A DNA stretch of 64,000 bases from Alistipes sp. (GTDB taxonomy: Bacteria; Bacteroidota; Bacteroidia; Bacteroidales; Rikenellaceae), in contig JAGBTQ010000001.1 of NCBI GenBank assembly GCA_017631275.1, positions 1-64,000 of the forward strand. Direction: 5' to 3'. A program made the translations under genes and the position numbers. The notes under the pieces were generated by a model, which saw only the letters and a program-made list of their open reading frames with translations, had not been told where the DNA came from and did not search any database. Below are positions 1 through 64,000 of the stretch, piece after piece. Within the stretch, counting starts at the first letter, position 1, and the number at the start of each line of letters is the position of its first letter.

Positions 1-582
1 AATAGCGATACAGAAATAGTAACCGTGACTGACAAGCCTCGCATACTCAAACACACCTTTGACAGCAAGGTCCGTACACGACGCCGCATACGCTGGATTA
101 CCGATGCCTACTGCAAACATGTGGATTGGAGCGGGCTCAAACCAAATTCGGTTGTTATCCTGCGACCTCTGCCTATCGAGGAGTTGACAATTAAGGATGC
201 AACACTTACGCTCGATAGTCTGCAAATGGTTACGGGTATCTACTCGCTCAACCTTTCGGGGCTTTCTTGTGGCAACTTAAAGCCTTTTGTCGAGTGCCGA
301 GAGTTGATGGAGCTAAATCTTACCGATGCACGCATAAAACCTACGGTGCTGGATGAGTGGCTTATCGCTATGGTTGAGAGGTACGGCAATCGAAGGAACT
401 GCGAAGTAACCCTCACAGCAGCACCTACGGGAGACTATCAAGAACCTGCACGCAATGCAGATACAGGCAAATACATTATCACTTCGGGTATGGAGGCAAT
501 ATGGGTTATTACCCACGAGGAGAGTTGGAACGAGGGTGGCAAATGGAAGTTTATCATTAACGATAAGAAGTATTCTGTATGA
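1..582 (+). CDS. Phage structural protein with leucine-rich pattern, 5' partial
   Basis: The reading frame is open to the first base of the window, so the gene probably starts upstream; a GTG at position 25 is a possible internal start. The middle of the protein has a leucine-rich repeat-like pattern (YSLNLSGL, then LMELNLTDARI). There is no signal peptide or membrane segment. Its stop overlaps the ATG of the next gene by 4 nt, so it belongs to the tail/fibre operon. I do not recognise the family. Position just ahead of a baseplate-like gene and the fibre suggests a tail or baseplate component. Confidence 0.55.
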   Translation, partial: NSDTEIVTVTDKPRILKHTFDSKVRTRRRIRWITDAYCKHVDWSGLKPNSVVILRPLPIEELTIKDATLTLDSLQMVTGIYSLNLSGLSCGNLKPFVECRELMELNLTDARIKPTVLDEWLIAMVERYGNRRNCEVTLTAAPTGDYQEPARNADTGKYIITSGMEAIWVITHEESWNEGGKWKFIINDKKYSV

Positions 583-1469
583 GTAGAACTATAAAAGATA
601 TATACAACGCAGCCGTTGCGGAGCGTAATAAACGCCTCGAACTCTCAGAGTTTAAGAGTGACTCGAAGATGTCCGTGATGAACGGCATCCTCTGGGTTGT
701 AGCCGCTGTGATTTACAGTTTTGAAACACTCCTCGATGTCTTCGCTGTGGATATCACCGAAGCAATAAATGGGCGTATCAATGGCACGCCAAACTACTAT
801 GCCAATGCTCTTCTACAATACCAGCAGGGCGATGAGTTAATAGTAAGAGAAGATGGTCTTGCCTTTGGTTATGCCGCAGTGGATGAGACAAAGAGAATCA
901 TCACACAGGTATCGTATGTTGAGAGCACCGATGACCAGAATATAGACAGCAAACTAATCTTGAAGGTAGCGACAGGCACAAAGGGCAACCTTGAGGCTAT
1001 CCCTGCCGAGGAACTTGTACCTATCAATGCCTACATCGGCAAGTTGAAGTTTGCAGGCACCCGTGTTGAGGTTATCTCCACTAAGGGCGATGTCCTTATT
1101 CCACGCCTTACGGTTTTCTACGATGGCGCAATACCTGAGTCGGAGATGTATGACGCTATCGAGGCGCAACTCAAGGAGTATGTGATGAACATCGAGTTTG
1201 ATGCGGCAGTATATGTATCACGCCTTACTGATGCTATTCGTAAGGCTGAGCATGTTACGGATGTATTCATCGATGAGTCAGCTACTCCGGAGCAAGGAGT
1301 ATTCATCGCTTGCCACGACACGGATGGCAACATCCAGCCTATGCAGCGTGTGCAACGCATGACCTATACCGCATCAGGCTATTTGAAGGAGTCTTCGGGA
1401 AAGGATGAGGAGGCAGACCTGCCTTCGTTCCGTGAGGCTATAATCCTTAAAGTGGAGAACCATGAGTAG
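579..1469 (+). CDS. Putative baseplate protein (J-like)
   Basis: This 296-residue protein has an N-terminal helical part (about residues 1-60) ending in a hydrophobic stretch with VVAAVIYSFE, then NGTPNYYANALLQYQQGD, then a mixed alpha/beta body. The NG-x-x-NYY-x-x-ALL-x-FQ-GD style segment resembles what is seen in baseplate J-like proteins of Bacteroides phages, but I cannot confirm the family. It overlaps the previous gene (ATGA) and the next gene by 8 nt. Placement immediately upstream of the fibre gene fits a baseplate role, in the wedge that joins tail and fibres. Confidence 0.5.
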   Translation: MSRTIKDIYNAAVAERNKRLELSEFKSDSKMSVMNGILWVVAAVIYSFETLLDVFAVDITEAINGRINGTPNYYANALLQYQQGDELIVREDGLAFGYAAVDETKRIITQVSYVESTDDQNIDSKLILKVATGTKGNLEAIPAEELVPINAYIGKLKFAGTRVEVISTKGDVLIPRLTVFYDGAIPESEMYDAIEAQLKEYVMNIEFDAAVYVSRLTDAIRKAEHVTDVFIDESATPEQGVFIACHDTDGNIQPMQRVQRMTYTASGYLKESSGKDEEADLPSFREAIILKVENHE

Positions 1470-2028
1470 ATATAAACTGTCCATAGATAAGTTAGTGAAC
1501 CGTCTCGTTCCGCACTATCTTGCGGGGCGACGGTTTATACTCTTTGTGCAGAGTGCCCTCCATCCGTTGCAAAGCATCAATGAGTGGTTCCGCTCCTTTG
1601 CCCGTGAGAAGCATATCGAGGCACGAATGACCTCACAGGTTATCTACTTTGAGTGGTTCCTGAACTACAAGTTCTCGAAGTATTTCAAGGATAGCCGAGA
1701 TAGAATCTTTATCAAAGAGAGCGAGAGTATCGGCGTGGATCTCTACCACGAGAATGCCGAGTATATGCGCCCCTGCACGGTGTGGTACAATGGCGAGTCC
1801 ATCACTGCCACAAGCGAGGATGAGAAGCCTAGACCATTCTACCGATATGTCGAGGAGAAACTCATAAACAAGGTCAGCTTTATGGTGTGCGTGCCACCCA
1901 TTAAGATACCGCCACAAGATATGGTCTATATGCTCTCGTATGTCGTGAATACCTATAAGATTGCCGGTAAGACCTACCTGATTAAGATTGATGAAGAGGA
2001 GTACGAACCAAATAAGAACACGAAATAA
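1462..2028 (+). CDS. Phage tail/baseplate hypothetical protein
   Basis: A soluble protein of 188 residues, rich in aromatic residues and with no signal peptide. The start overlaps the previous stop, and the stop codon shares a base with the ATG of the fibre gene, so the three are translationally coupled. I do not recognise a domain. From its position between the J-like gene and the fibre it may connect the fibre to the baseplate, analogous to tail protein I of other phages. That is inference from order only. Confidence 0.45.
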   Translation: MSRYKLSIDKLVNRLVPHYLAGRRFILFVQSALHPLQSINEWFRSFAREKHIEARMTSQVIYFEWFLNYKFSKYFKDSRDRIFIKESESIGVDLYHENAEYMRPCTVWYNGESITATSEDEKPRPFYRYVEEKLINKVSFMVCVPPIKIPPQDMVYMLSYVVNTYKIAGKTYLIKIDEEEYEPNKNTK

Positions 2029-4610
2029 TGAAAGAATATGTAGCAGAAACGGGTGGACGATACACCTATTCGGATGACATCTTAAACCTTCAGGAGTTGG
2101 CACTCAGTATGAGTACCATCTTTGACGGCTGTTCTGACTTTATCATTTCAGGCTGTACGGTCGAGGGTTCTACCATCTCGCCCGGCTATGTGTGGCTGGG
2201 AGGCAAGGTGCGCCGCTTTGAAGGCGTTACGGATGCAGTCTTCCCATACTATATCTACGAGAGCAATCGCCACGAGTCGGTTGTCTATGCCAATGAGGTC
2301 AACAAGCGTGGCCGCACCTGCTATCTCTGTGCTGCGGGTAAAACAGTGCCAACTACAGCAGATCCCGTTACTGGCAAGATACCTGCGGCTATCGAGGTCA
2401 GGGCCGACTATGCCCCTCGCTTTATCGATAAGTTCTTCGGGCGATATGCCGTGCTGCTCGAAACTCCGTTCCAGCGTCAGACCATTAAGAAGGATTTGGT
2501 GTTGGCAGGTATGTTTACAGCGAACAAGGAGATAAACTCAAAGACGGCAGTTTCTGTAAGTGGCGAGAATGGATACTCGCTCAAAGGTATCGTTAAGAGC
2601 GATGGCAATGCCTCGCTCGGAGCATATCTGAATGGACTTCTGGTCAATGAGATTGTTATCCGCACTGATGGCACATTCTCATTTATGAAGCAAGGTAAGG
2701 AGCTGGCACGAGTTACGGGTGATGGTATCTCGTATGGCACATCGCTCAGCGATAATTCCCGTATCGGCGCAATCCATATTCAGGGCTGTGATATCTACAA
2801 TACTCAGGATGTTACAGACGAAGGAACAATACGCATCAACTACTACGGAGTAGAAGGTGGCGGCACGAAGTTCCGAGACTTTGCAGTCTATGATGGCAAA
2901 CTATTCCTTACGCCCATCTTCAAGGTCATCGGTAAGAGTGCTACGGCACAAGTTAATGGACTCTTCTCGGTACATAGTGCCGGGCGAGGCATTGACCTAT
3001 GTAATACTGCCTACACCAAAGATGATCCGAAGTTGCAAAATACTCTCTCGTGGCGTGACAGTACTGGTGCCGTTATCGCTGCCGTGGGCTTTGATACGAC
3101 AGATAGCTATCGCTTTGTGGTTCGCAATGCGTTAGGCGATATTGTTATTGCCCCTCTCGGCTCGGTGGATATCATCGGCACGCTCAAGGTCAATGGCAAG
3201 TCTGTTGCCGATACCTATGTTACCATTGACGCCTATACAAAGGGAATGGCGGGTAAGGTTGATAAGGTCGAGGGTAAGCAGCTCTCTACCGAGGATTTTA
3301 CTACAGAGTACAAGCGAAAACTCGATGCTATCTCTACGGGTGGTATTACCGAAGGCGGTACAGGCTATGTAACATCTGGTGCTGTAGCAGAAGCATTGAA
3401 GACAAAACTCTCAGCCGACCAGAACCTACGTGATGTTGTGGATAAGGGAGCAGCCCGCACTGCCCTCGATGTCTACTCCAAGCCTGAATCCCAGGAGGTA
3501 TTCTTGCAGATTTCGGAGGGCTTGCAGGAACTTGTACGCCTTACAGCTGACGAGGTCAATAACCTTACACCGGAGCAGGCACAAGCACTCAAGGCGGAGC
3601 GTCAGGCGGCTGTGCGTGCTACGCTTGATGCCGAGAAAGGTGGTACTGGTGAACAGAAACTCACCAAAACATCTAACCTCAGCGACCTTGCTGATAAGAG
3701 CAAGGCACGCCGAAACCTCGAAGTCTACTCTACAACGGAGATAGATAATATGATGGCCGGCAAACTCGGTACAGACTCGGCATATCAGGGAATCATCTTC
3801 ACCTCGGAGATGCGTGATAAGCTGAATAATATCGAGACAGGAGCCTTCGCCTACACGGACCACGAGGGTAAGTCGCACGCACAAGTTGAAGGCTATGTCC
3901 TCACCTCTGCCATTGTCAAGGAGCTTAAGAAGAAGGCGAACTGGTTGCTTGATGGCTACAATTCAACCGAACTCGCAACCATAGCCAAGAACTTGGAGCT
4001 ATATACCCGCACTGGTGCTGATGGCCGCTTTGCCCGTATGGAAAACCTGTTCCAGGACTACATCAACTACTTGGTGGCTCAAGGCAAGAGTTCTGCTCAG
4101 GCACAGACTATCCTGCGTGAGAAGCTGAATCTGCTCTCCAAAGATGAGATTGTCAAGGATTACCTGCGTAAGGATGCCAAACTCACAGACCTTGTGTTGG
4201 GTAGCCCAGAAGCACAGCGTCAGGTATGTCGCACATTGGGTGCGGCCTTTGCTGAGGAGTATCAGCCGCTGCTCATTGATACAGGCTGGATGCAGATGGA
4301 GAACAGCGGTCAGGGAACAGACACCCGCAACCTCTTCGTCCGTCAGATAGGCAGCATCGTATCTATCCAGGGCGAGATTAACACAGCCAAGCGTGATGGT
4401 AGCAACTGGGGAGGTGTCATCGCAATGATACCAAATAAGATTCAGCCTCCTAAGTACAGTGTACGCTGCACGGCAGCCAACTGGAACGATGACCATAAGT
4501 ATAACCGAGGCTCCTCGTTTACCATCTATGGCGGTCAGCGTAAGTTGCAACTCTACGAGCGAGGCTTCTACAATGTAAACTGTCAGTTAAACTTCACATA
4601 CTTTGTCTAA
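2028..4610 (+). CDS. Tail fibre protein
   Basis: An 860-residue protein with the architecture of a phage tail fibre. The N-terminal 150 residues look like a baseplate-attachment domain. The central and distal shaft contain repeated patterns typical of fibres, for example KGGTGEQKLTKTSNLSDLADKSKARRNL-type segments (about residues 535-570) and an earlier related one near 465-485 (NLRDVVDKGAARTALDVYS). The C-terminal 100 residues (from about 755) form a separate beta-rich tip with YGGQRKLQLYERGFYNVN, probably the receptor-binding part. No intramolecular chaperone or neighbouring chaperone gene is obvious. It fixes the identity of this operon as the tail end of a phage morphogenesis module. Confidence 0.85.
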   Translation: MKEYVAETGGRYTYSDDILNLQELALSMSTIFDGCSDFIISGCTVEGSTISPGYVWLGGKVRRFEGVTDAVFPYYIYESNRHESVVYANEVNKRGRTCYLCAAGKTVPTTADPVTGKIPAAIEVRADYAPRFIDKFFGRYAVLLETPFQRQTIKKDLVLAGMFTANKEINSKTAVSVSGENGYSLKGIVKSDGNASLGAYLNGLLVNEIVIRTDGTFSFMKQGKELARVTGDGISYGTSLSDNSRIGAIHIQGCDIYNTQDVTDEGTIRINYYGVEGGGTKFRDFAVYDGKLFLTPIFKVIGKSATAQVNGLFSVHSAGRGIDLCNTAYTKDDPKLQNTLSWRDSTGAVIAAVGFDTTDSYRFVVRNALGDIVIAPLGSVDIIGTLKVNGKSVADTYVTIDAYTKGMAGKVDKVEGKQLSTEDFTTEYKRKLDAISTGGITEGGTGYVTSGAVAEALKTKLSADQNLRDVVDKGAARTALDVYSKPESQEVFLQISEGLQELVRLTADEVNNLTPEQAQALKAERQAAVRATLDAEKGGTGEQKLTKTSNLSDLADKSKARRNLEVYSTTEIDNMMAGKLGTDSAYQGIIFTSEMRDKLNNIETGAFAYTDHEGKSHAQVEGYVLTSAIVKELKKKANWLLDGYNSTELATIAKNLELYTRTGADGRFARMENLFQDYINYLVAQGKSSAQAQTILREKLNLLSKDEIVKDYLRKDAKLTDLVLGSPEAQRQVCRTLGAAFAEEYQPLLIDTGWMQMENSGQGTDTRNLFVRQIGSIVSIQGEINTAKRDGSNWGGVIAMIPNKIQPPKYSVRCTAANWNDDHKYNRGSSFTIYGGQRKLQLYERGFYNVNCQLNFTYFV

Positions 4611-4801
4611 TGAAAAAGAGAATCAATGTAATGGGCGACATCGAGAGTCGCAGGCGTATTGCCGAAAGGCGTATACCACAACATGTAGAACCAGTAAAGA
4701 GCACCCACGATGGAAGAGAAAAAGACGAAGCGGAAGAGACGCCGCACCAAGAGAGTAAAGATAACAGATCGAGGAAGAGGAAGACCGAAGGGGACGCTTA
4801 G
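4610..4801 (+). CDS. Small charged phage protein
   Basis: Its ATG overlaps the TAA of the fibre gene (TAATG), which favours real translation by coupling. The 63-residue product is almost entirely charged (K, R, E, D) with no hydrophobic core and no recognised motif. Its last 92 bases overlap the next ORF in another frame, so one of the two could be spurious. I do not know its function. Confidence 0.4.
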   Translation: MKKRINVMGDIESRRRIAERRIPQHVEPVKSTHDGREKDEAEETPHQESKDNRSRKRKTEGDA

Positions 4802-5210
4802 GCGTTTCCCCTTCGATGAGACCCGTATCGGCTTTATGCTTCGCTATGAGATGCCCATAGTCTATGGCATTCTCAAGCAACTTTGCAGTATGCAAGTACC
4901 CTTTGAGCCTGAATGGTGGGTCATCGACTCTGTTGCCAAAGCATCAAAGGATGCTTCGTATAAGAAGCCTAAGTTCCAGCGATACCTCAATGAGTACAAG
5001 GAGAAGGGATGCTACTGTCTGCGTGGCAAGGTTATAACCCCGAAGCGTCAAAAATACTATGACAGCGTCCAGCGTCATAAGACTCAGGAGTATATTCGCA
5101 AGAATCATATGACCCTGAAGCGTCGTATCCAGAAACAAGCTATTGATGAGGATATGACACTTGAAGAAGTTAATAATATCATTAAAACAAGAACGCAAGG
5201 TATTGACTGA
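4710..5210 (+). CDS. AT-hook-like basic phage protein
   Basis: The 166-residue product has a very basic N-terminus (K/R-rich residues 3-20) followed by RGRGRPKG, which matches the GRP core of an AT-hook. The middle contains WWVIDSVAKASKD and YKKPKFQRYLNEYKEKG. The C-terminus is helical and basic with LTLEEVNN-like character. A DNA-binding role is plausible. It closes the tail operon: downstream is a 258-nt gap with a promoter that starts the replication module. The start overlaps the preceding small ORF in a different frame, and the ATG at 4710 is the first in frame with reasonable context. Confidence 0.6.
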   Translation: MEEKKTKRKRRRTKRVKITDRGRGRPKGTLRRFPFDETRIGFMLRYEMPIVYGILKQLCSMQVPFEPEWWVIDSVAKASKDASYKKPKFQRYLNEYKEKGCYCLRGKVITPKRQKYYDSVQRHKTQEYIRKNHMTLKRRIQKQAIDEDMTLEEVNNIIKTRTQGID

Positions 5211-5241
5211 CAATGATATGTAAAACATTCATATAAAACTA

Positions 5242-5271
5242 TTGTCGTTCAGTAAATTATACATACCTTTG
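5242..5271 (+). promoter_or_regulatory. Bacteroidetes-type promoter of the phage replication module
   Basis: A TTG at 5242-5244 is followed after 19 nt by TACCTTTG at 5264-5271, matching the Bacteroidetes -33/-7 pattern (TTG, 19-21 nt, TAnnTTTG). It sits in the only sizeable gap of the segment and points at the SSB gene. This would give a leader of about 190 nt. Confidence 0.7.
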
Positions 5272-5468
5272 TACTCCGACCGCTCAAGGTCCTTCTATTT
5301 GTCAAATGAGTATCCACTCTTTTAGGATACAGTCAGCGAGACTTTTCTCCCAATTTTATCAGTTGATAACGGATGGTGCAACCGAACCCGTCCGCCTGTT
5401 TCCAGATTCACGATGCACCTAACTGTGTATCGTCTTCGGGCATTTTTAATCCATAAAACAATTTTCAG
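5272..5468 (+). other. Structured leader upstream of the SSB-like gene
   Basis: This untranslated stretch holds two visible hairpins: GTATCC/GGATAC (5310-5315 with 5325-5330) and a stronger 9-bp stem, ACGATGCAC with GTGTATCGT (5410-5418 with 5425-5433, one G-U pair), followed by a short T run at 5443-5447. The second could act as an attenuator or as a binding site for autoregulation, which is known for T4 gene 32. No ORF is supported here. Confidence 0.35.
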
Positions 5469-6713
5469 ATGCAAGAAGATTTGGAAAAAAACAATGGCAT
5501 GGAATCGATGTCCATTGAGGAGATGTTCCTGAAGAGTCAGGAGTCGTATGAAGATGCGCAACTACGCGCACAAGAGGAGAATCGGAGCTTTGCCCGCACG
5601 GAGTTCTTCCGTATGGACAAATTTGGCGTTTACCGTCTGCGTATTCTGCCTATCGCCCCTAATCAGGATGGCACACCATCACGCCCGGGCTATGAGTTCC
5701 CCGTACATCAGTTATTGCTCGAGTTGGAGAAACCGGGCAATGGTGCCAAGGCATCGAAGATGTATGTTACCGTCACACGTGCTACGGATGCCGGTTACAG
5801 CGTAGATCCTATCGAGACCTACCGTAAGTTGGCCGTCGCAGCAGCCAAGGAGATGGGCGATGAGAAGCTCGCCGAGAAGATTGACGGAGGCTCGTTTGGT
5901 GGTGGCTTGAAGTATGGCTATGGCCACTGCATGTATGTCTATGACCTTAGTGAGCGTGGCAAGGGTCTTCAGATGATGACACTCTCGCACGCACAGTTCA
6001 AGGAGCTCGACGAGCGCAAGTTCAAGCTCTGGTCGAAGAAGTTGCAAAAGAATCCGAGCTATCCTTGTCCTATTTCATCGGTGCGTGAGGCATACCCCGT
6101 AGAGATTGAGAAGCGTAAGAACGGTGCAAAGACCGAGTATATCATCTCTATTGACAACGAGTCGGATACGCTGCCTCTGAGCCGTGAGGAGCTCACAGCA
6201 CTGCTCGCCGCACCTCGCATTCCCGAAATCATCTACCGCTACACACGCTACCACCTCGGTGCTACCGTAGAGTTCCTCAAGCAGAGCGACACGCTCTATG
6301 GTATGAACCTTATGGAGAGCGATGAAATGAAGGCGGTCATCGCAACCCTCGCCGCAGAGTTGCCTAAGGATGACACCTCAGAGTTCTCGTTCGACCGCCG
6401 CTCTAAGGATAACAAGGAGAATGAGCAGAATGGTTCAGGACCGCTCTCGCTTGACGACCTCTTTGAACGCTACGAGGAGTTGCAGGCCGAAGGTCTTGGA
6501 GATAAGACCGAGGAGGGTCAGGAGCTTCGTGCTATGATCCGTGGCTATATCGACCAGGAGCGTCTGCCTATCCGCATTACCCGCTCTACCTCTAACCGAG
6601 AGCTGCTCGATATGATTGAGCACGAGATCGAGGGTCCCAAGCCCGAAGAGGAGACGGAGGCAGAGAGTGATGATGAGGAGCAGGCTGAGGAGCGTCCACG
6701 CCGTCGCAGATAA
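5469..6713 (+). CDS. gp32-like single-stranded DNA-binding protein
   Basis: A 414-residue protein whose core (about residues 40-300) has the look of the T4 gp32-like SSB family in phages: FRMDKFGVYRLRILP near the start, a YEFPVHQLLLELE strand, and a long OB-like region. The C-terminal third is a low-complexity, strongly acidic tail (about residues 370-400, E/D-rich), as in SSBs that recruit partners, and then ends oddly in a basic run RPRRRR. It is the first gene after the promoter at 5242-5271 and precedes the recombination nuclease genes, as in T4-like recombination-replication modules. The zinc site of T4 gp32 is not evident. Confidence 0.75.
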   Translation: MQEDLEKNNGMESMSIEEMFLKSQESYEDAQLRAQEENRSFARTEFFRMDKFGVYRLRILPIAPNQDGTPSRPGYEFPVHQLLLELEKPGNGAKASKMYVTVTRATDAGYSVDPIETYRKLAVAAAKEMGDEKLAEKIDGGSFGGGLKYGYGHCMYVYDLSERGKGLQMMTLSHAQFKELDERKFKLWSKKLQKNPSYPCPISSVREAYPVEIEKRKNGAKTEYIISIDNESDTLPLSREELTALLAAPRIPEIIYRYTRYHLGATVEFLKQSDTLYGMNLMESDEMKAVIATLAAELPKDDTSEFSFDRRSKDNKENEQNGSGPLSLDDLFERYEELQAEGLGDKTEEGQELRAMIRGYIDQERLPIRITRSTSNRELLDMIEHEIEGPKPEEETEAESDDEEQAEERPRRRR

Positions 6714-6742
6714 CCCTTTCTAAGCTAAAATTTTCTATAACC

Positions 6743-6767
6743 GACGGGGGGTGAAACGCCTCCCGTC
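6743..6767 (+). terminator. Hairpin between SSB and SbcD-like genes
   Basis: A GC-rich 9-bp stem (6743-6751 with 6759-6767, one G-T pair) around a 7-nt loop. It lacks a proper T run, so it may be a weak terminator or an mRNA stabiliser that raises SSB output over downstream genes. Confidence 0.4.
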
Positions 6768-6784
6768 TTAACCCTTACACGCTT

Positions 6785-7852
6785 ATGAAAGGACATTATC
6801 CCTGCCTATTACTACTGAACGATATACACATATCGAAAGATAACATCCCTGCGTTCAAGGCCAACTGGCAGGAGGCTATCGACATATGCAGAAAGATGGA
6901 TGTCAAGGAGATTGCTATCGGTGGCGACCTATTCTTCTCGCGTGCCGCGCAGACACTCGATGTGCTGCTGGCTGTTCACGATGCATTGCTCACAGCTGCC
7001 GAGCACGGTATCCATGTAACCATTGCCGAGGGAAACCACGATAAGGTAAACCAGGAGAATGAGAGAGGCTACTGCCATGTCTTCGACCAGCACTCGAATG
7101 TATTGGTGTGCGATGAGTATGTGTCGTTGCCATTGGGTGATGACTGCCGCTTCGTGCTCCATATGATGGGATACTTTCCCGAAGATGGTTCGTTCTGCAC
7201 ACGCCTTGACCGTCTTAAGGAGGAGGCTCTCGACCCAAAGCGACTCAACTTCCTCTATATCCACGAGGGTATCAACGGAGCGTTGGCACAGCCCAACGAC
7301 AAGGAGTTGCCCGCAAAGATATTCGAGGAGTTCGACAAGGTCTTCGTAGGACACTATCACAACCGCACGATCATCGACAAGACCCGCATCGAATATATCG
7401 GTTCATCGCGTCAGCACAACTTCGGTGAGGACGAGGAGAAGGGCTACACGGTAATCTATACAGACGGATCGCACGAGTTTATCAAGAACCAGGCGAACAC
7501 CCGTTACCGAGTGATTGATGTGGCGGCAGAGCGTGCTGGTCTTCACCTTATGGACGAGCTCAGGGAGATTGATGCCGATGGTCGCTACAAAGTGAAGGTG
7601 CGTATTCACGCCCCGCAGGCTGCTATGAAGTCGGTGGATAAGGCTGCTCTGCTTGATGCAGGAGCCACAAAGGTGGAGCTTATCGCCGATGATGAGGAGA
7701 TGTTAGAGGTTGCAGCCTCTTCGCTCTTTGAGAAGTTCGACGGCCACCGCATCCGTGAGACCTACGAGGAGTTCTGCCGAGAGAAACAGATTGACGATGT
7801 AGCAATCGGATTGGAGTATTTATCTAAAATCGAAGGACAATGTGGAAATTAA
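6785..7852 (+). CDS. SbcD/Mre11-like nuclease (T4 gp47-like)
   Basis: A calcineurin-type metallophosphoesterase of 355 residues. The metal-binding motifs are visible in order: NDIH (D13, H15), GGDLF (D48), EGNHD (N84-H85-D86), a histidine in YIHEG (about residue 158) and VGHYHN (about 188-193). This is the Mn-dependent exo/endonuclease partner of the SMC-like ATPase encoded next, whose ATG overlaps this stop by 13 nt. Together they process DNA ends during recombination-dependent replication, as T4 gp46/47 do. Confidence 0.9.
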   Translation: MKGHYPCLLLLNDIHISKDNIPAFKANWQEAIDICRKMDVKEIAIGGDLFFSRAAQTLDVLLAVHDALLTAAEHGIHVTIAEGNHDKVNQENERGYCHVFDQHSNVLVCDEYVSLPLGDDCRFVLHMMGYFPEDGSFCTRLDRLKEEALDPKRLNFLYIHEGINGALAQPNDKELPAKIFEEFDKVFVGHYHNRTIIDKTRIEYIGSSRQHNFGEDEEKGYTVIYTDGSHEFIKNQANTRYRVIDVAAERAGLHLMDELREIDADGRYKVKVRIHAPQAAMKSVDKAALLDAGATKVELIADDEEMLEVAASSLFEKFDGHRIRETYEEFCREKQIDDVAIGLEYLSKIEGQCGN

Positions 7853-10164
7853 AGAGTATAGAGGCCGAAAATCTGTGTGCCTTCCGTTCGCTGGCTTATA
7901 CGCTGCAACAGGGAGTGACAACACTGATTTTTGGGAACAATAAGGACAACGACTCCCAGCAATCAAACGGTGCCGGGAAGTCGGCTCTCTTGGAGTGTAT
8001 AGCCGTGGGGCTCACAGGTAGCCCGCTGCGTAAGATACGCACCGAGGAGATTATCAACGATGCCGCCGAGCAGTGCCACATCACTCTGCACCTTGCAAAT
8101 GACGCATCGAATGAGGAACTCATCATTGCTCGCTCGATACCTCGCAAGGGTGCATCGACAGTCGCCTGCAAACTCTATCGAGGAGGCGAACTCGTAACAA
8201 CTGACGAGGCTGTACAGCACTCTGTAGATGCCTATAACAAGTATATCTTGGAGAAATTGGGTATCACACGCGAAGAATTGCTCAATAACTTTATCCTCTC
8301 TAAATATCGCTACGAGGATTTCTTGTCCTCGTCGGATAAGGAGAAGAAGGAGATTATCAACCGCTTCTCCAACGGCATCTTGGTAGATGAGGCTATCGCC
8401 CGTGTTGAAGAGGATATCGAGCCTCTCAGCAGTGAACAGCAGAAGATAGACCTCGAACTAGCAGGTATTGATGGTCGTATCGAGATGTTGCAGGAGCAGA
8501 TAGCAAGGGAGGTTGCAGCAGGTGAAGAGCGTGGCCGCAACCGTGAGACACGCATCGCCGAGTTAGAGGAGGCAATAGCCTCAAAGCGTGAGTATATCCG
8601 CACCCACAAGGAGACTCTGACTGGTATAGATGCAACTATCGCAGAGGTGGATAAGGCAGACAAAGAGTTGCAGGCATTGGAGTCATCGGATACCTCTTTG
8701 GAGGAGTGCTTGAAGGCTATCGATGCTGTGATGACACTGTTGCCTGATGCTCGCCGAACAGACTGGAATCACACGCTCAAACTCAAGAAGGAGGATTTAT
8801 TGCTTGCTCTGTCTTCTCTCGAAAACCTCGATGCCTCGGTAAATCACGCCGAGGCGGCATTGAAGGAGAAGTACGATGCCTTTGAGAAGTTCAAGGTGCA
8901 GTACACCGACTTCGTTACGCAGTATGGTGACAAGTGCGAGGAGTACAGTACCCGCTTGCAGGAGATTGATAAGACGCTCCGCAGCCTCGCTTCACGCCTT
9001 GAAGAGTTACGCCGTAAACGCCGAGTAATCTCTGCGGGCATTGACGAACTATCGAATAAGTTGGCAGGCTCTATCACCTGTCCGAAGTGTGGCCACGAGT
9101 TCTTGGTGGCACAGCCTAACTTCGACATTGAGGCAGGAACCAAGGAACTCCGTCTTCGCCAACAGCAGTTATCAGAGATTAACGGCAATATCGAAGCCGA
9201 GCAGAACTCTTCGGAGGAGGCCGAGATGCAGCAAAGCAAACTCAACAGCGAGCGTCGCACATTGGATAATGACCGTTCACGCTGGGAGCAGGAACTCTCG
9301 GATCACGAGCGAGCAGTATGCAGTGCTACAAGCGAGGTGGAGCGTGCGGAGCACAACCGTAAGCGCACGAAGGCTGAGGTTGCAGCAATGCAGGATGAGA
9401 TAGACAGCATCCGTCGCAAAGCCTTTGACGAGTTCTTCGGCAACATCGATGAGCGCAATGCAACACTCAGCCGTGAGCGTCGCAAGATCGTAGAGGATAT
9501 ACGCTCTGCCGAGTGTGCCATAGAGACCTTGCAGGAGACAATCCGAGAGGTAAATGAGATGGCCGCCGAGGATCTCACACTATCGCTACGCAAAACATTG
9601 GAGCAGGAGAAGCAACGCTCGATGGAGACTGCCAAACGAAAGTTTGAGGTTGATGATAAGGTTCGAGCCTTGGAGGTACAGCGTGAGCGCTTTGTACAGT
9701 TCAAGACCTACCTTGCCAATACCAAGATTGAGGCTCTCAGCCGTATCACCAACGAGTTCCTGATTGGCATCGGCAGCGATATCCGTATCCGCTTTGATGG
9801 CTATACGGTACTCAAAAGCGGTAAGGTAAGAGAGAAAATCTCTATCTCACTGTTGCGTGATGGAGTTGATTGTGGCTCATTTGGTAAGTTCTCGGCAGGT
9901 GAAGCAGCCAGAGTAAATCTCGCAACAATTCTTGCTATGCAGAAGCTTGTCAATGCTAACTGCGATGATGAGAAGGGCTTGGATCTCCTTGTATTGGATG
10001 AGATACTCGAAGCAGTGGATGAAGCAGGACTATCATCGATGTTCGATGCTCTGAACGCTCTGGGTGGCACTGTCCTCGTAGTTTCGCACGGCAATGTGGC
10101 CGAAGGTTATCCCCACAAACTTGTAATAACGAAGGAGAATGGAGAATCACGCATCGGAGAATAA
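7840..10164 (+). CDS. SbcC/Rad50-like ATPase (T4 gp46-like)
   Basis: A 774-residue SMC-type ATPase. An extended Walker A lies at residues 32-48, ending SNGAGKS. Long coiled coils follow, broken by a zinc hook CPKC at residues 414-417. The C-terminal lobe has the ABC signature FSAGEAAR (about 685-692), Walker B LLVLDEI (about 714-720) and a VSH switch. The length is close to phage gp46-like proteins and shorter than cellular SbcC. It overlaps both the gp47-like gene before it and the resolvase gene after it. Confidence 0.92.
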   Translation: MWKLKSIEAENLCAFRSLAYTLQQGVTTLIFGNNKDNDSQQSNGAGKSALLECIAVGLTGSPLRKIRTEEIINDAAEQCHITLHLANDASNEELIIARSIPRKGASTVACKLYRGGELVTTDEAVQHSVDAYNKYILEKLGITREELLNNFILSKYRYEDFLSSSDKEKKEIINRFSNGILVDEAIARVEEDIEPLSSEQQKIDLELAGIDGRIEMLQEQIAREVAAGEERGRNRETRIAELEEAIASKREYIRTHKETLTGIDATIAEVDKADKELQALESSDTSLEECLKAIDAVMTLLPDARRTDWNHTLKLKKEDLLLALSSLENLDASVNHAEAALKEKYDAFEKFKVQYTDFVTQYGDKCEEYSTRLQEIDKTLRSLASRLEELRRKRRVISAGIDELSNKLAGSITCPKCGHEFLVAQPNFDIEAGTKELRLRQQQLSEINGNIEAEQNSSEEAEMQQSKLNSERRTLDNDRSRWEQELSDHERAVCSATSEVERAEHNRKRTKAEVAAMQDEIDSIRRKAFDEFFGNIDERNATLSRERRKIVEDIRSAECAIETLQETIREVNEMAAEDLTLSLRKTLEQEKQRSMETAKRKFEVDDKVRALEVQRERFVQFKTYLANTKIEALSRITNEFLIGIGSDIRIRFDGYTVLKSGKVREKISISLLRDGVDCGSFGKFSAGEAARVNLATILAMQKLVNANCDDEKGLDLLVLDEILEAVDEAGLSSMFDALNALGGTVLVVSHGNVAEGYPHKLVITKENGESRIGE

Positions 10165-10621
10165 GACACTGAAGCACGATGATATCCTCGCCTTGGATGT
10201 GGCAACACACTGCGGCTACTTCTCGAAGCACGGGGCAGGTACTTGGAACCTCACCGAGAGCCGACGGCGCAACGACAACAAGATGCACGGCTCATTTCGC
10301 ACGCTGCTTATCGACTTTATCCGTAAGTACGACATAAAGCAGATAGTCGCCGAGGATGTGAGCATCAACCGCCACTTCTACGACCTCAGACGATTGTCGG
10401 AGTTACGAGGTGTGCTGTTGGAGGTCTGCGATGAGCTGAACCTGCCCGAGCCGGAGTTTGTGAACCCTGCCGCACTCAAGAAGTGGGCAACGGGTGATGG
10501 ACACGCGACAAAGTCCAAGATGGTAGAAACCTGCAAAAAGTATGGTTATGTACCTACGGACGACAACGCTGCCGATGCTTGCCACCTATTCTTTTATTAC
10601 ATACGCAAACACAGATTATAA
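10139..10621 (+). CDS. RuvC-like Holliday junction resolvase
   Basis: A 160-residue RNase H-fold nuclease. Candidate catalytic acidic residues are D20 in LALDVA, E71 region in IVAEDVS, and the C-terminal DDNAADA block (about residues 142-148), matching the RuvC arrangement D...E...DxxD. It would cut branched DNA made by recombination or before packaging. Its start lies inside the 3' end of the gp46-like gene, and a strong terminator follows 18 nt after its stop, so it ends the first replication transcript. Confidence 0.85.
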   Translation: MENHASENKTLKHDDILALDVATHCGYFSKHGAGTWNLTESRRRNDNKMHGSFRTLLIDFIRKYDIKQIVAEDVSINRHFYDLRRLSELRGVLLEVCDELNLPEPEFVNPAALKKWATGDGHATKSKMVETCKKYGYVPTDDNAADACHLFFYYIRKHRL

Positions 10622-10638
10622 AATGACCGCATAGATTC

Positions 10639-10665
10639 GGGCGGTGATAAGCCGCCCATTTTTTT
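10639..10665 (+). terminator. Rho-independent terminator
   Basis: GGGCGG (10639-10644) pairs with CCGCCC (10652-10657) around a 7-nt loop and is followed by a T run to 10665. It separates the recombination genes from the sigma-like gene. Confidence 0.85.
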
Positions 10666-10711
10666 AATTGACGCTCTTCGAAGCTGACAGATTAGGACAT
10701 TTCAGATTGAG

Positions 10712-11356
10712 TTGAACCCCTTTTCAGTTAGAAGAGTGGACAAGAAAGATGTGTTAAAAAGAACGGCGGCAATCCCCGATGATGAGTCCGCCAAAAGACG
10801 CGCTCAACTACTGCAAAAGTATGTGATGCCGCATAAAAATCTGGTGTACAGCATCTGTATCAAGTACACATACAATCAGGAAGATATAGAAGACAACTAT
10901 GTCGAGGCATTGGTGAACTTCTACAAGTATATGGACAGCTACGACCCTGCAAGACCGGTGAAAACCTGGATATATGCAGTGACAAAACGCCTTGTAGCTG
11001 ACCTCAATAAGCGTAATAAAACCCGTACTCCACCAGACGATAGTGTCGATGTTAAAGAGTTGCGCTCCACATTGTTGGATGAGTGCAGCCCTTCGGCAAA
11101 CTGTATGGGTATGAATAACTATAAGGACTACTACAGCGACGAGATTCTCTGGGCGCTCGACCAAATAAAACCTATCTACCGAGAGGCTTTCCTGCTGCAG
11201 CAAGCAGGCTACAAAATCAGCGAGATAATGGAGATTACCTACCAGAATGGAACACTCCAAACAAAGAATGTCGAAACGGTAAAGAGTCGATTGTTTTTGG
11301 CAAAGGCACAACTAAGAAAATTACTTACAAGAGATGGAGAAAAAAGAGTGGATTGA
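10712..11356 (+). CDS. Sigma-70-family-like phage transcription factor
   Basis: A 214-residue protein with the layout of a small sigma factor. A region 2-like part contains LVYSICIKYTYNQEDIEDNYVEALVNFYKY followed after a linker by WIYAVTKRLVAD. A C-terminal region 4-like helix-turn-helix contains REAFLLQQAGYKISEIMEI and VKSRLFLAKAQLRKLL. The start is uncertain: TTG at 10712 or GTG at 10736; an in-frame TGA at 10685 rules out anything further upstream. It may redirect host RNA polymerase to phage genes. It overlaps the next gene by 23 nt. Confidence 0.75.
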   Translation: MNPFSVRRVDKKDVLKRTAAIPDDESAKRRAQLLQKYVMPHKNLVYSICIKYTYNQEDIEDNYVEALVNFYKYMDSYDPARPVKTWIYAVTKRLVADLNKRNKTRTPPDDSVDVKELRSTLLDECSPSANCMGMNNYKDYYSDEILWALDQIKPIYREAFLLQQAGYKISEIMEITYQNGTLQTKNVETVKSRLFLAKAQLRKLLTRDGEKRVD

Positions 11357-11945
11357 AGGGTGCAAGCGTGTGTTTACCAAGTTGGTGAAAGATACGCTAT
11401 GGGAGGATTTTAGGTTTCCCGAAGGAGGAAGTGTAGATAGACAGCTCGAAAGTTGTTTTGATAAGCTCTCTTTATCGTTCAGTATCAGTTATAATAGGTT
11501 GGTAGACTTCTGTGTTTGCCAAGTCAGTTCTATGTCTGATTACGATAGGAAATATAGATTTCGTTGGAATATAACTCACTCTTTTGGCGACAAAGCCATA
11601 AGCCGCTATATGAATTATAGCACTCGAATGAGAGCACACGATGATAAGTGGCTAAGTAGTTTTGGTGCCTCTCGGAGCAAATATGTGTCGATGATCGAGG
11701 ATTGTAGTAAACATCCGCTAGCCATATTTATCTATCCTGAATATGAGGAACACACTAAACGCAGATGGATGTCTAATGAATTGGGATATCTGATATGTGG
11801 AACATCCACATTGATGTGGACTCCGTTTTCACCTGTTTGTCAGATGTGTACAAATGCTCCGCTATGCGAGAAACGCACCGCACATGTTCACCATGAGCTA
11901 TATAGAATACGCTGCGAGGCGTGGCGAAAACAACAGAAAGAGTAA
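11334..11945 (+). CDS. Phage protein with C-terminal cysteine cluster
   Basis: A 203-residue protein with no recognised family. The last 45 residues hold CQMC, then C seven residues on, a HVHH and a final C, which could bind zinc or an Fe-S cluster. It is located between the sigma-like gene and the helicase, overlapping the former, and its TAA shares a base with the helicase ATG. A role as helicase loader or replication accessory is possible by position only. Confidence 0.5.
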   Translation: MEKKEWIEGCKRVFTKLVKDTLWEDFRFPEGGSVDRQLESCFDKLSLSFSISYNRLVDFCVCQVSSMSDYDRKYRFRWNITHSFGDKAISRYMNYSTRMRAHDDKWLSSFGASRSKYVSMIEDCSKHPLAIFIYPEYEEHTKRRWMSNELGYLICGTSTLMWTPFSPVCQMCTNAPLCEKRTAHVHHELYRIRCEAWRKQQKE

Positions 11946-13303
11946 TGGATAATAATATATCACCACTGAGTACCGAATTTCTCTACGAACTGTATGCGAC
12001 AGCACTCAGGCAGGATCAGTTATGCGCAATCGTGTCACAGCATATGCGTAGCGAGTACCTGCCTGACCAGTCGTTTCAGCGTATTCAGAAGGTGATCGCA
12101 TCGCACTATCATACCTATAAGCATACCCCTTCTTATGCAATACTTTCGCAGACATTCCACGATGATGTAGATGCATTGGAACTTATTGATACCTTCCGAG
12201 AATATGATGAAGGCCAGAGCATTGAGGTGATGACCGATATGCTGGAATCATATATCAAGGGAGTTCGTCTACAAAAGGTATATGCAGAGGTTGGAAAACT
12301 ATATAATGACAATCAGCAGGAGAAGGCTGAAGATGTGCTTCGTAAGTATGCTGAGTGGGTTGCGGGGTTTACGCTTAAGAGTACCTCATTTGTGAATGTT
12401 GCCGAGACATTCATAGAACGATATGAGGCTAACAAGCGTAGAGAAATCGAAGAGGAGCAGTCTGGTATTGCAAAAGTTGTTCGCTTCTATATTCCGTTTT
12501 TAGATGCTCTGAATGGTGGTCGTAACCTGCGTGGCCAGCTTACCTGCTTTCTCGCATCAACAGGTGTGGGTAAATCGCATATCGCAAAATGGATTGGTGT
12601 CCGCGCTAATATCGATGATAACCTCAATGTGCTTCACTTCCAGTTAGAGGGCTCCGAGGAGGAGGCTTTGAATGCATATTCAGGTGGACTTATATCGAAG
12701 AATGCCTACTACTATGAAAAGGGTAAGATTCATGATGCCGAGATGAAACACTACCAGAAGATGATAGAATCTTATGGTGGTAGTATTGTGGTCAGAAGTT
12801 ATCCTCGATTCAATGCTCAGATATCAACCCTCGATATCAAGAACGGAATATCTGAGTACCGCAAGTTGGAAGGACATAGTCCCGATATAGTCATTATCGA
12901 CTCTATGGATTTGCTTACAGATGCTACGCGCAGAAACTGGGGAGCCGAACACGAGAGAGCAAAGCGTATAGCCGTAGCCAATGACCTTAAAGACCTTGCT
13001 GCGGACGAGAAGGTGTGGATGGTTGTGACATATCAATCTACCATTGAGGATAGAGATTGGCTAAATAACGAGAGTAATGTGCTGACCGAGTATAACTGCT
13101 CAGAGGCAAAGGGCCTTGCACGACCTTGTACTCATCTTATCTCGCTGAATCAATCCTCTGCCGAGCGTAAGGAGAATGTGATGCGATTGCATATCGCCAA
13201 GAGTCGATTCTTCAAGAAAGGAGCAACAATTAAGATTGCAACTGACTATGATAATGAGGTATTCTACGATAGCCAGCGAACAGATAGTTTGATGATGGAA
13301 TAA
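11945..13303 (+). CDS. DnaB-like replicative helicase
   Basis: A RecA-fold helicase of 452 residues counted from the ATG at 11945, which overlaps the upstream TAA; a longer frame from GTG 11921 exists but is less likely. The N-terminal 150 residues are helical, like DnaB/gp41. The RecA domain shows Walker A STGVGKS (about residue 210), Walker B VIIDSMDLL (about 310) and a VTYQST block (about 355) typical of DnaB-family helicases. It should unwind the fork together with the primase encoded 54 nt downstream. Confidence 0.88.
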   Translation: MDNNISPLSTEFLYELYATALRQDQLCAIVSQHMRSEYLPDQSFQRIQKVIASHYHTYKHTPSYAILSQTFHDDVDALELIDTFREYDEGQSIEVMTDMLESYIKGVRLQKVYAEVGKLYNDNQQEKAEDVLRKYAEWVAGFTLKSTSFVNVAETFIERYEANKRREIEEEQSGIAKVVRFYIPFLDALNGGRNLRGQLTCFLASTGVGKSHIAKWIGVRANIDDNLNVLHFQLEGSEEEALNAYSGGLISKNAYYYEKGKIHDAEMKHYQKMIESYGGSIVVRSYPRFNAQISTLDIKNGISEYRKLEGHSPDIVIIDSMDLLTDATRRNWGAEHERAKRIAVANDLKDLAADEKVWMVVTYQSTIEDRDWLNNESNVLTEYNCSEAKGLARPCTHLISLNQSSAERKENVMRLHIAKSRFFKKGATIKIATDYDNEVFYDSQRTDSLMME

Positions 13304-13357
13304 TTTTTTGCTCACTTTATAAACTTTAGCTCCTGCACTTCGACTATTCCTAAGTAT

Positions 13358-14392
13358 ATGGATTTATCAACTAAGGAATATCAGCATTTGGTGCAGGAGA
13401 TAGCACGCGAGACGGGCGCAAAGCGTGACGGTACGGGTAAGAACCTTATCGTGCCGCGTTGCCCCTTCTGTGGCAAGTCGGGCGGTAAGTTCGGTATCTA
13501 CATTGGTCCGGAGACTGCTCGCCGTGAGCCCTTTATGGCTCACTGCTTCTCGTGTGGCAAGTCTACGCGCACTCTCGGACAACTCCTGGAAGCCATAGGT
13601 CGTATGGACCTGATGGTTACTCCTACGGCAGATATTACTGCCCCCTTGCAGTTTGTTTTGGGTGTGGAGCCGGAGGAGATTGACGATATGTTGACCATAA
13701 CCGAGTTGCCGGACTTCTACAAGCGTACATTCAGCCACCAATACCTCAAAGAGCGTGGTTTCACCTATGATGACTACGACTATTTCCCAGTGGGCGTAAC
13801 CAATCGTCTCAATCCTCGCTTTGAGGATTATGTGATATTTCCCATCATTGACAACGGGGAAAATGTGGGCTTCGTGGGCCGTCATACCTGGTCAAAGAGC
13901 GATATCGATGCACATAACCGCAAGGTCAAGTACAATGGCGGCTTCAAGATACTGCGTTATCGCAACTCTGTCAATAACGACTTCTCCAAACTACTATATA
14001 ACTACGATGCTATTCACGAGGGCGAGACCGATACGGTTATCCTCGTGGAGGGCATCTTTGATGTTATAGCCCTGACCCGTAAGCTGGAACTCTACGATAA
14101 TCCCAGAGTAGCTGTTGTAGCAACTTTCGGAAAGAAGATCTCCGATGTCCAGGTCTATAAACTCCAATGCAAGCGAGTTCAGACGGTGATTGTCGGCTAC
14201 GATGGTGATGCTGTCGAGCCTGTCAAGAAGGCCGCCAGCAGACTCGCCAAGTACTTCAATGTCTTTGTGGCCAACATCGCAGATGCCCATAAGGACTGGG
14301 ACGAAATGAGCGTGGAAGAGATATTCGACATCTTTGCTCAACGCCTTCAATCTCCCTCAAACTTCAAACTACGAAAGGTTCAAGAGTTATGA
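13358..14392 (+). CDS. DnaG-like primase (zinc finger plus TOPRIM)
   Basis: A 344-residue protein. An N-terminal zinc finger has Cys35-x2-Cys38 and Cys63-x2-Cys66. The catalytic TOPRIM part contains LVEGIFDVIAL (about 228-238, with the conserved Glu) and the VGYDGDAV motif (about 283-290, Asp-x-Asp). It lacks the C-terminal helicase-binding domain of bacterial DnaG. It makes RNA primers for the phage replisome. Its stop overlaps the ATG of the first polymerase half by 4 nt. Confidence 0.88.
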   Translation: MDLSTKEYQHLVQEIARETGAKRDGTGKNLIVPRCPFCGKSGGKFGIYIGPETARREPFMAHCFSCGKSTRTLGQLLEAIGRMDLMVTPTADITAPLQFVLGVEPEEIDDMLTITELPDFYKRTFSHQYLKERGFTYDDYDYFPVGVTNRLNPRFEDYVIFPIIDNGENVGFVGRHTWSKSDIDAHNRKVKYNGGFKILRYRNSVNNDFSKLLYNYDAIHEGETDTVILVEGIFDVIALTRKLELYDNPRVAVVATFGKKISDVQVYKLQCKRVQTVIVGYDGDAVEPVKKAASRLAKYFNVFVANIADAHKDWDEMSVEEIFDIFAQRLQSPSNFKLRKVQEL

Positions 14393-16140
14393 TGCAGGAA
14401 ATAATTCAGTGGCTCGATGCCCAAAATATAGACTACACCACCATTGACAATGAGGTCGTGGAAATCCCGAACTTTGGCAAGATGTTTCTTGCTGACCTGT
14501 CGGGAGTGGAATCCATCTTCAAGAGCAAAGATGGAGAAGTAAGGTTCAACCTTATGGGAAACCCACAGGAGTTGCAGGACGAGGGAATCTTCTATGTGGC
14601 GTTCCCATTTGGCAACAACTGGTATTACTATGATCTGCGAGAAGAGTTTCGCTTCAATATCCTAAAGCATATAGGCAAGCCAACGTCTCCGAAACATAAT
14701 ATCCCGTTTGTCAATCTCGGTGTCCATACGCCTTTTGAGCTGCTTAACGCATCGGGTTCGATAGATGGTCTATGTCGTAAGGCAAAGTGGCTTGGGCATA
14801 CAGCAGTGGGCATTTGTGACCGCAACACAATGGCCGCCACGCTCAACCTGCAAAAGGAGTGTGCGAAGGCAGGGCTTAAACCCGTGTTTGGCTATACTCT
14901 TACAATGCTGCATAACGAAACAAAGGTCGAGATAAAGATATACGCTCTCAGCAACAAGGGGCTGCATAACCTGCTCAATATTCAACGAGAAGTAATGGTT
15001 AACTCCGAAGATGGCGTCATCGAGTACTCGAGGCTATTTCTCTATGCTGAGGGGTGTGCCATAGTCTTCGCCACCCGCTCGGCGTATTGGATGACGGAGA
15101 ATCCTCGCCATGTCGAGCGAATGAAGGAGCGGTTTGATGCCGTCTACTATCAGGTCGATGGCAATGAGTATAAAGCTGACCGTATAGACCGTGAGAAGTT
15201 AGCCGCACTGAAACACTACTTCGATAATTGTTACGATACAGTAAACGATTCGTTTACCGTAGAGCCTATTCTTTTAGCAGACAGTTACTACATAGACCGT
15301 GATGATGCGAAGTCGAAGATCGTGCTTAACAAGATTGCTACGGGTGCTGCCCACGAACAGAGCGAGGAGCAATACTTCAAAAGTGTAGATGAGCATTACA
15401 ACACTCTGCGACCTCTATTCTCTGATAGGTGGGACTTTGACAGACTCTTCGAGAGGATGTGCCGACATACGGTGGATATTGCCGAGCGTGCCGAGGCCGC
15501 CTTTGAGACGGGTAAGATGTTTATGCCCGAATATATGATGCGTCCCGAGGAACAGGAACGCTATGGCGATAGACGCACGATGTTTCTTCGCCTGCTCGAT
15601 GAGGGGCTTGCGGAGAAGATCTCGGAGACGAAGCACCAAGTTTACAGAGAGCGATTAGATGAGGAAGTGTATATCATTGAATCGACTGACAATGTGGATT
15701 ACTTCCTTGTGCAGTGGGATATGGTGCGTGAGGCAAAACGCCGAGGCATTGCAACGGGTATCGGTCGTGGCTCGGCAGGAGGCTCGCTCGTATCATACCT
15801 ACTGGGGATTACCTCTATCGACCCGATAAAGTATGACCTAATCTTCTCCCGTTTCCTTGTCCCGGAGCGATGTGGACTTAGTTGGAAAGATAAACTGACT
15901 GTCCTTGCTCCGGATATACCCATACAGCGAGGTGTGGAGTACATAGAGGTTGAGATTGAAAATACGATATATATGCTGTATCCCGAAGCCAAGTTACGCA
16001 TTGAGCGTGATGGCAAGGAGATGACTATTACAGCGGATAAATTGAGTTGTGGCGATGACATCCTATTAGACCGCCGAGATTGCTTGTGGAACTTAAAGGA
16101 GATAGCCAATGAACAACTACGAACTTCTGAGCCCATATAA
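14389..16140 (+). CDS. Phage DNA polymerase III alpha, N-terminal half with Hint-like tail
   Basis: 583 residues. Residues about 105-170 form a PHP domain with decayed metal sites: NLGVHT where HLHVHS is usual, and CDRNT where TDHGN is usual. The palm block GRGSAGGSLVSYLLGI (about 462-477) is intact. Similarity to DnaE ends at FSRFLVPER (R494). From Cys495 an extra 89 residues follow that are absent from the chromosomal DnaE in this window. They have an N-intein/Hint-like pattern: initial Cys, DKLTV, then KLRIERDGKEMTITADKL and GDDIL. The TxxH block is not clearly present. The remainder of the polymerase is encoded at 17405-19579. Confidence 0.85.
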   Translation: MMQEIIQWLDAQNIDYTTIDNEVVEIPNFGKMFLADLSGVESIFKSKDGEVRFNLMGNPQELQDEGIFYVAFPFGNNWYYYDLREEFRFNILKHIGKPTSPKHNIPFVNLGVHTPFELLNASGSIDGLCRKAKWLGHTAVGICDRNTMAATLNLQKECAKAGLKPVFGYTLTMLHNETKVEIKIYALSNKGLHNLLNIQREVMVNSEDGVIEYSRLFLYAEGCAIVFATRSAYWMTENPRHVERMKERFDAVYYQVDGNEYKADRIDREKLAALKHYFDNCYDTVNDSFTVEPILLADSYYIDRDDAKSKIVLNKIATGAAHEQSEEQYFKSVDEHYNTLRPLFSDRWDFDRLFERMCRHTVDIAERAEAAFETGKMFMPEYMMRPEEQERYGDRRTMFLRLLDEGLAEKISETKHQVYRERLDEEVYIIESTDNVDYFLVQWDMVREAKRRGIATGIGRGSAGGSLVSYLLGITSIDPIKYDLIFSRFLVPERCGLSWKDKLTVLAPDIPIQRGVEYIEVEIENTIYMLYPEAKLRIERDGKEMTITADKLSCGDDILLDRRDCLWNLKEIANEQLRTSEPI

Positions 16141-16900
16141 CGGCTGCGACCTCTACCAAGGCGATGCCCTCGATGTGCTTCCTATGCTTGCCGAGCAAGG
16201 TATCAAGGCAGATATGATTCTCACAGACCCTCCTTACGGCACTACTCACTGCCGTTGGGATTCGCCCATAGATATAACGAAGATGTGGCAGGTGCTTCGT
16301 GGCGTTACGATGCCATTGACACCCATTCTGCTCTTTTGTCAGCAGCCATTTACCAGCGTGCTTGGAGCTTCAAACCTCAAGCAACTACGCTACTCGTGGG
16401 TGTGGGAGAAGACACAGCCTACGGGCTTTCTCAATGCCAAGCGTATGCCAATGAAGGCCCACGAAGATATACTCGTATTCTACGACAGACTGCCAATATA
16501 CAACCCCATAAAGACCGATGGTCATAAACGCAAGGTTGTTATGGCGGCACACCAGCGTAAGTGTAACGCCGGGGAGATATACCATAAGCACGACAACTAT
16601 CGGGACTATATCTCCACAGAGCGCTATCCACGCAGTGTCATCAAGTTCAAGACCGATAAGCAGACATCGTGTCTGCACGCAGCACAGAAGCCTGTGGCAC
16701 TGCTTGAGTACCTTATCCGCACCTACACCAACGAGGGCGATTTGGTGATCGACTTCGCTATGGGTAGTGGCAGTACCGCCATTGCCTGTCGAAATACAGG
16801 ACGCCGATTTATCGGAGTCGAGATTCAGAGAGACATATTTCAAACCGCATTAAAGCGAATAACAGATGAGCACAACCCAGGAGATCTGGGTGGACATTGA
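16109..16900 (+). CDS. Beta-class DNA adenine methyltransferase inside split dnaE
   Basis: A 263-residue N6-adenine or N4-cytosine methyltransferase. Motif IV DPPYG lies at about residues 40-44 and the SAM-binding FAMGSGS motif near 215-221, the order of the beta class. There is no restriction partner. It starts within the last 32 bases of the first dnaE half and its end overlaps the HNH gene by 35 nt, so the cassette is coding with no spacer. It may modify phage DNA against host restriction or protect the site cut by the adjacent HNH enzyme. The latter is inference. Confidence 0.88.
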   Translation: MNNYELLSPYNGCDLYQGDALDVLPMLAEQGIKADMILTDPPYGTTHCRWDSPIDITKMWQVLRGVTMPLTPILLFCQQPFTSVLGASNLKQLRYSWVWEKTQPTGFLNAKRMPMKAHEDILVFYDRLPIYNPIKTDGHKRKVVMAAHQRKCNAGEIYHKHDNYRDYISTERYPRSVIKFKTDKQTSCLHAAQKPVALLEYLIRTYTNEGDLVIDFAMGSGSTAIACRNTGRRFIGVEIQRDIFQTALKRITDEHNPGDLGGH

Positions 16901-17408
16901 AAACTATGAAGGGTGTTATCAAGTCAGTAACAAAGGTCGTATCAAGAGCCTTGAAAGGGAGGTTACTTCGGGCGGCATTACACGCACGCAGCCCGAGCGC
17001 ATACTAACGCATTGGTGTGGCAAGACCTCGCTCTATGATTGCGTGAGATTATACAAGAACGGCAACGGGGAGAAGTTCTCCGTGCACCGCATTGTGGCAG
17101 CACATTTCCTCGATGACTGGGATCCCGAGTTGGAGGTGAACCACATAGATGGCAATCGCTACAATAATGCTGTGGAGAACCTTGAGATGTGTACTCATCA
17201 GCGCAATATGGAGCACGCCATAGCTAATGACCTCAAAAACGACTATGGCGAGAAGAGCCGTAATGCAAAACTAACCAACGCACAGGCAGAGCGAATACGC
17301 GAACGCTACTATGCAGGTGGCGTGACGCAGTTGGAATTGGCGATTGAGTATGGTGTATCGCACCAGACCGTGAGTTGCATTGTGCGACATAAAAAGTATT
17401 TCAGATGA
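16866..17408 (+). CDS. NUMOD4/HNH homing-type endonuclease inside split dnaE
   Basis: 180 residues. The N-terminus has a NUMOD4 pattern (EIWVDIENYEGCYQVSNKGRI, here shortened: IWVDI, YEGCYQVS, GRIKSL). The HNH part has VHRIVAAHF, then VNHIDGNRYNN and NLEMCTHQRN. The last 45 residues form a helix-turn-helix (GGVTQLELAIEYGVSHQTV-like) for DNA recognition. This domain set is typical of free-standing or intron/intein-associated homing enzymes. Its stop overlaps the ATG of the second dnaE half. It likely moved the whole cassette into the conserved polymerase gene. Confidence 0.88.
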   Translation: MSTTQEIWVDIENYEGCYQVSNKGRIKSLEREVTSGGITRTQPERILTHWCGKTSLYDCVRLYKNGNGEKFSVHRIVAAHFLDDWDPELEVNHIDGNRYNNAVENLEMCTHQRNMEHAIANDLKNDYGEKSRNAKLTNAQAERIRERYYAGGVTQLELAIEYGVSHQTVSCIVRHKKYFR

Positions 17409-19579
17409 TAGTAACAAGAGTAAAACGAAGACGAGCAACAGCCCCGATGAAGGTGATTGACTCGTTTGTGGATAAGGGACTTGTCGAGGGTGGGCACGCC
17501 TCACTTCCTGATATCGATGTCGATTATGCATCGGACCGCCGTCAGGAGATGAAGGACTACCTTGAACAACGATACAATGTCGGAGGTCGTCAGCGTGTGT
17601 TCTCGGCAGGAACATTTACTACGCTAAAACTCAAAGCGGCACTCAAAGATGTGGCGCGAGTACACCGTGTGCCACACGGTACGGTAAACTACATAACGGC
17701 GATGCTCGATGATGGTGCCGACTGGACGGGACTATTCAAGATAGCCGTTACCAATCGTAAGGTCTACGACTTTATACAGACCTATCCCGAAGTGATTGAG
17801 GATGTACGAGTATTGCTCGGTCAACCAAAGGCGGCATCTGTGCACGCCTCTGCAATTATCGTTACCCCCGAAAAGCGTGATGGTAAGGAGGCAGATTGCT
17901 TTGACTTTCTGCCTATACGCAAGATGGACGGAGCGTTGGTATCGGAGTTTGATGGTTACTCTGTCGATGAGATTGGACTGCTTAAAGAGGATGTGCTGGC
18001 AACAAAGGAGTTGGCAAAACTCAGTGCCACCATAAACCTCGTAAATGAGCATTACAATCAGCAGCTGACCATAGAGATGATAACAAGCGAGATGCTCGAT
18101 GATGAGAAGACCTATCGGATACTCTCGGAGGGCAATACCCAGAATGTCTTTCAGTTCTCCTCACCGGGCATCACACGCTTTATTCAGGATGTGCAGCCCA
18201 ACTGCATAGAGGATCTGATTGCCATAAATGCTCTCTTTCGACCTGCTACACTCGATATCGGGGCAACCGATGACTATGTTCGTTACCGCCGAGGTGATGT
18301 GGCTCCGGTCTATAACTTCGGATGTTATGAGGCAACGAAGAACACCTACGGCATTATGGTCTATCAGGAGCAGTTTATGTCGGTGGCTCATACGCTCGGC
18401 GGCTTTGACCTCGGCAAGACCGACTATCTTCGTAAGGCTATCGGTAAGAAGAAAGCCGACCTTATGGCCTCGCTCAAAAACGACTTCATTGCGGGTGCTA
18501 TAAAGAATGGTTGTCCACCTTATGAGGCCGAGGAGATATGGGGTAAGATAGAGACTGCAGGTAAATACTCCTTCAACCGCTCTCACGCCGCAGCATACGC
18601 CCTTACAGCCTTCTGCGGAGCGTGGCTCAAGGCGAACTATCCGACAGCATTCTATACCGTGGCATTGCAATGGGCAGATGATAAGGAGATGCCGGCGCTT
18701 ATGTCGGAGATGGAGCGATGCTCGGTGGCGAAGATTGTTCCTCCCGACATCAATCACTCTACGGTGGAGTTCTTTACGGACTACAAGACAAATGAGATTT
18801 ATTGGTCACTTAGTAGAATTAAGTTCGTAGGCATTAGGACGGCAGAGTATATCGTTAAAGAGCGTTTACGCGGTGATTTCAGAGGTGTTGAAGACTTTAT
18901 TGAACGCATCTTTTATCGGAAGTTGAAGGGTTTTCGTGCAAGGCATTGGGATACGATAGATTCGACAGATAATAACCGAGTTCCAGTAAATACAAGGCAC
19001 TTGAAAAATATGATTTTAGCAGGATGCTTCGATAGAGTTGAAAATGTCAAGTCTGTAACTGAACGATATTCTATACTTAAAAGAGCTGCTGCTGCATTAA
19101 GACTTGAGTTGACAGATAGTGATGCGCCGGCAGAACTTCGTGATAAGCATTACTACTGGTCTCAGCAGCAGATTGCTGTCTCGGGTATCGGAATGATAGA
19201 CTATCGTCGCATATTCGACAACTCCCCTGACAGAGCATCGGTTAAGGGTAAAGCCTCATACATTCTACTTGCAGATGTGTTACGGAGAGAAAATGAAAAG
19301 CGTCGTGCAGCTATATGTGCTACCGTATCGGAATACTCTGAACATAGCTATAAAGACCAGGAAACTGGGATGAGCAAACGATTTGCCAAGTTATTGCTTT
19401 CTCAAAATGGTCAAACCGTGGAATGTGTGCTGTGGGATGAGTTTTACAAATCACACAAATCGGAACTTACACAAATTAGTGGAAAGATAATTATTCTCAC
19501 TGCGATGATACGATATAGCCATTATTCGGGCTGTAACACATTGCAGTCATATCATAATTCACTTCTATTCATTCAGTAA
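17405..19579 (+). CDS. Phage DNA polymerase III alpha, C-terminal half
   Basis: 724 residues. After a 32-residue head that does not resemble DnaE, the sequence resumes exactly at SLPDIDVDY (from S33) with the two catalytic palm aspartates, then fingers (FQFSSPGITRFIQDV, YQEQFMSVAHTLGGF, FNRSHAAAYALTAFCGAW), a helix-hairpin-helix region and an OB-fold near the C-terminus. The head ends GLVEGGHA just before S33. Joined at R494/S33 the two halves give about 1,186 residues, a normal DnaE length. Whether the halves are spliced or simply associate is not known. A DEDD exonuclease gene follows within 2 nt. Confidence 0.88.
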   Translation: MIVTRVKRRRATAPMKVIDSFVDKGLVEGGHASLPDIDVDYASDRRQEMKDYLEQRYNVGGRQRVFSAGTFTTLKLKAALKDVARVHRVPHGTVNYITAMLDDGADWTGLFKIAVTNRKVYDFIQTYPEVIEDVRVLLGQPKAASVHASAIIVTPEKRDGKEADCFDFLPIRKMDGALVSEFDGYSVDEIGLLKEDVLATKELAKLSATINLVNEHYNQQLTIEMITSEMLDDEKTYRILSEGNTQNVFQFSSPGITRFIQDVQPNCIEDLIAINALFRPATLDIGATDDYVRYRRGDVAPVYNFGCYEATKNTYGIMVYQEQFMSVAHTLGGFDLGKTDYLRKAIGKKKADLMASLKNDFIAGAIKNGCPPYEAEEIWGKIETAGKYSFNRSHAAAYALTAFCGAWLKANYPTAFYTVALQWADDKEMPALMSEMERCSVAKIVPPDINHSTVEFFTDYKTNEIYWSLSRIKFVGIRTAEYIVKERLRGDFRGVEDFIERIFYRKLKGFRARHWDTIDSTDNNRVPVNTRHLKNMILAGCFDRVENVKSVTERYSILKRAAAALRLELTDSDAPAELRDKHYYWSQQQIAVSGIGMIDYRRIFDNSPDRASVKGKASYILLADVLRRENEKRRAAICATVSEYSEHSYKDQETGMSKRFAKLLLSQNGQTVECVLWDEFYKSHKSELTQISGKIIILTAMIRYSHYSGCNTLQSYHNSLLFIQ

Positions 19580-19580
19580 T

Positions 19581-20345
19581 ATGGCTCCAAAGACAGAACA
19601 AAAAATATATGTAGGCATCGGACTCGACTTTGAGACAGGTGGTCTTGATCCGCAGACTTGTGCCTGCACCCAGATAGCAGTACAAGCGGTAAGGCTCGAC
19701 TCTTGGCAGGTGATTGACCAGTATCAGGCTTACATCTATCCCTATACCAGGAAATTTGATGGGTTGAGCGTAAAGAAAGTGCTTAAGACTCGACGAGAAT
19801 TGGAGAAGGAAGAGAACACCCCCATGCTCTATGAGGATAAGGCATTGGATTATTCGGCTATAACAATGGATATGTTGCGCAAACAAGGAGTTAACATCAA
19901 GCAGGTTGCAGCTGAAATCATAGCCTTTGCCAAACGGAATACCATATCTGTCGGTAAGCAGTGTAAGCCCTTTCTTATTGGGCAGAATATTCAGTTCGAT
20001 ATCGGCTTTTTGCAGCAGATGATGAACTATGCCGGACTTATGGAGGAGTTTGAGAAGACCTTTGCAGGAACAACAGATTACTACGGACACTTTCAGCCTC
20101 ACTATATCGATACGATTCTTATAGGTCGATTAGCTTTCGCAGCCGACAAGGAGGTAACATCATACAAATTGGAGATTGTTGCTTCGCAATTAGGCGTAGA
20201 CCTCGACGATGCTCACGATGCAGCAGCCGATGTTACAGCAACACTCGATGTGCTGGGCGTCTATACCTCACGCTTGAGAAACAACGAGGGAGCGACGATG
20301 ACAACTGGGCAACGAGATAAAACAAGAAAACATTTCAAAATATGA
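19581..20345 (+). CDS. DnaQ-like 3'-5' exonuclease (proofreading subunit)
   Basis: A DEDDh exonuclease of 254 residues: Exo I GLDFETGG (D13, E15), Exo II around IGQNIQFDIGF (about 133-143) and Exo III HDAAAD (H about 213, D about 218). The gene starts 1 nt after the stop of the polymerase half, so it is almost certainly the proofreading subunit of this phage polymerase, in place of host DnaQ. Its 3' end overlaps the next ORF by 4 nt. Confidence 0.87.
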   Translation: MAPKTEQKIYVGIGLDFETGGLDPQTCACTQIAVQAVRLDSWQVIDQYQAYIYPYTRKFDGLSVKKVLKTRRELEKEENTPMLYEDKALDYSAITMDMLRKQGVNIKQVAAEIIAFAKRNTISVGKQCKPFLIGQNIQFDIGFLQQMMNYAGLMEEFEKTFAGTTDYYGHFQPHYIDTILIGRLAFAADKEVTSYKLEIVASQLGVDLDDAHDAAADVTATLDVLGVYTSRLRNNEGATMTTGQRDKTRKHFKI

Positions 20346-20635
20346 CACAGGAAAACAGACTCCCGGAGGAAGTGCCCGAGACCATTACATTTCGCACTGC
20401 TGACCGAATGATGTATGGAGCATTAGGGTACGACGGCAATGAACTGATGGCTGTGATTTCGGGCTACGACCTCGAAATCAAGTTCAATATGCGACTCATC
20501 AACTCGCTGGCCGATGCCGAGGCGTGCGCCAATGCTCTGGCCGATGTCTTCTATGAGGCACTGATGGATCAATTAATTCGAGAAAATAAACCATTTGCTA
20601 AACCTCCCGAAGCAAAAACACCTACTCTTAAATAA
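20342..20635 (+). CDS. Small phage protein of unknown function
   Basis: A 97-residue soluble acidic protein with no recognised motif. It overlaps the exonuclease stop (ATGA) and ends 13 nt before the likely ATG of the small terminase gene. A short C-terminal proline-rich tail (KPFAKPPEAKTP) is visible. Position suggests late or packaging function, but this is weak. Confidence 0.5.
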   Translation: MTQENRLPEEVPETITFRTADRMMYGALGYDGNELMAVISGYDLEIKFNMRLINSLADAEACANALADVFYEALMDQLIRENKPFAKPPEAKTPTLK

Positions 20636-20648
20636 AAGAGAAAAAGAT

Positions 20649-21173
20649 ATGTCGGAACTAAATGATAACATACAGAATAACCCTGAGGAGAAGCCACTCA
20701 CTGAGCAGGAGTTGCAGTTCTGTGATCTCTATGTGAATGGAGGAGCAATGTATGCGGGACGACCGGCTAAGTGCTTCAAGGAGGTGTTTGGCGAAGATGC
20801 TACCAAATACCCCTCTGCAGCAGTAAATCGTATGCTACGCAGGCCTCACATATTGGCTCATATCAAGGAGCTATTGTCATCGGACCGCTTTGAGATGGAG
20901 ACTATGGCAGTGAAACTTCAAGTGGCAGAAACACTCAAATCTGTAATGGATGAGACAGCCTCATCGGACTATACAGACCGTTTTGGTGTGCCTCTTTCAC
21001 CGGCTCCGCTCCGTGCAGTTTCGGTCAATGCAGCAAAGGCTCTGATGGATATTTTCCCCATCAAGCATAAGGAGGAGAATAGACTGCGTATCGAGGGTGC
21101 TGATGGCAATGTGATATTCAATGTGATAGTCCCGACTAACCCTCCTAAAGATGAGCAAAAAGAGGAAGAGTAA
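20649..21173 (+). CDS. Small terminase subunit
   Basis: 174 residues from the ATG at 20649, which is preferred over a frame opening at 20595 because that would overlap the previous gene and add a non-conserved N-terminus. The pattern LTEQELQFCDLYVNGG, then YPSAAVNRMLRRPHILAHI is that of Terminase_2-type small subunits (helix-turn-helix for pac/cos recognition, then oligomerisation helices). The matching large subunit is not here but at 55533-57122, 34 kb away and on the other strand. Confidence 0.8.
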   Translation: MSELNDNIQNNPEEKPLTEQELQFCDLYVNGGAMYAGRPAKCFKEVFGEDATKYPSAAVNRMLRRPHILAHIKELLSSDRFEMETMAVKLQVAETLKSVMDETASSDYTDRFGVPLSPAPLRAVSVNAAKALMDIFPIKHKEENRLRIEGADGNVIFNVIVPTNPPKDEQKEEE

Positions 21174-21318
21174 AAGCAAGGTAACCCGAAAGGATATTGC
21201 GTGGTGGACCTACTTCGTGATAATGATAGCACTTGTCATCTTCGGGTTCTGGAACAGCGAGGCGGCAGAGGCCCTGCTCCGAGCAATTAGAGAAGCATTT
21301 TCACTACTAATGGAATAA
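21151..21318 (+). CDS. 55-residue single-TM protein, holin-like
   Basis: A short ORF starting inside the terminase 3' end (23-nt overlap). The product has a very basic N-terminus (KKRKSKSKVTRK), one membrane segment (about residues 18-35, WWTYFVIMIALVIFGFW) and a short amphipathic tail. This topology fits a small holin or spanin-type lysis protein. It is placed directly before another single-TM protein, which supports a lysis cassette. Confidence 0.6.
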   Translation: MSKKRKSKSKVTRKDIAWWTYFVIMIALVIFGFWNSEAAEALLRAIREAFSLLME

Positions 21319-21321
21319 ACA

Positions 21322-21624
21322 ATGGAACAGCTTAAAGAATTTGTACTTAAGCACTTTAAGGTCATTACCGTAGTGCTGACTTTCGTGCTGACGATGTACA
21401 TCCAGCACCTGAACAACACCCGCCAGATTGAGGAGTTACTCAACAAATGCGAAGTGCTCGACACGAAGATTAAGGATCAGTACGAGCGTATTGATGCCAT
21501 CAAACTCGACAAGGCAGTTTTCGAGGCTACTATCACCCAGTTCGCCTCTATACAGAACGACCTGCACGAGATTCGTGAAGACCTTCGTGCACTCTTGGAA
21601 CACAACGCAGTATGTGGTAAATAG
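21322..21624 (+). CDS. Single-TM coiled-coil protein, lysis cassette
   Basis: 100 residues. One N-terminal membrane segment (about residues 12-27, FKVITVVLTFVLTMYI) is followed by a long predicted coiled coil (IEELLNKCEVLDTKIKDQYERI and on). The layout resembles holins or antiholins of Bacteroides phages. It begins 3 nt after the previous stop, so the two are coupled. Confidence 0.6.
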   Translation: MEQLKEFVLKHFKVITVVLTFVLTMYIQHLNNTRQIEELLNKCEVLDTKIKDQYERIDAIKLDKAVFEATITQFASIQNDLHEIREDLRALLEHNAVCGK

Positions 21625-21626
21625 CA

Positions 21627-21833
21627 ATGGTGAATAACGCACATATTACAGTAATTCCTTCCAAGGAGCTCACTGCGATGAGGCTCGATGACCTTGTTGG
21701 TTGTCGTGGCCTCGTCGTGGAGGTTCTCGCAGAAGATCGCACGAGGAATCGTGGTGCTTTGGTGTTGCTCGAAGAGCCTTACTTAGGCGAGTATCTATGG
21801 TTTATTCCCGAAAATTCTATAAGTTATGAGTAA
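21627..21833 (+). CDS. Small beta-rich phage protein
   Basis: A 68-residue soluble protein, mostly predicted beta strands (MRLDDLVGCRGLVVEVL, RGALVLLEEPYLGEYLWFIP), perhaps an SH3-like fold. It lies 2 nt after the previous gene and overlaps the next by 8 nt within the lysis cassette. Function unknown. Confidence 0.55.
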   Translation: MVNNAHITVIPSKELTAMRLDDLVGCRGLVVEVLAEDRTRNRGALVLLEEPYLGEYLWFIPENSISYE

Positions 21834-22428
21834 GTTTTCACAAATCCTATTGGCAATAATCCTCCTGCTTGGAGGAGTTGTATTCTTGCAGTACAAACAC
21901 TCCGCTCGGCTATCCGATGAGCGAGACCGTTACAAACAGAATAACACTGCTCTGCTATCGAATATCGAGCGTATGCAGATTGACTCCACAACGATGGCAG
22001 TCGATGTAAAAGCATTGCGATTAACCATTGATGAGTATGAGCGATTTCGTGCTGCTGATGCAGAGAAGATTCGTCAGATGGGAGTCAAAATCAAAAACCT
22101 TCAAGCTGCTGCAAAACATCAGTTGGAGGTGGCTGCACCCATCAATGCTATAATCCGAGATACTGTATTTATTCGAGATACAGTACAAGTAGTTCAGCAG
22201 AAGGTCGAGATGGTTTCACCACATATCCAACTTGATGCAGTTATTGATAACGATAGTCTCAAAGGTGATATCCGATTGCCTGTTACTCTACAACAGACCG
22301 TATGGGTCGAATACAAGCGTAAATGTCTCTTTTGGAAGAAGGTTAAGGCAATCCACCAGACCATATCAAGCGACAATCCTTATGTCGATATCAAGTACTC
22401 CGAATACATACAAATAGACAAGAAATAA
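21826..22428 (+). CDS. Rz-like / DUF6549-like membrane-anchored protein
   Basis: 200 residues. An N-terminal signal anchor (about residues 5-22) is followed by a long helical region with SDERDRYKQNNTALLSNIERM, then RDTVFIRDTVQVVQQ and a beta-rich C-terminal part. This is the layout of the Rz-like inner membrane spanin or DUF6549 proteins seen in Bacteroides phages. It is the last phage gene of this segment: a host-type hairpin begins 4 nt after its stop. Confidence 0.6.
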   Translation: MSKFSQILLAIILLLGGVVFLQYKHSARLSDERDRYKQNNTALLSNIERMQIDSTTMAVDVKALRLTIDEYERFRAADAEKIRQMGVKIKNLQAAAKHQLEVAAPINAIIRDTVFIRDTVQVVQQKVEMVSPHIQLDAVIDNDSLKGDIRLPVTLQQTVWVEYKRKCLFWKKVKAIHQTISSDNPYVDIKYSEYIQIDKK

Positions 22429-22431
22429 AAG

Positions 22432-22470
22432 CAATGGCGACTACTCATTTGAGCAGTCGCCATTGTCATT
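22432..22470. terminator. Bidirectional terminator hairpin at the phage/host junction
   Basis: A 15-bp stem with one mismatch (22432-22446 with 22451-22465, loop ATTT) between convergent genes. The stem core GGCGACTACTC and its complement recur in the hairpin after nadA at 41622-41653, so this is probably a chromosomal element and marks where host DNA begins. Confidence 0.8.
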
Positions 22471-22491
22471 TAACTAAAAACTTGTTTATAT

Positions 22492-23784
22492 TTACTTATG
22501 CAGAGTAAATTCAAATCGAAGACCACAACCAGTTCTATTGGTTGCTTCTATTAAGCCGCCGTGGAATTGGACTGCGTGTTTTACAATGGCAAGCCCGAGA
22601 CCTGTACCACCCTTTTGGCGGGAGCGACCCTTATCCACACGATAGAAGCGCTCGAAGAGGTGTGATAGGTGTTTCTGCTCAACACCCTTGCCATCATCCT
22701 CAAAGCGGATGCGGCACAACTTCTCATTGTTTTCAAGTAGCGATATATAGATGTTTCTACCCTCGGAATAGGCAATGGCATTCTCGGTTAGGTTGCGGAA
22801 AATGGAGCCAATCAACGATGGATTGCCATCAATGACAACCTCGTCATTAAAATCGCTATGGAGCATCAGGCGTTCATCTTCGGGCAGCATCTCCAACTCC
22901 TTAGCTACCTCATCAATTATATCGTTTATTACAACTCTCTCTTTGCCAATCAAGGCACTGCCATCCTCCATTCGGGTAATGAGTGAGACGTCATTAAGCA
23001 GTCTTCGAAGGCGATCGTTATGGGCATAGCATCTCTCGATAAGTCCCTGACGCTTCTCTTCGCTAAGGCTAATACCCGATAGCAGTGTTTCAAGGCATAT
23101 TTGAATGGATGCTACGGGGGTTTTCAACTCGTGGTTAATGTTATTTGTCAGTTGTCGTTTAAGGCGGGTTCGTTCTTGTTCTGCTTCGTATCGATTGACA
23201 CGCTCGATATCCTTGCCAAGTTTGCGAGTGGTAAAGTATGCCACAATGCTCATCACAAGTGTGATTGATATCATCACAACAAGGAACGACCAGTCCGCTT
23301 CAAGCAGGTCTTGCAAGGTGCCGGAATAGGGAATTGCCGTGCGTACGATTGCTCGTTCACCTCGTGTTGCAGAGTAGAAATATTCGCGGCCATCACTTGT
23401 CGATTGTCTACTGATATTATAGCCTGCGCCTTTGGTCAAGGCATCGGCTATCTCTGGTCTACCTCGGTGATTATCAAGCGAGTCGAGCGATATGGTATTG
23501 TCGTAAACAACAGCACCCGAAAGCGTGATTATTGATATTCGTAACTCATCGAAAGGCTTGTCGTGTGTCGCAATATACTCTTCAAAAGGCTCTCCATCTT
23601 CAACTGTGGTAAGCAGATGACGATTATACTGCTGCAGTTGTGCATTTAGAAATTCCGACTTATACTCTTTTTCTCGTATATATTGAAATCCGACAAAACA
23701 GAGGACCATTGTCCACGAGAAGACTATCAGTTGTAAAAAGAGTCGCTTATGATATGATATTTTAGTCTCGGAAGCCATATCCAA
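22492..23784 (-). CDS. phoR: PhoR-like sensor histidine kinase
   Basis: A 430-residue membrane kinase: TM1 at about residues 13-34, a periplasmic domain to about 165, TM2 at about 167-184, a HAMP-like linker, the phosphoacceptor NINHELKTP (H218), an N box (NLTENAIAYS), and G boxes FEDDGKGV and GGTGLGLAI. Its start overlaps the 3' end of the response-regulator gene by about 20 nt. The divergent pstSCAB operon supports a phosphate-sensing role, so PhoR is the likely identity, although the name rests on context. A start at the second in-frame ATG (23778) is equally possible. Confidence 0.85.
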   Translation of the reverse strand: MDMASETKISYHKRLFLQLIVFSWTMVLCFVGFQYIREKEYKSEFLNAQLQQYNRHLLTTVEDGEPFEEYIATHDKPFDELRISIITLSGAVVYDNTISLDSLDNHRGRPEIADALTKGAGYNISRQSTSDGREYFYSATRGERAIVRTAIPYSGTLQDLLEADWSFLVVMISITLVMSIVAYFTTRKLGKDIERVNRYEAEQERTRLKRQLTNNINHELKTPVASIQICLETLLSGISLSEEKRQGLIERCYAHNDRLRRLLNDVSLITRMEDGSALIGKERVVINDIIDEVAKELEMLPEDERLMLHSDFNDEVVIDGNPSLIGSIFRNLTENAIAYSEGRNIYISLLENNEKLCRIRFEDDGKGVEQKHLSHLFERFYRVDKGRSRQKGGTGLGLAIVKHAVQFHGGLIEATNRTGCGLRFEFTLHK

Positions 23785-24460
23785 ATCCTGAACGGGTTAC
23801 AATATACGAGCCGTAAGCACCAATCTTTGAACGCACGCGCGTAATATTTACATCAATAGTACGGTCCAACACGACCACTTCATCGCTCCATACATGGCTC
23901 AGTATCTGCTCTCGCGAGAGTATCTTTCCTCTATGAGAAACAAGGTAGACTAACAATTCAAACTCTTTTCGAGCGAGCCTCACCTCCTGCCCATCGACGG
24001 TACAACGCTTAAATTCTAAATCGAGTTGCAGTCCCTCCACTTGAAGCGTGTTCGTTTTTTCGGTAGGTGTAGCGCAAATCTTCTGACCACTTGTTCTGCG
24101 AAGGACACTCTTCACGCGAGCTATTACATTGCGGATAGTGTAGGGCTTCATAATATAATCATCTGCACCAATATTCAGTCCCATAACCATATCGTCCTCA
24201 GTATCACGGGCTGTACAGAAGATAATGGGAATATCGGCAGTGGAGATATCTGCCTTCAGCATCTTTGCCATTTTAATGCCGCTTATATCTCCCATCATTA
24301 TATCCAACAATATTAATGAATATGTTTGCAGGTTGTAGGTCAAAGCCTCCTCTGCACTAAGAGCTATATCAACATCATAGCCCTCATTTTCAAGATTGAG
24401 TTTTAGGACCTCACATAGAGTCTCCTCGTCATCTACAATCAAAATTCGTTCAACGGCCAT
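23762..24460 (-). CDS. phoB: PhoB-like OmpR-family response regulator
   Basis: 232 residues. The receiver domain has D10-D11, the phosphorylated D53 in LLLDIMMG and the lysine in IMKPYT. The C-terminal half is a winged helix with ARKEFELLVYL and the recognition helix region TIDVNITRVRSKI. It is transcribed divergently from pstS with 187 nt between, and forms an operon with the kinase gene. Regulation of the pst operon by phosphate limitation is the obvious inference. Confidence 0.87.
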   Translation of the reverse strand: MAVERILIVDDEETLCEVLKLNLENEGYDVDIALSAEEALTYNLQTYSLILLDIMMGDISGIKMAKMLKADISTADIPIIFCTARDTEDDMVMGLNIGADDYIMKPYTIRNVIARVKSVLRRTSGQKICATPTEKTNTLQVEGLQLDLEFKRCTVDGQEVRLARKEFELLVYLVSHRGKILSREQILSHVWSDEVVVLDRTIDVNITRVRSKIGAYGSYIVTRSGFGYGFRD

Positions 24461-24647
24461 ATATTGTAAATCATATTTGTGCTACAAAATTACATATAAT
24501 ATTTCACACTGTTACCGGTGCAGTCGAGATTTAATAAAAATGTAATATTTTCTTGTAGATCAGCATTTAACCAAAGCCTAACTTTTTTGAAATATTTATG
24601 AAATATTATCCCGATACTTTTGCGGTGAAATCATTAAAGAGAAATAT
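24461..24647. promoter_or_regulatory. Divergent phoB / pstS promoter region
   Basis: For pstS, TACTTTTG at 24615-24622 matches the -7 box TAnnTTTG, 26 nt before the ATG at 24648; the nearest upstream TTG (24587-24589) is rather far at 25 nt. For phoB on the minus strand, TAATTTTG reads from 24492 to 24485. The AT-rich space between could hold PhoB boxes but I see no clear repeat pair. Confidence 0.6.
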
Positions 24648-25709
24648 ATGAAAAAGATTTTTAAGTCAGTCGTGACAATGGTCGCAGCTCTTACAATGGT
24701 ATCATGCGGCGGTAATGCAACAAATGGTAGCCGTGAGGCTCAGGAGCTCTCGGGTGCTGGTGCAACATTCCCTCTCCCTTTCTACAATGTTGTCTTTGAA
24801 AAATTTGCCGAGGTAAATGGAGATGTCGTTGCGTATGGTGGTATCGGCTCGGGTGGTGGTGTTCGCAACTTGCGTGATAAGATTGTCGATTTCGCTGGTA
24901 GCGATGCCTTCCTCTCGGATAAGGAGATGGCAGAGATGGCTCCCGTGGTACACATCCCAACCTGTATGGGTGCAGTAGTGTTGGCTTACAACCTCGACGG
25001 TGTTAAGGAACTCAAACTATCGGGTGAGATTATCGCCGACATCTTTGCTGGCAATATCAAAATGTGGAACGATGAGCGTCTTGCTGCTCTCAATCCCGAT
25101 GTAAAACTCCCTAATGAGTCTATCATTCCAGTATTCCGCTCTGATGGCTCGGGTACGACATTCGTCTTTACCGATTACCTGACAAAGGTGAGCCCTATGT
25201 GGAAGGAGAAGTTTGGTGCTGGCAAGTCGGTGAACTTTCCTTCGGGTCAGGCGGCAAAGGGAAATCCTGGCGTAGCTGGCGTAATCAAGCAGACCAAGAA
25301 CTCAATCGGCTATGTAGGCTCGGAGTATGCCTTTGCACAGAAGATTCCATATGCAAAGATTAAGAATCAGCGTGGCGAGATTGTAGAACCTAACGCAGCT
25401 TCTATCTCAGCAGCAGCTTCTGGTGTAATCCCCACTGATACTCGTTGCTCAATCACCAATGCCGATGCTAAGGGTGCTTATCCTATATCAACATTCACCT
25501 GGATGATTATCTACAAGGAGCAGAACTACTCTGACCGTAGCAAAGAACAAGCCTTAGCAACACTCGACTTGTTGAAGTATATTCTCTCTGATGAGGCACA
25601 GAACATTACCTCGGAGGTGCACTATGCTCCACTTCCCGCCAAGGCAAAGGAGTTGAGTATGACTAACTTAAAAACCGTGACTTATGACGGTGTGGCAATA
25701 TTGCAATAA
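24648..25709 (+). CDS. pstS: Phosphate-binding lipoprotein PstS
   Basis: 353 residues with a lipoprotein signal (lipobox VSC, Cys20). Phosphate-binding loops are visible: GAGATFPLPFY (about 37-47), GSGGGVRNL (about 66-74) with FAGSDAFLSD, and RSDGSGTTFVF (about 165-175). It captures phosphate in the periplasm for PstCAB. It leads a four-gene operon, pstSCAB, with gaps of 9 nt or less. Confidence 0.95.
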   Translation: MKKIFKSVVTMVAALTMVSCGGNATNGSREAQELSGAGATFPLPFYNVVFEKFAEVNGDVVAYGGIGSGGGVRNLRDKIVDFAGSDAFLSDKEMAEMAPVVHIPTCMGAVVLAYNLDGVKELKLSGEIIADIFAGNIKMWNDERLAALNPDVKLPNESIIPVFRSDGSGTTFVFTDYLTKVSPMWKEKFGAGKSVNFPSGQAAKGNPGVAGVIKQTKNSIGYVGSEYAFAQKIPYAKIKNQRGEIVEPNAASISAAASGVIPTDTRCSITNADAKGAYPISTFTWMIIYKEQNYSDRSKEQALATLDLLKYILSDEAQNITSEVHYAPLPAKAKELSMTNLKTVTYDGVAILQ

Positions 25710-25718
25710 CAGATAGCT

Positions 25719-26576
25719 ATGAACGACAGACTATATAAAATCCTATTGTTCGCAGCTGCATTGATAATGCCGATAGTGTGCGGGGGTGTGGTTTACGCCC
25801 TCGTCACTGACGCTTATGAGGCATTCGAGCACTTTGGATTCTTTAAGTTTCTTACCTCGTCGGAGTGGAGCTATACCGAGGGTGCAGAGCAGTATGGAGC
25901 ATTGCCATTCATCACGGGTACGCTGATGACAACCCTTTTGGCTCTTATCTTTTGCATCCCCTTTTCTCTACCCGTTGCATTGTTCGTAGGCGAGTATTTC
26001 AAGGGAACAAAGGTGGCTGCTGTGTTGAGTACCGTAACCGACCTATTGGCGGGTATCCCCTCAATCATTTATGGTCTATGGGGCTTCTACACCTTGCGAC
26101 CAATCATTATGGCTCTCAATATCTCGCCACAAGGCTCTGGCGTACTCACCGCCTCGCTTGTCTTGGCAATTATGATTATCCCCTATGCAGCATCACTCAG
26201 TGCCGAGTTTATCAAGATGGTACCAAACGACCTAAAAGAGGGTGCATATAGCCTTGGAGCAACACGAGCCGAAGTTATCCGCAAGGTGGTATTCCCCGTT
26301 GCTGGCTCGGGTATCTTCTCATCGTATATCTTGGCTATTGGTCGTGCATTGGGCGAGACGATGACCGTGACGATGCTTATCGGCAACACGAACAACATTC
26401 CAGATTCAATCACCTCAACGGGAAACTCTATGGCATCAATCATCGCTAACCAATTTGGCGAGGCTGACGATTTGCGACTCTCATCGCTTATTGCTATCGG
26501 TCTGATTCTCTTTTTGATAACCGCAGCAATCAATATGGTGGGTAAGATGATGATTAAACGAGCAAGAATAGCGTAG
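25719..26576 (+). CDS. pstC: Phosphate ABC permease PstC
   Basis: 285 residues, six predicted membrane segments. The cytoplasmic EAA-type loop is seen as EGAYSLGATRAEVIRKVVFPVA (about 184-205; key residues E, G, A, T). It starts 9 nt after pstS and ends 1 nt before pstA. It forms the channel with PstA. Confidence 0.94.
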   Translation: MNDRLYKILLFAAALIMPIVCGGVVYALVTDAYEAFEHFGFFKFLTSSEWSYTEGAEQYGALPFITGTLMTTLLALIFCIPFSLPVALFVGEYFKGTKVAAVLSTVTDLLAGIPSIIYGLWGFYTLRPIIMALNISPQGSGVLTASLVLAIMIIPYAASLSAEFIKMVPNDLKEGAYSLGATRAEVIRKVVFPVAGSGIFSSYILAIGRALGETMTVTMLIGNTNNIPDSITSTGNSMASIIANQFGEADDLRLSSLIAIGLILFLITAAINMVGKMMIKRARIA

Positions 26577-26577
26577 T

Positions 26578-27444
26578 ATGAATAGATTAAGATTAAAAAA
26601 TCGCTTAGCAAAGGACAAGCTTATGCTATGGGGCGTATGCCTTCTTGCTGCCCTTACGGCCGTACCGCTACTTGCCATATTGGGAGAGGTGCTGTTACGT
26701 GGTTACGACCAGCTCTCGTGGTCGTTCTTTACCGAGCCTACACCTACGGCATATAAGGCAATGAAGGCTATCGAGGCGGGTGAGCCTATCCCTGGTGGTA
26801 TTGCAAATGGTATTGTCGGCACAATGATAATGCTCGGTATGGCGGTTGTTGTTGCTGTGCCTGTGGGTATCTTGTGCGGTGCATTCTTGGCAGAGAATAG
26901 CAAAAATCGCTTTGCGCAGATAGTAAGCTATTTGACTGACCTTTTGCAGGGTACGCCATCGGTGATTGTCGGTATCATTACCTACATTTGGGTTGTTGTT
27001 CCAATGAAGGGTTATTCGGCAATCGCAGGTAGTGTGGCTCTCTGTATTATGATGCTTCCGCTTATTATTCGCTCGACCGAAGAGACGCTTAAAATTCTCC
27101 CTGCATCGCTCAAAGAGGCAGGATTGGCATTGGGTGGTAACAAGGCTCGTGTGATGATGAAAGTGCAGTTGCCCGCAGCTTTCGGTGGTATCTTTACGGG
27201 TGTATTGCTCGCTATCTCACGAGTGATTGGCGAGACTGCACCGCTGATGTTTACAGCGCTTGGTTGCTCGCTTATACGCTTCTCTATCGACAAGCCTATC
27301 TCGGCAGTACCTCTGCTTATCTGGGAGTTCTTCAACGACCCCAACCTACAAGAGCTTATTTGGGGAGCATCGCTTTTCCTCCTGTTATTCGTTCTCACAT
27401 TGAATCTTACAGCTAAATATCTTGCAAAGAAATGGAATCAGTAA
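26578..27444 (+). CDS. pstA: Phosphate ABC permease PstA
   Basis: 288 residues, six membrane segments, with the coupling loop EAGLALGGNKARVMMKVQLPAA (about 179-200). The product pairs with PstC. Its 3' end overlaps pstB by 13 nt. Confidence 0.94.
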   Translation: MNRLRLKNRLAKDKLMLWGVCLLAALTAVPLLAILGEVLLRGYDQLSWSFFTEPTPTAYKAMKAIEAGEPIPGGIANGIVGTMIMLGMAVVVAVPVGILCGAFLAENSKNRFAQIVSYLTDLLQGTPSVIVGIITYIWVVVPMKGYSAIAGSVALCIMMLPLIIRSTEETLKILPASLKEAGLALGGNKARVMMKVQLPAAFGGIFTGVLLAISRVIGETAPLMFTALGCSLIRFSIDKPISAVPLLIWEFFNDPNLQELIWGASLFLLLFVLTLNLTAKYLAKKWNQ

Positions 27445-28199
27445 AACCTATATTGGAGTTTAAGAAGACTTGCGTATCATATACCAAGCAAACTATGGCT
27501 GTGAAATATGTATCGGCAGCCATTGAGCAAAATACTATCACGGCGATTATGGGACCTTCGGGCTGTGGTAAATCGACACTTTTGCGTGCCGTGAATCTTA
27601 TGCACAATCTCTATCAGAACATTCGTGTTGATGGCGAGATTTTGCTTAACGGTGAGAATATCCTATCAATGGAGCCTATCGATGTTCGCCGCCGTATAGG
27701 TATGGTCTTCCAACGCCCTGCACCCTTCCCAACGATGAGCATCTACGACAATGTTTTGTCGGGATTTGCATTGAACGGAATCAAGCTCTCCAAGGCAGAG
27801 AAAGATGCTACCGTTGAGCGTTGCTTACGTAGCGTTGCCCTTTGGGATGAGGTCAAGGATGTACTGAACAAGAAGGGAACATTCCTCTCAGGAGGTCAGC
27901 AACAGCGTCTGTGTATTGCCCGTGCCTTGGCTATGAAGCCCGATGTTCTTCTGATGGATGAGCCAACATCTGCACTCGACCCCATTGCGACAAAGCATAT
28001 CGAGGAGTTGCTATTGGAGTTGCAGAAGGAGGTTACAATCCTTATCGTGACGCACAATATGGGACAGGCAAAACGCATATCATCAAAGTCGATGTTTATG
28101 TACTTGGGCGAACTCGTTGAATATGGTGACACCGAAACGATGTTCACCAACCCATCAGACGAACGCACCAAGGCCTACCTTACAGGCAAGATGGGTTAA
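27432..28199 (+). CDS. pstB: Phosphate ABC ATPase PstB
   Basis: 255 residues with Walker A GPSGCGKST (about 37-45), Q loop VFQRPAPFP, signature LSGGQQQRL and Walker B VLLMDEPTSALDP. It powers PstCA. In most bacteria phoU follows pstB; here a strong terminator follows after 26 nt and no phoU is present nearby. Confidence 0.95.
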   Translation: MESVKPILEFKKTCVSYTKQTMAVKYVSAAIEQNTITAIMGPSGCGKSTLLRAVNLMHNLYQNIRVDGEILLNGENILSMEPIDVRRRIGMVFQRPAPFPTMSIYDNVLSGFALNGIKLSKAEKDATVERCLRSVALWDEVKDVLNKKGTFLSGGQQQRLCIARALAMKPDVLLMDEPTSALDPIATKHIEELLLELQKEVTILIVTHNMGQAKRISSKSMFMYLGELVEYGDTETMFTNPSDERTKAYLTGKMG

Positions 28200-28225
28200 T
28201 AGGCATTATTAATAGATTTTTCACA

Positions 28226-28260
28226 GACAAGACGAGCAAAATACCGTCTTGTCTTTTTTT
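28226..28260 (+). terminator. Terminator of pstSCAB
   Basis: A perfect 9-bp stem GACAAGACG / CGTCTTGTC (28226-28234 with 28245-28253) followed by a T run. Confidence 0.9.
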
Positions 28261-28354
28261 AATTTAACAAAAATTAACCCAAGTGCAATTCTTATGAAAC
28301 AATATAGTATTATTTTCGTATATAATTAATGAGATAATAGTATAGAAAAGAAAG

Positions 28355-28837
28355 ATGAATTTTATGGAGAAGAGATTAACAGTAGCACTTGTTGCGCATG
28401 ACGCAATGAAGCATGACCTAGCAGAGTGGGTCGCTTGGAATTGGGAGAAGTTGTTATCACACCGTTTGATTTGTACTGGAACAACGGGGCGTATTGTAGC
28501 AGAGACGCTAATGGAGCGTAGAGGCAAAGATGCCTCGAATACACGATTCGACATCACTATGCTTAAGTCTGGCCCGTTGGGTGGCGATCAACAGTTAGGT
28601 GCAATGATTGCTAATAATGAAATTGATGTATTGGTGTTCTTCTGGGACCCAATGTCTGCACAGCCCCATGATGTAGATGTCAAGGCTTTACTTCGTTTGG
28701 CAACGCTTTATAATGTGCCCACAGCAATTAACCGTTCATCGGCAGACTTTATCATATCTTCATCGCTTATTGCACAAGAAGAGTATAAGCCCGTCCTCAA
28801 GGACTATACATCCTACATTCAGCGAACGGTAAAGTAG
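28355..28837 (+). CDS. mgsA: Methylglyoxal synthase
   Basis: 160 residues (an alternative start is the ATG at 28364). The family signatures are clear: VALVAHDAMK, the phosphate-binding TGTTGRI, KSGPLGGDQQ with the catalytic Asp, and the FFWDPMSAQPHDVD block. It converts dihydroxyacetone phosphate to methylglyoxal and phosphate, releasing phosphate when sugar phosphates pile up; placement after pst may reflect that link. It has its own terminator on both sides, so it is a single-gene unit. Confidence 0.95.
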   Translation: MNFMEKRLTVALVAHDAMKHDLAEWVAWNWEKLLSHRLICTGTTGRIVAETLMERRGKDASNTRFDITMLKSGPLGGDQQLGAMIANNEIDVLVFFWDPMSAQPHDVDVKALLRLATLYNVPTAINRSSADFIISSSLIAQEEYKPVLKDYTSYIQRTVK

Positions 28838-28863
28838 CCGTCGTGTATTATTTATGAAGATTT

Positions 28864-28890
28864 GACATACTATTGGTATGTCTTTTTTTT
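28864..28890 (+). terminator. Terminator of mgsA
   Basis: GACATAC (28864-28870), loop TATTG, GTATGTC (28876-28882), then eight Ts. Confidence 0.9.
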
Positions 28891-29408
28891 GTGTATACAT
28901 ATAACATTCAACATCCTTAGAATTTGTTAAGTTGTTATTATTTTGTTAGCTTTGTAGTGTAAAACACTCTTTAAGACATATGCAAAAGAAACAAAATGGA
29001 GTTTTCTCTCGTAAATACATTAAGTTTTGAGCATATAAATAGCCTGTGGATATGGTGTACAGCTAAGGCTATGTGTAGAGTTTTATTATAGGGCTTTTCT
29101 AGTCTCTCTATTTTAGGTACGAATATTTCTTAATGTGCAAAATAAAGTGTATATTTGCGAAACAATGTACCGAATGGCTACATTCGAGAAGGTCTTGGAA
29201 AGCTTTATGTACTAAAGAGATAGATATTTACGCTGTTCTTTGTCTGATTTATCAGAGTCTCAGATATAACAGAACAAGATATGTAGATGGCTAAGTGGGC
29301 AGGCAAAGGCAATAGTACAGATTCCCTATCTTTCTCTTTACAGTACATCGCATATAAGATTGATTAACCGTCTGGTTTGGGGAATCTACAGAGATTTGTC
29401 TATTCAAG
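28891..29408 (+). promoter_or_regulatory. Long promoter/leader region upstream of the SusC-like gene
   Basis: This 518-nt stretch has two candidate promoters. One has TTG at 28924-28926, a 20-nt spacer and TAGCTTTG at 28947-28954. A second -7 box, TATATTTG, is at 29150-29157 without a clear -33. After the first lies a 16-codon ORF (28980-29030). In the second leader, AGATTCCC (29319-29326) can pair with GGGAATCT (29380-29387). No anti-sigma or sigma gene is found here, unlike many SusC loci. Confidence 0.55.
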
Positions 29409-32105
29409 ATGGGAAGAATTTGTCTGTGTCTTGTCGTAATTTCTCTATTATGCGGTGTTTCTAAAGTTGAAGCACAAGTACAAAATATCCGCGAGAAACA
29501 AGACTCCATTTCGGTGGCTAAATCTTCAGACCACATCCGACCCGAGAATATCAAAAAGGGAGCACTAAATAACGCTCTGGATGTATTGAGCGGTCAGGCT
29601 GCCGGTGTGAATGTGACCACCAACGGCGCAGATAGGCTTGCTATGCTGAATAGTATCCGTGTGCGTGGTACCACATCTATTATGGGCGGTAACGACCCGT
29701 TGGTAATTATTGACGGTGTAACATCCGACATCGCAACACTATCTACAATCTATCCCGCAGATATTGAGAGTTTCACCATTTTGAAGAATGCCACAGAGAC
29801 GGCAATGTATGGTTCTCGTGGTGCATCGGGTGTAATTGAGATTAAGACCAAGAAGGGTACGGGGCGAGGTTTTCAGATCTCTTATGATGGCAATTATGGC
29901 GTTGAGTCGATGTTTAAGCATCTTCAAATGCTCAACGGTCCAGAGTATATCGCAACAGCAAAGGCGCTTGGATTGGAATACAATAACGGTGGTTATAACA
30001 CCAACTTCCACGATGTAATCACTCGAACAGGTTATATTCATCAACACCACCTCGCATTTAGTGGTGGCTCAGAGAACTCGAATTATAGAGCCTCGTTTGG
30101 ATTTATGGATAACAAAACCATTGTCAAAGTGAACGACTATCGCAACTTGGTTGTTAAGCTCGATGCAACACAGAAGGCATTTGACGGTCGTTTGGTTGGC
30201 GACTTTGGCGCTTATGGATACTCGTCAAAGGTCCACGATATCTTTGATACACGAATGTTGTTCTACTCGGCAGCAGCGCAGAATCCGACATATCCTGCTG
30301 GCGTAGATGCTAATGGCAATTGGGTCAAAAACTCGGCTGCATCACACATAAACCACCCCGGTGCACTTCTCTATGAGAAGAATGACTCGGAAGAGTTGAA
30401 TTTTAATACTCACCTTGGTTTGAAATTCAGCATCCTTGATAATCTGATATTGTCGGCTTTCGGCTCCTATTCATATTCAACTACCGGGAATGCACAATTT
30501 TGTCCTACATGGGTGTGGGCGCAAGGTAATGTTTATCGTGGCGAGTTCAAGGGCGAAGACTACTTTACCAACATTGCACTCTCATACAACAATACTTGGG
30601 GCGATTCTCAACTGAAAGCAGTTGTAGGTGCGGAGTATCTTAAACAGATAAGAACGGGCTTGTGGATGCAGGCAAAGGGCATTACGACAAACGACTTCTC
30701 GTACAACAATATCGGAGCAACATCATCGCGTCCTTTTGGCTCCACAGGTAGTAGTTACGAAGACCCCTCTCTTGCATCCATAATGGGTAGCGTAACTTAT
30801 AGCTACAAAAACAGATATTTCATTTCGGCAACAATTCGTGGTGATGGCTCTTCGATGGTAAGCGACAAGCATACCTTCGGTTTCTTCCCCTCGGTATCAT
30901 TAAGTTGGGATATGAAGAGGGAGGATTTCCTCACGGATGTCGATTTTGTAACGATGCTGAAACTCCGCACTGGATATGGTCAGTCGGGAAATCTTGGAGG
31001 TATTACATCCTACACAACTCTGAATACCGTCAAGGAAAATGGCATAGTTTCGGTCAATGGAGCACCTACCGTAACAATGGGTAGTATTCGCAATACCAAC
31101 CCTGATCTTAAATGGGAGACTCGCTCAACATTCAATATCGGCTTTGACTTGGGATTGTGGAATAACCGATTGATGCTTACCTCGGAGTTCTACTACTCGA
31201 AGACTACGGATATGCTCTATGAGTACGATGTTCCGGTGCCTACCTTTGCCTTTGATAAGCTGATGGCAAACATTGGCTCTATGTATAACCAGGGTGTCGA
31301 GGTTGGAATCTCGGTAGTACCTATCCAGCGTAAGGATATGGAGATGAACATCAACTTCAATATGTCCTACCAAAAGAACAAACTGCTCTCGCTAAGTGGC
31401 GAGTATAATGGAATGAGAATGACAGCACCCAATATTACACCGATTGGCTCGGTGTATGGCGCAGGTCAGAATGGTGGCAATAACAATGTGGTCTATCAGA
31501 TTGTCGGTCAGCCATTGGGTGTCTTCTATCTTCCACACTGCAAGGGTTTAACCAAAAATGAGAATGGTAATTACCGATATGACATCGAGGATTTGGACGG
31601 CGATGGTGAGATAGATTTCAGCGATGGTGGCGATAGATATATAGCAGGTCAGGCAACGCCAAAGGTAACAATCGGCTCAAATATCAGCTTCCGTTATAAG
31701 TTCTTCGATATTGCCGTGCAGATAAATGGAGCATTCGGTCATAAGATATTTAACGGTACGGGATTGGCCTATACCAATATGTCCATCTTCCCCGACTACA
31801 ATGTGTTGAAGGGAGCTCCCGAAAAGAATATCGTAGATCAGAATATCTCGGATTATTGGTTGGAGAAGGGCGACTATGTCAATATAGAGCACTTGACTAT
31901 AGGTTTCAACATTCCATTGAAATCGAAGGTGGTAAAATCGTTGCGCCTCTCGGCAAGTATCAGCAATTTGGCGACAATCACAGGATATAGTGGTCTTACA
32001 CCTATGATAAACAGCTATGTAGTAAGTGGTACATTGGGTATCGACGACAAGCGCACCTATCCTTTATTCCGCACCTACTCTTTAGGTCTTAGTGTTCAAT
32101 TCTAA
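29409..32105 (+). CDS. SusC-like TonB-dependent outer-membrane transporter
   Basis: 898 residues. A signal peptide ends at about residue 23 (VEAQ). The plug domain follows almost at once (ALDVLSGQAAGVNV, then IRVRGTTSIMGGNDPLVIIDGV, and ILKNATETAMYGSRGASGVI), and then a large barrel ending LSVQF. The usual carboxypeptidase-like N-terminal domain of SusC proteins is missing. A SusD partner follows 12 nt downstream, so this is a nutrient uptake pair. No glycosidase lies nearby, so the substrate cannot be inferred. Confidence 0.9.
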   Translation: MGRICLCLVVISLLCGVSKVEAQVQNIREKQDSISVAKSSDHIRPENIKKGALNNALDVLSGQAAGVNVTTNGADRLAMLNSIRVRGTTSIMGGNDPLVIIDGVTSDIATLSTIYPADIESFTILKNATETAMYGSRGASGVIEIKTKKGTGRGFQISYDGNYGVESMFKHLQMLNGPEYIATAKALGLEYNNGGYNTNFHDVITRTGYIHQHHLAFSGGSENSNYRASFGFMDNKTIVKVNDYRNLVVKLDATQKAFDGRLVGDFGAYGYSSKVHDIFDTRMLFYSAAAQNPTYPAGVDANGNWVKNSAASHINHPGALLYEKNDSEELNFNTHLGLKFSILDNLILSAFGSYSYSTTGNAQFCPTWVWAQGNVYRGEFKGEDYFTNIALSYNNTWGDSQLKAVVGAEYLKQIRTGLWMQAKGITTNDFSYNNIGATSSRPFGSTGSSYEDPSLASIMGSVTYSYKNRYFISATIRGDGSSMVSDKHTFGFFPSVSLSWDMKREDFLTDVDFVTMLKLRTGYGQSGNLGGITSYTTLNTVKENGIVSVNGAPTVTMGSIRNTNPDLKWETRSTFNIGFDLGLWNNRLMLTSEFYYSKTTDMLYEYDVPVPTFAFDKLMANIGSMYNQGVEVGISVVPIQRKDMEMNINFNMSYQKNKLLSLSGEYNGMRMTAPNITPIGSVYGAGQNGGNNNVVYQIVGQPLGVFYLPHCKGLTKNENGNYRYDIEDLDGDGEIDFSDGGDRYIAGQATPKVTIGSNISFRYKFFDIAVQINGAFGHKIFNGTGLAYTNMSIFPDYNVLKGAPEKNIVDQNISDYWLEKGDYVNIEHLTIGFNIPLKSKVVKSLRLSASISNLATITGYSGLTPMINSYVVSGTLGIDDKRTYPLFRTYSLGLSVQF

Positions 32106-32117
32106 CCAACGACGACT

Positions 32118-33737
32118 ATGAAAAGATATATCACCATATTGGCAGCTGCCTTGGTAGCGATGATGACAACCTCTTGCCTTAGCGAAGATCCCAGGGATCA
32201 ACTCTACGAGGATGACATCTACAACAGTGCCAACAACATATATATAAATGCCGTTGCGGTGCTCTACAACTATATCGGAGGCTGTGCCGATAGTGAGGGC
32301 TTGCAGGGTACTTGCCGAGGTGTCTACGACTATAACACGCTCACGACCGACGAGGCGATGATACCAATCCGTGGTGGTGACTGGTACGACGGAGGCCTGT
32401 GGGAGAATATGTATCAGCATAAGTGGAGTCCTAATGATTTACCGCTCTATAACACTTGGAAATACCTCTATAAAGTGGTTGTCTTGGCAAATAAATCACT
32501 CTATATCATCGATAAGTACAGCCACTACCTAACCGAGGAGCAGAGGGTGACCTACGAGGCGGAGGTGCGAGCCATAAGAGCACTGTTCTACTACTACATA
32601 ATGGATATGTATGGCAGAGTGCCCATCGTTACATCCTACGAGCAACCGCAAGATGAGGTCGTGCAGAGCGAGCGCAGTGAGGTATTCTGGTTTATCGTTG
32701 ATGAATTGCAGGAGGTTGCCGAGCTACTGCCCAACGAGCGGAGCAATAAGATGGGTAACTACTATGGTCGTGTAACTCGGCCTGTTGCTCATTTCCTCTT
32801 GGCAAAATTGGCACTCAACGCCGAGATATATTGCGATGATAATTGGACTGATGGTGTACCTCAAAACGGTAAAGAGATATTTTTCACCGTCGATGGCGAG
32901 CGGCTTAATGCTTGGCAGACCTGTATCAAATATTGCGATAAACTTGCTGAGGTGGGTTATGTATTGGAGAGCGATTATAGCTATAACTTCGCTGTTCACA
33001 ACGAAAACTCCAACGAAAATATCTTCACTATACCATTGGATAAGAACCTCTATGCAGCACAGTTCTGGTATCTCTTCCGTTCACGACACTACAACCACGG
33101 CGGAGCCTTGGGTGGATCTTCGGAGAATGGTACAAGTGCCAATATCTCAACCGTATTAGCCTACGGATACGGCACAGACGAGGAGGATGCACGCTTCGAG
33201 AAGAACTTCTATGCAGGTGTTGTGGAGGTCGATGGCAAACCCGTAATGATGGATAACGGAGAGCCGTTAGAGTACTTCCCATTGGAGTTGAAGTTGAATC
33301 TTACGGGAAGCCCCTATGTTAAGACCGCTGGAGCCCGTATGGCAAAATATGAGGTCGATAGAACCTCTCATTCCGACGGTCGCCAACCAGATAACGACAT
33401 CGTCTTGTTCCGCTATGCCGATGCTATGTTGATGAAAGCTGAGGCAAAGGTACGTAATGGCGAGGATGGCTCGGCAGAACTTAATGAGGTTCGTAACAGA
33501 GTAGGTATGCCATATCGTGAGGCTACACTCGAAAACATATTGGAGGAGCGTTTGTTGGAGTTAGTATGGGAGGGCTGGCGACGACAGGATATGGTGCGTT
33601 TCGGTCTTTACCACAACTCCTACGACCAGCGCACACAGTTGCCCGAAGAGAAGAGCGGATATACCACCGTATTCCCAATTCCGCAGAAGAGCATCGACCT
33701 AAACCCAAGACTACATCAAAATAGAGGGTATAAATAG
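32118..33737 (+). CDS. SusD/RagB-like surface lipoprotein
   Basis: 539 residues with lipobox TTSC (Cys20). The N-terminal SusD-like helices contain AVAVLYNYIGG, and the helical core has AEVRAIRALFYYYIMDMYGRVPIV, a strong SusD signature. The C-terminus carries NEVRNRVGMP and ILEERLLELVWEGWRRQDMVRFG, also typical. It binds substrate at the cell surface and covers the SusC channel. Transcription ends in the hairpin at 33777-33813. Confidence 0.93.
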   Translation: MKRYITILAAALVAMMTTSCLSEDPRDQLYEDDIYNSANNIYINAVAVLYNYIGGCADSEGLQGTCRGVYDYNTLTTDEAMIPIRGGDWYDGGLWENMYQHKWSPNDLPLYNTWKYLYKVVVLANKSLYIIDKYSHYLTEEQRVTYEAEVRAIRALFYYYIMDMYGRVPIVTSYEQPQDEVVQSERSEVFWFIVDELQEVAELLPNERSNKMGNYYGRVTRPVAHFLLAKLALNAEIYCDDNWTDGVPQNGKEIFFTVDGERLNAWQTCIKYCDKLAEVGYVLESDYSYNFAVHNENSNENIFTIPLDKNLYAAQFWYLFRSRHYNHGGALGGSSENGTSANISTVLAYGYGTDEEDARFEKNFYAGVVEVDGKPVMMDNGEPLEYFPLELKLNLTGSPYVKTAGARMAKYEVDRTSHSDGRQPDNDIVLFRYADAMLMKAEAKVRNGEDGSAELNEVRNRVGMPYREATLENILEERLLELVWEGWRRQDMVRFGLYHNSYDQRTQLPEEKSGYTTVFPIPQKSIDLNPRLHQNRGYK

Positions 33738-33776
33738 CCTATGCTCACATATCGTTGGACTAACGAAGTGATAAAA

Positions 33777-33813
33777 GAGCCTGCTTAACAAGTTTTTGTT
33801 GTTAAGCAGGCTC
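33777..33813. terminator. Bidirectional terminator
   Basis: A perfect 15-bp stem (33777-33791 with 33799-33813) between the convergent SusD-like and lipoprotein genes. Confidence 0.9.
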
Positions 33814-33872
33814 AACTAATTTTATAATATGTTATGTCCGAAATTTGTTGATTTATGGCTGTGTAAGATCTC

Positions 33873-35045
33873 CTACTTAACCCAACCGTTCATCCAAGAG
33901 TTCACCTTGACAATATCGCTCAAAGAGGCGTAGTCAAAGGTCTGCTCAGAGCTATTTCCATCCTCCAAGAACAACTCGTTGGTATAGATTCCCTCCTTGC
34001 TATTGAGCGTGCCACTGATGCGCACATTGCTTAACTTAGAAACGCCATCTTTCAATGCATTCTCAGTCTCCGCGCTCTCCACAGCCAAAGCAGAGCCCTT
34101 GCCACAAACCTCGGCATTCTCAATCTCTACCTCAGTACCTCTGCGTAGGCGGACACCCTGCTTGCTGCCACCGTTACCAACAAGAATAAGGTTCTTAAGA
34201 GTAGGATGCGATACGGGAGTTGCTGCATAGTTATTCTCGTTGTTATCGGCCTCTATCAAGCAATCACAGTCGTAACCCAACGAGCTCTCAGCCTCCTGAT
34301 AAGCCACGAGGTTCTCACCACGACCATTCCAGCCCTCGGTCCAGTCGAACGAATCATCCGAGCAGCTTACAACGACCATATTCTTGATGTTAACAGAGCC
34401 TCCGAAGAACTCAAAGCCATCGTCCGAACCCTTATATGCCTCGCAGTTCTCTACAACAGTGCCGTTACCTACGCCATAGAATGAGATACCATTTGCCTCG
34501 TGCTCCTCGTCGAAAGCATATCCGGTGTACTCGACACGAACATACTTCAAAACACCAGAATTATCGGCATCGTTATCGCCACCATACTCTGCGCCACCAA
34601 TCTCAGAGCTTCCCTTGCCACCTTCGGCATTGGTGTGAGCCAAACCGCAGATGTGAATACCGCCCCAAGCACCTGGCTCCTCCTTTGTCGAGGTCATAAC
34701 AATAGGTGCAGAAGCCGTACCCTGAGCATTGATTTTTCCACCCTGTTCAACCAAGATGAAGTCTACGCGGTCGTCATATTTGGCCACGATTTTAACTCCT
34801 GGCTCGATGTTAAGTGTTGCACCCGCCTTAATGATAAATTCACCATTTAGGTTATAGGTGTTGCCCGATTTCAGTGTGAGGTCTGATGTGATTGAGCCCT
34901 CCAATGTGCCGTTATTCTCTACAACGCCACCATTGTCATTGCCATCGTTGCCACCACCTACATAATCATCGTCATTACAAGCGGTGAAAACACCCATACA
35001 AGCCACCAAGGCCATTGCGACAAGTCTAAAATTTTTTGTCTTCAT
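33873..35045 (-). CDS. Secreted beta-helix lipoprotein
   Basis: 390 residues with lipobox FTAC (Cys23) and a low-complexity G/N/D linker (about 24-45). The body reads as a right-handed parallel beta-helix: GTLEGSITSDLTLKSG, then VGNGTVVENCEAYKGSDDGFEFFGG and VSCSDDSFDWTEGWNGRG with repeated short strands. It lies 42 nt downstream of a TonB-dependent receptor gene on the same strand. It is probably the receptor's surface partner, taking the place of SusD. The substrate is unknown; the neighbouring pho/pst genes make a phosphorylated ligand conceivable, but this is guesswork. Confidence 0.75.
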   Translation of the reverse strand: MKTKNFRLVAMALVACMGVFTACNDDDYVGGGNDGNDNGGVVENNGTLEGSITSDLTLKSGNTYNLNGEFIIKAGATLNIEPGVKIVAKYDDRVDFILVEQGGKINAQGTASAPIVMTSTKEEPGAWGGIHICGLAHTNAEGGKGSSEIGGAEYGGDNDADNSGVLKYVRVEYTGYAFDEEHEANGISFYGVGNGTVVENCEAYKGSDDGFEFFGGSVNIKNMVVVSCSDDSFDWTEGWNGRGENLVAYQEAESSLGYDCDCLIEADNNENNYAATPVSHPTLKNLILVGNGGSKQGVRLRRGTEVEIENAEVCGKGSALAVESAETENALKDGVSKLSNVRISGTLNSKEGIYTNELFLEDGNSSEQTFDYASLSDIVKVNSWMNGWVK

Positions 35046-35087
35046 AATTAAATAAATTAGTGTTGTTAAATAATGAATGTTTATGAT

Positions 35088-37769
35088 TTAGAATTTGTAA
35101 TTTATGCCTATCTCAAAGTTTTGTCCTCTTCTGAATCGCTCCACTTCGACCTTCTGGCCTGTTGCCGGAACCTCTTGTTCGTAGACCATATCACTACCCA
35201 GCAGGTCATTTATTTGGAACTTTAATCCAAGTCTGTCGTTGATATTGTATCCTGCACTGAAGTTTAATGTATGCACAGCTCGCTGCTTAATATCTCCCAA
35301 TTGCGAAACACCCACAGCATAGATTCTACTACCTTGCATATTGTATAGCAATGCGAGGTTTAGCGCTCCCTGATTACTAAACTTGTGAGACCAAGTAAGA
35401 TCGGCATTGAGCAGTATGGGTGACGCACCTTGCAACGAACGCTCCTTATTGGTATAGGCACCTCCATCGGGAAGTTTTACATTGGTATACATATAACTTG
35501 CGTTTACGCCCAATCGAAGTCCCTTTACCAACTCTTTGCGCAACTCCACCTCGACACCCGTTGCCACGCCATCCTCTGCGTTGCGGAAGGAGTGAAGTGT
35601 CGCACCTCCGTTTAGCTCCTGAATTCGCTCAATAGGACTCTCCAAGTACTTGAAGTAACCGGTCACACTAACCATATCACCGTTCTGAGTAAACCACTCA
35701 TATTTAAGGTCTATATTGTAGTTGTATGCATTCTGCAAATTCTCATTACCTCTGACCTGCGCCGAGCCATAGCTCTCCTGATATAGGAATGGAGCCATTT
35801 CAATAAATGAAGGTCGTGTTATGGTTCGAGAGGCTGCAAATCGCAGATTATGAGCATCGTTTATTGTATATTTTAGATTTATCGCAGGGAAGAAATCGTT
35901 CTTCTCCAAGTCGCGTTGGCGCGAGTACCAGTCGCCACCGTCAGAGGCATAGCGTACCCATTGCTGGCTGATTTCATAGCGCAGACCGAGGTTTAACAAT
36001 AGATTGTCCATTATATACCAATCTGTTAGGATGTAACCTGCGAAGATTCTGTTTCCTGCCAAATAGCTATCCTTGGGCTGCTTCTTTCGTTCGATAACGA
36101 TATCTCTATTAGCGATGTTTGTAATATTCAAGAACTCGTCGGTGTCGTAAGGATTGGCAATCGTCGGATTGATCTTATTTAGATTATAGTAGAATCGAGT
36201 GCCCATATAATCGCGCGACTTATCCTTGTAGTTGAATCCTACCTTTAGAAAACTCTTATCGTTCCATCGCCATTTAAGGCTAACTCGACCATTCCACTCC
36301 TCTTCATCCAAATATCCGAAATAGCGCATTGTTTCCTGACGATTAAGTTTGAAGAGTTTCAACGCGTCACCATCTTTGACATACATAACCTGTCGTCTAT
36401 CAGGCTCATCGCTACTTGTCTGACTATACGAAGCGGCCCAATCCAACTCTAATTCGTCTGACAAAAACTCGTGTAAACCACTAAGCTGATGACTCTGCAA
36501 ACTATATATATGGGTTACATCGTTGCTGCCTACCAGATGATGACCCTCAGCATCCACACCCTCACGCAACTGATATGTGTCGTTGGCGTCACGAGTGTAG
36601 AAGAAGGTATAACCAATACGGTCATTTTGTCGGAGTGTAGTACCCACATAACCCAAAGCGGCAATCTTCAACTGTTGCTCATAGCTATCATAGTTAAAAT
36701 CGCTTTGCGTGTTACCCGTCGCCTCCAAAGTCTTGTAGAAGGCATCATATATATTTTGGTAGTCATTGCTCAAATTAGCCGATGCAAGGATTGTGAGAGT
36801 CTGCCCTGCAATCTTGAAATTTTTACCGAATCCTAAATTTCCTCCAAGCGAGGGCATTGCCCTTTTCTTATCGACAGCAAAAGAGGTGCGGAAGATATTG
36901 TTCTTCGTAGCATAATCGTCGAAATCAAGCAAAGGCATATCGATAGCTCGTTTATCCATCGAAGGGGTGTGGAAGAGTGTACACTCGCGGTCCATCTGAT
37001 ATCGAGTACTACCAATGGTATTAAATGCGCCACCTATGTTCAGACCAATCTGGAGGAAATCATCAGGCACATCGCTTTTTGTGCTTATGTTGATGTGCGC
37101 TCCGCTATAATCGGCAAACGAAGCGACATCGTAGACCTTACTAACGGTAATATTCTGTACGGTTGAAGATGGGAATAGATCCAGTGGAATGAGTTTGTTA
37201 TCGGGATTAGGCGATGCAATTGGTAACCCATTTAATGTTGTGATACTATAACGATCACCCAGTCCACGTACAATCAGCTGACCAGCTGGAGCAATGGAGA
37301 TGCCCGTAATCTTTTTTACGCCCTCTTGAACATTCGAAATACCCTTAATACCCATCTCCTTAGCTCCTATATTCTCAATGGCTATGGTTGATTGTTTTCG
37401 TTCGGCTTGTAACACCCGTTCGCTCTCCATATTTCTGCGTGCCGTTACAACCACTTCATCTAACTGTTGGTTATCCGACTCCAAGCCAATTTGTAATTCG
37501 GGAGTATTCTCCGATACATGCACTTCTATCTCTTGTGTAGTATATGAAATGTATGAGACGATAATAGTATAAGGACCATCTTTTAAGTTTGATATCTCAA
37601 ATCGACCATCCAAATCTGTCGCATCACCATTGGTCGTGCCTTTGACATAGACGGTGACTCCGATAAGTGGCTCTTTTGTCGAGGCATCAAAGACAATACC
37701 CTTCAAATTGGCCGCATCACATATAAATGTAACGGTTAATAGTAGTACGCTTAGTAAAAGTTTTTTCAT
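35088..37769 (-). CDS. TonB-dependent receptor with carboxypeptidase-like N-domain
   Basis: 893 residues. Signal peptide to about residue 19, then a carboxypeptidase regulatory-like domain (LKGIVFDASTKEPLIGVTVYVKG, about 23-100), a plug (IENIGAKEMGIKGISNVQEG, IVRGLGDRYSITTLNGLPI), and a beta barrel ending FEIGINYKF. It is larger than siderophore receptors and lacks a SusD neighbour; instead it shares an operon with the beta-helix lipoprotein. It is therefore a TonB-driven transporter of unknown ligand. Confidence 0.9.
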   Translation of the reverse strand: MKKLLLSVLLLTVTFICDAANLKGIVFDASTKEPLIGVTVYVKGTTNGDATDLDGRFEISNLKDGPYTIIVSYISYTTQEIEVHVSENTPELQIGLESDNQQLDEVVVTARRNMESERVLQAERKQSTIAIENIGAKEMGIKGISNVQEGVKKITGISIAPAGQLIVRGLGDRYSITTLNGLPIASPNPDNKLIPLDLFPSSTVQNITVSKVYDVASFADYSGAHINISTKSDVPDDFLQIGLNIGGAFNTIGSTRYQMDRECTLFHTPSMDKRAIDMPLLDFDDYATKNNIFRTSFAVDKKRAMPSLGGNLGFGKNFKIAGQTLTILASANLSNDYQNIYDAFYKTLEATGNTQSDFNYDSYEQQLKIAALGYVGTTLRQNDRIGYTFFYTRDANDTYQLREGVDAEGHHLVGSNDVTHIYSLQSHQLSGLHEFLSDELELDWAASYSQTSSDEPDRRQVMYVKDGDALKLFKLNRQETMRYFGYLDEEEWNGRVSLKWRWNDKSFLKVGFNYKDKSRDYMGTRFYYNLNKINPTIANPYDTDEFLNITNIANRDIVIERKKQPKDSYLAGNRIFAGYILTDWYIMDNLLLNLGLRYEISQQWVRYASDGGDWYSRQRDLEKNDFFPAINLKYTINDAHNLRFAASRTITRPSFIEMAPFLYQESYGSAQVRGNENLQNAYNYNIDLKYEWFTQNGDMVSVTGYFKYLESPIERIQELNGGATLHSFRNAEDGVATGVEVELRKELVKGLRLGVNASYMYTNVKLPDGGAYTNKERSLQGASPILLNADLTWSHKFSNQGALNLALLYNMQGSRIYAVGVSQLGDIKQRAVHTLNFSAGYNINDRLGLKFQINDLLGSDMVYEQEVPATGQKVEVERFRRGQNFEIGINYKF

Positions 37770-38153
37770 TTTCCTCTGTTTTTACATCTAAATTTTCTCG
37801 ATGCAAAGGTCTATTATTATACTTTCATAATTCGTACAACACAATGAATAAATGGTGACAAGATTGTTTCGAAAATATTTCCACTCTTCTTGGCTTCTCA
37901 TAATAGGTGAGACAGCAACATACTATACTTAATAAAAAATAGATACTATTTTCTCCTTAAAAATAGTGAATTGTATGTCGAAAGCCACTTTAATATATTA
38001 AATTGTTAGATTATTTTGCAATACAAGAAAATATTTAAGGAAAAATCTGTACCTTTGTGAGAAAATTAACACTTTTTGTTTTCGGAGTGCTAACGAGATA
38101 AATCAGATGTAATTGTCAGAGTGATTTAGAGAAACTTTTTATTACACTGTAGA
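37770..38153. promoter_or_regulatory. Divergent promoter region, receptor operon and nad operon
   Basis: For nadB, TACCTTTG at 38050-38057 is a perfect -7 box about 100 nt before the ATG; no TTG is found at the right distance upstream. For the minus-strand receptor gene, GACCTTTG (reading 37811 to 37804) is a near-match 35 nt before its ATG. The rest is AT-rich with no ORF or clear repeat. Confidence 0.6.
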
Positions 38154-39773
38154 ATGCTTAAATTTGATTATATAGTTATCGGCAGTGGACTTGCTGGACT
38201 ATATGCCGCCTACAAGGCGTCAATGAGAGGAAGTGTTGCAGTAGTAACAAAGTCATTTGTTCGCGAGAGTAATTCTTTTAATGCTCAGGGAGGTATTGCT
38301 GCGGTAACTTCAGAAGACGATAGCCCAGAAATTCATAAATCAGACACGCTCATTGCTGGTCGTGGTCTGTGTGAGGAGAGCTCGGTGGATATTCTTGTAA
38401 ATGAAGGACCTGAGAGGATACAGGAGATTATTGCCAACAATATGAAGTTCGATACCGAAAATGGTATGTTGGCATTGGGTCTTGAGGGTGGTCACCACAA
38501 GCGTCGTATCCTACATGCAGGAGGCGATTCAACAGGTCGCTGGATAACAGAGTTTGCAATCTCTAAAGTAGAGACACAAGATAACATCACCGTTTTTGAA
38601 AACACGCTTCTCTTAGACCTTATGGTTAAGGATGGCGAGTGTTATGGTGTGCGTTGCTGGAGCGAAGATAAAAACCTACAATCGGAGGAGAGGGGTAGTG
38701 AGGTATTGATTTATGCCGACCATGTCTTCCTTACATCTGGCGGAGCATCGGCGATATATGCTCGCACGACAAACCCTCTTACAACCATTGGTGATGGTGT
38801 AGCAATAGCATACAAGGCTGGTTGCCGCATTGTAGATATGGAGTTTATCCAGTTCCACCCATCGGGACTCTATCGTAAAGATTCATCTCAGGCCTTTCTC
38901 ATAAGCGAGGCTGTACGTGGCGAACGCGCACACCTCTTAGATAAGAACGGCAAGCGCTTTATGGTGCCCATTCACGAGTTGGCGGAGTTAGCGCCACGCG
39001 ACATCGTTGCTCGCTCGATATTCAAGCAGATGAAGCAAGATGGTAGGCCCTATGTAACTCTTTCGCTCAAACATCTCGATAGAGAGATGATACTTAAGCG
39101 TTTTCCCGCTATATACGCTAAATGCAAGGAGTTTGGCTACGACCTTACTCAGGAGATTCCAGTAGCCCCTGCTGCACACTATTCTGTTGGTGGCGTACTC
39201 TCCAACAACAACGGCCGCACAGATATCAAGCGCCTCTATGTATGTGGCGAGGTGGCTGCGACGGGCATTATGGGCGCAAACCGCTTGGCTTCAAACTCCC
39301 TTATCGAGTGTCTTGTATTCGCCAACCGCGCTATCGAGGATAGTGTTAAGGATGGTTCAATAAAAGAGTTTCCAGCGTTCAATGTTCACTATTGTCGCAA
39401 TGAGCAAAACGCCCAGATGTATGCAGACTTGAGAGAGAGGGTATCGGAGATTATGAACCTCTATGCAGGTATCATTCGTAGTGAAGCAAGCCTTAAGGAG
39501 GGCCTTAAGCAGATTGATGAACTTGAAAATATCATAGATGAAAGATGCTTAAAAAGCGACGAAGGCAAGGAATATTACACTGAGGCAGCACATCGTTTGC
39601 TATGTGTTGCGCGCCTGATAATGTCGCCAGCACTACAGCGCAAAGAGAGCCGTGGCGGTCACTATCGTGAGGATTATCCATGCACAGATGAAGCATTTGC
39701 AGTACACTCCGTACAACGCTATGGGGAAGAGATTACCACTGCGCCCGTAAACAGTAATTATTTTAATTTTTAA
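38154..39773 (+). CDS. nadB: L-aspartate oxidase
   Basis: 539 residues. FAD-binding GSGLAGLYAA (about 9-18), SFNAQGGIAAV, the HTLIAG-like region and EFIQFHPSG and R-containing HELAELAPRDIV blocks identify NadB of the succinate dehydrogenase/fumarate reductase flavoprotein family. It makes iminoaspartate for quinolinate synthesis. nadC follows after 5 nt and nadA after a further 14, forming the complete de novo NAD operon. Confidence 0.95.
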   Translation: MLKFDYIVIGSGLAGLYAAYKASMRGSVAVVTKSFVRESNSFNAQGGIAAVTSEDDSPEIHKSDTLIAGRGLCEESSVDILVNEGPERIQEIIANNMKFDTENGMLALGLEGGHHKRRILHAGGDSTGRWITEFAISKVETQDNITVFENTLLLDLMVKDGECYGVRCWSEDKNLQSEERGSEVLIYADHVFLTSGGASAIYARTTNPLTTIGDGVAIAYKAGCRIVDMEFIQFHPSGLYRKDSSQAFLISEAVRGERAHLLDKNGKRFMVPIHELAELAPRDIVARSIFKQMKQDGRPYVTLSLKHLDREMILKRFPAIYAKCKEFGYDLTQEIPVAPAAHYSVGGVLSNNNGRTDIKRLYVCGEVAATGIMGANRLASNSLIECLVFANRAIEDSVKDGSIKEFPAFNVHYCRNEQNAQMYADLRERVSEIMNLYAGIIRSEASLKEGLKQIDELENIIDERCLKSDEGKEYYTEAAHRLLCVARLIMSPALQRKESRGGHYREDYPCTDEAFAVHSVQRYGEEITTAPVNSNYFNF

Positions 39774-39778
39774 GAGAT

Positions 39779-40627
39779 ATGCAGTACGAGAACTTGATTA
39801 ACAAACTCCTCGACCTCGGTATTGAGGAGGACATAAACACTGGTGATATTACCACCGAGTCGATAATTCCTGCTACGATGAATGGCGTAGCCACGATGAC
39901 TGCTAAGCAGGATGGTGTCATCTCTGGTTTGGATATCGTAAAGATGGTCTACGACCGCTTTCAGAGTGATGTTGTATTTACTCCATACTTCAAGGATGGT
40001 GATGTGGTAAAGAGGGGAGATGTTATCCTTAAGATTGAGGCCACATATCCTACCTTATTGCGTGGTGAGCGCTTGTCACTCAACATCTTCCAGCGTATGT
40101 GTGGTATTGCTACCGAGACAGCCAAGTATGTAAAGGAGTTGGAGGGAACACACACCGAGCTTCTCGACACCCGCAAGACAGCACCAGGCCTCCGCATATT
40201 GGATAAGATGGCCGTAAAGCATGGTGGTGGCACAAATCACCGTATGGGTTTGTACGATATGGCGATGATTAAGGATAACCATATCAAGATGGCAGGTGGC
40301 ATAGCAAAGGCTGTTGAGCAGGTACGCGCTCGTATAGCTGAGGGCATCAAGGTTGAGGTCGAGACAACAAATATCGACGAGGTGCATCAGGCTATCGCAG
40401 CTGGCGCAGATATCATCATGCTAGACAATATGGATACTCAGACAATGGCCGAGGCAGTCAAAATTATCAATGCTACAAATAAGGGTATCAAGACTGAGGC
40501 ATCGGGCAATATGAGCATTCCTCGTTTGAAGGAGGTCGCAGCAACAGGCGTTGATTACATTAGCGTCGGAGCGCTTACACATACCGTTAAAGGTATGGAT
40601 ATAAGCATGAATATTCAGGTTGAGTAA
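39779..40627 (+). CDS. nadC: Quinolinate phosphoribosyltransferase
   Basis: 282 residues. N-terminal EDINTGDITTESI and the catalytic barrel with LLDTRKTAPGLRILDKMAVKHGGG (shortened here; key residues R, K, K, H), EVETTNIDE and IMLDNM. It condenses quinolinate with PRPP to nicotinate mononucleotide. Middle gene of nadBCA. Confidence 0.96.
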   Translation: MQYENLINKLLDLGIEEDINTGDITTESIIPATMNGVATMTAKQDGVISGLDIVKMVYDRFQSDVVFTPYFKDGDVVKRGDVILKIEATYPTLLRGERLSLNIFQRMCGIATETAKYVKELEGTHTELLDTRKTAPGLRILDKMAVKHGGGTNHRMGLYDMAMIKDNHIKMAGGIAKAVEQVRARIAEGIKVEVETTNIDEVHQAIAAGADIIMLDNMDTQTMAEAVKIINATNKGIKTEASGNMSIPRLKEVAATGVDYISVGALTHTVKGMDISMNIQVE

Positions 40628-40641
40628 TTAATATATATCCT

Positions 40642-41574
40642 ATGACAAAGGTGGAGATAAAAGAGCGCATAGAGCAACTCAAAAAGCAGAAGAACGCCGT
40701 TATCCTGGCACACTACTACACAACAAAGGAGGTGCAGGAGATTGCTGACTTCTTGGGTGACTCGCTTGCACTGTCGGTCAAGGCTCGCGATATCGATGCT
40801 CCCATCATCCTGTTTGCAGGTGTAAACTTTATGGCCGAGACGGCAAAGGTGTTATCACCCAATAAGAGGGTGCTAATCCCTGTTCCTGAGGCTGGTTGTT
40901 CGCTTGCCGAGTCGTGTGAGTCCGAAGCATTGGCACGCCTCAAGGCGCAGTACCCCGACCATAAGGTTGTGTCGTATGTCAACACCTCGGTGGGCGTAAA
41001 GGCACTGACAGATGTGTGCTGCACCTCTACCAACGCCCTTAAAATTGTGGAGAGCATACCCCGCGAACAGCCCATCATCTTCGCTCCCGACCGTAACCTC
41101 GGCTCATATATCCAAAATGTTACCGGCAGAGACAATATGGTAATCTGGGATGGTGCATGCTTGGTTCACGAGGAGTTTTCATTAGAGGGCATCCTACGCC
41201 TTAAGGCCGAGCACCCTGAGGCAAAGGTTGTTGTACATCCAGAGTGTAAGGCCGAGCTTGTGGATGTGGCCGACTATGTAGGCTCTACAGCGGGTATATT
41301 GGACTACTGCAAAGAGTCTGATGCCGAGGAGTTTATCGTGGTAACGGAGTCGGGCATCCTTGTAGAGATGGAGAAACGCCTCCCCGCTAAGCGATTTATT
41401 CCTGCACCTACTATTGGCTCTGAGGGAGGTTGCAACGAGTGCCACTATATGAAGATGGTAACACTCGAAAATATCCTCAGCACGCTGGAGAACGAGAGCC
41501 CTGAAGTGACTATCGACGAGCCCACGCGCAAGGCTGCTGAACAGTCGATACTCAATATGGTGTCGATTAAGTAG
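40642..41574 (+). CDS. nadA: Quinolinate synthase
   Basis: 310 residues. AHYYTTKEVQEIADFLGDS near the N-terminus is typical, and cluster-binding cysteines are seen in VCCTSTNA, the HPECKAE block and GGCNECHYMK. It is a [4Fe-4S] enzyme making quinolinate from iminoaspartate and dihydroxyacetone phosphate. The operon ends in the hairpin at 41622-41653. Confidence 0.96.
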   Translation: MTKVEIKERIEQLKKQKNAVILAHYYTTKEVQEIADFLGDSLALSVKARDIDAPIILFAGVNFMAETAKVLSPNKRVLIPVPEAGCSLAESCESEALARLKAQYPDHKVVSYVNTSVGVKALTDVCCTSTNALKIVESIPREQPIIFAPDRNLGSYIQNVTGRDNMVIWDGACLVHEEFSLEGILRLKAEHPEAKVVVHPECKAELVDVADYVGSTAGILDYCKESDAEEFIVVTESGILVEMEKRLPAKRFIPAPTIGSEGGCNECHYMKMVTLENILSTLENESPEVTIDEPTRKAAEQSILNMVSIK

Positions 41575-41621
41575 CTATATCTAAATATATTGAGATTTTT
41601 TTGATAATATGTAAAAAATAG

Positions 41622-41653
41622 TGGCGACTACTCGGTGTATTGAGTAGTCGCCA
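41622..41653. terminator. Bidirectional terminator after nadA
   Basis: TGGCGACTACTC (41622-41633) pairs perfectly with GAGTAGTCGCCA (41642-41653) between convergent genes. Shares its stem sequence with the hairpin at 22432-22465. Confidence 0.85.
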
Positions 41654-41685
41654 TTGTTCTATTGCTATCGTATATCCTCCTATAA

Positions 41686-42078
41686 TTATAGCACTCTGTC
41701 CAATATTATCAATACCTTGTTTGGGTAATAGCCTTGCAGGAGGATTTGCTGTTCCGACTTCTCAACAATATGCCAGGTGCCATTTAGAAGAGTGTAGATT
41801 CCACTATCAATAACAATAATTGCTCTATCTACCTCATAGGTGAATCGTCGTACGGTATTCATATCAGGCTCGCTGTATTTACCCTCTGTCTCGGATAGAA
41901 ATTCTACAATACAACTATTGTTACCTGTTGCGTTGCCGTTTTCATCAAAATATTCAATCTCCGCACCCCATACGGTTTGAGCAAGAGTTTGTGGTGTAAC
42001 ATCAAAGGTCTCCTCCTTATCGCAGCTGATTGCAAAAAGCATCACCGCGAACATCAATAGATTTCTTAGTGTTTTCAT
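41686..42078 (-). CDS. Small lipoprotein of unknown function
   Basis: 130 residues with lipobox AISC (Cys19). The mature part is beta-rich, with VWGAEIEYFDENGN and YSEPDMNTVRRFTYEVD and ends IILDRVL, a pattern seen in lipocalin-like or DUF small lipoproteins of Bacteroidales. No partner gene. It stands alone between the nad operon and the peptide island. Confidence 0.6.
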   Translation of the reverse strand: MKTLRNLLMFAVMLFAISCDKEETFDVTPQTLAQTVWGAEIEYFDENGNATGNNSCIVEFLSETEGKYSEPDMNTVRRFTYEVDRAIIVIDSGIYTLLNGTWHIVEKSEQQILLQGYYPNKVLIILDRVL

Positions 42079-42126
42079 CGCTATAATGATTTATATATAA
42101 AATTTACTCATATCGCTCATTTTTAA

Positions 42127-42374
42127 TAAATTTGTGGCAGAAATCTAAAACTTATACCACAAAAGATAGATGCTGAGTAGTCGTTTGAAAGTGCATTCCT
42201 TGTTGATGTGAAGGCCGGACTTCCTTCCTCCAACTGATGATATACGCAAGAAGTTGAACCTTATCAAGTTGCTTGTTTAACACAATACAATATGACAAGC
42301 AACAAGTCACTACTTTTATAAATTACAGAATTATCTGGATGCTGCGTCCTTCATTGTGAGGGACGCAGTTTTCA
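42127..42374 (+). ncRNA. Candidate structured small RNA
   Basis: In the 441-nt gap, TAAATTTG (42127-42134) is a -7 box. Downstream come a small GAAG/CTTC hairpin (near 42211-42224), a 9-bp stem GTTGCTTGT / ACAAGCAAC (42268-42276 with 42295-42303), and a terminator-like hairpin CTGCGTCC / GGACGCAG (42342-42349 with 42361-42368) followed by TTTTC. No ORF of note occupies it. The combination of start signal, stems and terminator suggests a transcript of about 230 nt. The family is not recognised. Confidence 0.45.
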
Positions 42375-42514
42375 TATGTTACAATTTGTAATATAGTCGA
42401 TAAATCGGCCTAAACGGACACAAGATTATTAGAGAATATATATGAGATTATGGTATTGTATATTGCAGGAAGGCTTTTAAGTGGTTCTTCAGGGCTGATT
42501 TGGGGAAATTTAAT

Positions 42515-42522
42515 TAACTTTG
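42515..42522 (+). promoter_or_regulatory. -7 box of the TPR regulator gene
   Basis: TAACTTTG matches TAnnTTTG. It overlaps the first codon of the longest frame (ATG-like start at 42520), which means translation must begin later, at the ATG at 42547. No TTG lies at the right distance upstream. Confidence 0.65.
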
Positions 42523-42546
42523 CAGAAAATTAAACCTTGTAAGTTT

Positions 42547-44199
42547 ATGAAGCATTATATATCGATAATCATATTGGCGATTTTCTTATTTTCTTGCAAT
42601 GGCCATTCAAAGCACTGGGAAACGCTTTCTCAGATCGAGTCATACATAGAAGAGAAACCAGATAGTGCTTTAGTTACACTGGAGCAAATAGATCTTTCTG
42701 AATTATCAGGCAAAGAGGAGAAGGCGAAACACGCTTTACTCTATTCTATGGCATTAGATAAGAACTTCATTGATAAGACCGACTTTGATGTGCTGCAACC
42801 AGCTATTGACTATTATGAAGATAATGGCTCTGCGACAGACAAGTTGCGTACATGCTATTATCAGGGACGCATTTATCAGAACTTAGGGAATGATGCATTA
42901 GCGATGGAAAGTTTTGTAAAAGCAATCTCTAAAGGCGATGAATCAAATGATGTATTAACGAAGGCACGAATATATTTTGCTCAAAGCAAGATATATTACT
43001 CTTTGTGCGAGTGGGATAATTTTATTGAAACAAATAAAAGTGCTGCATCCCACTTCCAAGAAGCTGGAGCGTATAATAGTTACGCTAATTGTCTAGTAGG
43101 AATTATTAATGGATATACATTAAAAGACGATTCTGAAAACGCTTTGCTATATATTAATGAATGTAAGCGAATGCTAGACGCTATAAGTTCGACTAGATTG
43201 GCTTATTTCTATTCTGCATATCTTGTATATGTAACTAAATATGGTAGTAAGCAAGAGATAAGTAGCCTTATAGATGAATACAAGAATGCTGTTCCTGTCA
43301 CAAACACAGATTGGCTTACACTTGCGGATGCCTATATTCAGATAGAGAGATATGATGATGCATTGCAATCTGTTTGTCAATATAGTAATGAGCCTGATGC
43401 TACCCAAGAAATAAAGTATAAAGCGCTTGTTTCTAAGATATATGAAAAACTAAGAAGATTTGAAGATTCATTAAACGCATACAAAGAGTATATGATGATC
43501 TCTGATAGCACAAACTATGCTATTATGCGTCAAGATACGAAGTTCGTTGAAGAGAGACACAATCTCGAACTTCAAACTTTGAAGGAACGTGAATCTAAGA
43601 TACGAGTTATATTGTGGTCTGCATTATTTATCGTAATATTGCTTACTATCATTGTTTTTATTCGCTATCGATTAAAAGTCAATAGAATGGAAAAGGCTAT
43701 TGCCGAACAAGAAACTGAAAAGTACAGACTATTGTATTTGCAGATGGAGGAAGAGCGTGATAACTTGACTAATCTGCTTGCACAGAGTGAAGAGCTAGCT
43801 CCAGATGTTAAGACAGCTGTTGGTAAGCGATTAGAGCTATTAAATAAGTTCTTTACGGCTTTCATTACAAATAATAGTGATATTGACCGAAATGCAAGTA
43901 AGGAGATGGAAGAGTTGCTTGCTAATAAAGATACATTTATGGTATCTACCAAGTTGGCATTTGCTGGTAGCCATCCTAAGTTTATTAAATACCTTGAGGA
44001 TAGAGGTCTTACCGATTGGGAAATAAGTTACTGCTGTTTATATGCACTCGGTCTTAAGGGTAAAGAGGTCGGATCATATATAAAGATGCGTTCTCACTAC
44101 AATAATAGTAGTGAAGTGCGAGAGAAATTAGGAATCAATGAGCATGATACCAATCTTGGTATATACATTAGAAAGCTTCTGAAGAGCTTTGAAAAATAG
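42547..44199 (+). CDS. Membrane-anchored TPR regulator with cytoplasmic HTH
   Basis: 550 residues. An N-terminal lipoprotein-like signal (LFSC, Cys17) puts the first 350 residues, a series of TPR-like helical repeats, outside the inner membrane. One TM segment lies at about 354-374, then a coiled coil (MEKAIAEQETEKYRLL) and a C-terminal helix-turn-helix of LuxR-like form (LTDWEISYCCLYALGLKGKEV, ending VREKLGI). This is the plan of Bacteroidales TPR/DUF6377-type regulators. Its position just before the peptide locus, and the repeated boxes in the two following promoters, make it the likely regulator. The start at 42547 is set by the promoter. Confidence 0.75.
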   Translation: MKHYISIIILAIFLFSCNGHSKHWETLSQIESYIEEKPDSALVTLEQIDLSELSGKEEKAKHALLYSMALDKNFIDKTDFDVLQPAIDYYEDNGSATDKLRTCYYQGRIYQNLGNDALAMESFVKAISKGDESNDVLTKARIYFAQSKIYYSLCEWDNFIETNKSAASHFQEAGAYNSYANCLVGIINGYTLKDDSENALLYINECKRMLDAISSTRLAYFYSAYLVYVTKYGSKQEISSLIDEYKNAVPVTNTDWLTLADAYIQIERYDDALQSVCQYSNEPDATQEIKYKALVSKIYEKLRRFEDSLNAYKEYMMISDSTNYAIMRQDTKFVEERHNLELQTLKERESKIRVILWSALFIVILLTIIVFIRYRLKVNRMEKAIAEQETEKYRLLYLQMEEERDNLTNLLAQSEELAPDVKTAVGKRLELLNKFFTAFITNNSDIDRNASKEMEELLANKDTFMVSTKLAFAGSHPKFIKYLEDRGLTDWEISYCCLYALGLKGKEVGSYIKMRSHYNNSSEVREKLGINEHDTNLGIYIRKLLKSFEK

Positions 44200-44221
44200 G
44201 ATTTATAATTACCCTTACATA

Positions 44222-44254
44222 AGATAGAGTCTCAACAGAGACTCTATCTTTTTT
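44222..44254 (+). terminator. Terminator after the TPR regulator gene
   Basis: A perfect 12-bp stem AGATAGAGTCTC / GAGACTCTATCT (44222-44233 with 44238-44249) with loop AACA and a T run. Confidence 0.92.
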
Positions 44255-44408
44255 ATGTCTGTATATCTAATCGTAGATATTGTGTGGGATTTATGACTTT
44301 CAATTTTCTTGCAAAAATCATCATTTGCTTACAATTTGATACCACATCTTAAATTATCCAACAGGCATATCCGGAAATAAATACCCCCCCCCATTGAAAA
44401 TCAGCAAG

Positions 44409-44467
44409 TTACAAATTAAAATCTGAAACTATAAATTTTCGGATGAAATTACGCTATAATACCTTTG
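44409..44467 (+). promoter_or_regulatory. Promoter with operator-like box, copy 1
   Basis: The -7 box TACCTTTG is at 44460-44467. Starting exactly 51 nt upstream, at 44409, is a 30-nt box beginning TTACAAAT and containing AAAATCTGAAACT. The same box occurs at 45004 with 27 of 30 bases identical and again 51 nt before a -7 box. There is no TTG -33 element, which suits an activator-dependent promoter. A tract of nine Cs lies just upstream at 44384-44392. Confidence 0.7.
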
Positions 44468-44509
44468 CAGTACACAAATCAAACAAATTTAACTTAAAAA
44501 ATTATCATT

Positions 44510-44899
44510 ATGAAAAAGTATTTTGCAATTTTCGCATTGGTATTTGCGAGCGTTATTTCTGCTTATGGAATGGTCTCATTCGACTCAGATTCAGTTTTCT
44601 TTGATATTAATACTAAGAAAATCCAAGTTGGAACAGGACCAAATATGGAGAGATCTATGGACTTTATAACTGTTGAAGCTTGTGCATATCCAAGTCAGAG
44701 TCTAGTAGAAGTAACACTTTATAATTTAGGGAATGCTTCTGTACGCCTTATCAACTCTAATGGACAAGTTGTAAGTTCGGATTTTGTTCAGACAGATGCT
44801 CCAATAGTTGTATACTTGGATACATTCGCTACAAGCGGGACTTTCTATCTTGAGGTCGTATCTGATACTTGGTATGCGGAAGGCGTGGCTAGTTTCTAG
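44510..44899 (+). CDS. Secreted DUF3244-like small protein
   Basis: 129 residues with a signal peptide (about 1-20, ending SAYG). The mature domain is beta-rich, ending in an Ig-like/Por-like fold: VEVTLYNLGNASVRLINSNGQVV, then TSGTFYLEVVSD. This resembles DUF3244 proteins of Bacteroides. It is preceded by operator copy 1 and is transcribed just before the peptide operon, which suggests co-regulation. Function unknown. Confidence 0.6.
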   Translation: MKKYFAIFALVFASVISAYGMVSFDSDSVFFDINTKKIQVGTGPNMERSMDFITVEACAYPSQSLVEVTLYNLGNASVRLINSNGQVVSSDFVQTDAPIVVYLDTFATSGTFYLEVVSDTWYAEGVASF

Positions 44900-45003
44900 G
44901 ATGAAACCATAAATATAGACATTAGCTTACTGACGCAATATAAATTTAAATTTTTCCGCTCAATGTCCCAAAATATTTTAACGCATAGCTGATAGTCAAT
45001 GTC

Positions 45004-45062
45004 TTACAAATCAAAATCTGAAACTTTATATTTCATGATTAAACTACCTTGTGGTAATTTTG
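45004..45062 (+). promoter_or_regulatory. Promoter with operator-like box, copy 2
   Basis: The 30-nt box starts at 45004 (TTACAAAT, AAAATCTGAAACT) and a -7 box TAATTTTG starts at 45055, 51 nt later, as in copy 1. It drives the peptide maturation and export operon starting at 45096. Confidence 0.7.
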
Positions 45063-45095
45063 ACATAGAAATTAAAGTTAATTCTAATATAGACA

Positions 45096-45608
45096 ATGAT
45101 GAACAGATTTGATTTTATCGAACGAAGCAGCGTCTGTCAAAGCGGATTAACTTGCTTGTCAATGATATGCCACTACTATGGTAGGCAGGTTAACTTAACA
45201 GCAAGTTCTTCACACTATAAGAGTGTCGAAGAAAGTTTAGAGCAGGTGTCTAGTAATGCGGAGAAATTGGGGCTAAGTTGTGTTGTTGGGTATTTACCAC
45301 TAGCAAAATTAAGTAAGGTTACATTGCCTTGTCTCATATATTGGGATGACAAATATTATGTTATTCTTCATAAGGTCAAGTTTAACACATATTATGTAGC
45401 AGATCCTACAAAAGGGCTAATAAAATATAACCAAGCAGAAGTTAAACGATATTGTGTCAATTCTCATATAACTAATGAGGAGAAAATAGTAGCTGTTTTT
45501 ATAAAACCTACTGATGAGTTTTATAAACAAGCCGAAGCACAGAATCAACTAATAAAGGGAAATTCCATATGGAGATATATTAAACATCTCTTCTCTTGGA
45601 AAAAATAA
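45096..45608 (+). CDS. Stand-alone inactive C39-like protein
   Basis: 170 residues that align with the peptidase domain of the exporter at 49606, but with the catalytic residues changed: QSG (Ser16) where the exporter has QCG (Cys14), and Tyr87 where the exporter has His87. The Asp in ADPTKGL (Asp103) is kept. No ABC or membrane part follows. C39-like domains without activity are known at the N-terminus of HlyB-type exporters, where they bind substrate. Here a free domain could escort the precursor or protect it from cleavage. First gene of the peptide operon. Confidence 0.75.
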   Translation: MMNRFDFIERSSVCQSGLTCLSMICHYYGRQVNLTASSSHYKSVEESLEQVSSNAEKLGLSCVVGYLPLAKLSKVTLPCLIYWDDKYYVILHKVKFNTYYVADPTKGLIKYNQAEVKRYCVNSHITNEEKIVAVFIKPTDEFYKQAEAQNQLIKGNSIWRYIKHLFSWKK

Positions 45609-45611
45609 AAT

Positions 45612-45685
45612 CTTATAAAACCGGTAATATAAGTTCAGACCTAACTGACCAAAGGAGTGGGTGCCGAAAAGCTTATAGAGTAGGC
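45612..45685 (+). ncRNA. Structured RNA element, copy 1
   Basis: This 74-nt intergenic sequence, beginning 4 nt after the stop of the C39-like gene, recurs at 52292-52368. A hairpin TCAG-(6)-CTGA here is CCAG-(6)-CTGG in copy 2, a compensatory change. The 3' part, from CCAAAGGAG to GTAGGC, is nearly invariant and includes GCC/GGC ends that can pair. It precedes the precursor peptide gene. Confidence 0.7.
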
Positions 45686-45706
45686 ATAATGTAAATTGAT
45701 ACAACA

Positions 45707-45910
45707 ATGAAAAAGCAATTTGAAGAGATCGGCTCACAGCTTGATAAAATTACAGGTGGCCAGAGCCTTTTTGAGATTGACGCACAGGCAGACTCAAAGG
45801 ACTATTGTGGACAGCAATGTAAGGACGATTGTCCTCCTTCTTCAATCGGAACATACAAAGGTACTGTAACTGGTACCAAGTTCCCAGAAATCCTTAAACC
45901 CACATTGTAA
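45707..45910 (+). CDS. GG-leader CXXX-repeat precursor peptide
   Basis: 67 residues. The leader (1-18) ends in ITGG, a double-glycine site for a C39 peptidase. The predicted core of 49 residues contains Cys34, Cys38 and Cys42 in a C-x3-C-x3-C repeat, followed by a T/G/P-rich tail. This is the plan of Bacteroidales GG-type or CXXX-repeat peptides modified by radical SAM enzymes. The neighbouring maturase and C39 exporter support the assignment. The mature product and activity are unknown. Confidence 0.8.
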   Translation: MKKQFEEIGSQLDKITGGQSLFEIDAQADSKDYCGQQCKDDCPPSSIGTYKGTVTGTKFPEILKPTL

Positions 45911-45928
45911 TCCAATTGTGTAATAGTG

Positions 45929-45956
45929 CCAAGGGAGGAAATCATTTCTCCCTTGG
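45929..45956 (+). terminator. Intra-operon hairpin after the precursor gene
   Basis: CCAAGGGA (45929-45936) pairs with TCCCTTGG (45949-45956), with a further GAAAT/ATTTC inside. There is no T run. Such hairpins often let the precursor be made in excess of its maturation enzymes. Confidence 0.55.
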
Positions 45957-45972
45957 TTAAATTTAGATAAGT

Positions 45973-47220
45973 ATGAAATATTTATTAGAAAGTAATCCTG
46001 CGTTTCTGCTTTTAGAAGTAGAGACTGGCGAATATGTCTTTTATAATTCATTACAGCACGTTGGAGCCAGACTCAGTAAGTTGGAAGTACAGATTTTGGA
46101 TATGATGTATACATATCAAAACAAAGAATATATTCTTTCAAAATTTTCTGGTAGACAATATGACTTAATCAATGATGCAATATCATCAATAGAGAAACTA
46201 GGTCTACTTAAATGTGAAGAGATTACGATTGAGCATAAACTAGCCGATAATTATCCAACATCGTATTACATCCATCTCACATATCGTTGTAACCTCAAAT
46301 GCTCATATTGTTATAATAAATCTATCCGCCGGGATTTATTACAAGACTTATCTATTGATAATTGGAAGAATATAATAGACAAGATATTACCTTATGCTAA
46401 CCGTATAATATTTACGGGCGGCGAATGCTTATTATATAAAGGCATATCTGAATTATTGTCTTATATCAAGGCAAAAAAAAATGATATAGTTATTGCTGCT
46501 ATTTCAAATGGTATGCATGACTTTAGAGAATTAGACAAAGCTCACATTTTTACTCATATCTCAGAGTTATCATTAAGTTGTGATAGCCTTTATCATGAGG
46601 GGCAGCGATTTGGATTTAATCCAGATTTATTTAGGGCAAACATCGAATGGATTAAAAAGAATTATCCTAATATATCTGTATCACTTGCTTCTGTATATAC
46701 AAATGAGAATAGTTCAGATATCAAGAAGACTGAAATCTACTGTCACGAGCACAAATTATCTTTTAGCAAGACCATGCTAATTCCAAGTAATGCTGCAGAA
46801 GTAGACCTTATGCCAACTATTCTTGAAATGGAGGAAGAGATGAAGCCTAATAGGAGTGGAGCAAAACTGAATAGGTTAAATGCCCCTTGTTTTAGTTGTA
46901 GTGCTGGTAAAAGCACATGTAGTATTGCCCCCAATGGAGATGTATATCCTTGTCAAAGTCTTCATTATCCAGAATTTAATATGGGTAATATATTGAATGC
47001 TCCTATTGAAGAACTGAATAGAGGGATAGAATTAATAACAGTTGATCAAATATCTGTATGTTCTAGATGTAATGTAAAATTTATTTGCGGTGGTGGCTGT
47101 CCCGCTACAGGTTATTCTATGTACGGACATCGACTCGATAGGAATCATCTAACATGCGCACTAAATCGTCATAATGCAATTGAGAAACTAAAGATGTTAG
47201 ATAACAGAATTCATAAATAA
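45973..47220 (+). CDS. Radical SAM/SPASM peptide maturase
   Basis: 415 residues. The N-terminal 85 residues look like a peptide-recognition (PqqD/RRE-like) domain. The radical SAM motif CxxxCxxC is at Cys106, Cys110, Cys113, with FTGGE downstream. The C-terminal SPASM part has CFSCSAGKSTC, VYPCQ, CSRC, CGGGC and a last CAL, enough for two auxiliary Fe-S clusters. It most likely forms thioether or C-C bonds on the cysteine-rich precursor encoded just upstream. Confidence 0.88.
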   Translation: MKYLLESNPAFLLLEVETGEYVFYNSLQHVGARLSKLEVQILDMMYTYQNKEYILSKFSGRQYDLINDAISSIEKLGLLKCEEITIEHKLADNYPTSYYIHLTYRCNLKCSYCYNKSIRRDLLQDLSIDNWKNIIDKILPYANRIIFTGGECLLYKGISELLSYIKAKKNDIVIAAISNGMHDFRELDKAHIFTHISELSLSCDSLYHEGQRFGFNPDLFRANIEWIKKNYPNISVSLASVYTNENSSDIKKTEIYCHEHKLSFSKTMLIPSNAAEVDLMPTILEMEEEMKPNRSGAKLNRLNAPCFSCSAGKSTCSIAPNGDVYPCQSLHYPEFNMGNILNAPIEELNRGIELITVDQISVCSRCNVKFICGGGCPATGYSMYGHRLDRNHLTCALNRHNAIEKLKMLDNRIHK

Positions 47221-47227
47221 GATTACT

Positions 47228-49591
47228 ATGAGAAATATCATTGCAATTATTTGTTTATTTTGTAGCATTACGGTTAATGCTCAAGAAATAAAAGGATTTG
47301 TTATAGATAACACATCTAAAGAGACTGTCCCATCGGCAACCATCATTATTGAGTACTCGGATAAAACTGACAGAACAGTTTCTAACGATAAAGGGGAGTT
47401 TTATTTTAAGCCCCAGAAGTTCCCTGTAAAAGTAAAGGCTACAATATGGGATATCGTTTCTGATAGTGTTTATTTAGATAAATACCCAGAGGGCAATACT
47501 ATCACCGTATTGATGCCGACTAATGCTATTGAGTTAGATGAAGTTGCTGTTACTGGTCACGAACGATTAACTTCAATCACAGACAAAGGCTTTAGTTATA
47601 AGATGTCTGCAAACGAAAGAGCCCAAGAGGAAAACACTCTGCAGTCTTTGAGTTATGTTCCTCTTTTGAATGTAGATGCAAACGGTGGTATTACTGTACA
47701 AGGATCGTCCTCATATAGCTTATACCTGAATGGTCGACCATATGAAATGGCACAGACATCCCCTAAAGCATTTTTGGAGACATTGCCTGCATCAGAAATA
47801 GCAAAAGTAGAGGTGATAACCAATCCTACAAGCAAGATGGGACCATCCGCACAACGATATATCATTAATATCGTAACAAAAAAAGAGTTGGTCGATGGTT
47901 ATGTCATGAATTTAGGAGCAGGAGGAAATACTCAGCCAAAAGCAAATGGCTCATTACTTGGCATGCTCAAAAAAGGAGATGTAGATGCTTCTGTTACTTA
48001 CGACTATGAACTGAATGGTCAACGAGACCAGCCAGTAGTAATGGATTATTCTGTACCAGCTACAGAAAACACTACTGCTCAGCATTGGACTACACACATG
48101 TTGGGTAATGGAGACTGGCATACACATACAGTGCGTGCAATGGTCAAATGGCAGATTGATAGTCTTAATACATTGTATGCTGATGCTCATGGACGTATAA
48201 ATGCAACCAACACAACGGGAACGGAGTGGAATAACTCAGACGAGCTATTGCCGAACATGGAGCACATAGACAATATCAGCAAACTTACTGCTGGAACTGC
48301 TGAAGCTAATGTGGTATATCGAAATTATTCTGCTGATGATATCGACACTGAGCGTTTTACTGCTGGTTATCATTTTACATACAACCCGGATAGAAGACAC
48401 TTATTGCAGCGCCATTATTTGGATGATATGAGCATTTCTGAAACTTACCAAAATACTGATGGAGGTATGCAGGAACACTACGGCTTATTATCATACTTAT
48501 GGAAGATTAACGGTAAAAACTATGCAAGATTTACTGTAAAAGATTTCTATCGTATTGGAAATACCCGTTCTGTTAATATGACAGATGAGGAGGAGTTTTC
48601 ATCAATGAACTACCACAACAATATTCTCAATGGAACAATTAGTTATTCAGGAACTATTGGGCAACGTTTAATGATACAGGCGGCACTACAATTTAACTAT
48701 GATTATTTTAAGATGCACCTTCCACAGAATAAAACTAATGATTTTGACAATCATAATTTTTATTTTATGCCTTCAGCTTCTCTATATTGGATGCCAGATA
48801 ATAAAAATACTTTATACCTGACATACACTACAAATATAACACGTCCTACTGTGCAGATGCTAAATCCATTCGTTAGTAATCCAAACAGCAACACCATCAA
48901 CCAAGGAAATCCTAATCTTAAAGCACAATATTCTCATGATATTGCTTTAAATTGGTTTTTTAATGGCCCACATAATTTATCACTTAATACGGGTATAACA
49001 TACTCTCAGACTAACAACACAATACATAATCATAGTTTTTTAGGTGAAGATAATAAAATTACCTATACATATGATAATATGGGAATCGGTCACAATATTG
49101 GCGCAATATTGAATTTTAGTTGGAATGCAGCAGAATGGCTGACGTTATCAGCAAATGGTGGCGTGGGTATCAACAAGATGAAAGCGACTGACATAGGACT
49201 GAATCAAACAGATTGGTACTATAACTTCGCTCCGTCATTGGATTTTCTATTGCCCAAACATTTTCGCTTGGGCATGAATGGCGGTGTATACAAAAATACA
49301 CCAACTCCTTGGACCAAGAATAAACCTATATATATGTACTCGTTCTATGCAAACAAGAGTTTCTTGAAAGGCAGATTAAATGTGTCAGTAACAGCGAACT
49401 CACCTTTCAATAAGTATATAAGGAGTCGTTCTACTACGACTTTACCCAATATAACAACAACGCAGACAAATTATATTACGGCACGCTCATTTGGTATAAA
49501 CTTATCGTATTCGTTTGGTTCAGGACAAAAGGTAAATGTTCAACGAGATAGAACATTGAGAGCAACAGACCAATCAACAGGTGTAAATTAA
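47228..49591 (+). CDS. Outer-membrane TonB-dependent-type barrel in the peptide operon
   Basis: 787 residues. Signal peptide to about residue 19 (VNAQ), a carboxypeptidase-like domain (IKGFVIDNTSKETVPSATI), a plug-like domain (IELDEVAVTG, LEVITNPTSKMGPSAQRYIINIVTKK-type region) and an OMP_b-brl_3 barrel ending SYSFGSGQKV. It sits between the maturase and the exporter, 7 nt and 14 nt from its neighbours. It could carry the peptide across the outer membrane or serve as an uptake or immunity receptor. Which is unknown. Confidence 0.8.
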   Translation: MRNIIAIICLFCSITVNAQEIKGFVIDNTSKETVPSATIIIEYSDKTDRTVSNDKGEFYFKPQKFPVKVKATIWDIVSDSVYLDKYPEGNTITVLMPTNAIELDEVAVTGHERLTSITDKGFSYKMSANERAQEENTLQSLSYVPLLNVDANGGITVQGSSSYSLYLNGRPYEMAQTSPKAFLETLPASEIAKVEVITNPTSKMGPSAQRYIINIVTKKELVDGYVMNLGAGGNTQPKANGSLLGMLKKGDVDASVTYDYELNGQRDQPVVMDYSVPATENTTAQHWTTHMLGNGDWHTHTVRAMVKWQIDSLNTLYADAHGRINATNTTGTEWNNSDELLPNMEHIDNISKLTAGTAEANVVYRNYSADDIDTERFTAGYHFTYNPDRRHLLQRHYLDDMSISETYQNTDGGMQEHYGLLSYLWKINGKNYARFTVKDFYRIGNTRSVNMTDEEEFSSMNYHNNILNGTISYSGTIGQRLMIQAALQFNYDYFKMHLPQNKTNDFDNHNFYFMPSASLYWMPDNKNTLYLTYTTNITRPTVQMLNPFVSNPNSNTINQGNPNLKAQYSHDIALNWFFNGPHNLSLNTGITYSQTNNTIHNHSFLGEDNKITYTYDNMGIGHNIGAILNFSWNAAEWLTLSANGGVGINKMKATDIGLNQTDWYYNFAPSLDFLLPKHFRLGMNGGVYKNTPTPWTKNKPIYMYSFYANKSFLKGRLNVSVTANSPFNKYIRSRSTTTLPNITTTQTNYITARSFGINLSYSFGSGQKVNVQRDRTLRATDQSTGVN

Positions 49592-49605
49592 ACATGTAGT
49601 TTTGT

Positions 49606-51801
49606 ATGAAGTTCAAAGTCGTTAAGCAAAAGGACTCAATGCAATGTGGCATTGCTTGTTTGTCTTCCATCTGTCTACACTATGGGGTGAAATATTCTTT
49701 AACTTTTCTTGAGGAGTTATGTCATCCTACATCTGAAGGCATATCTCTAAAGGCTATTGCTGATGGCGCAAACAAATTAGGACTCCACACACGTACAGGC
49801 TTAATAACGGAAGATTACTTCGATGAGAACGATATGCCTTGTATTCTGCATTGGGGGCAAAATCATTTTGTTGTATTATACAAAATTAACAAGTCTAAAA
49901 CACGATTCTACATTGCAGATCCAGCTAAAGGTCTAATGATATTTACTCGGCAAGAGTTCTGCAACCATTGGATTTGCACGAGATCTAATGGTGAAGAAAA
50001 AGGTATTGCTATGTTCCTAAATCCTACTGAGAAGTTTGGGGACATTCAATGTCAAGATGTAGGTGAAAAGCGTTCATTCGGTTTTTTGTTTGGTTATATA
50101 ACAAAATATCGCAAATATTTTCTTCAAATAATACTTGGGCTATTATTAGGTTGCGGGCTTCAACTCGTTATGCCTTTTCTAACACAATCAATAGTGGATA
50201 TTGGTATTGCTCATAAAAATATCAATTTTGTTTGGTTAGTTCTAGTAGGTGAATTAATTATTGTAACAGCAAGGACAGTTACAGATTTCATTCGCAGATG
50301 GCTTTTATTACATATTTCAATGCGGATTAACATCTCGTTGGTTAGCGATTTTTTCATTAAGTTGCTTAGATTGCCTATGTCATTCTTTGATACAAAATTA
50401 ATGGGAGATTTAATGCAACGAATGAATGACCATGGACGCATACAATCATTTCTTACATCTCATATTTTAAGTACTATATTCAGTATTTTCAGTTTTGTCG
50501 TTCTAGGAATAGTCCTATTGATATATGATAAACTCATATTTGCCATATTTTTAACAGGCAGTTTTGCATATGGTATATGGATTATTATATTCCTAAATAA
50601 ACGCAAAACATTAGATTATGAAATATTTGAGCTTCAAGCAGCCAACCAAAACAAAACATATCAATTTATCACGACATTACAAGAGATAAAACTACAGGAC
50701 TGTGAACAACGTCGAAGATGGGAGTGGGAGGATATTCAGGTTGATCTTTTCAAAGCGCAAATGAAATCTCTTAAATTACAGCAGTCTCAAGAGACTGGCA
50801 GTATATTTATAAATGAGTTAAAAAACATTTTAATTACTGTTATGGCTGCAACTGCTGTCATAGAAGGTGAAATTACACTAGGAACAATGTTAGCAATACA
50901 ATACATTGTAGGACAACTTAATTCGCCATTGGATCAGTTGATGTCATTCATATATTCACTTCAAGATGTAAAGATATCTTTAGAACGTATTAACGAAATA
51001 CACGGGAATAGGAATGAAGAATGTATAAGTAATAATATATCTAGTTTTGGAGATAGTGAAGATTTATCTATTAATCTAAATAGTATTGATTTTAAGTACA
51101 ACCCTCACAATGATGATTATACTTTGCATAATATATCATTTGATATCCCAAAAGGGAAAGTAACAGCAATCGTAGGAGCATCTGGTAGTGGTAAAACAAC
51201 TCTTATAAAGCTTATGCTAGGCTATTATCCAGTTCTGTCTGGTGACATTCTAATTGCTGGGGAAAACATCGACAATTATAACCTCAAATGGTGGCGCAGA
51301 CAATGTGGCGTTGTTATGCAGGATGGTGTTATTTTCTCAGAATCAATAGCACGTAATATTGCTATTGATGATGGCGATATTGACAAAGAAAGACTTGTGA
51401 AAGCAGCAGAAATTGCCAATATTCATGATTATATTATAGGGCTACCACTGAAATATAATACAAAGATTGGATGTGATGGTGTTGGTTTAAGTCAAGGTCA
51501 AAAGCAACGTATTCTGATTGCCCGTGCTGTATATAAGAACCCTAAATTCATCTTCCTTGATGAGGCAACAAATGCTCTTGATGCTAAGAATGAGCGTGCT
51601 ATTGTGGAAAGCCTCAATGAGTTCTACCAAGGTCGAACAGTTGTTGTTGTGGCACACCGACTCAGCACTGTTAAGAATGCTGATCAAATAGTTGTCTTAG
51701 ACGCAGGCAAAGTCGTAGAGGTTGGAAATCACAGCACCTTAATCGCAAAGCAAGGAACATATTATAATCTGGTTAAGAACCAACTTGAATTAGGAAATTA
51801 G
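49606..51801 (+). CDS. Peptidase-containing ABC transporter (C39 PCAT)
   Basis: 731 residues. The N-terminal C39 domain has Cys14 (MQCG), His87 (NHFVV) and Asp105 (ADPAKG), an intact catalytic triad. Six TM helices follow (about 155-435). The ATPase domain has Walker A GASGSGKTT, signature LSQGQKQR and Walker B FIFLDEATNALD. It should cleave the precursor after Gly-Gly and export the core across the inner membrane. The stop is 2 nt before the HlyD-like gene. Confidence 0.93.
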   Translation: MKFKVVKQKDSMQCGIACLSSICLHYGVKYSLTFLEELCHPTSEGISLKAIADGANKLGLHTRTGLITEDYFDENDMPCILHWGQNHFVVLYKINKSKTRFYIADPAKGLMIFTRQEFCNHWICTRSNGEEKGIAMFLNPTEKFGDIQCQDVGEKRSFGFLFGYITKYRKYFLQIILGLLLGCGLQLVMPFLTQSIVDIGIAHKNINFVWLVLVGELIIVTARTVTDFIRRWLLLHISMRINISLVSDFFIKLLRLPMSFFDTKLMGDLMQRMNDHGRIQSFLTSHILSTIFSIFSFVVLGIVLLIYDKLIFAIFLTGSFAYGIWIIIFLNKRKTLDYEIFELQAANQNKTYQFITTLQEIKLQDCEQRRRWEWEDIQVDLFKAQMKSLKLQQSQETGSIFINELKNILITVMAATAVIEGEITLGTMLAIQYIVGQLNSPLDQLMSFIYSLQDVKISLERINEIHGNRNEECISNNISSFGDSEDLSINLNSIDFKYNPHNDDYTLHNISFDIPKGKVTAIVGASGSGKTTLIKLMLGYYPVLSGDILIAGENIDNYNLKWWRRQCGVVMQDGVIFSESIARNIAIDDGDIDKERLVKAAEIANIHDYIIGLPLKYNTKIGCDGVGLSQGQKQRILIARAVYKNPKFIFLDEATNALDAKNERAIVESLNEFYQGRTVVVVAHRLSTVKNADQIVVLDAGKVVEVGNHSTLIAKQGTYYNLVKNQLELGN

Positions 51802-51803
51802 TT

Positions 51804-52289
51804 ATGGCAGATATTGATAACATTGAACTCCGCAGTGAGAAAACAAGACAGATAATAGGAATGGTTCCTTCTGGTATTGTCAGGTATGGTACACTAATTA
51901 TAACAATTATCATTGCTATACTATTGGCTGTCTCATATTTCGTTCCATATCCTGAGAATCTACAGACGAATGCCACGGTGGTAGTGGATGCCGATGGTAG
52001 GTTGAATGTATGTGCGTATATTCCATATTCACATATAAATACCATACACGAAGGCATGTGTGTAGAAATAGAATTTGAGGGATATCCGTCCGCAGATTAT
52101 GGATATGTGTCTACAACAATTTCTCATATAGACAAAAATGTACATAACATTAATGGGCAGAATTGCTTTAAAGTTGATCTGAATATTCAGGCTAACAATA
52201 CCATTATACTATTTGAAGGAATGAATGGCTCAGCTAATATTCTAATTTCAGACAAAAGTGTTCTACAAAAATTATTTGCTAAAAAATAA
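51804..52289 (+). CDS. Short HlyD-like membrane fusion protein
   Basis: 161 residues, less than half the length of normal HlyD proteins. One TM segment (about 27-48) and a beta-barrel part (INTIHEGMCVEIEFEGYPSADYGYV, key residues G, E, P, Y) are present, but the alpha-hairpin and lipoyl domains are missing. It may act as an accessory of the exporter in passing the peptide to the outer-membrane barrel. Similar shortened partners accompany Bacteroidales C39 exporters. Confidence 0.75.
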   Translation: MADIDNIELRSEKTRQIIGMVPSGIVRYGTLIITIIIAILLAVSYFVPYPENLQTNATVVVDADGRLNVCAYIPYSHINTIHEGMCVEIEFEGYPSADYGYVSTTISHIDKNVHNINGQNCFKVDLNIQANNTIILFEGMNGSANILISDKSVLQKLFAKK

Positions 52290-52291
52290 GA

Positions 52292-52368
52292 CTTTATAAA
52301 ACCGGTGATATATAAGTCCAGACCTCACTGGCCAAAGGAGCGGGTGCCGAAAAGCTTTTAGAGTAGGC
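52292..52368 (+). ncRNA. Structured RNA element, copy 2
   Basis: A 77-nt sequence starting 2 nt after the HlyD-like stop and matching 45612-45685 over its whole length. Its hairpin is CCAG-(6)-CTGG, a compensatory change from copy 1. Both copies follow an upstream gene ending AAAAAATAA and precede a start codon by about 20 nt. Confidence 0.7.
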
Positions 52369-52390
52369 AATCTTAAAAACATATCCAACA

Positions 52391-53887
52391 ATGAAAAAAC
52401 TATTTTATTTAGCAGTATTGCTGATATCAAGTATGGTTGTTTCGTGTCAGAATGAAGATTTCAATGAAAATATTGAAGAAACAATCCAGAAGAATGCTTC
52501 TGACTCAGAATGTATTAAATTCTCTTCATCATCTGATTTGTTAAATGCCATCTCGATTATGAAAGAAAGTGATGCATCAAACTTGCCAAAGTCTGCACTA
52601 ACTAGAGCTGGTGTTAATATGGAGATCCCAACGGGATTTGTTTCGTTAAGAGATTATTTAGAGAGTGAGGTTTTAAAAAATCTTTCTGATACTGAATTGG
52701 CGGAGATTACATCTGAATCCTTGTCTTATGATGTAGAGGATGCGCTTATTTTAGATCCTTATTTCACATCAATTCTAAACAAGGATAGAGAGATTCAGCT
52801 AGGTGATAGTATATACCGCTATGTTGAAAATGGCCTAATTGTATACCAGAGGGATGAAGAAAACTCATTTAATGCAGATAATGCGATTATCCCTGAAGAT
52901 GTGTCTTTATTGACTCATGGACAGTCTATAATAATATCTGACACAAATGGTTCTCAAGCAGATTTTATCAGAATAGAGTACACAAAAGAACAGCAACATA
53001 ATTTTGAGGAAACTTATGACACTACACGAGCAGGTGAAAAGATATACTTCCCTGATGGTACATTTTACTATAAGGATGACTATCAGCGTATAGCTAAATA
53101 TGAACATAAAGGAGGCACTGGTAGTTGGTTCGCAAATACTCTATCAGATGTTTTTGGCACTAATGTCACATTGGTTAATGAATATGATAGTAAGCATCGT
53201 ATGAAACTGCGTATGTACTCACAAGATTACATTATTTATAGAGCAGAGGGCATGACAGTTAGAATGCAACAAAAGAGTGTCGGTATTTGGTGGCGAAAGA
53301 AAGCTCAGAAATTTGTTTATGGCTGGTCGGCTATTGAGTGTAAATATGATTTTCCTACACCACAATTCCAAACACCTCCCTCTATGCCTGATGGCTATGT
53401 TTATGATCGATATCCAATTGGCATAAATATGAATTTCCCATTTTCTAAAACAGATGGTGTACTATTTCATATTCCACTTGTAAATTATGATGTAAAAACT
53501 GGAGATATTAATGCGGTTTTATCTAAATCACTTAAATTAGCCGCAAACAATGTAAAAAAATGGTTTGCGGATAGCAATAATGCTTCATCTGCAAATGGCC
53601 CTCGTGGTATATATACGACTGATAATAATGATAAAAGCATTATTATCGTTTATCCTGCACAGCAAGAGTATGCAGAAGATGATGGAAGAGAAGCTGTAGA
53701 ATGGGACAAGCAGTGGTTCTCCGGAAATTTCGTAGTGGGCTTTGGCTCAAATGTTACATCTCAGCCCATACATTACAAATCTTTGAGTCTCTCCCCAGCT
53801 AAAGATGCAACGATAATTAGGGGTACGGTTTACGCAAGTGTATTATACAATAACGAGTGGAGAGAGTGCGTTATAACAACAATGTAA
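52391..53887 (+). CDS. Large lipoprotein of the peptide island
   Basis: 498 residues with lipobox VVSC (Cys19). The mature protein has an acidic helical N-terminal part and a beta-rich C-terminal half with basic, aromatic stretches (VGIWWRKKAQKFVYGWSAIE). I do not recognise the family. It follows RNA element copy 2 in the same direction as the exporter genes. It may be an immunity, receptor or surface effector protein; this is inference from position. Confidence 0.6.
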   Translation: MKKLFYLAVLLISSMVVSCQNEDFNENIEETIQKNASDSECIKFSSSSDLLNAISIMKESDASNLPKSALTRAGVNMEIPTGFVSLRDYLESEVLKNLSDTELAEITSESLSYDVEDALILDPYFTSILNKDREIQLGDSIYRYVENGLIVYQRDEENSFNADNAIIPEDVSLLTHGQSIIISDTNGSQADFIRIEYTKEQQHNFEETYDTTRAGEKIYFPDGTFYYKDDYQRIAKYEHKGGTGSWFANTLSDVFGTNVTLVNEYDSKHRMKLRMYSQDYIIYRAEGMTVRMQQKSVGIWWRKKAQKFVYGWSAIECKYDFPTPQFQTPPSMPDGYVYDRYPIGINMNFPFSKTDGVLFHIPLVNYDVKTGDINAVLSKSLKLAANNVKKWFADSNNASSANGPRGIYTTDNNDKSIIIVYPAQQEYAEDDGREAVEWDKQWFSGNFVVGFGSNVTSQPIHYKSLSLSPAKDATIIRGTVYASVLYNNEWRECVITTM

Positions 53888-53898
53888 ATCTTTATAAA

Positions 53899-54489
53899 AT
53901 GAAAAAGAATATGAAAAAGTTGATTTCTGCTGTTATTGCTATAATGTTTATTGGTTCGGTGTCGGCACAGAGTATCAATATTGGAAAGGTTGAGGGTGAG
54001 ATTGGTGTAGGAGGCGCATTCCCAACAAGTAAACTTAACCTTGATAAAAATACACCTGGTGCAAAATTATTTGGCGAGGTGCGCTATAACTTCGAGAAAG
54101 CGCCCGTCGACCTTGGTCTGCACCTCTCGGGGACAATCTTTCATCGCGAGGCCGAGAGTGTTGCCCAGCGCCTGAAGAGCAAATCGTATACGGTTATGGC
54201 GGTGTCGAACTATAACTTTTGGCGTGGTACAAAGGCCTCACTATTTTTAGGTGCAGGTTTGGGCTATGCTCGCCTCGATATGACTGCGCCCGTAAGTTTT
54301 GACAATAGTCAGCCCAACTATGGCGGTTTCCATACGGGTGATGCAGCCAACAGAGTATGCTTTATGCCTCGTGTGGGTGTCGAGCTCTTCAATCACCTGC
54401 GTTTGTCACTCTCCTATACTCTCGTCGAGAAGGCACACAACCACATCTCAATCGGCATCAGCGGCGTGATAGGCGGCGGAAAGAGATAA
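53899..54489 (+). CDS. Small outer-membrane beta-barrel protein
   Basis: 196 residues from the ATG at 53899 (a frame opening at 53857 would overlap the previous gene). Signal peptide to about residue 24 (VSAQ), then an eight-strand-type barrel with GEIGVGGAFPTS, SLFLGAGLGYARL and LSLSYTLVEKAHN, ending SGVIGGGKR. The 3' two thirds look more GC-rich than the preceding genes. Its stop lies only 12 bases from the stop of the first gene of phage segment B, so the junction of host and phage DNA is here. Confidence 0.7.
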   Translation: MKKNMKKLISAVIAIMFIGSVSAQSINIGKVEGEIGVGGAFPTSKLNLDKNTPGAKLFGEVRYNFEKAPVDLGLHLSGTIFHREAESVAQRLKSKSYTVMAVSNYNFWRGTKASLFLGAGLGYARLDMTAPVSFDNSQPNYGGFHTGDAANRVCFMPRVGVELFNHLRLSLSYTLVEKAHNHISIGISGVIGGGKR

Positions 54490-54501
54490 GGATACTACGA
54501 C

Positions 54502-55521
54502 CTACACCATCCACGGATTGCGGTATGGGTCGTAGTCATTCTGAAATGTAGCCAGTTGCCAATCGGTGACTGGCTTCTTTGTTTCATCGACCTTGCGAGG
54601 GATTTGCGGGTTGAGTCGTAGTTTCGCCGCATCGTTAAGCCACTTCATTGAGTCCTCATAGTCACGCATACGCACGGCACTCACATTGTTCGGAGCAATG
54701 AGTTTCGTGAGTTCATAAACTGCAAGGCGTACCATATGCTTTTTGAGGTTGTAATTGCGTGGATCGTGCAACGAGAGGTTGTTGCCGAGTTCGGGGATAT
54801 CGGCGTTTACATCGGTCTCTGGATAGAAGACACGACCATCGTAAACTACATATTCGTGGTCCGACAACTCATAGTCGTTATACGCCGAGTCGTAGTTGGC
54901 AATAGCACCCCAGCAATCTGATCTAAGCGGGTCTATGTTGTTGTCAAAGCCATCGAGCGTCATCAGCGTATAGAATGCGCCTTCGAACTCTGCAACAGCC
55001 CACAAAGGATAGTCAATAGGCTGCCATAGTGAAGTCTCTGCCTCAATCCAACCGCCAACCATAGGGATACGGATATCATCGAATTTGTAACCATTCTCCG
55101 ACAAACAGAGATAGACTACGCCATTGTAATTCACCTTGTCGCCCGGATAGTAGGTGTTGAACTGTGAGTAGGCAGGAACATGCGAAGCATCGATATTGAT
55201 ATCTGTTGACTCCTCCCAATAAGCCACAGTCGCAGGCTTGCGGTAACCACTAATGGAGCGTATAACCTCGTGTATCTGCCCATCGAAGTAGATATGTACG
55301 CCTACGGGGTAAGTGATGCGCCTATCATAGTCGGCGATATATTTTCCCTTCGCTAATTCCTTCTCCACCTCGTAGTTCTCCGAGAGGTACTCTACGATGC
55401 TTATCTCTGCCGACTGCTCGGCCTGGATAAAGCGTTCATCGTTGCCACGAGTTAGTTGCTGCAAAGCCTCCTGAGTGATTATACCCAAGTAATCGCTATT
55501 ATTTAGAAATCGTCTGTACAT
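54502..55521 (-). CDS. Head-tail connector (gp36/DUF1320-like) with embedded module
   Basis: 339 residues. The N-terminal (SDYLGIITQEALQQLTRG, then AEISIVEYLSENYEV) and C-terminal (VRLAVYELTKLIAPNNV, KWLNDAAKLRLNP) parts look like one DUF1320-type connector domain. The middle (about 130-230) is an insert with YYPGDKVNYNGVVYLC and a second similar segment, like small carbohydrate-binding modules. It follows terL by 11 nt. Its end is only 12 nt from a host gene, so the following head genes are missing here. Confidence 0.65.
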   Translation of the reverse strand: MYRRFLNNSDYLGIITQEALQQLTRGNDERFIQAEQSAEISIVEYLSENYEVEKELAKGKYIADYDRRITYPVGVHIYFDGQIHEVIRSISGYRKPATVAYWEESTDINIDASHVPAYSQFNTYYPGDKVNYNGVVYLCLSENGYKFDDIRIPMVGGWIEAETSLWQPIDYPLWAVAEFEGAFYTLMTLDGFDNNIDPLRSDCWGAIANYDSAYNDYELSDHEYVVYDGRVFYPETDVNADIPELGNNLSLHDPRNYNLKKHMVRLAVYELTKLIAPNNVSAVRMRDYEDSMKWLNDAAKLRLNPQIPRKVDETKKPVTDWQLATFQNDYDPYRNPWMV

Positions 55522-55532
55522 ATCTGTTCCGT

Positions 55533-57122
55533 TTAGTAGTTAAATCCTTCGCTTATTACCGATGTCGATACCACATATCCGTTGCCATCGCCACCGCTCT
55601 TGTACTTGTACCAACTATCGCGCAGGTAGTAGCAGAGCAAGTAATCGAGGCAATCGGAAAGGTGTCCGTATCGTTCATATTTCACGCCTGTTTTAGGGTC
55701 TGTGGTCTTCTGCTTGCTCTTTGTGCCATCCTCGTTGCGGAGCTGGTAGATGAGATCCTGAGTAAGTTTACGACACTTGATGTCGATTAGTATTTCCCAG
55801 CCATTGTAACCATCGAAAACCTCATTGACAAACTCGCATCGAGTAACCTGTGGCGGTTGCTTGCGTAGCAGTTTGACCTTTGGTCGCAGAATGCCTTTGC
55901 CGAAGGTGTCCACAATGATTGTGTAGTTGTTGATGCCATCCTCATTGGTCGTTGAGCGTTGCAATCCTGACGGGTCTCCTGTAACATCTACGCCGCCAAT
56001 ATGCTTGTCTCGATAGAGTTTTAGTCGTACCTTACGAGCAAGTGCAGGCGTATTGTTCTCCTTGTCTTCGGGCTTGCCGAGTATCTCTTCGAGGATATAA
56101 ACCTTCTTGTTGTCGTAGTCTATCTGTGCCGAGAGGACAGACATCTGAGGAGCCACATTGAAGTCCCATACCGTGATTAGCGGTTTAGTCGGGTCGTAGA
56201 CCTTCTCTTTGAGGTTTGTGATAAGGTGCTTTGCTCCATCAAAGCGGTTGTAGATAGCCATATCATTCGCCTCCACAAAGTCCCAGTTACCATAGAGCAG
56301 ACGCTCTTTTGTTGCCTGGTCGCGTATCTTATTGAGTGCTGCCTCATAGACCTGGCGGAATGCGATGTTCGGGTTATCAAATACCGAGAACGGAACATAC
56401 GCCTCGCCCTCACGACACATCACCTTGTCGCCGTTCTCATCCTGCACGAATCGACTACGCACCCAGTTAATAGTTGGGTTGGTCGTGAGCAACATTCGTG
56501 GAGTCTTGAAGGTCTCGTGAGTTCGCCAACGAAGACGCGAGAATAACACCTCGACAGCCTTTTCGGATATCTCCGACACCTCATCTACCATAGCGATTGT
56601 GTACTCCGAAGAGCCGAATCGCTCGAAGTTGGGGTCCGAGGGAATGTCGGCCATCTCCTTCATAATGATAACCGAGTCGTTCCAGAATGTGAGCGTACCT
56701 TCAAGGTTATTTATCTTGTAGTTCACATCCTCCTTCAAGCCCCAATCCTTCAAGATTGTTTTGATGGTGTTCCAGGTTGATTCTTTAAGTGATTTGAGAG
56801 TTTTACGAGCCACCACAGCACGGATATTCTCGAAGCGCATACACGACGATACGAGCCATACGCTACCGACATACGACTTACCACCTCCGGCTGCTCCACC
56901 TCCCAAGATTAGCTGGGGAAGATTCTGCGACTTACAATGCTTACACTGCGGTTTGTATTGAGGATTTCTCTGTTGGTCATAGCCAACAAGAACCTGCTCG
57001 ATCTCAGCCCCACAATGTGGGCAGTAGTTGGGTTGCAGAAGTTTCCACAACTCATACTGCCGAGGGGAGGGGCTAAAGTCGATATGGATATTGCGCGGTG
57101 CTTTGAGTTTATTGACCGCCAT
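55533..57122 (-). CDS. Large terminase subunit
   Basis: 529 residues. Walker A GGGAAGGGKS is at 74-83 and Walker B TIAMVDEVSE near 178-187; the nuclease part has VWDFNVAP (about 316), DVTGDPSG (about 370) and GHLSDCLDYLL (about 495), the acidic residues of the RNase H-like fold. An unusual N-terminal zinc-ribbon-like insert has Cys34-x2-Cys37 and Cys60-x2-Cys63. It packages DNA into proheads. Its small-subunit partner is at 20649-21173. Confidence 0.92.
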   Translation of the reverse strand: MAVNKLKAPRNIHIDFSPSPRQYELWKLLQPNYCPHCGAEIEQVLVGYDQQRNPQYKPQCKHCKSQNLPQLILGGGAAGGGKSYVGSVWLVSSCMRFENIRAVVARKTLKSLKESTWNTIKTILKDWGLKEDVNYKINNLEGTLTFWNDSVIIMKEMADIPSDPNFERFGSSEYTIAMVDEVSEISEKAVEVLFSRLRWRTHETFKTPRMLLTTNPTINWVRSRFVQDENGDKVMCREGEAYVPFSVFDNPNIAFRQVYEAALNKIRDQATKERLLYGNWDFVEANDMAIYNRFDGAKHLITNLKEKVYDPTKPLITVWDFNVAPQMSVLSAQIDYDNKKVYILEEILGKPEDKENNTPALARKVRLKLYRDKHIGGVDVTGDPSGLQRSTTNEDGINNYTIIVDTFGKGILRPKVKLLRKQPPQVTRCEFVNEVFDGYNGWEILIDIKCRKLTQDLIYQLRNEDGTKSKQKTTDPKTGVKYERYGHLSDCLDYLLCYYLRDSWYKYKSGGDGNGYVVSTSVISEGFNY

Positions 57123-57125
57123 TGC

Positions 57126-57560
57126 TTAGTAGATTTCGATGGTAATATCCTTCTCTTTTTCAAGCAAGGTATAGAGTTTCTTGAAGGTCGCACGAGAGTT
57201 GATGACCTTGCCCTTAACAGAGTTCTCACCAACGATGATGCATCCGCCCGAATCATCCTCGGTGTTGCCCCAGTGAATCAGAATACCCAAGAAGTGAGGG
57301 ACGCCGTGCAGATACGGCATCTTGCGCTTGAACTTCGGGCTGTACTCCAAAGTTACTTTGTATGTACCGGTAGGAATTGCGGTGCGAGCATAGACCTTCT
57401 CCTTGCACTTGCACGGAATCCAGCGCGAGGTATTAGGACAACTATCGGGTAGTTCACGAATAACATCCTCGATAGTGTTACAGAAAAATGTGCCGTCAAT
57501 ACAGAGGTCGCCGATAGTATATTTCGACCCCTTGAATTTGCGTCTTAACGATAGCTTCAT
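57126..57560 (-). CDS. DUF5675-like phage protein
   Basis: 144 residues. The pattern YTIGDLCIDGTFFCNTIED, RTAIPTGTYKVTLEYSPKF, VPHFLGILIHWGNTEDDSGGCIIVG matches the DUF5675 family common in Bacteroides phages, with a conserved HWGN and a GC. The fold is thought to resemble L,D-transpeptidase/lysis-type domains, so a role in lysis is plausible. The gene lies 3 nt upstream of terL and continues logically from the lysis cassette at the end of segment A. Confidence 0.75.
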   Translation of the reverse strand: MKLSLRRKFKGSKYTIGDLCIDGTFFCNTIEDVIRELPDSCPNTSRWIPCKCKEKVYARTAIPTGTYKVTLEYSPKFKRKMPYLHGVPHFLGILIHWGNTEDDSGGCIIVGENSVKGKVINSRATFKKLYTLLEKEKDITIEIY

Positions 57561-57652
57561 ACTCTAATCTTTTTATTGAAAGAGTAGAAGAATACGAATG
57601 CAAAAGTTTATAAGAAAATGTGGTATAAATGCTCGGAATAGATAATTTTCCA

Positions 57653-57660
57653 TATCTTTG
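57653..57660 (+). promoter_or_regulatory. -7 box for the Mrr-like nuclease gene
   Basis: TATCTTTG matches TAnnTTTG and ends 15 nt before the ATG at 57676. Independent transcription on the opposite strand to the phage genes is typical of a moron. Confidence 0.65.
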
Positions 57661-57675
57661 TAAAAAAATTTTATA

Positions 57676-58599
57676 ATGATACTTGATTTTAAAGAAATTC
57701 CAGCAGCAAATGGAAATGATGGTCTTCAGGATACATTTGAATTATTCACAAGAGATCTTTTACAATATTTAGGTTACCGAATTATAGAAAATCCTGATAG
57801 AGGAGCTGATGGTAAAAGGGATCTTATAGTAGAGGAAATTGTTCGAGGAATACACTCGGAGTATACTATACGCTGGTTGGTTAGTTGCAAACACTACGCC
57901 CACTCAGGTAAAGCTGTTAAGGATGATGATGAAATAAATATTAGAGAACGAATAGAACAGCACAAATGCGATGGATTTATGGGCGTTTATTCCACTTTGC
58001 CTGCAACATCTCTAGCAGGAATATTGAAAGGTGTAAAAAATCACATCGTATATGATCACGAGAGAATAGAATCACTATTATTGCGTGATGCGGAAGGTCA
58101 ACGCATAGCCGCAAGATATTTTGCAGAATCGTATAGGAATTTCCAAATAGAAAATCCTGTTCCAGCACAAATTTTCGCGGATAATTCTCCGATAATTTGT
58201 GAAGTCTGTGGGAGGAATCTATTGGATGGAGAAAGTCAAGGTATTTTTGTGTCACTTAAACCATTTATTGAACCTGATGTAGATAGTCATGGGACTGACC
58301 GACAGATTAAAGAGATTCACTTCGTTTGTAAAGGAGAGTGTGATAACACATTAAAGGAAAGTTGGCGTGGTTTATATTATGATAGTTGGGGAGAACTCGA
58401 TGATCTAAAGAATCCAACAATATGGATAAGTACATTTATAGGATTTATAAATGGTATACATCACAACCAGGATTTAAGCAATGAGGCTTTTAATGCGATG
58501 AAACAGATGTTTATAAGAACATACCCATATGTGGCAAGGCATTTAACATCACATGAAAAAGAAAGAGTTAAACAACTCATTCGATTTGGGTTGCTCTAA
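57676..58599 (+). CDS. Mrr-like restriction endonuclease (PD-(D/E)xK), possible defence moron
   Basis: 307 residues. The N-terminal 150 residues fit the Mrr-type nuclease fold: FELFTRDLLQYLGYRI, then GKRDLIVEE and WLVSCKHYAHSG, giving the D...ExK-like core (D50 region, then C-K-H). The C-terminal half has CEVCGR and a CKGEC pair that could bind zinc, and a helical end. It is alone, on the opposite strand to the phage operon, with its own promoter. AT-rich compared with its neighbours. A superinfection-defence role is plausible, as for many prophage-borne single nucleases. Confidence 0.7.
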   Translation: MILDFKEIPAANGNDGLQDTFELFTRDLLQYLGYRIIENPDRGADGKRDLIVEEIVRGIHSEYTIRWLVSCKHYAHSGKAVKDDDEINIRERIEQHKCDGFMGVYSTLPATSLAGILKGVKNHIVYDHERIESLLLRDAEGQRIAARYFAESYRNFQIENPVPAQIFADNSPIICEVCGRNLLDGESQGIFVSLKPFIEPDVDSHGTDRQIKEIHFVCKGECDNTLKESWRGLYYDSWGELDDLKNPTIWISTFIGFINGIHHNQDLSNEAFNAMKQMFIRTYPYVARHLTSHEKERVKQLIRFGLL

Positions 58600-58609
58600 A
58601 ATTATTATT

Positions 58610-58882
58610 ATGACTAGAGCAGATATTGAAAAGGAGATTTCCACTTCAACAGGCATTGAGAAACGAGTAGTATTATCACTAGTGGAGGGTATGATGTAGT
58701 CTATTAAAAACTCTATGATTAATGGCTAGAAGGTGTTTCTTCGTGTATTTTGTAGCTTTATTATTAAGCACCGCGCAGAAAAAACTGCTTATAACATTAC
58801 CAAGAACACCACGATGTTTATTCCTGCTCACAACATTCCAGCATTCAAACCAGCAAAAAGTTTTGTAGAGAAGGTTAAGTAA
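58610..58882 (+). pseudogene. HU-family DNA-binding protein gene with two in-frame amber codons
   Basis: The frame encodes exactly 90 codons like HU: MTRADIEKEISTSTGIEK at the start and ITKNTTMFIPAHNIPAFKPA and FVEKVK at the end. It is broken only by TAG at 58697-58699 (codon 30) and TAG at 58727-58729 (codon 40). There is no frameshift. Most likely a recently inactivated gene, since other genes of the phage and host use TAG as a normal stop. Confidence 0.8.
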
Positions 58883-58923
58883 TCTCATAAGAGCACAAGA
58901 AAGGGGCGTCAGTGATGATGCCC

Positions 58924-59211
58924 CTAATTATGTACCTTATATAAAGTAGTTAGTTCTCCGTTCTCCGACTCAAATAGGAACCTTCCGTTCTTCAAGATGC
59001 ACTCGTGAGTCTTCTCATTATTTGTGTCCGCCTCAAGCATCTTGTCTGCTTGGTCTGCTGAGATAATCTGCATCTCTACACCCTGAATAGTAGCAGTGGT
59101 AGCATCTGCAGGTATTGCCAATAGTTCATCTAATATCATTGCCCCGAATTTATTAAGTAGCTCAATGTCCCTTTGAGCAGTATATTTACCAAAACGAAGA
59201 GCGTGGGACAT
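58924..59211 (-). CDS. Small phage-region hypothetical protein
   Basis: 95 residues from the ATG at 59211 (a frame from 59250 uses TTG). The sequence is helical with LLNKFGAMILDELLAIP and a central TATIQGVEMQIISADQADKML, ending in a beta hairpin. No recognised family. It lies between the broken HU gene and the H1-like gene in the integrase end of the prophage. Nothing else is seen from 59212 to 59395. Confidence 0.45.
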   Translation of the reverse strand: MSHALRFGKYTAQRDIELLNKFGAMILDELLAIPADATTATIQGVEMQIISADQADKMLEADTNNEKTHECILKNGRFLFESENGELTTLYKVHN

Positions 59212-59395
59212 AACCCGCTGTCTTCTTGGCTCTGGTAAACCATTCTGCAATCAGGTTAGCCCACGCAAATCGTGAGCGAAACCTTTTGTTTGCAGAAAAA
59301 CATGAATTGTACCAGAATTCAGAAGACAAACAAAAGCTAACGCTTTCTTGTGTTAAATATGTATGTGCAGCAATGCTACACTAATGAGGGAGAGA

Positions 59396-59572
59396 TTAGT
59401 TCTTGCCAGCCTCGACAGAAACCTTGCGGAACTCCTTCATCAACTTCTCAAGCTCCAATGAAGCCTTTCGAGCGCGAGTACCTGCCGCCTTGTTCCCTTT
59501 CTCTACCTGCAACGCAGCATCCTTTGAGAATGCCTCGAATGCCTCATTGATTTTTGCTACCAATTCGTTCAT
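59396..59572 (-). CDS. Histone H1-like protein (Hc1-like)
   Basis: 58 residues: MNELVAKINEAF, then NKAAGTRARKASLELEKLM and a basic end. This is a close match to the short histone H1-like (Hc1) proteins of Bacteroidetes, which bind DNA. The ATG at 59572 is chosen because the longer frame to 59788 lies inside the integrase gene. It is convergent with nothing and 43 nt downstream of the integrase. Confidence 0.75.
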   Translation of the reverse strand: MNELVAKINEAFEAFSKDAALQVEKGNKAAGTRARKASLELEKLMKEFRKVSVEAGKN

Positions 59573-59615
59573 AGTGTCTATTGTTTTAGAATTCAACTGC
59601 AAAGATAACACAAAA

Positions 59616-60893
59616 TCAGAAAATAGATTCCATTTCGCGCTTGATTTCCTCTCTTCGAGTATTCTTATAGTAGTGTTTGTAGATAGTAAGAGGACTGTTA
59701 CCTGCCATTTCCGCAACGACATAAGGGTTGTTGCCAGCATCCACCATCTTCGAAATAAACGAACCACGAGCAGAGTACCAGGTAACATTCTCTTTAATTC
59801 TAAGCATCTTACAAGCCTTGGTTAGGGTGTTTGACAATCTGGTAGAGAGTTGCTTGACTCGACAAGTCTTCTTGGTCGTGGTTGTGTGCTTATGAGTAAA
59901 GACCGGGAACACATAGTTCTCATATCCTTTTCCTTTATATTTATTAAGAATCTCTCTTGCTTTTTGTAGAAGAATTGGCTTGGCAGTCTTCGGAAACTTT
60001 ATGCGTTCATAGATGATGCAGTCTTCCTGGATTAGGTCCCAGGTTAAATTGCATACATCAACATTTGCCATACCTCCTGTATAGTAACTGAATAGGAACA
60101 AATCAAGATGTAGATTCTCTTTTGCGGTAAACAGAGTACGATCTACATTTGCAATTTTCTCAATCACTTTTCCTGATACGGCCTTCGATGTTGTCTCCGG
60201 CCATCTGATATCATCTCCCAAACAAGCAAATGCTTCCATATCCACACCATACATTTCTTGCTTGCGAGCATAATTGCATACAGCACGGAGAAGGCGAAGT
60301 TTATGTGTCAGTCCGCCTTTGTTGCCATTTCTAATACCTTGCTCTTTGATCCAGAAAGAGAAATCGAGTAAAAACTGTTCATTGATATCTGCGAAGAAGT
60401 AGGTAGAAAAAGCTTTGTTGTATTTCTCCTTTGTGAACTGCTGCAAAACTCGGAGCAAATATTTGTAGCGTTTGGCATTTGTTGTACTGTCAACAATCTT
60501 CCCGTTTTTAACTTTTTTCTTCTCACGAAATTTTGCCTCAAGGAACTCTATCATCTGCTGAACAGATTTGACCTTGACCTCGGACTTTATTGTCTTGACT
60601 TCATCCAGAGCGTGCGCTAATTGAACAGGAGACCAATTGCGTTCCTCTGCCTCCCACTTATCAGCGATATGCAGATACTGTGTGCGTAAATCGAAAAGAA
60701 TTTTGTTCTTGGTGGTCGCTTCAAAACTACCGACTCGGAAACTTTGTGACTTTGCATCCCAATCTTTAAGAAGCCCCGTAACCTCCAGCACCTTTGGCAC
60801 ACGGGCGTATCCAGACTTGAAGAATATCATCTCCAACTTGACCATTTTGCGGTCTTTGGGGTTGGATTTCCCTTTGATGTTAATCGTATACAT
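59616..60893 (-). CDS. int: Tyrosine recombinase / phage integrase
   Basis: 425 residues. An N-terminal Arm/SAM-like region (about 1-210, including the FSTYFFADINEQFLLDFSFWI segment) is followed by the catalytic domain: FSYYTGGMANVDVCNLTW (about 270-287), a lysine-bearing KFPKTAKPI, TWYSARGSFISKMVDAGN (about 372-389, Arg in box II), MAGNSPLTI and the nucleophile in KHYYKN (about 412). In box I the usual Arg appears replaced (TGGM), and box II has Tyr where His is common; such variants occur in Bacteroidetes integrases. It lies at the trxA end of the prophage beside inverted repeats. Confidence 0.85.
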   Translation of the reverse strand: MYTINIKGKSNPKDRKMVKLEMIFFKSGYARVPKVLEVTGLLKDWDAKSQSFRVGSFEATTKNKILFDLRTQYLHIADKWEAEERNWSPVQLAHALDEVKTIKSEVKVKSVQQMIEFLEAKFREKKKVKNGKIVDSTTNAKRYKYLLRVLQQFTKEKYNKAFSTYFFADINEQFLLDFSFWIKEQGIRNGNKGGLTHKLRLLRAVCNYARKQEMYGVDMEAFACLGDDIRWPETTSKAVSGKVIEKIANVDRTLFTAKENLHLDLFLFSYYTGGMANVDVCNLTWDLIQEDCIIYERIKFPKTAKPILLQKAREILNKYKGKGYENYVFPVFTHKHTTTTKKTCRVKQLSTRLSNTLTKACKMLRIKENVTWYSARGSFISKMVDAGNNPYVVAEMAGNSPLTIYKHYYKNTRREEIKREMESIF

Positions 60894-60896
60894 AAA

Positions 60897-61062
60897 ATTG
60901 ATAACGAGTTAGTTAATGACTACTATTAATTTGCTTGTGTTGGCCTTAGTTGCTACAAATTAGCCTACATAGAAGCCTACATGGAAAGAGTAGGTTGCCC
61001 AGCAAATTAATGTTTATACGGCTTTTGACCGTACGGGTCATTATCTCTAACTCGTTATCAAT
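60897..61062. repeat. Inverted repeats flanking 134 bp beside the integrase, likely att region
   Basis: ATTGATAACGAGTTAG (60897-60912) is repeated inverted and perfect at 61047-61062. Inside are two direct copies of AGCCTACAT (60962-60970 and 60974-60982) and a second inverted pair, ATTAATTTGCT (60925-60935) with AGCAAATTAAT (61001-61011). Such nested repeats next to an integrase gene suggest integrase arm and core sites, or an invertible switch. The stretch from 61063 to 61150 holds no other feature I can support. Confidence 0.6.
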
Positions 61063-61150
61063 CAGTTTAATGTACTATATCAAGTACATAAGGTTCGAAA
61101 AAAGGGTGTGCCTTTTCGTTAACACCTTTTATCTTTAGCTTAGGTTGAGA

Positions 61151-61465
61151 TTAGAGCATAGCCTCGATCTTAGCCTTGAGCTGCTCCTTAGTAGCTGCAC
61201 CTACGTGCTTGTCAACCTGCTTGCCATCCTTAAGGAAAACGATAGTAGGAACGTTGCGAATCATGAAGCTTGCAGCAACATCGTCGCCCTCCTCAACATC
61301 GCACTTGCCAATAAGCACCTTGCCATCGTACTCCTCAGCGAGCTCGTCGATGATAGGAGCTACCATGCGGCAAGGACCGCACCATGTTGCCCAGAAATCG
61401 ATAACTGTAGGAAGGCCCTGAGCCTTAATCTCCTCAAAATTCTCATTGTTAATCTTCAATGCCAT
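61151..61465 (-). CDS. trxA: Thioredoxin
   Basis: 104 residues, the standard thioredoxin length, with the active site WCGPC (about 30-34), FMIRNVPTIVF and the cis-Pro. It reduces disulfides in the cytoplasm. It lies 12 nt downstream of dnaE on the same strand, a pairing common in Bacteroidales, and marks the chromosomal side of the prophage end. Confidence 0.97.
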   Translation of the reverse strand: MALKINNENFEEIKAQGLPTVIDFWATWCGPCRMVAPIIDELAEEYDGKVLIGKCDVEEGDDVAASFMIRNVPTIVFLKDGKQVDKHVGAATKEQLKAKIEAML

Positions 61466-61477
61466 AATTGTAAGGTT

Positions 61478-64000
61478 TTAAATGTTTATAAAATAGTTGA
61501 TGTCGTTACTATCCAAAAAGTTGATAAACTCGGTTGATGGTGCCACTCGATACTTCTTCGAGCTGAGCTTAATTTTGACATCCTCCTTGTGATCAACGAT
61601 AATAAATTGTAGTGTCGCCTTGCCACTATTCGCTGCCGCCTGCTCAAGTATCATGTTCGTAAACGATGTGCATACCTCGTTGATATCGAGCTCGATACGA
61701 ATATTGGTGATACCATCAGCAATATCAGCAAGATGCTGAATAGAGAGTATCTTATACTCCAGCTCCTCGGGTTGACGGTAGGGTCGTACCTGCACGCGTC
61801 CGCGTATAAACAAGAAGTTGTTTACCTGGATAAGTGAGCTAAAGCGCTCATACTCCTTGCTAAATAGCGTGAACTCGTGCTCAGTGTTATAATCTTCGAG
61901 CACAAAGCGTGCGTAAGGGCGTCCATCTTTTGTGGCAAGTGGAGTCACGCTCGTTACAACGCCAGCAAGGGCAACTTCAGTGTCCTTGAGGAGGTTTAGA
62001 TCCTGAAGCGACAAAAGATCGTGCTGGCATGCTCGGCGAAGGATAAATCCAAACCTATCAAGAGGGTGCGACGACATGTATAATCCAATCACCTCACGCT
62101 CCTTGTTGAGTATTGTCAGCGGATTCCAATCTTCAACCTGAGGTACACGTGGTGGCTGAATATTGCCACCTATTGATGTGTCCATGCCAAAGAGACTCTG
62201 CTGCGAGTTCTGCTTCTCCTGTTGCATGCGCTGACCATAACGAATGAGCGACTCGATATATTGTACGCCCGATGAGTCCTCGGCAAAGAAGCGAGAACGG
62301 TTAAAGTCGATAAGCGAGTCGAAACCACCAGCATAGGCAATGCTCTCAAGACACTTGCGGTTAACCACAGAGAAGTTTACGCGCTCCATGAAGTTGTAGA
62401 TATCCTTGTATGGACCATTCTCCTGACGCTCACGGATTATCGACTCAGAGGCTGCCTCACCAACACCCTTGATTGCCGCCAAGCCAAAGCGAATGTCGCC
62501 CTGCTTGTTGGTTGAGAACTTGAGCAATGACTCGTTGATATCTGGACCCAATACCGAAATTCCCATGTTCTTGCACTCGGTCATGTAGGCTGTAACCTGC
62601 TTAATATCATTGAGGTTACGGCTAAGTACCGTTGCCATATACTCGGAAGGGTAGTGAGCCTTGATGTATGCTGTTTGGTATGCCACCCACGAGTAGCATG
62701 TAGCATGCGACTTATTGAAGGCATACGACGCAAACTTCTCCCAGTCGGCCCAAATCTTCTCGAGCACCTTCTCGTCGTGGCCATTCGACTTGCCACCAGC
62801 GATAAACTTAGGTTTAAGCTCGTCAAGCTTCGACTTGATCTTCTTACCCATCGCCTTACGCAAGGTGTCAGACTCGCCTCGGGTGAAGTTGCCGAGCAGA
62901 CGCGATAGAAGCATGACCTGCTCCTGATATACGGTAATACCATAGGTGTCCTTCAAGTAGCGCTCCATGATAGGAATATCGTACTCGATAGGCTTGCGGC
63001 CGTGCTTACGGTCGATAAAGTCGGGAATGTAATCCATCGGACCTGGACGATACAATGCGTTCATCGCAATAAGATCCTCGAAGGTCGATGGCTGAAGCTC
63101 ACGGAGATACTTCTGCATACCGGGCGACTCAAACTGGAATGTTCCGATTGTTCCGCCCTTGCAGTATAGCTCGTAGGTCTTTTTATCGTCGATAGGTATT
63201 GTGTCGGGGTCGATGACTACACCGTGTGTAATGCGCACATTCTCAACAGCATCCTTGATGATTGACAGGGTCTTTAGGCCAAGGAAGTCCATCTTGATAA
63301 GTCCGGTATCCTCAATCACTGAGCCTTCGTACTGCGTAACGAGCATGTTCTCGCCAGTCTCCTTGTCAACGGCGGTGCTCACAGGTACCCAATCAGTGAT
63401 ATCGTCGCGACAAATGATTGTGCCACAAGCATGTACGCCCGTGCCACGAACATTACCTTCAAGCATCTTCGCATACTTGATCGTATCGTGCATGATAGGG
63501 TCATTCGACTCCTCGGCAGCCTTAAGCTCGGGAACAGCCATGATGGCGTTCTTGAGGTTGATTTTTAGCTGCTTATCCTTGTCGTTAGGGTCGGTAATGC
63601 GGTCGGGAACCCACTTGCATAGCTGGTTTGCTTGCGCCAAAGGCAGCTTCTGCACACGTGCAACATCCTTAAGCGCCATCTTTGTTGCCATGGTGCCGTA
63701 GGTGATGATGTGCGCCACCTTCTCCTTACCATATTTCTGTGTTACCCAATTGAGCACACGTCCGCGACCATCATCATCAAAGTCGATATCAATATCTGGC
63801 AATGAGATACGGTCGGGGTTTAGGAAACGCTCGAACAGAAGGTCGTACTTAATAGGGTCTATCTGTGTGATACCCAGGCAGTAAGCTACGGCTGAACCCG
63901 CAGCAGAACCACGGCCTGGACCTACCGACACGTCGAGCTCCTCGCGCGCAGCACGAATGAAATCCTGCACAATAAGGAAGTAGCCAGGGAAACCCATGGT
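61478..64000 (-). CDS. dnaE: Chromosomal DNA polymerase III alpha, N-terminally cut by the window
   Basis: The frame is open to the right edge; the first roughly 350-400 residues (PHP domain) lie outside. Visible parts: GRGSAAGSAVAYCLGI, the uninterrupted palm junction FLNPDRISLPDIDID with the catalytic aspartates, FQFESPGMQKYLRE, YQEQVMLLSRLLG, FNKSHATCYSWVAYQTAYI, a helix-hairpin-helix and an OB-fold, ending at 61478. It is the replicative polymerase of the host. It gives an internal reference for the phage dnaE at 14389-19579, which is broken exactly at the palm junction that is continuous here. Confidence 0.97.
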   Translation of the reverse strand, partial: TMGFPGYFLIVQDFIRAAREELDVSVGPGRGSAAGSAVAYCLGITQIDPIKYDLLFERFLNPDRISLPDIDIDFDDDGRGRVLNWVTQKYGKEKVAHIITYGTMATKMALKDVARVQKLPLAQANQLCKWVPDRITDPNDKDKQLKINLKNAIMAVPELKAAEESNDPIMHDTIKYAKMLEGNVRGTGVHACGTIICRDDITDWVPVSTAVDKETGENMLVTQYEGSVIEDTGLIKMDFLGLKTLSIIKDAVENVRITHGVVIDPDTIPIDDKKTYELYCKGGTIGTFQFESPGMQKYLRELQPSTFEDLIAMNALYRPGPMDYIPDFIDRKHGRKPIEYDIPIMERYLKDTYGITVYQEQVMLLSRLLGNFTRGESDTLRKAMGKKIKSKLDELKPKFIAGGKSNGHDEKVLEKIWADWEKFASYAFNKSHATCYSWVAYQTAYIKAHYPSEYMATVLSRNLNDIKQVTAYMTECKNMGISVLGPDINESLLKFSTNKQGDIRFGLAAIKGVGEAASESIIRERQENGPYKDIYNFMERVNFSVVNRKCLESIAYAGGFDSLIDFNRSRFFAEDSSGVQYIESLIRYGQRMQQEKQNSQQSLFGMDTSIGGNIQPPRVPQVEDWNPLTILNKEREVIGLYMSSHPLDRFGFILRRACQHDLLSLQDLNLLKDTEVALAGVVTSVTPLATKDGRPYARFVLEDYNTEHEFTLFSKEYERFSSLIQVNNFLFIRGRVQVRPYRQPEELEYKILSIQHLADIADGITNIRIELDINEVCTSFTNMILEQAAANSGKATLQFIIVDHKEDVKIKLSSKKYRVAPSTEFINFLDSNDINYFINI

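Follow-up and report, generated by a model that had tools for sequence, protein, structure and literature searches.

Genes broken in two by split inteins were reportedly described by Dassa et al. in 2009, and in these fractured genes the break is said to lie in a conserved motif, with an endonuclease gene between the halves. The cyanobacterial DnaE is also split by an intein, which splices actively and is located at a different site from the break discussed here. Core enzymes in pieces are likewise found in T4-like phages. One account describes the split NrdA of Aeh1 as active and the split halves of the gene 43 polymerase of phage 25 as co-purifying and having activity. In Aeh1 NrdA (mobE), T4 topoisomerase 39/60 (mobA) and phage 25, the two pieces are separated by the gene of a free-standing homing endonuclease, which in phage 25 may have arrived when the polymerase gene was already in two pieces (PMC2988022). 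An open insert in the methylase of phage ShiLan, which is neither an intein nor an intron and is tied to an HNH gene, is described in a second source (PMC11855218).

The stretch of DNA analysed here, referred to as the window, comprises 64,000 nt from Alistipes sp. (GCA_017631275.1, contig JAGBTQ010000001.1, positions 1–64,000) with a prophage region, in which the phage DnaE is split. The locus resembles the T4-like genes-in-pieces (Aeh1 NrdA, gene 43 of 25 and 44RR, T4 39/60) in that a core phage enzyme is encoded in two pieces, and the endonuclease would have arrived after the split, as may also have happened in phage 25. It differs from them in that the enzyme is a C-family DnaE and not a B-family polymerase, that the break is located at a catalytic motif, that the extensions of the two halves form one shared, probably intein-derived domain, and that the cargo is varied and carried by many Bacteroidota phages. 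With the fractured genes attributed to Dassa et al. it shares the break in a conserved motif, the N-intein-like tail and the endonuclease gene in the gap, whereas the splicing residues are missing, the head is not C-intein-like, and a continuous homologue exists which also lacks the splicing residues. The cyanobacterial enzyme is similar as a split DnaE with an intein-like N-part, but its site and its splicing set it apart. The ShiLan insert is comparable as an open, HNH-linked insert in a phage gene that is neither intein nor intron. There, however, the HNH is encoded within the insert in another frame, whereas the DnaE gene is divided and its neighbouring HNH is read as a separate ORF.

The broken polymerase gene of the Alistipes prophage

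The N-half of the polymerase (14389..16140, + strand, 583 aa) contains the PHP domain and the first part of the palm (residues 1–494), with profile matches to PHP (E 2e-13) and DNA_pol3_alpha (E 2.8e-30), followed by an 89-aa tail. The PF07733 match stops at residue 494 (nt 15870), which is R494, the residue at which the initial annotation had seen the likeness to DnaE end. The tail (15871..16140, +; residues 495–583 and the stop codon) is a beta segment that resembles inteins but lacks their catalytic His. The C-half (17405..19579, +, 724 aa) begins with a 32-aa head (17405..17500, +; residues 1–32) and continues with the catalytic palm motif, fingers, HHH and the OB region. PF07733 resumes at residue 32, followed by the finger domain and HHH, and the position of S33 (nt 17501), from which the C-half had been said to resemble DnaE again, was confirmed. 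Here, the catalytic Asp motif SLPDIDVDY (17501..17527, +) is in frame. Between the halves are an N6_N4_Mtase DNA methyltransferase (16109..16900, +, E 7.8e-27) and a NUMOD4 plus HNH_3 endonuclease (HNH1; 16866..17408, +, E 2.1e-11 and 8.8e-11), which is probably a free-standing homing endonuclease. The ORF coordinates and profile matches agree with the earlier description of these two genes and their overlapping frames, the overlaps between successive frames from N-half to C-half being 32, 35 and 4 bases. The two ORFs carry reciprocal parts of one enzyme, as in other genes-in-pieces. The chromosomal DnaE in the window reads unbroken through FLNPDRISLPDIDID across the break site, so that the insertion site is indeed exact. 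A DnaB-like helicase (11921..13303, +; PHROG 19, E 7.1e-31) and a DNA primase (13358..14392, +; PHROG 47, E 9.8e-36) belong to the same replication module, and a DNA polymerase exonuclease subunit (19581..20345, +; PHROG 192, E 1.5e-26) is located downstream of the C-half.

Distribution of the split and of the genes in the gap

The break is not an artefact of one assembly, because the N-half was found in 12 IMG/VR loci with 69–97% identity and because prophages in named Bacteroides genomes, among them a complete B. fragilis chromosome, also carry split halves. All 19 of the Bacteroidales genome loci examined are split, with the C-half seen in 16 of them, and the polymerase is also split in the isolated phages phiST, Larrie and BS-TP1. 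In the main cluster of the phylogenetic tree, 42 of 43 rows are split; this tree was built quickly, has long branches and gives no count of splitting events. Unbroken polymerases without an insert occur in L028, L071, L073, L087, L127, L128 and L129, of which L127 and L129 are near-copies.

Among the 56 tabulated split loci, in which near-copies are counted, 14 lack a recognised gene in the gap, and in 13 of those the distance from the stop of the N-half to SLPD is 52–98 nt. Methyltransferase and HNH genes are therefore dispensable for the split. The remaining split loci carry methyltransferase, HNH, GIY-YIG or helicase genes in the gap; the methyltransferase gene may be present, absent or replaced in relatives, and HNH1 is missing in L009 and found in related loci. 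These genes would have entered the gap later, in overlapping frames.

The polymerase of the Bacteroides phages DAC16 and SJC03, two examined of six like records, is an unbroken ORF of 1277 and 1274 aa, respectively. It is longer by about 61 residues at the break site, which therefore seems to tolerate an insert. When this insert was compared with the 36 tails discussed below, 0 of 60 shuffles reached its score (E 0.018, over only 9 columns), whereas an earlier tail core gave 13 such shuffles of 60, and N-inteins gave 8 of 60. With these conflicting results, the DAC16 insert is unproven as a homologue of tail and head. In single-protein scans, the proteins of DAC16 and phiST retrieved no relatives.

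Origin and role of the tail and head

Both the 89-residue tail and the 32-residue head recur in relatives and are genuine parts of the locus, as the initial annotation had assumed. Its further suggestion that they are parts of one element is borne out by L075, a metagenome contig with a cut-off N-terminus and a frame break near the C-terminus, where tail and head are fused into one uninterrupted insert in a single ORF; such a continuous insert had been named beforehand as one half of what would speak against a split intein. The head part of the insert aligns without gaps with 18 of 18 separate heads given, and the window's head with its last 32 residues. A Pfam search with the insert matched DrmE_C only (2.4e-4) and no intein. 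The segment of L075 folded with AlphaFold2 reached a pLDDT of 68.7 and a pTM of 0.56 overall, with poorly predicted flanks; in the displayed rows of the underlying alignment (A7), the first 6 residues of the head are out of place. Within it, the 10-residue blocks of 51–110 and 131–150 have a mean pLDDT of 88–97, with 73 for 111–120 and 80 for 121–130. Strands are predicted at 49–71, 76–80, 84–89, 92–97 and 124–150, and the last long strand (124–150) of this predicted beta-domain is supplied by the head. Selection on the tail is purifying, all 13 pairs examined having a dN/dS or pN/pS under 0.5 (dN/dS 0.055–0.48 where computable), and so is that on the head (13 pairs, dN/dS 0–0.36 where computable); the head pN/pS is 0.72 for L075–L119 and 1.11 for L119–L111, two pairs in which the synonymous sites of the palm are almost saturated.

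Regarding its origin, the shared domain is probably derived from a Hint element of the intein type whose catalysis was lost, as judged from profile comparisons. Intein_splicing (PF14890) is the family matched by most tails, with 18 of 36 at E≤1 (best E 5.4e-5) in a set that includes the matching part of the L075 insert. These matches are weak, because the BS-TP1 tail reaches 18.9 bits where the cut-off is 35.8 and the window's tail is not among them; the N-intein-like pattern previously described is thus supported at the level of the tail family. Of 17 PDB sequence matches, the top four (E 0.009–0.09) comprise inteins and a polymerase chain of intein size, and the profile-profile comparison of tails with inteins scored 34.0 as opposed to at best 17.5 in 150 shuffles and 16.5 with the reversed profile, with block B in register. 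The domain might instead be an ordinary beta-domain of a common motif as in P-type ATPases and DrmE_C, a reading that is possible but rather less likely given the intein matches. It would account for the sub-threshold matches of the tails to DrmE_C (15 of 36, best E 4.4e-4) and E1-E2_ATPase, for the calcium ATPases that appear in both PDB match lists, for the designed beta-barrel that one of these lists contains, and for the head, whose proposed C-intein profile check gave a match no better than shuffles (9 columns, E 0.04–0.05; shuffles equally high in 10 of 200 and 5 of 150).

That tail and head still splice the polymerase into one chain, as proposed in the initial annotation, appears extremely unlikely. 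The window has a Cys at tail position 1 and a Ser right after the head, the tail family is N-intein-like, an HNH gene lies in the gap, and intein matches occur at other places in the C-half of L076, L109 and L033. However, Cys495 as the leading intein residue is not conserved (A 18, C 11, M 3, G 3, V 1 at this position in the 36 tails), the block-B column contains A 32, T 2 and S 2, none of the 36 tails has a His within 5 columns of it, and the last head residue is G 20, A 7, S 5 or R 1, never Asn, in the 33 heads outside the out-of-frame loci, 17 of which have a His before it. The continuous insert of L075 begins with Ala and finishes with Arg, and the head is not C-intein-like. Because the catalytic His, a conserved Cys1 and the terminal Asn are missing, tail and head would not be a working split intein, and the evidence favours what had been added as a fallback, namely a Hint type that is new or has decayed, or halves that join without being spliced. 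A decaying gene, i.e., a polymerase broken by a mobile insertion and dead in the prophage, is very unlikely; the prophage location and the interruption of the catalytic-motif region would fit, but both palm halves are strongly constrained (dN/dS ≤0.154 where computable, pN/pS ≤0.31 in the remaining pairs), and the split is shared by the isolated phages and nearly the whole main tree cluster. HNH and NUMOD4 genes are frequent in introns, yet removal of the insert from the RNA as a group I or II intron is scarcely conceivable, as Rfam at E≤5 over 14300–19700 gave two weak snoRNA matches and nothing else, tail and head are constrained protein, and the short gaps mentioned above leave merely 52–98 nt.

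The prophage DnaE is thus, in our view, most likely a permanent two-chain enzyme whose chains stay together, unspliced, through a tail-head domain that is splicing-dead and probably derived from an intein, as suggested by the sequence comparisons and the predicted fold. The chain breaks just ahead of the palm catalytic PDID motif, and the N-half tail and C-half head, as two parts of one small beta-domain, would associate and bring the palm halves together. If true, a lethal-looking break in a replicative polymerase is stabilised by an assembly domain which the mobile element itself supplies, and many natural two-chain DnaE enzymes become open to testing.

Relatives with the catalytic motif out of frame

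An unexpected observation, absent from the window, is that in 5 of the 56 split loci the catalytic motif lies out of frame behind a 9–10 bp hairpin and a UAA stop. These loci (L004, L006, L026, L089 and L123) all have an extra HNH gene (HNH2). From the scan for this gene, the top-ranking 80 of 485 relatives were kept, and the majority of these loci entered the hairpin scan only. The hairpin ends 2 nt before the UAA, and the catalytic frame resumes 7–8 nt past a CCR codon. Out-of-frame ORFs, a stop after the take-off codon and a hairpin, as in T4 gene 60, are present in all five, and the hairpin-UAA arrangement recalls bypassing in that gene. Among the 211 sequences of the hairpin-stop scan, some of them overlapping loci from the same contig, L039/L051 and L129 were flagged as well and then dropped because the downstream frame is already long by itself (374 and 123 codons upstream, respectively).

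We tentatively consider it possible, at somewhat less than even chances, that the dead intein serves as a permanent two-chain clamp and the break as a homing target, that in some relatives the extra HNH and the hairpin-UAA, which throws the catalytic motif out of frame, form a cassette, and that ribosomes hop 7–8 nt (37 nt in L033). T4 mobA/gene 60 would then have a second, shorter counterpart as a HEG-plus-bypass cassette, and the five relatives would make rare hopping past a stop testable, with the in-frame relatives as controls. The codons to be matched are identical in L033 (GAT and GAT, 37 nt apart) and are CCG/CCA versus TCG or GCG in the other five loci.

The split polymerase gene and its relatives

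The open reading frames described in the initial annotation were recovered in the window, with the phage DnaE encoded as an N-half (14389-16140, 583 aa) and a C-half (17405-19579, 724 aa). According to the Pfam domain search, with which NCBIfam agrees, the N-half contains the PHP domain and the palm as far as residue 494, and the palm resumes at residue 32-33 of the C-half, followed by the remaining domains; a methyltransferase gene and a NUMOD4/HNH gene, referred to here as HNH1, sit between the halves (Pfam). The tail of the N-half (residues 495-583) gave no Pfam match better than E 0.17 when searched alone and zero matches in NCBIfam or PHROGs, and the head of the C-half (residues 1-32) no Pfam match better than E 0.02. 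PHROG 13169, a “DNA polymerase” family of 463 residues, covers N-half residues 110-557 and reaches into the tail. Helicase and primase genes lie 5′ of the polymerase and an exonuclease subunit 3′ (PHROG search), and a terminase small subunit gene was found downstream (E 2.6e-5). From about 22.5 kb onwards, two-component system and ABC transport genes (22492-28199) mark the host side, so the window is read as starting within the prophage, with the left prophage end beyond the 115,264-base contig.

Among phage records, the tail alone retrieved MT835494.1 (E 2e-26) and two further matches at E 0.6, and the full N-half retrieved Bacteroides phage BS-TP1, Cellulophaga phiST and Tenacibaculum Larrie, in all of which the polymerase is split; the two pieces lie next to each other in phiST and Larrie, each under the annotation DNA polymerase III alpha subunit. 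By alignment, 64 loci were identified in IMG/VR, and from the corresponding search of genome contigs (best 80 of 92) 19 Bacteroidales loci (L211-L229) were inspected. The two halves never shared one reading frame in these 19 loci, 16 of which have a visible C-half and one of which (L226) ends within its tail. The head was unreadable in two of the 16, namely L211, where the best-scoring C-half stretch starts at residue 288, and L218, a MAG contig whose C-half is open only from query residue 76, perhaps through a frame break or an error. Alicyclobacillus phage MMB025 has a DNA polymerase annotated as two pieces at a different place, with an endonuclease gene between them, and in Bacteroides phages DAC16 and SJC03 the polymerase frame is unbroken but has, at the site of the split, about 61 additional residues of unproven kinship to tail and head.

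Gene content of the gap

The gap was surveyed with six cargo queries in 56 split loci with both halves present, a set that includes near-copies (e.g., L090-L093 with L097; L096, L099, L104, L122). A recognised gene was lacking in 14 loci and a Dda-like helicase was found in 24, one of which (L114) additionally holds a GIY-YIG/NUMOD1 gene. Eight loci, the window included, carry the methyltransferase with HNH1, and three carry both together with HNH2, an extra HNH gene; helicase with HNH2 and methyltransferase alone occur in two loci each, and methyltransferase with an HNH2-like gene (L111), an HNH2-like gene alone (L119) and a GIY-YIG-like gene (L072) in one each. From this tally, the split is independent of the methyltransferase or HNH genes, the gap being a landing place. 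The distance from the N-half stop to the SLPD motif directly behind the head is 52-98 nt in 13 of the 14 cargo-free loci; for the remaining one (L076), the figure of 509 nt is set by the start of its best alignment.

A probable single domain from tail and head

In L075, the N-part and the C-part share a single reading frame with a 108-residue insert between them, and the last 32 residues of the insert match all 18 separate heads supplied in a gap-free alignment. Structure prediction renders the insert as a beta-domain that has a long strand at each end; the flanks are poorly predicted (whole-segment pLDDT 68.7, pTM 0.56). L075 looks like a re-fusion, since it is nested in a quick tree within a set of 19 rows, 18 of them split, with a support of 99, although this is a single truncated contig on a long branch, and its frame is broken close to the end. 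In 13 of 13 pairs, dN/dS or pN/pS was below 0.5 for the tail and below 0.4 for the head; for the head in the group of L075, L119 and L111, pN/pS is 0.72 and 1.11, and constraint is not clear there.

The initial annotation had likened both segments to split-intein halves, and as a working intein they were rejected on the residues tested in 36 tails and 33 heads from in-frame loci. The first tail residue is A in 18, C in 11, M in 3, G in 3 and V in 1, the block-B His column holds A (32), T (2) or S (2), and the heads end in G (20), A (7), S (5) or R (1). The domain is probably intein-derived, as judged from profile comparisons. Against 177,635 PDB sequences, a profile of eight tails gave 14 matches at E ≤ 10, including four to inteins or to a polymerase chain of intein size, and the profile of 36 tails gave 17, of which the same kinds of chain take the top four places (9hth_A, 0.0091; PI-PkoII, 0.047; Pab polC intein, 0.073; TFIIB, 0.093). 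The intein status of 9hth_A, the TFIIB chains and MJ0781 is presumed, in part from length and name. Pfam Intein_splicing was matched at E ≤ 1 by 18 of the 36 tails (best 5.4e-5), the window tail not among them, and DrmE_C by 15 (best 4.4e-4), the latter being the sole Pfam match of the L075 insert; in the eight-tail set, one tail (BS-TP1) matched positions 48-94 of the 155-position Intein_splicing profile at E 0.0014. Compared with the N-parts of 17 inteins (16 collected, plus that of L033), the core of the eight-tail profile scored 31.8, which 0 of 200 shuffles reached (reversed, 13.1), and the 36 tails, a slightly different set, scored 34.0, reached by 0 of 150 (reversed, 16.5); the untrimmed eight-tail profile scored lower (21.2), and the head showed no intein likeness in this comparison. 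At different places in the C-half, Pfam intein matches were seen in L076 (E 2.6e-11, above the cut-off), L109 (E 2.4e-7, HNH-bearing, under the cut-off) and L033 (E 1e-6, under the cut-off); the C-half of L211 (863 aa) has the same length as that of L076.

A hairpin and stop codon in relatives

The catalytic motif is in frame in the window itself. In five of the 56 split loci, the head can be read as far as SALP or GSLP, where a UAA follows, behind which DIDVDY or DVDNDF resumes in a different frame, and this UAA is preceded, 2 nt apart, by a perfect hairpin of 9-10 bp (L004, 7254-7276; L006, 10542-10564; L026, 9473-9495; L089, 6011-6033; L123, 9443-9465); the best stem within 120 nt is 4-6 bp in 11 in-frame relatives checked. 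HNH2 (178-185 codons) precedes the head in all five. Seven loci have a gap gene nearest to HNH2, five of them out of frame and two (L111 and L119, 47% and 52% to HNH2) in frame, and the motif is out of frame in none of the other 49. L026 and the prophage L068 have N-halves that are identical as far as the break, and L068 is in frame and lacks HNH2 and hairpin, though L026 further differs in a shortened HNH1. Past the hairpin, the C-half is open for 690 codons and constrained (pN/pS 0.036 for L089-L123, 0.22 for L004-L026).

Judging from this arrangement, ribosome hopping or frameshifting at the hairpin-UAA would rather likely connect the two frames. That an internal start yields the out-of-frame C-half is less probable; in L004, L006, L026 and L123 the resumed frame does have a TTG or ATG 12 codons on its 5′ side, and in L033 a TTG at 20 codons, but L089 has neither start upstream. 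A sequencing slip is possible in L089, since its gap exceeds that of L123 by one base. The layout resembles T4 gene 60, which has a 5′ stem loop, matched GGA codons and a stop that follows the take-off codon, with a 50-nt gap that may guard against the nuclease spreading a neighbouring homing endonuclease (PMC5009743). The split polymerase would itself work like the T4-family genes-in-pieces enzymes (PMC2988022). In the open-licence literature, no title or abstract opening among the matches listed describes the present polymerase; the subjects covered were split polymerases, DnaE included, that have inteins, decayed inteins, genes in pieces, and bypass linked to homing endonucleases. In L033 (MT835601.1, 1008-1033), which stands outside the 56 split loci as its N-half is mostly off the record, SLPD (GAT) is followed by 37 nt with an 11-bp hairpin and then by GAT-ATT-GAT in a different frame, and a GIY-YIG-like reading frame was spotted by eye upstream.
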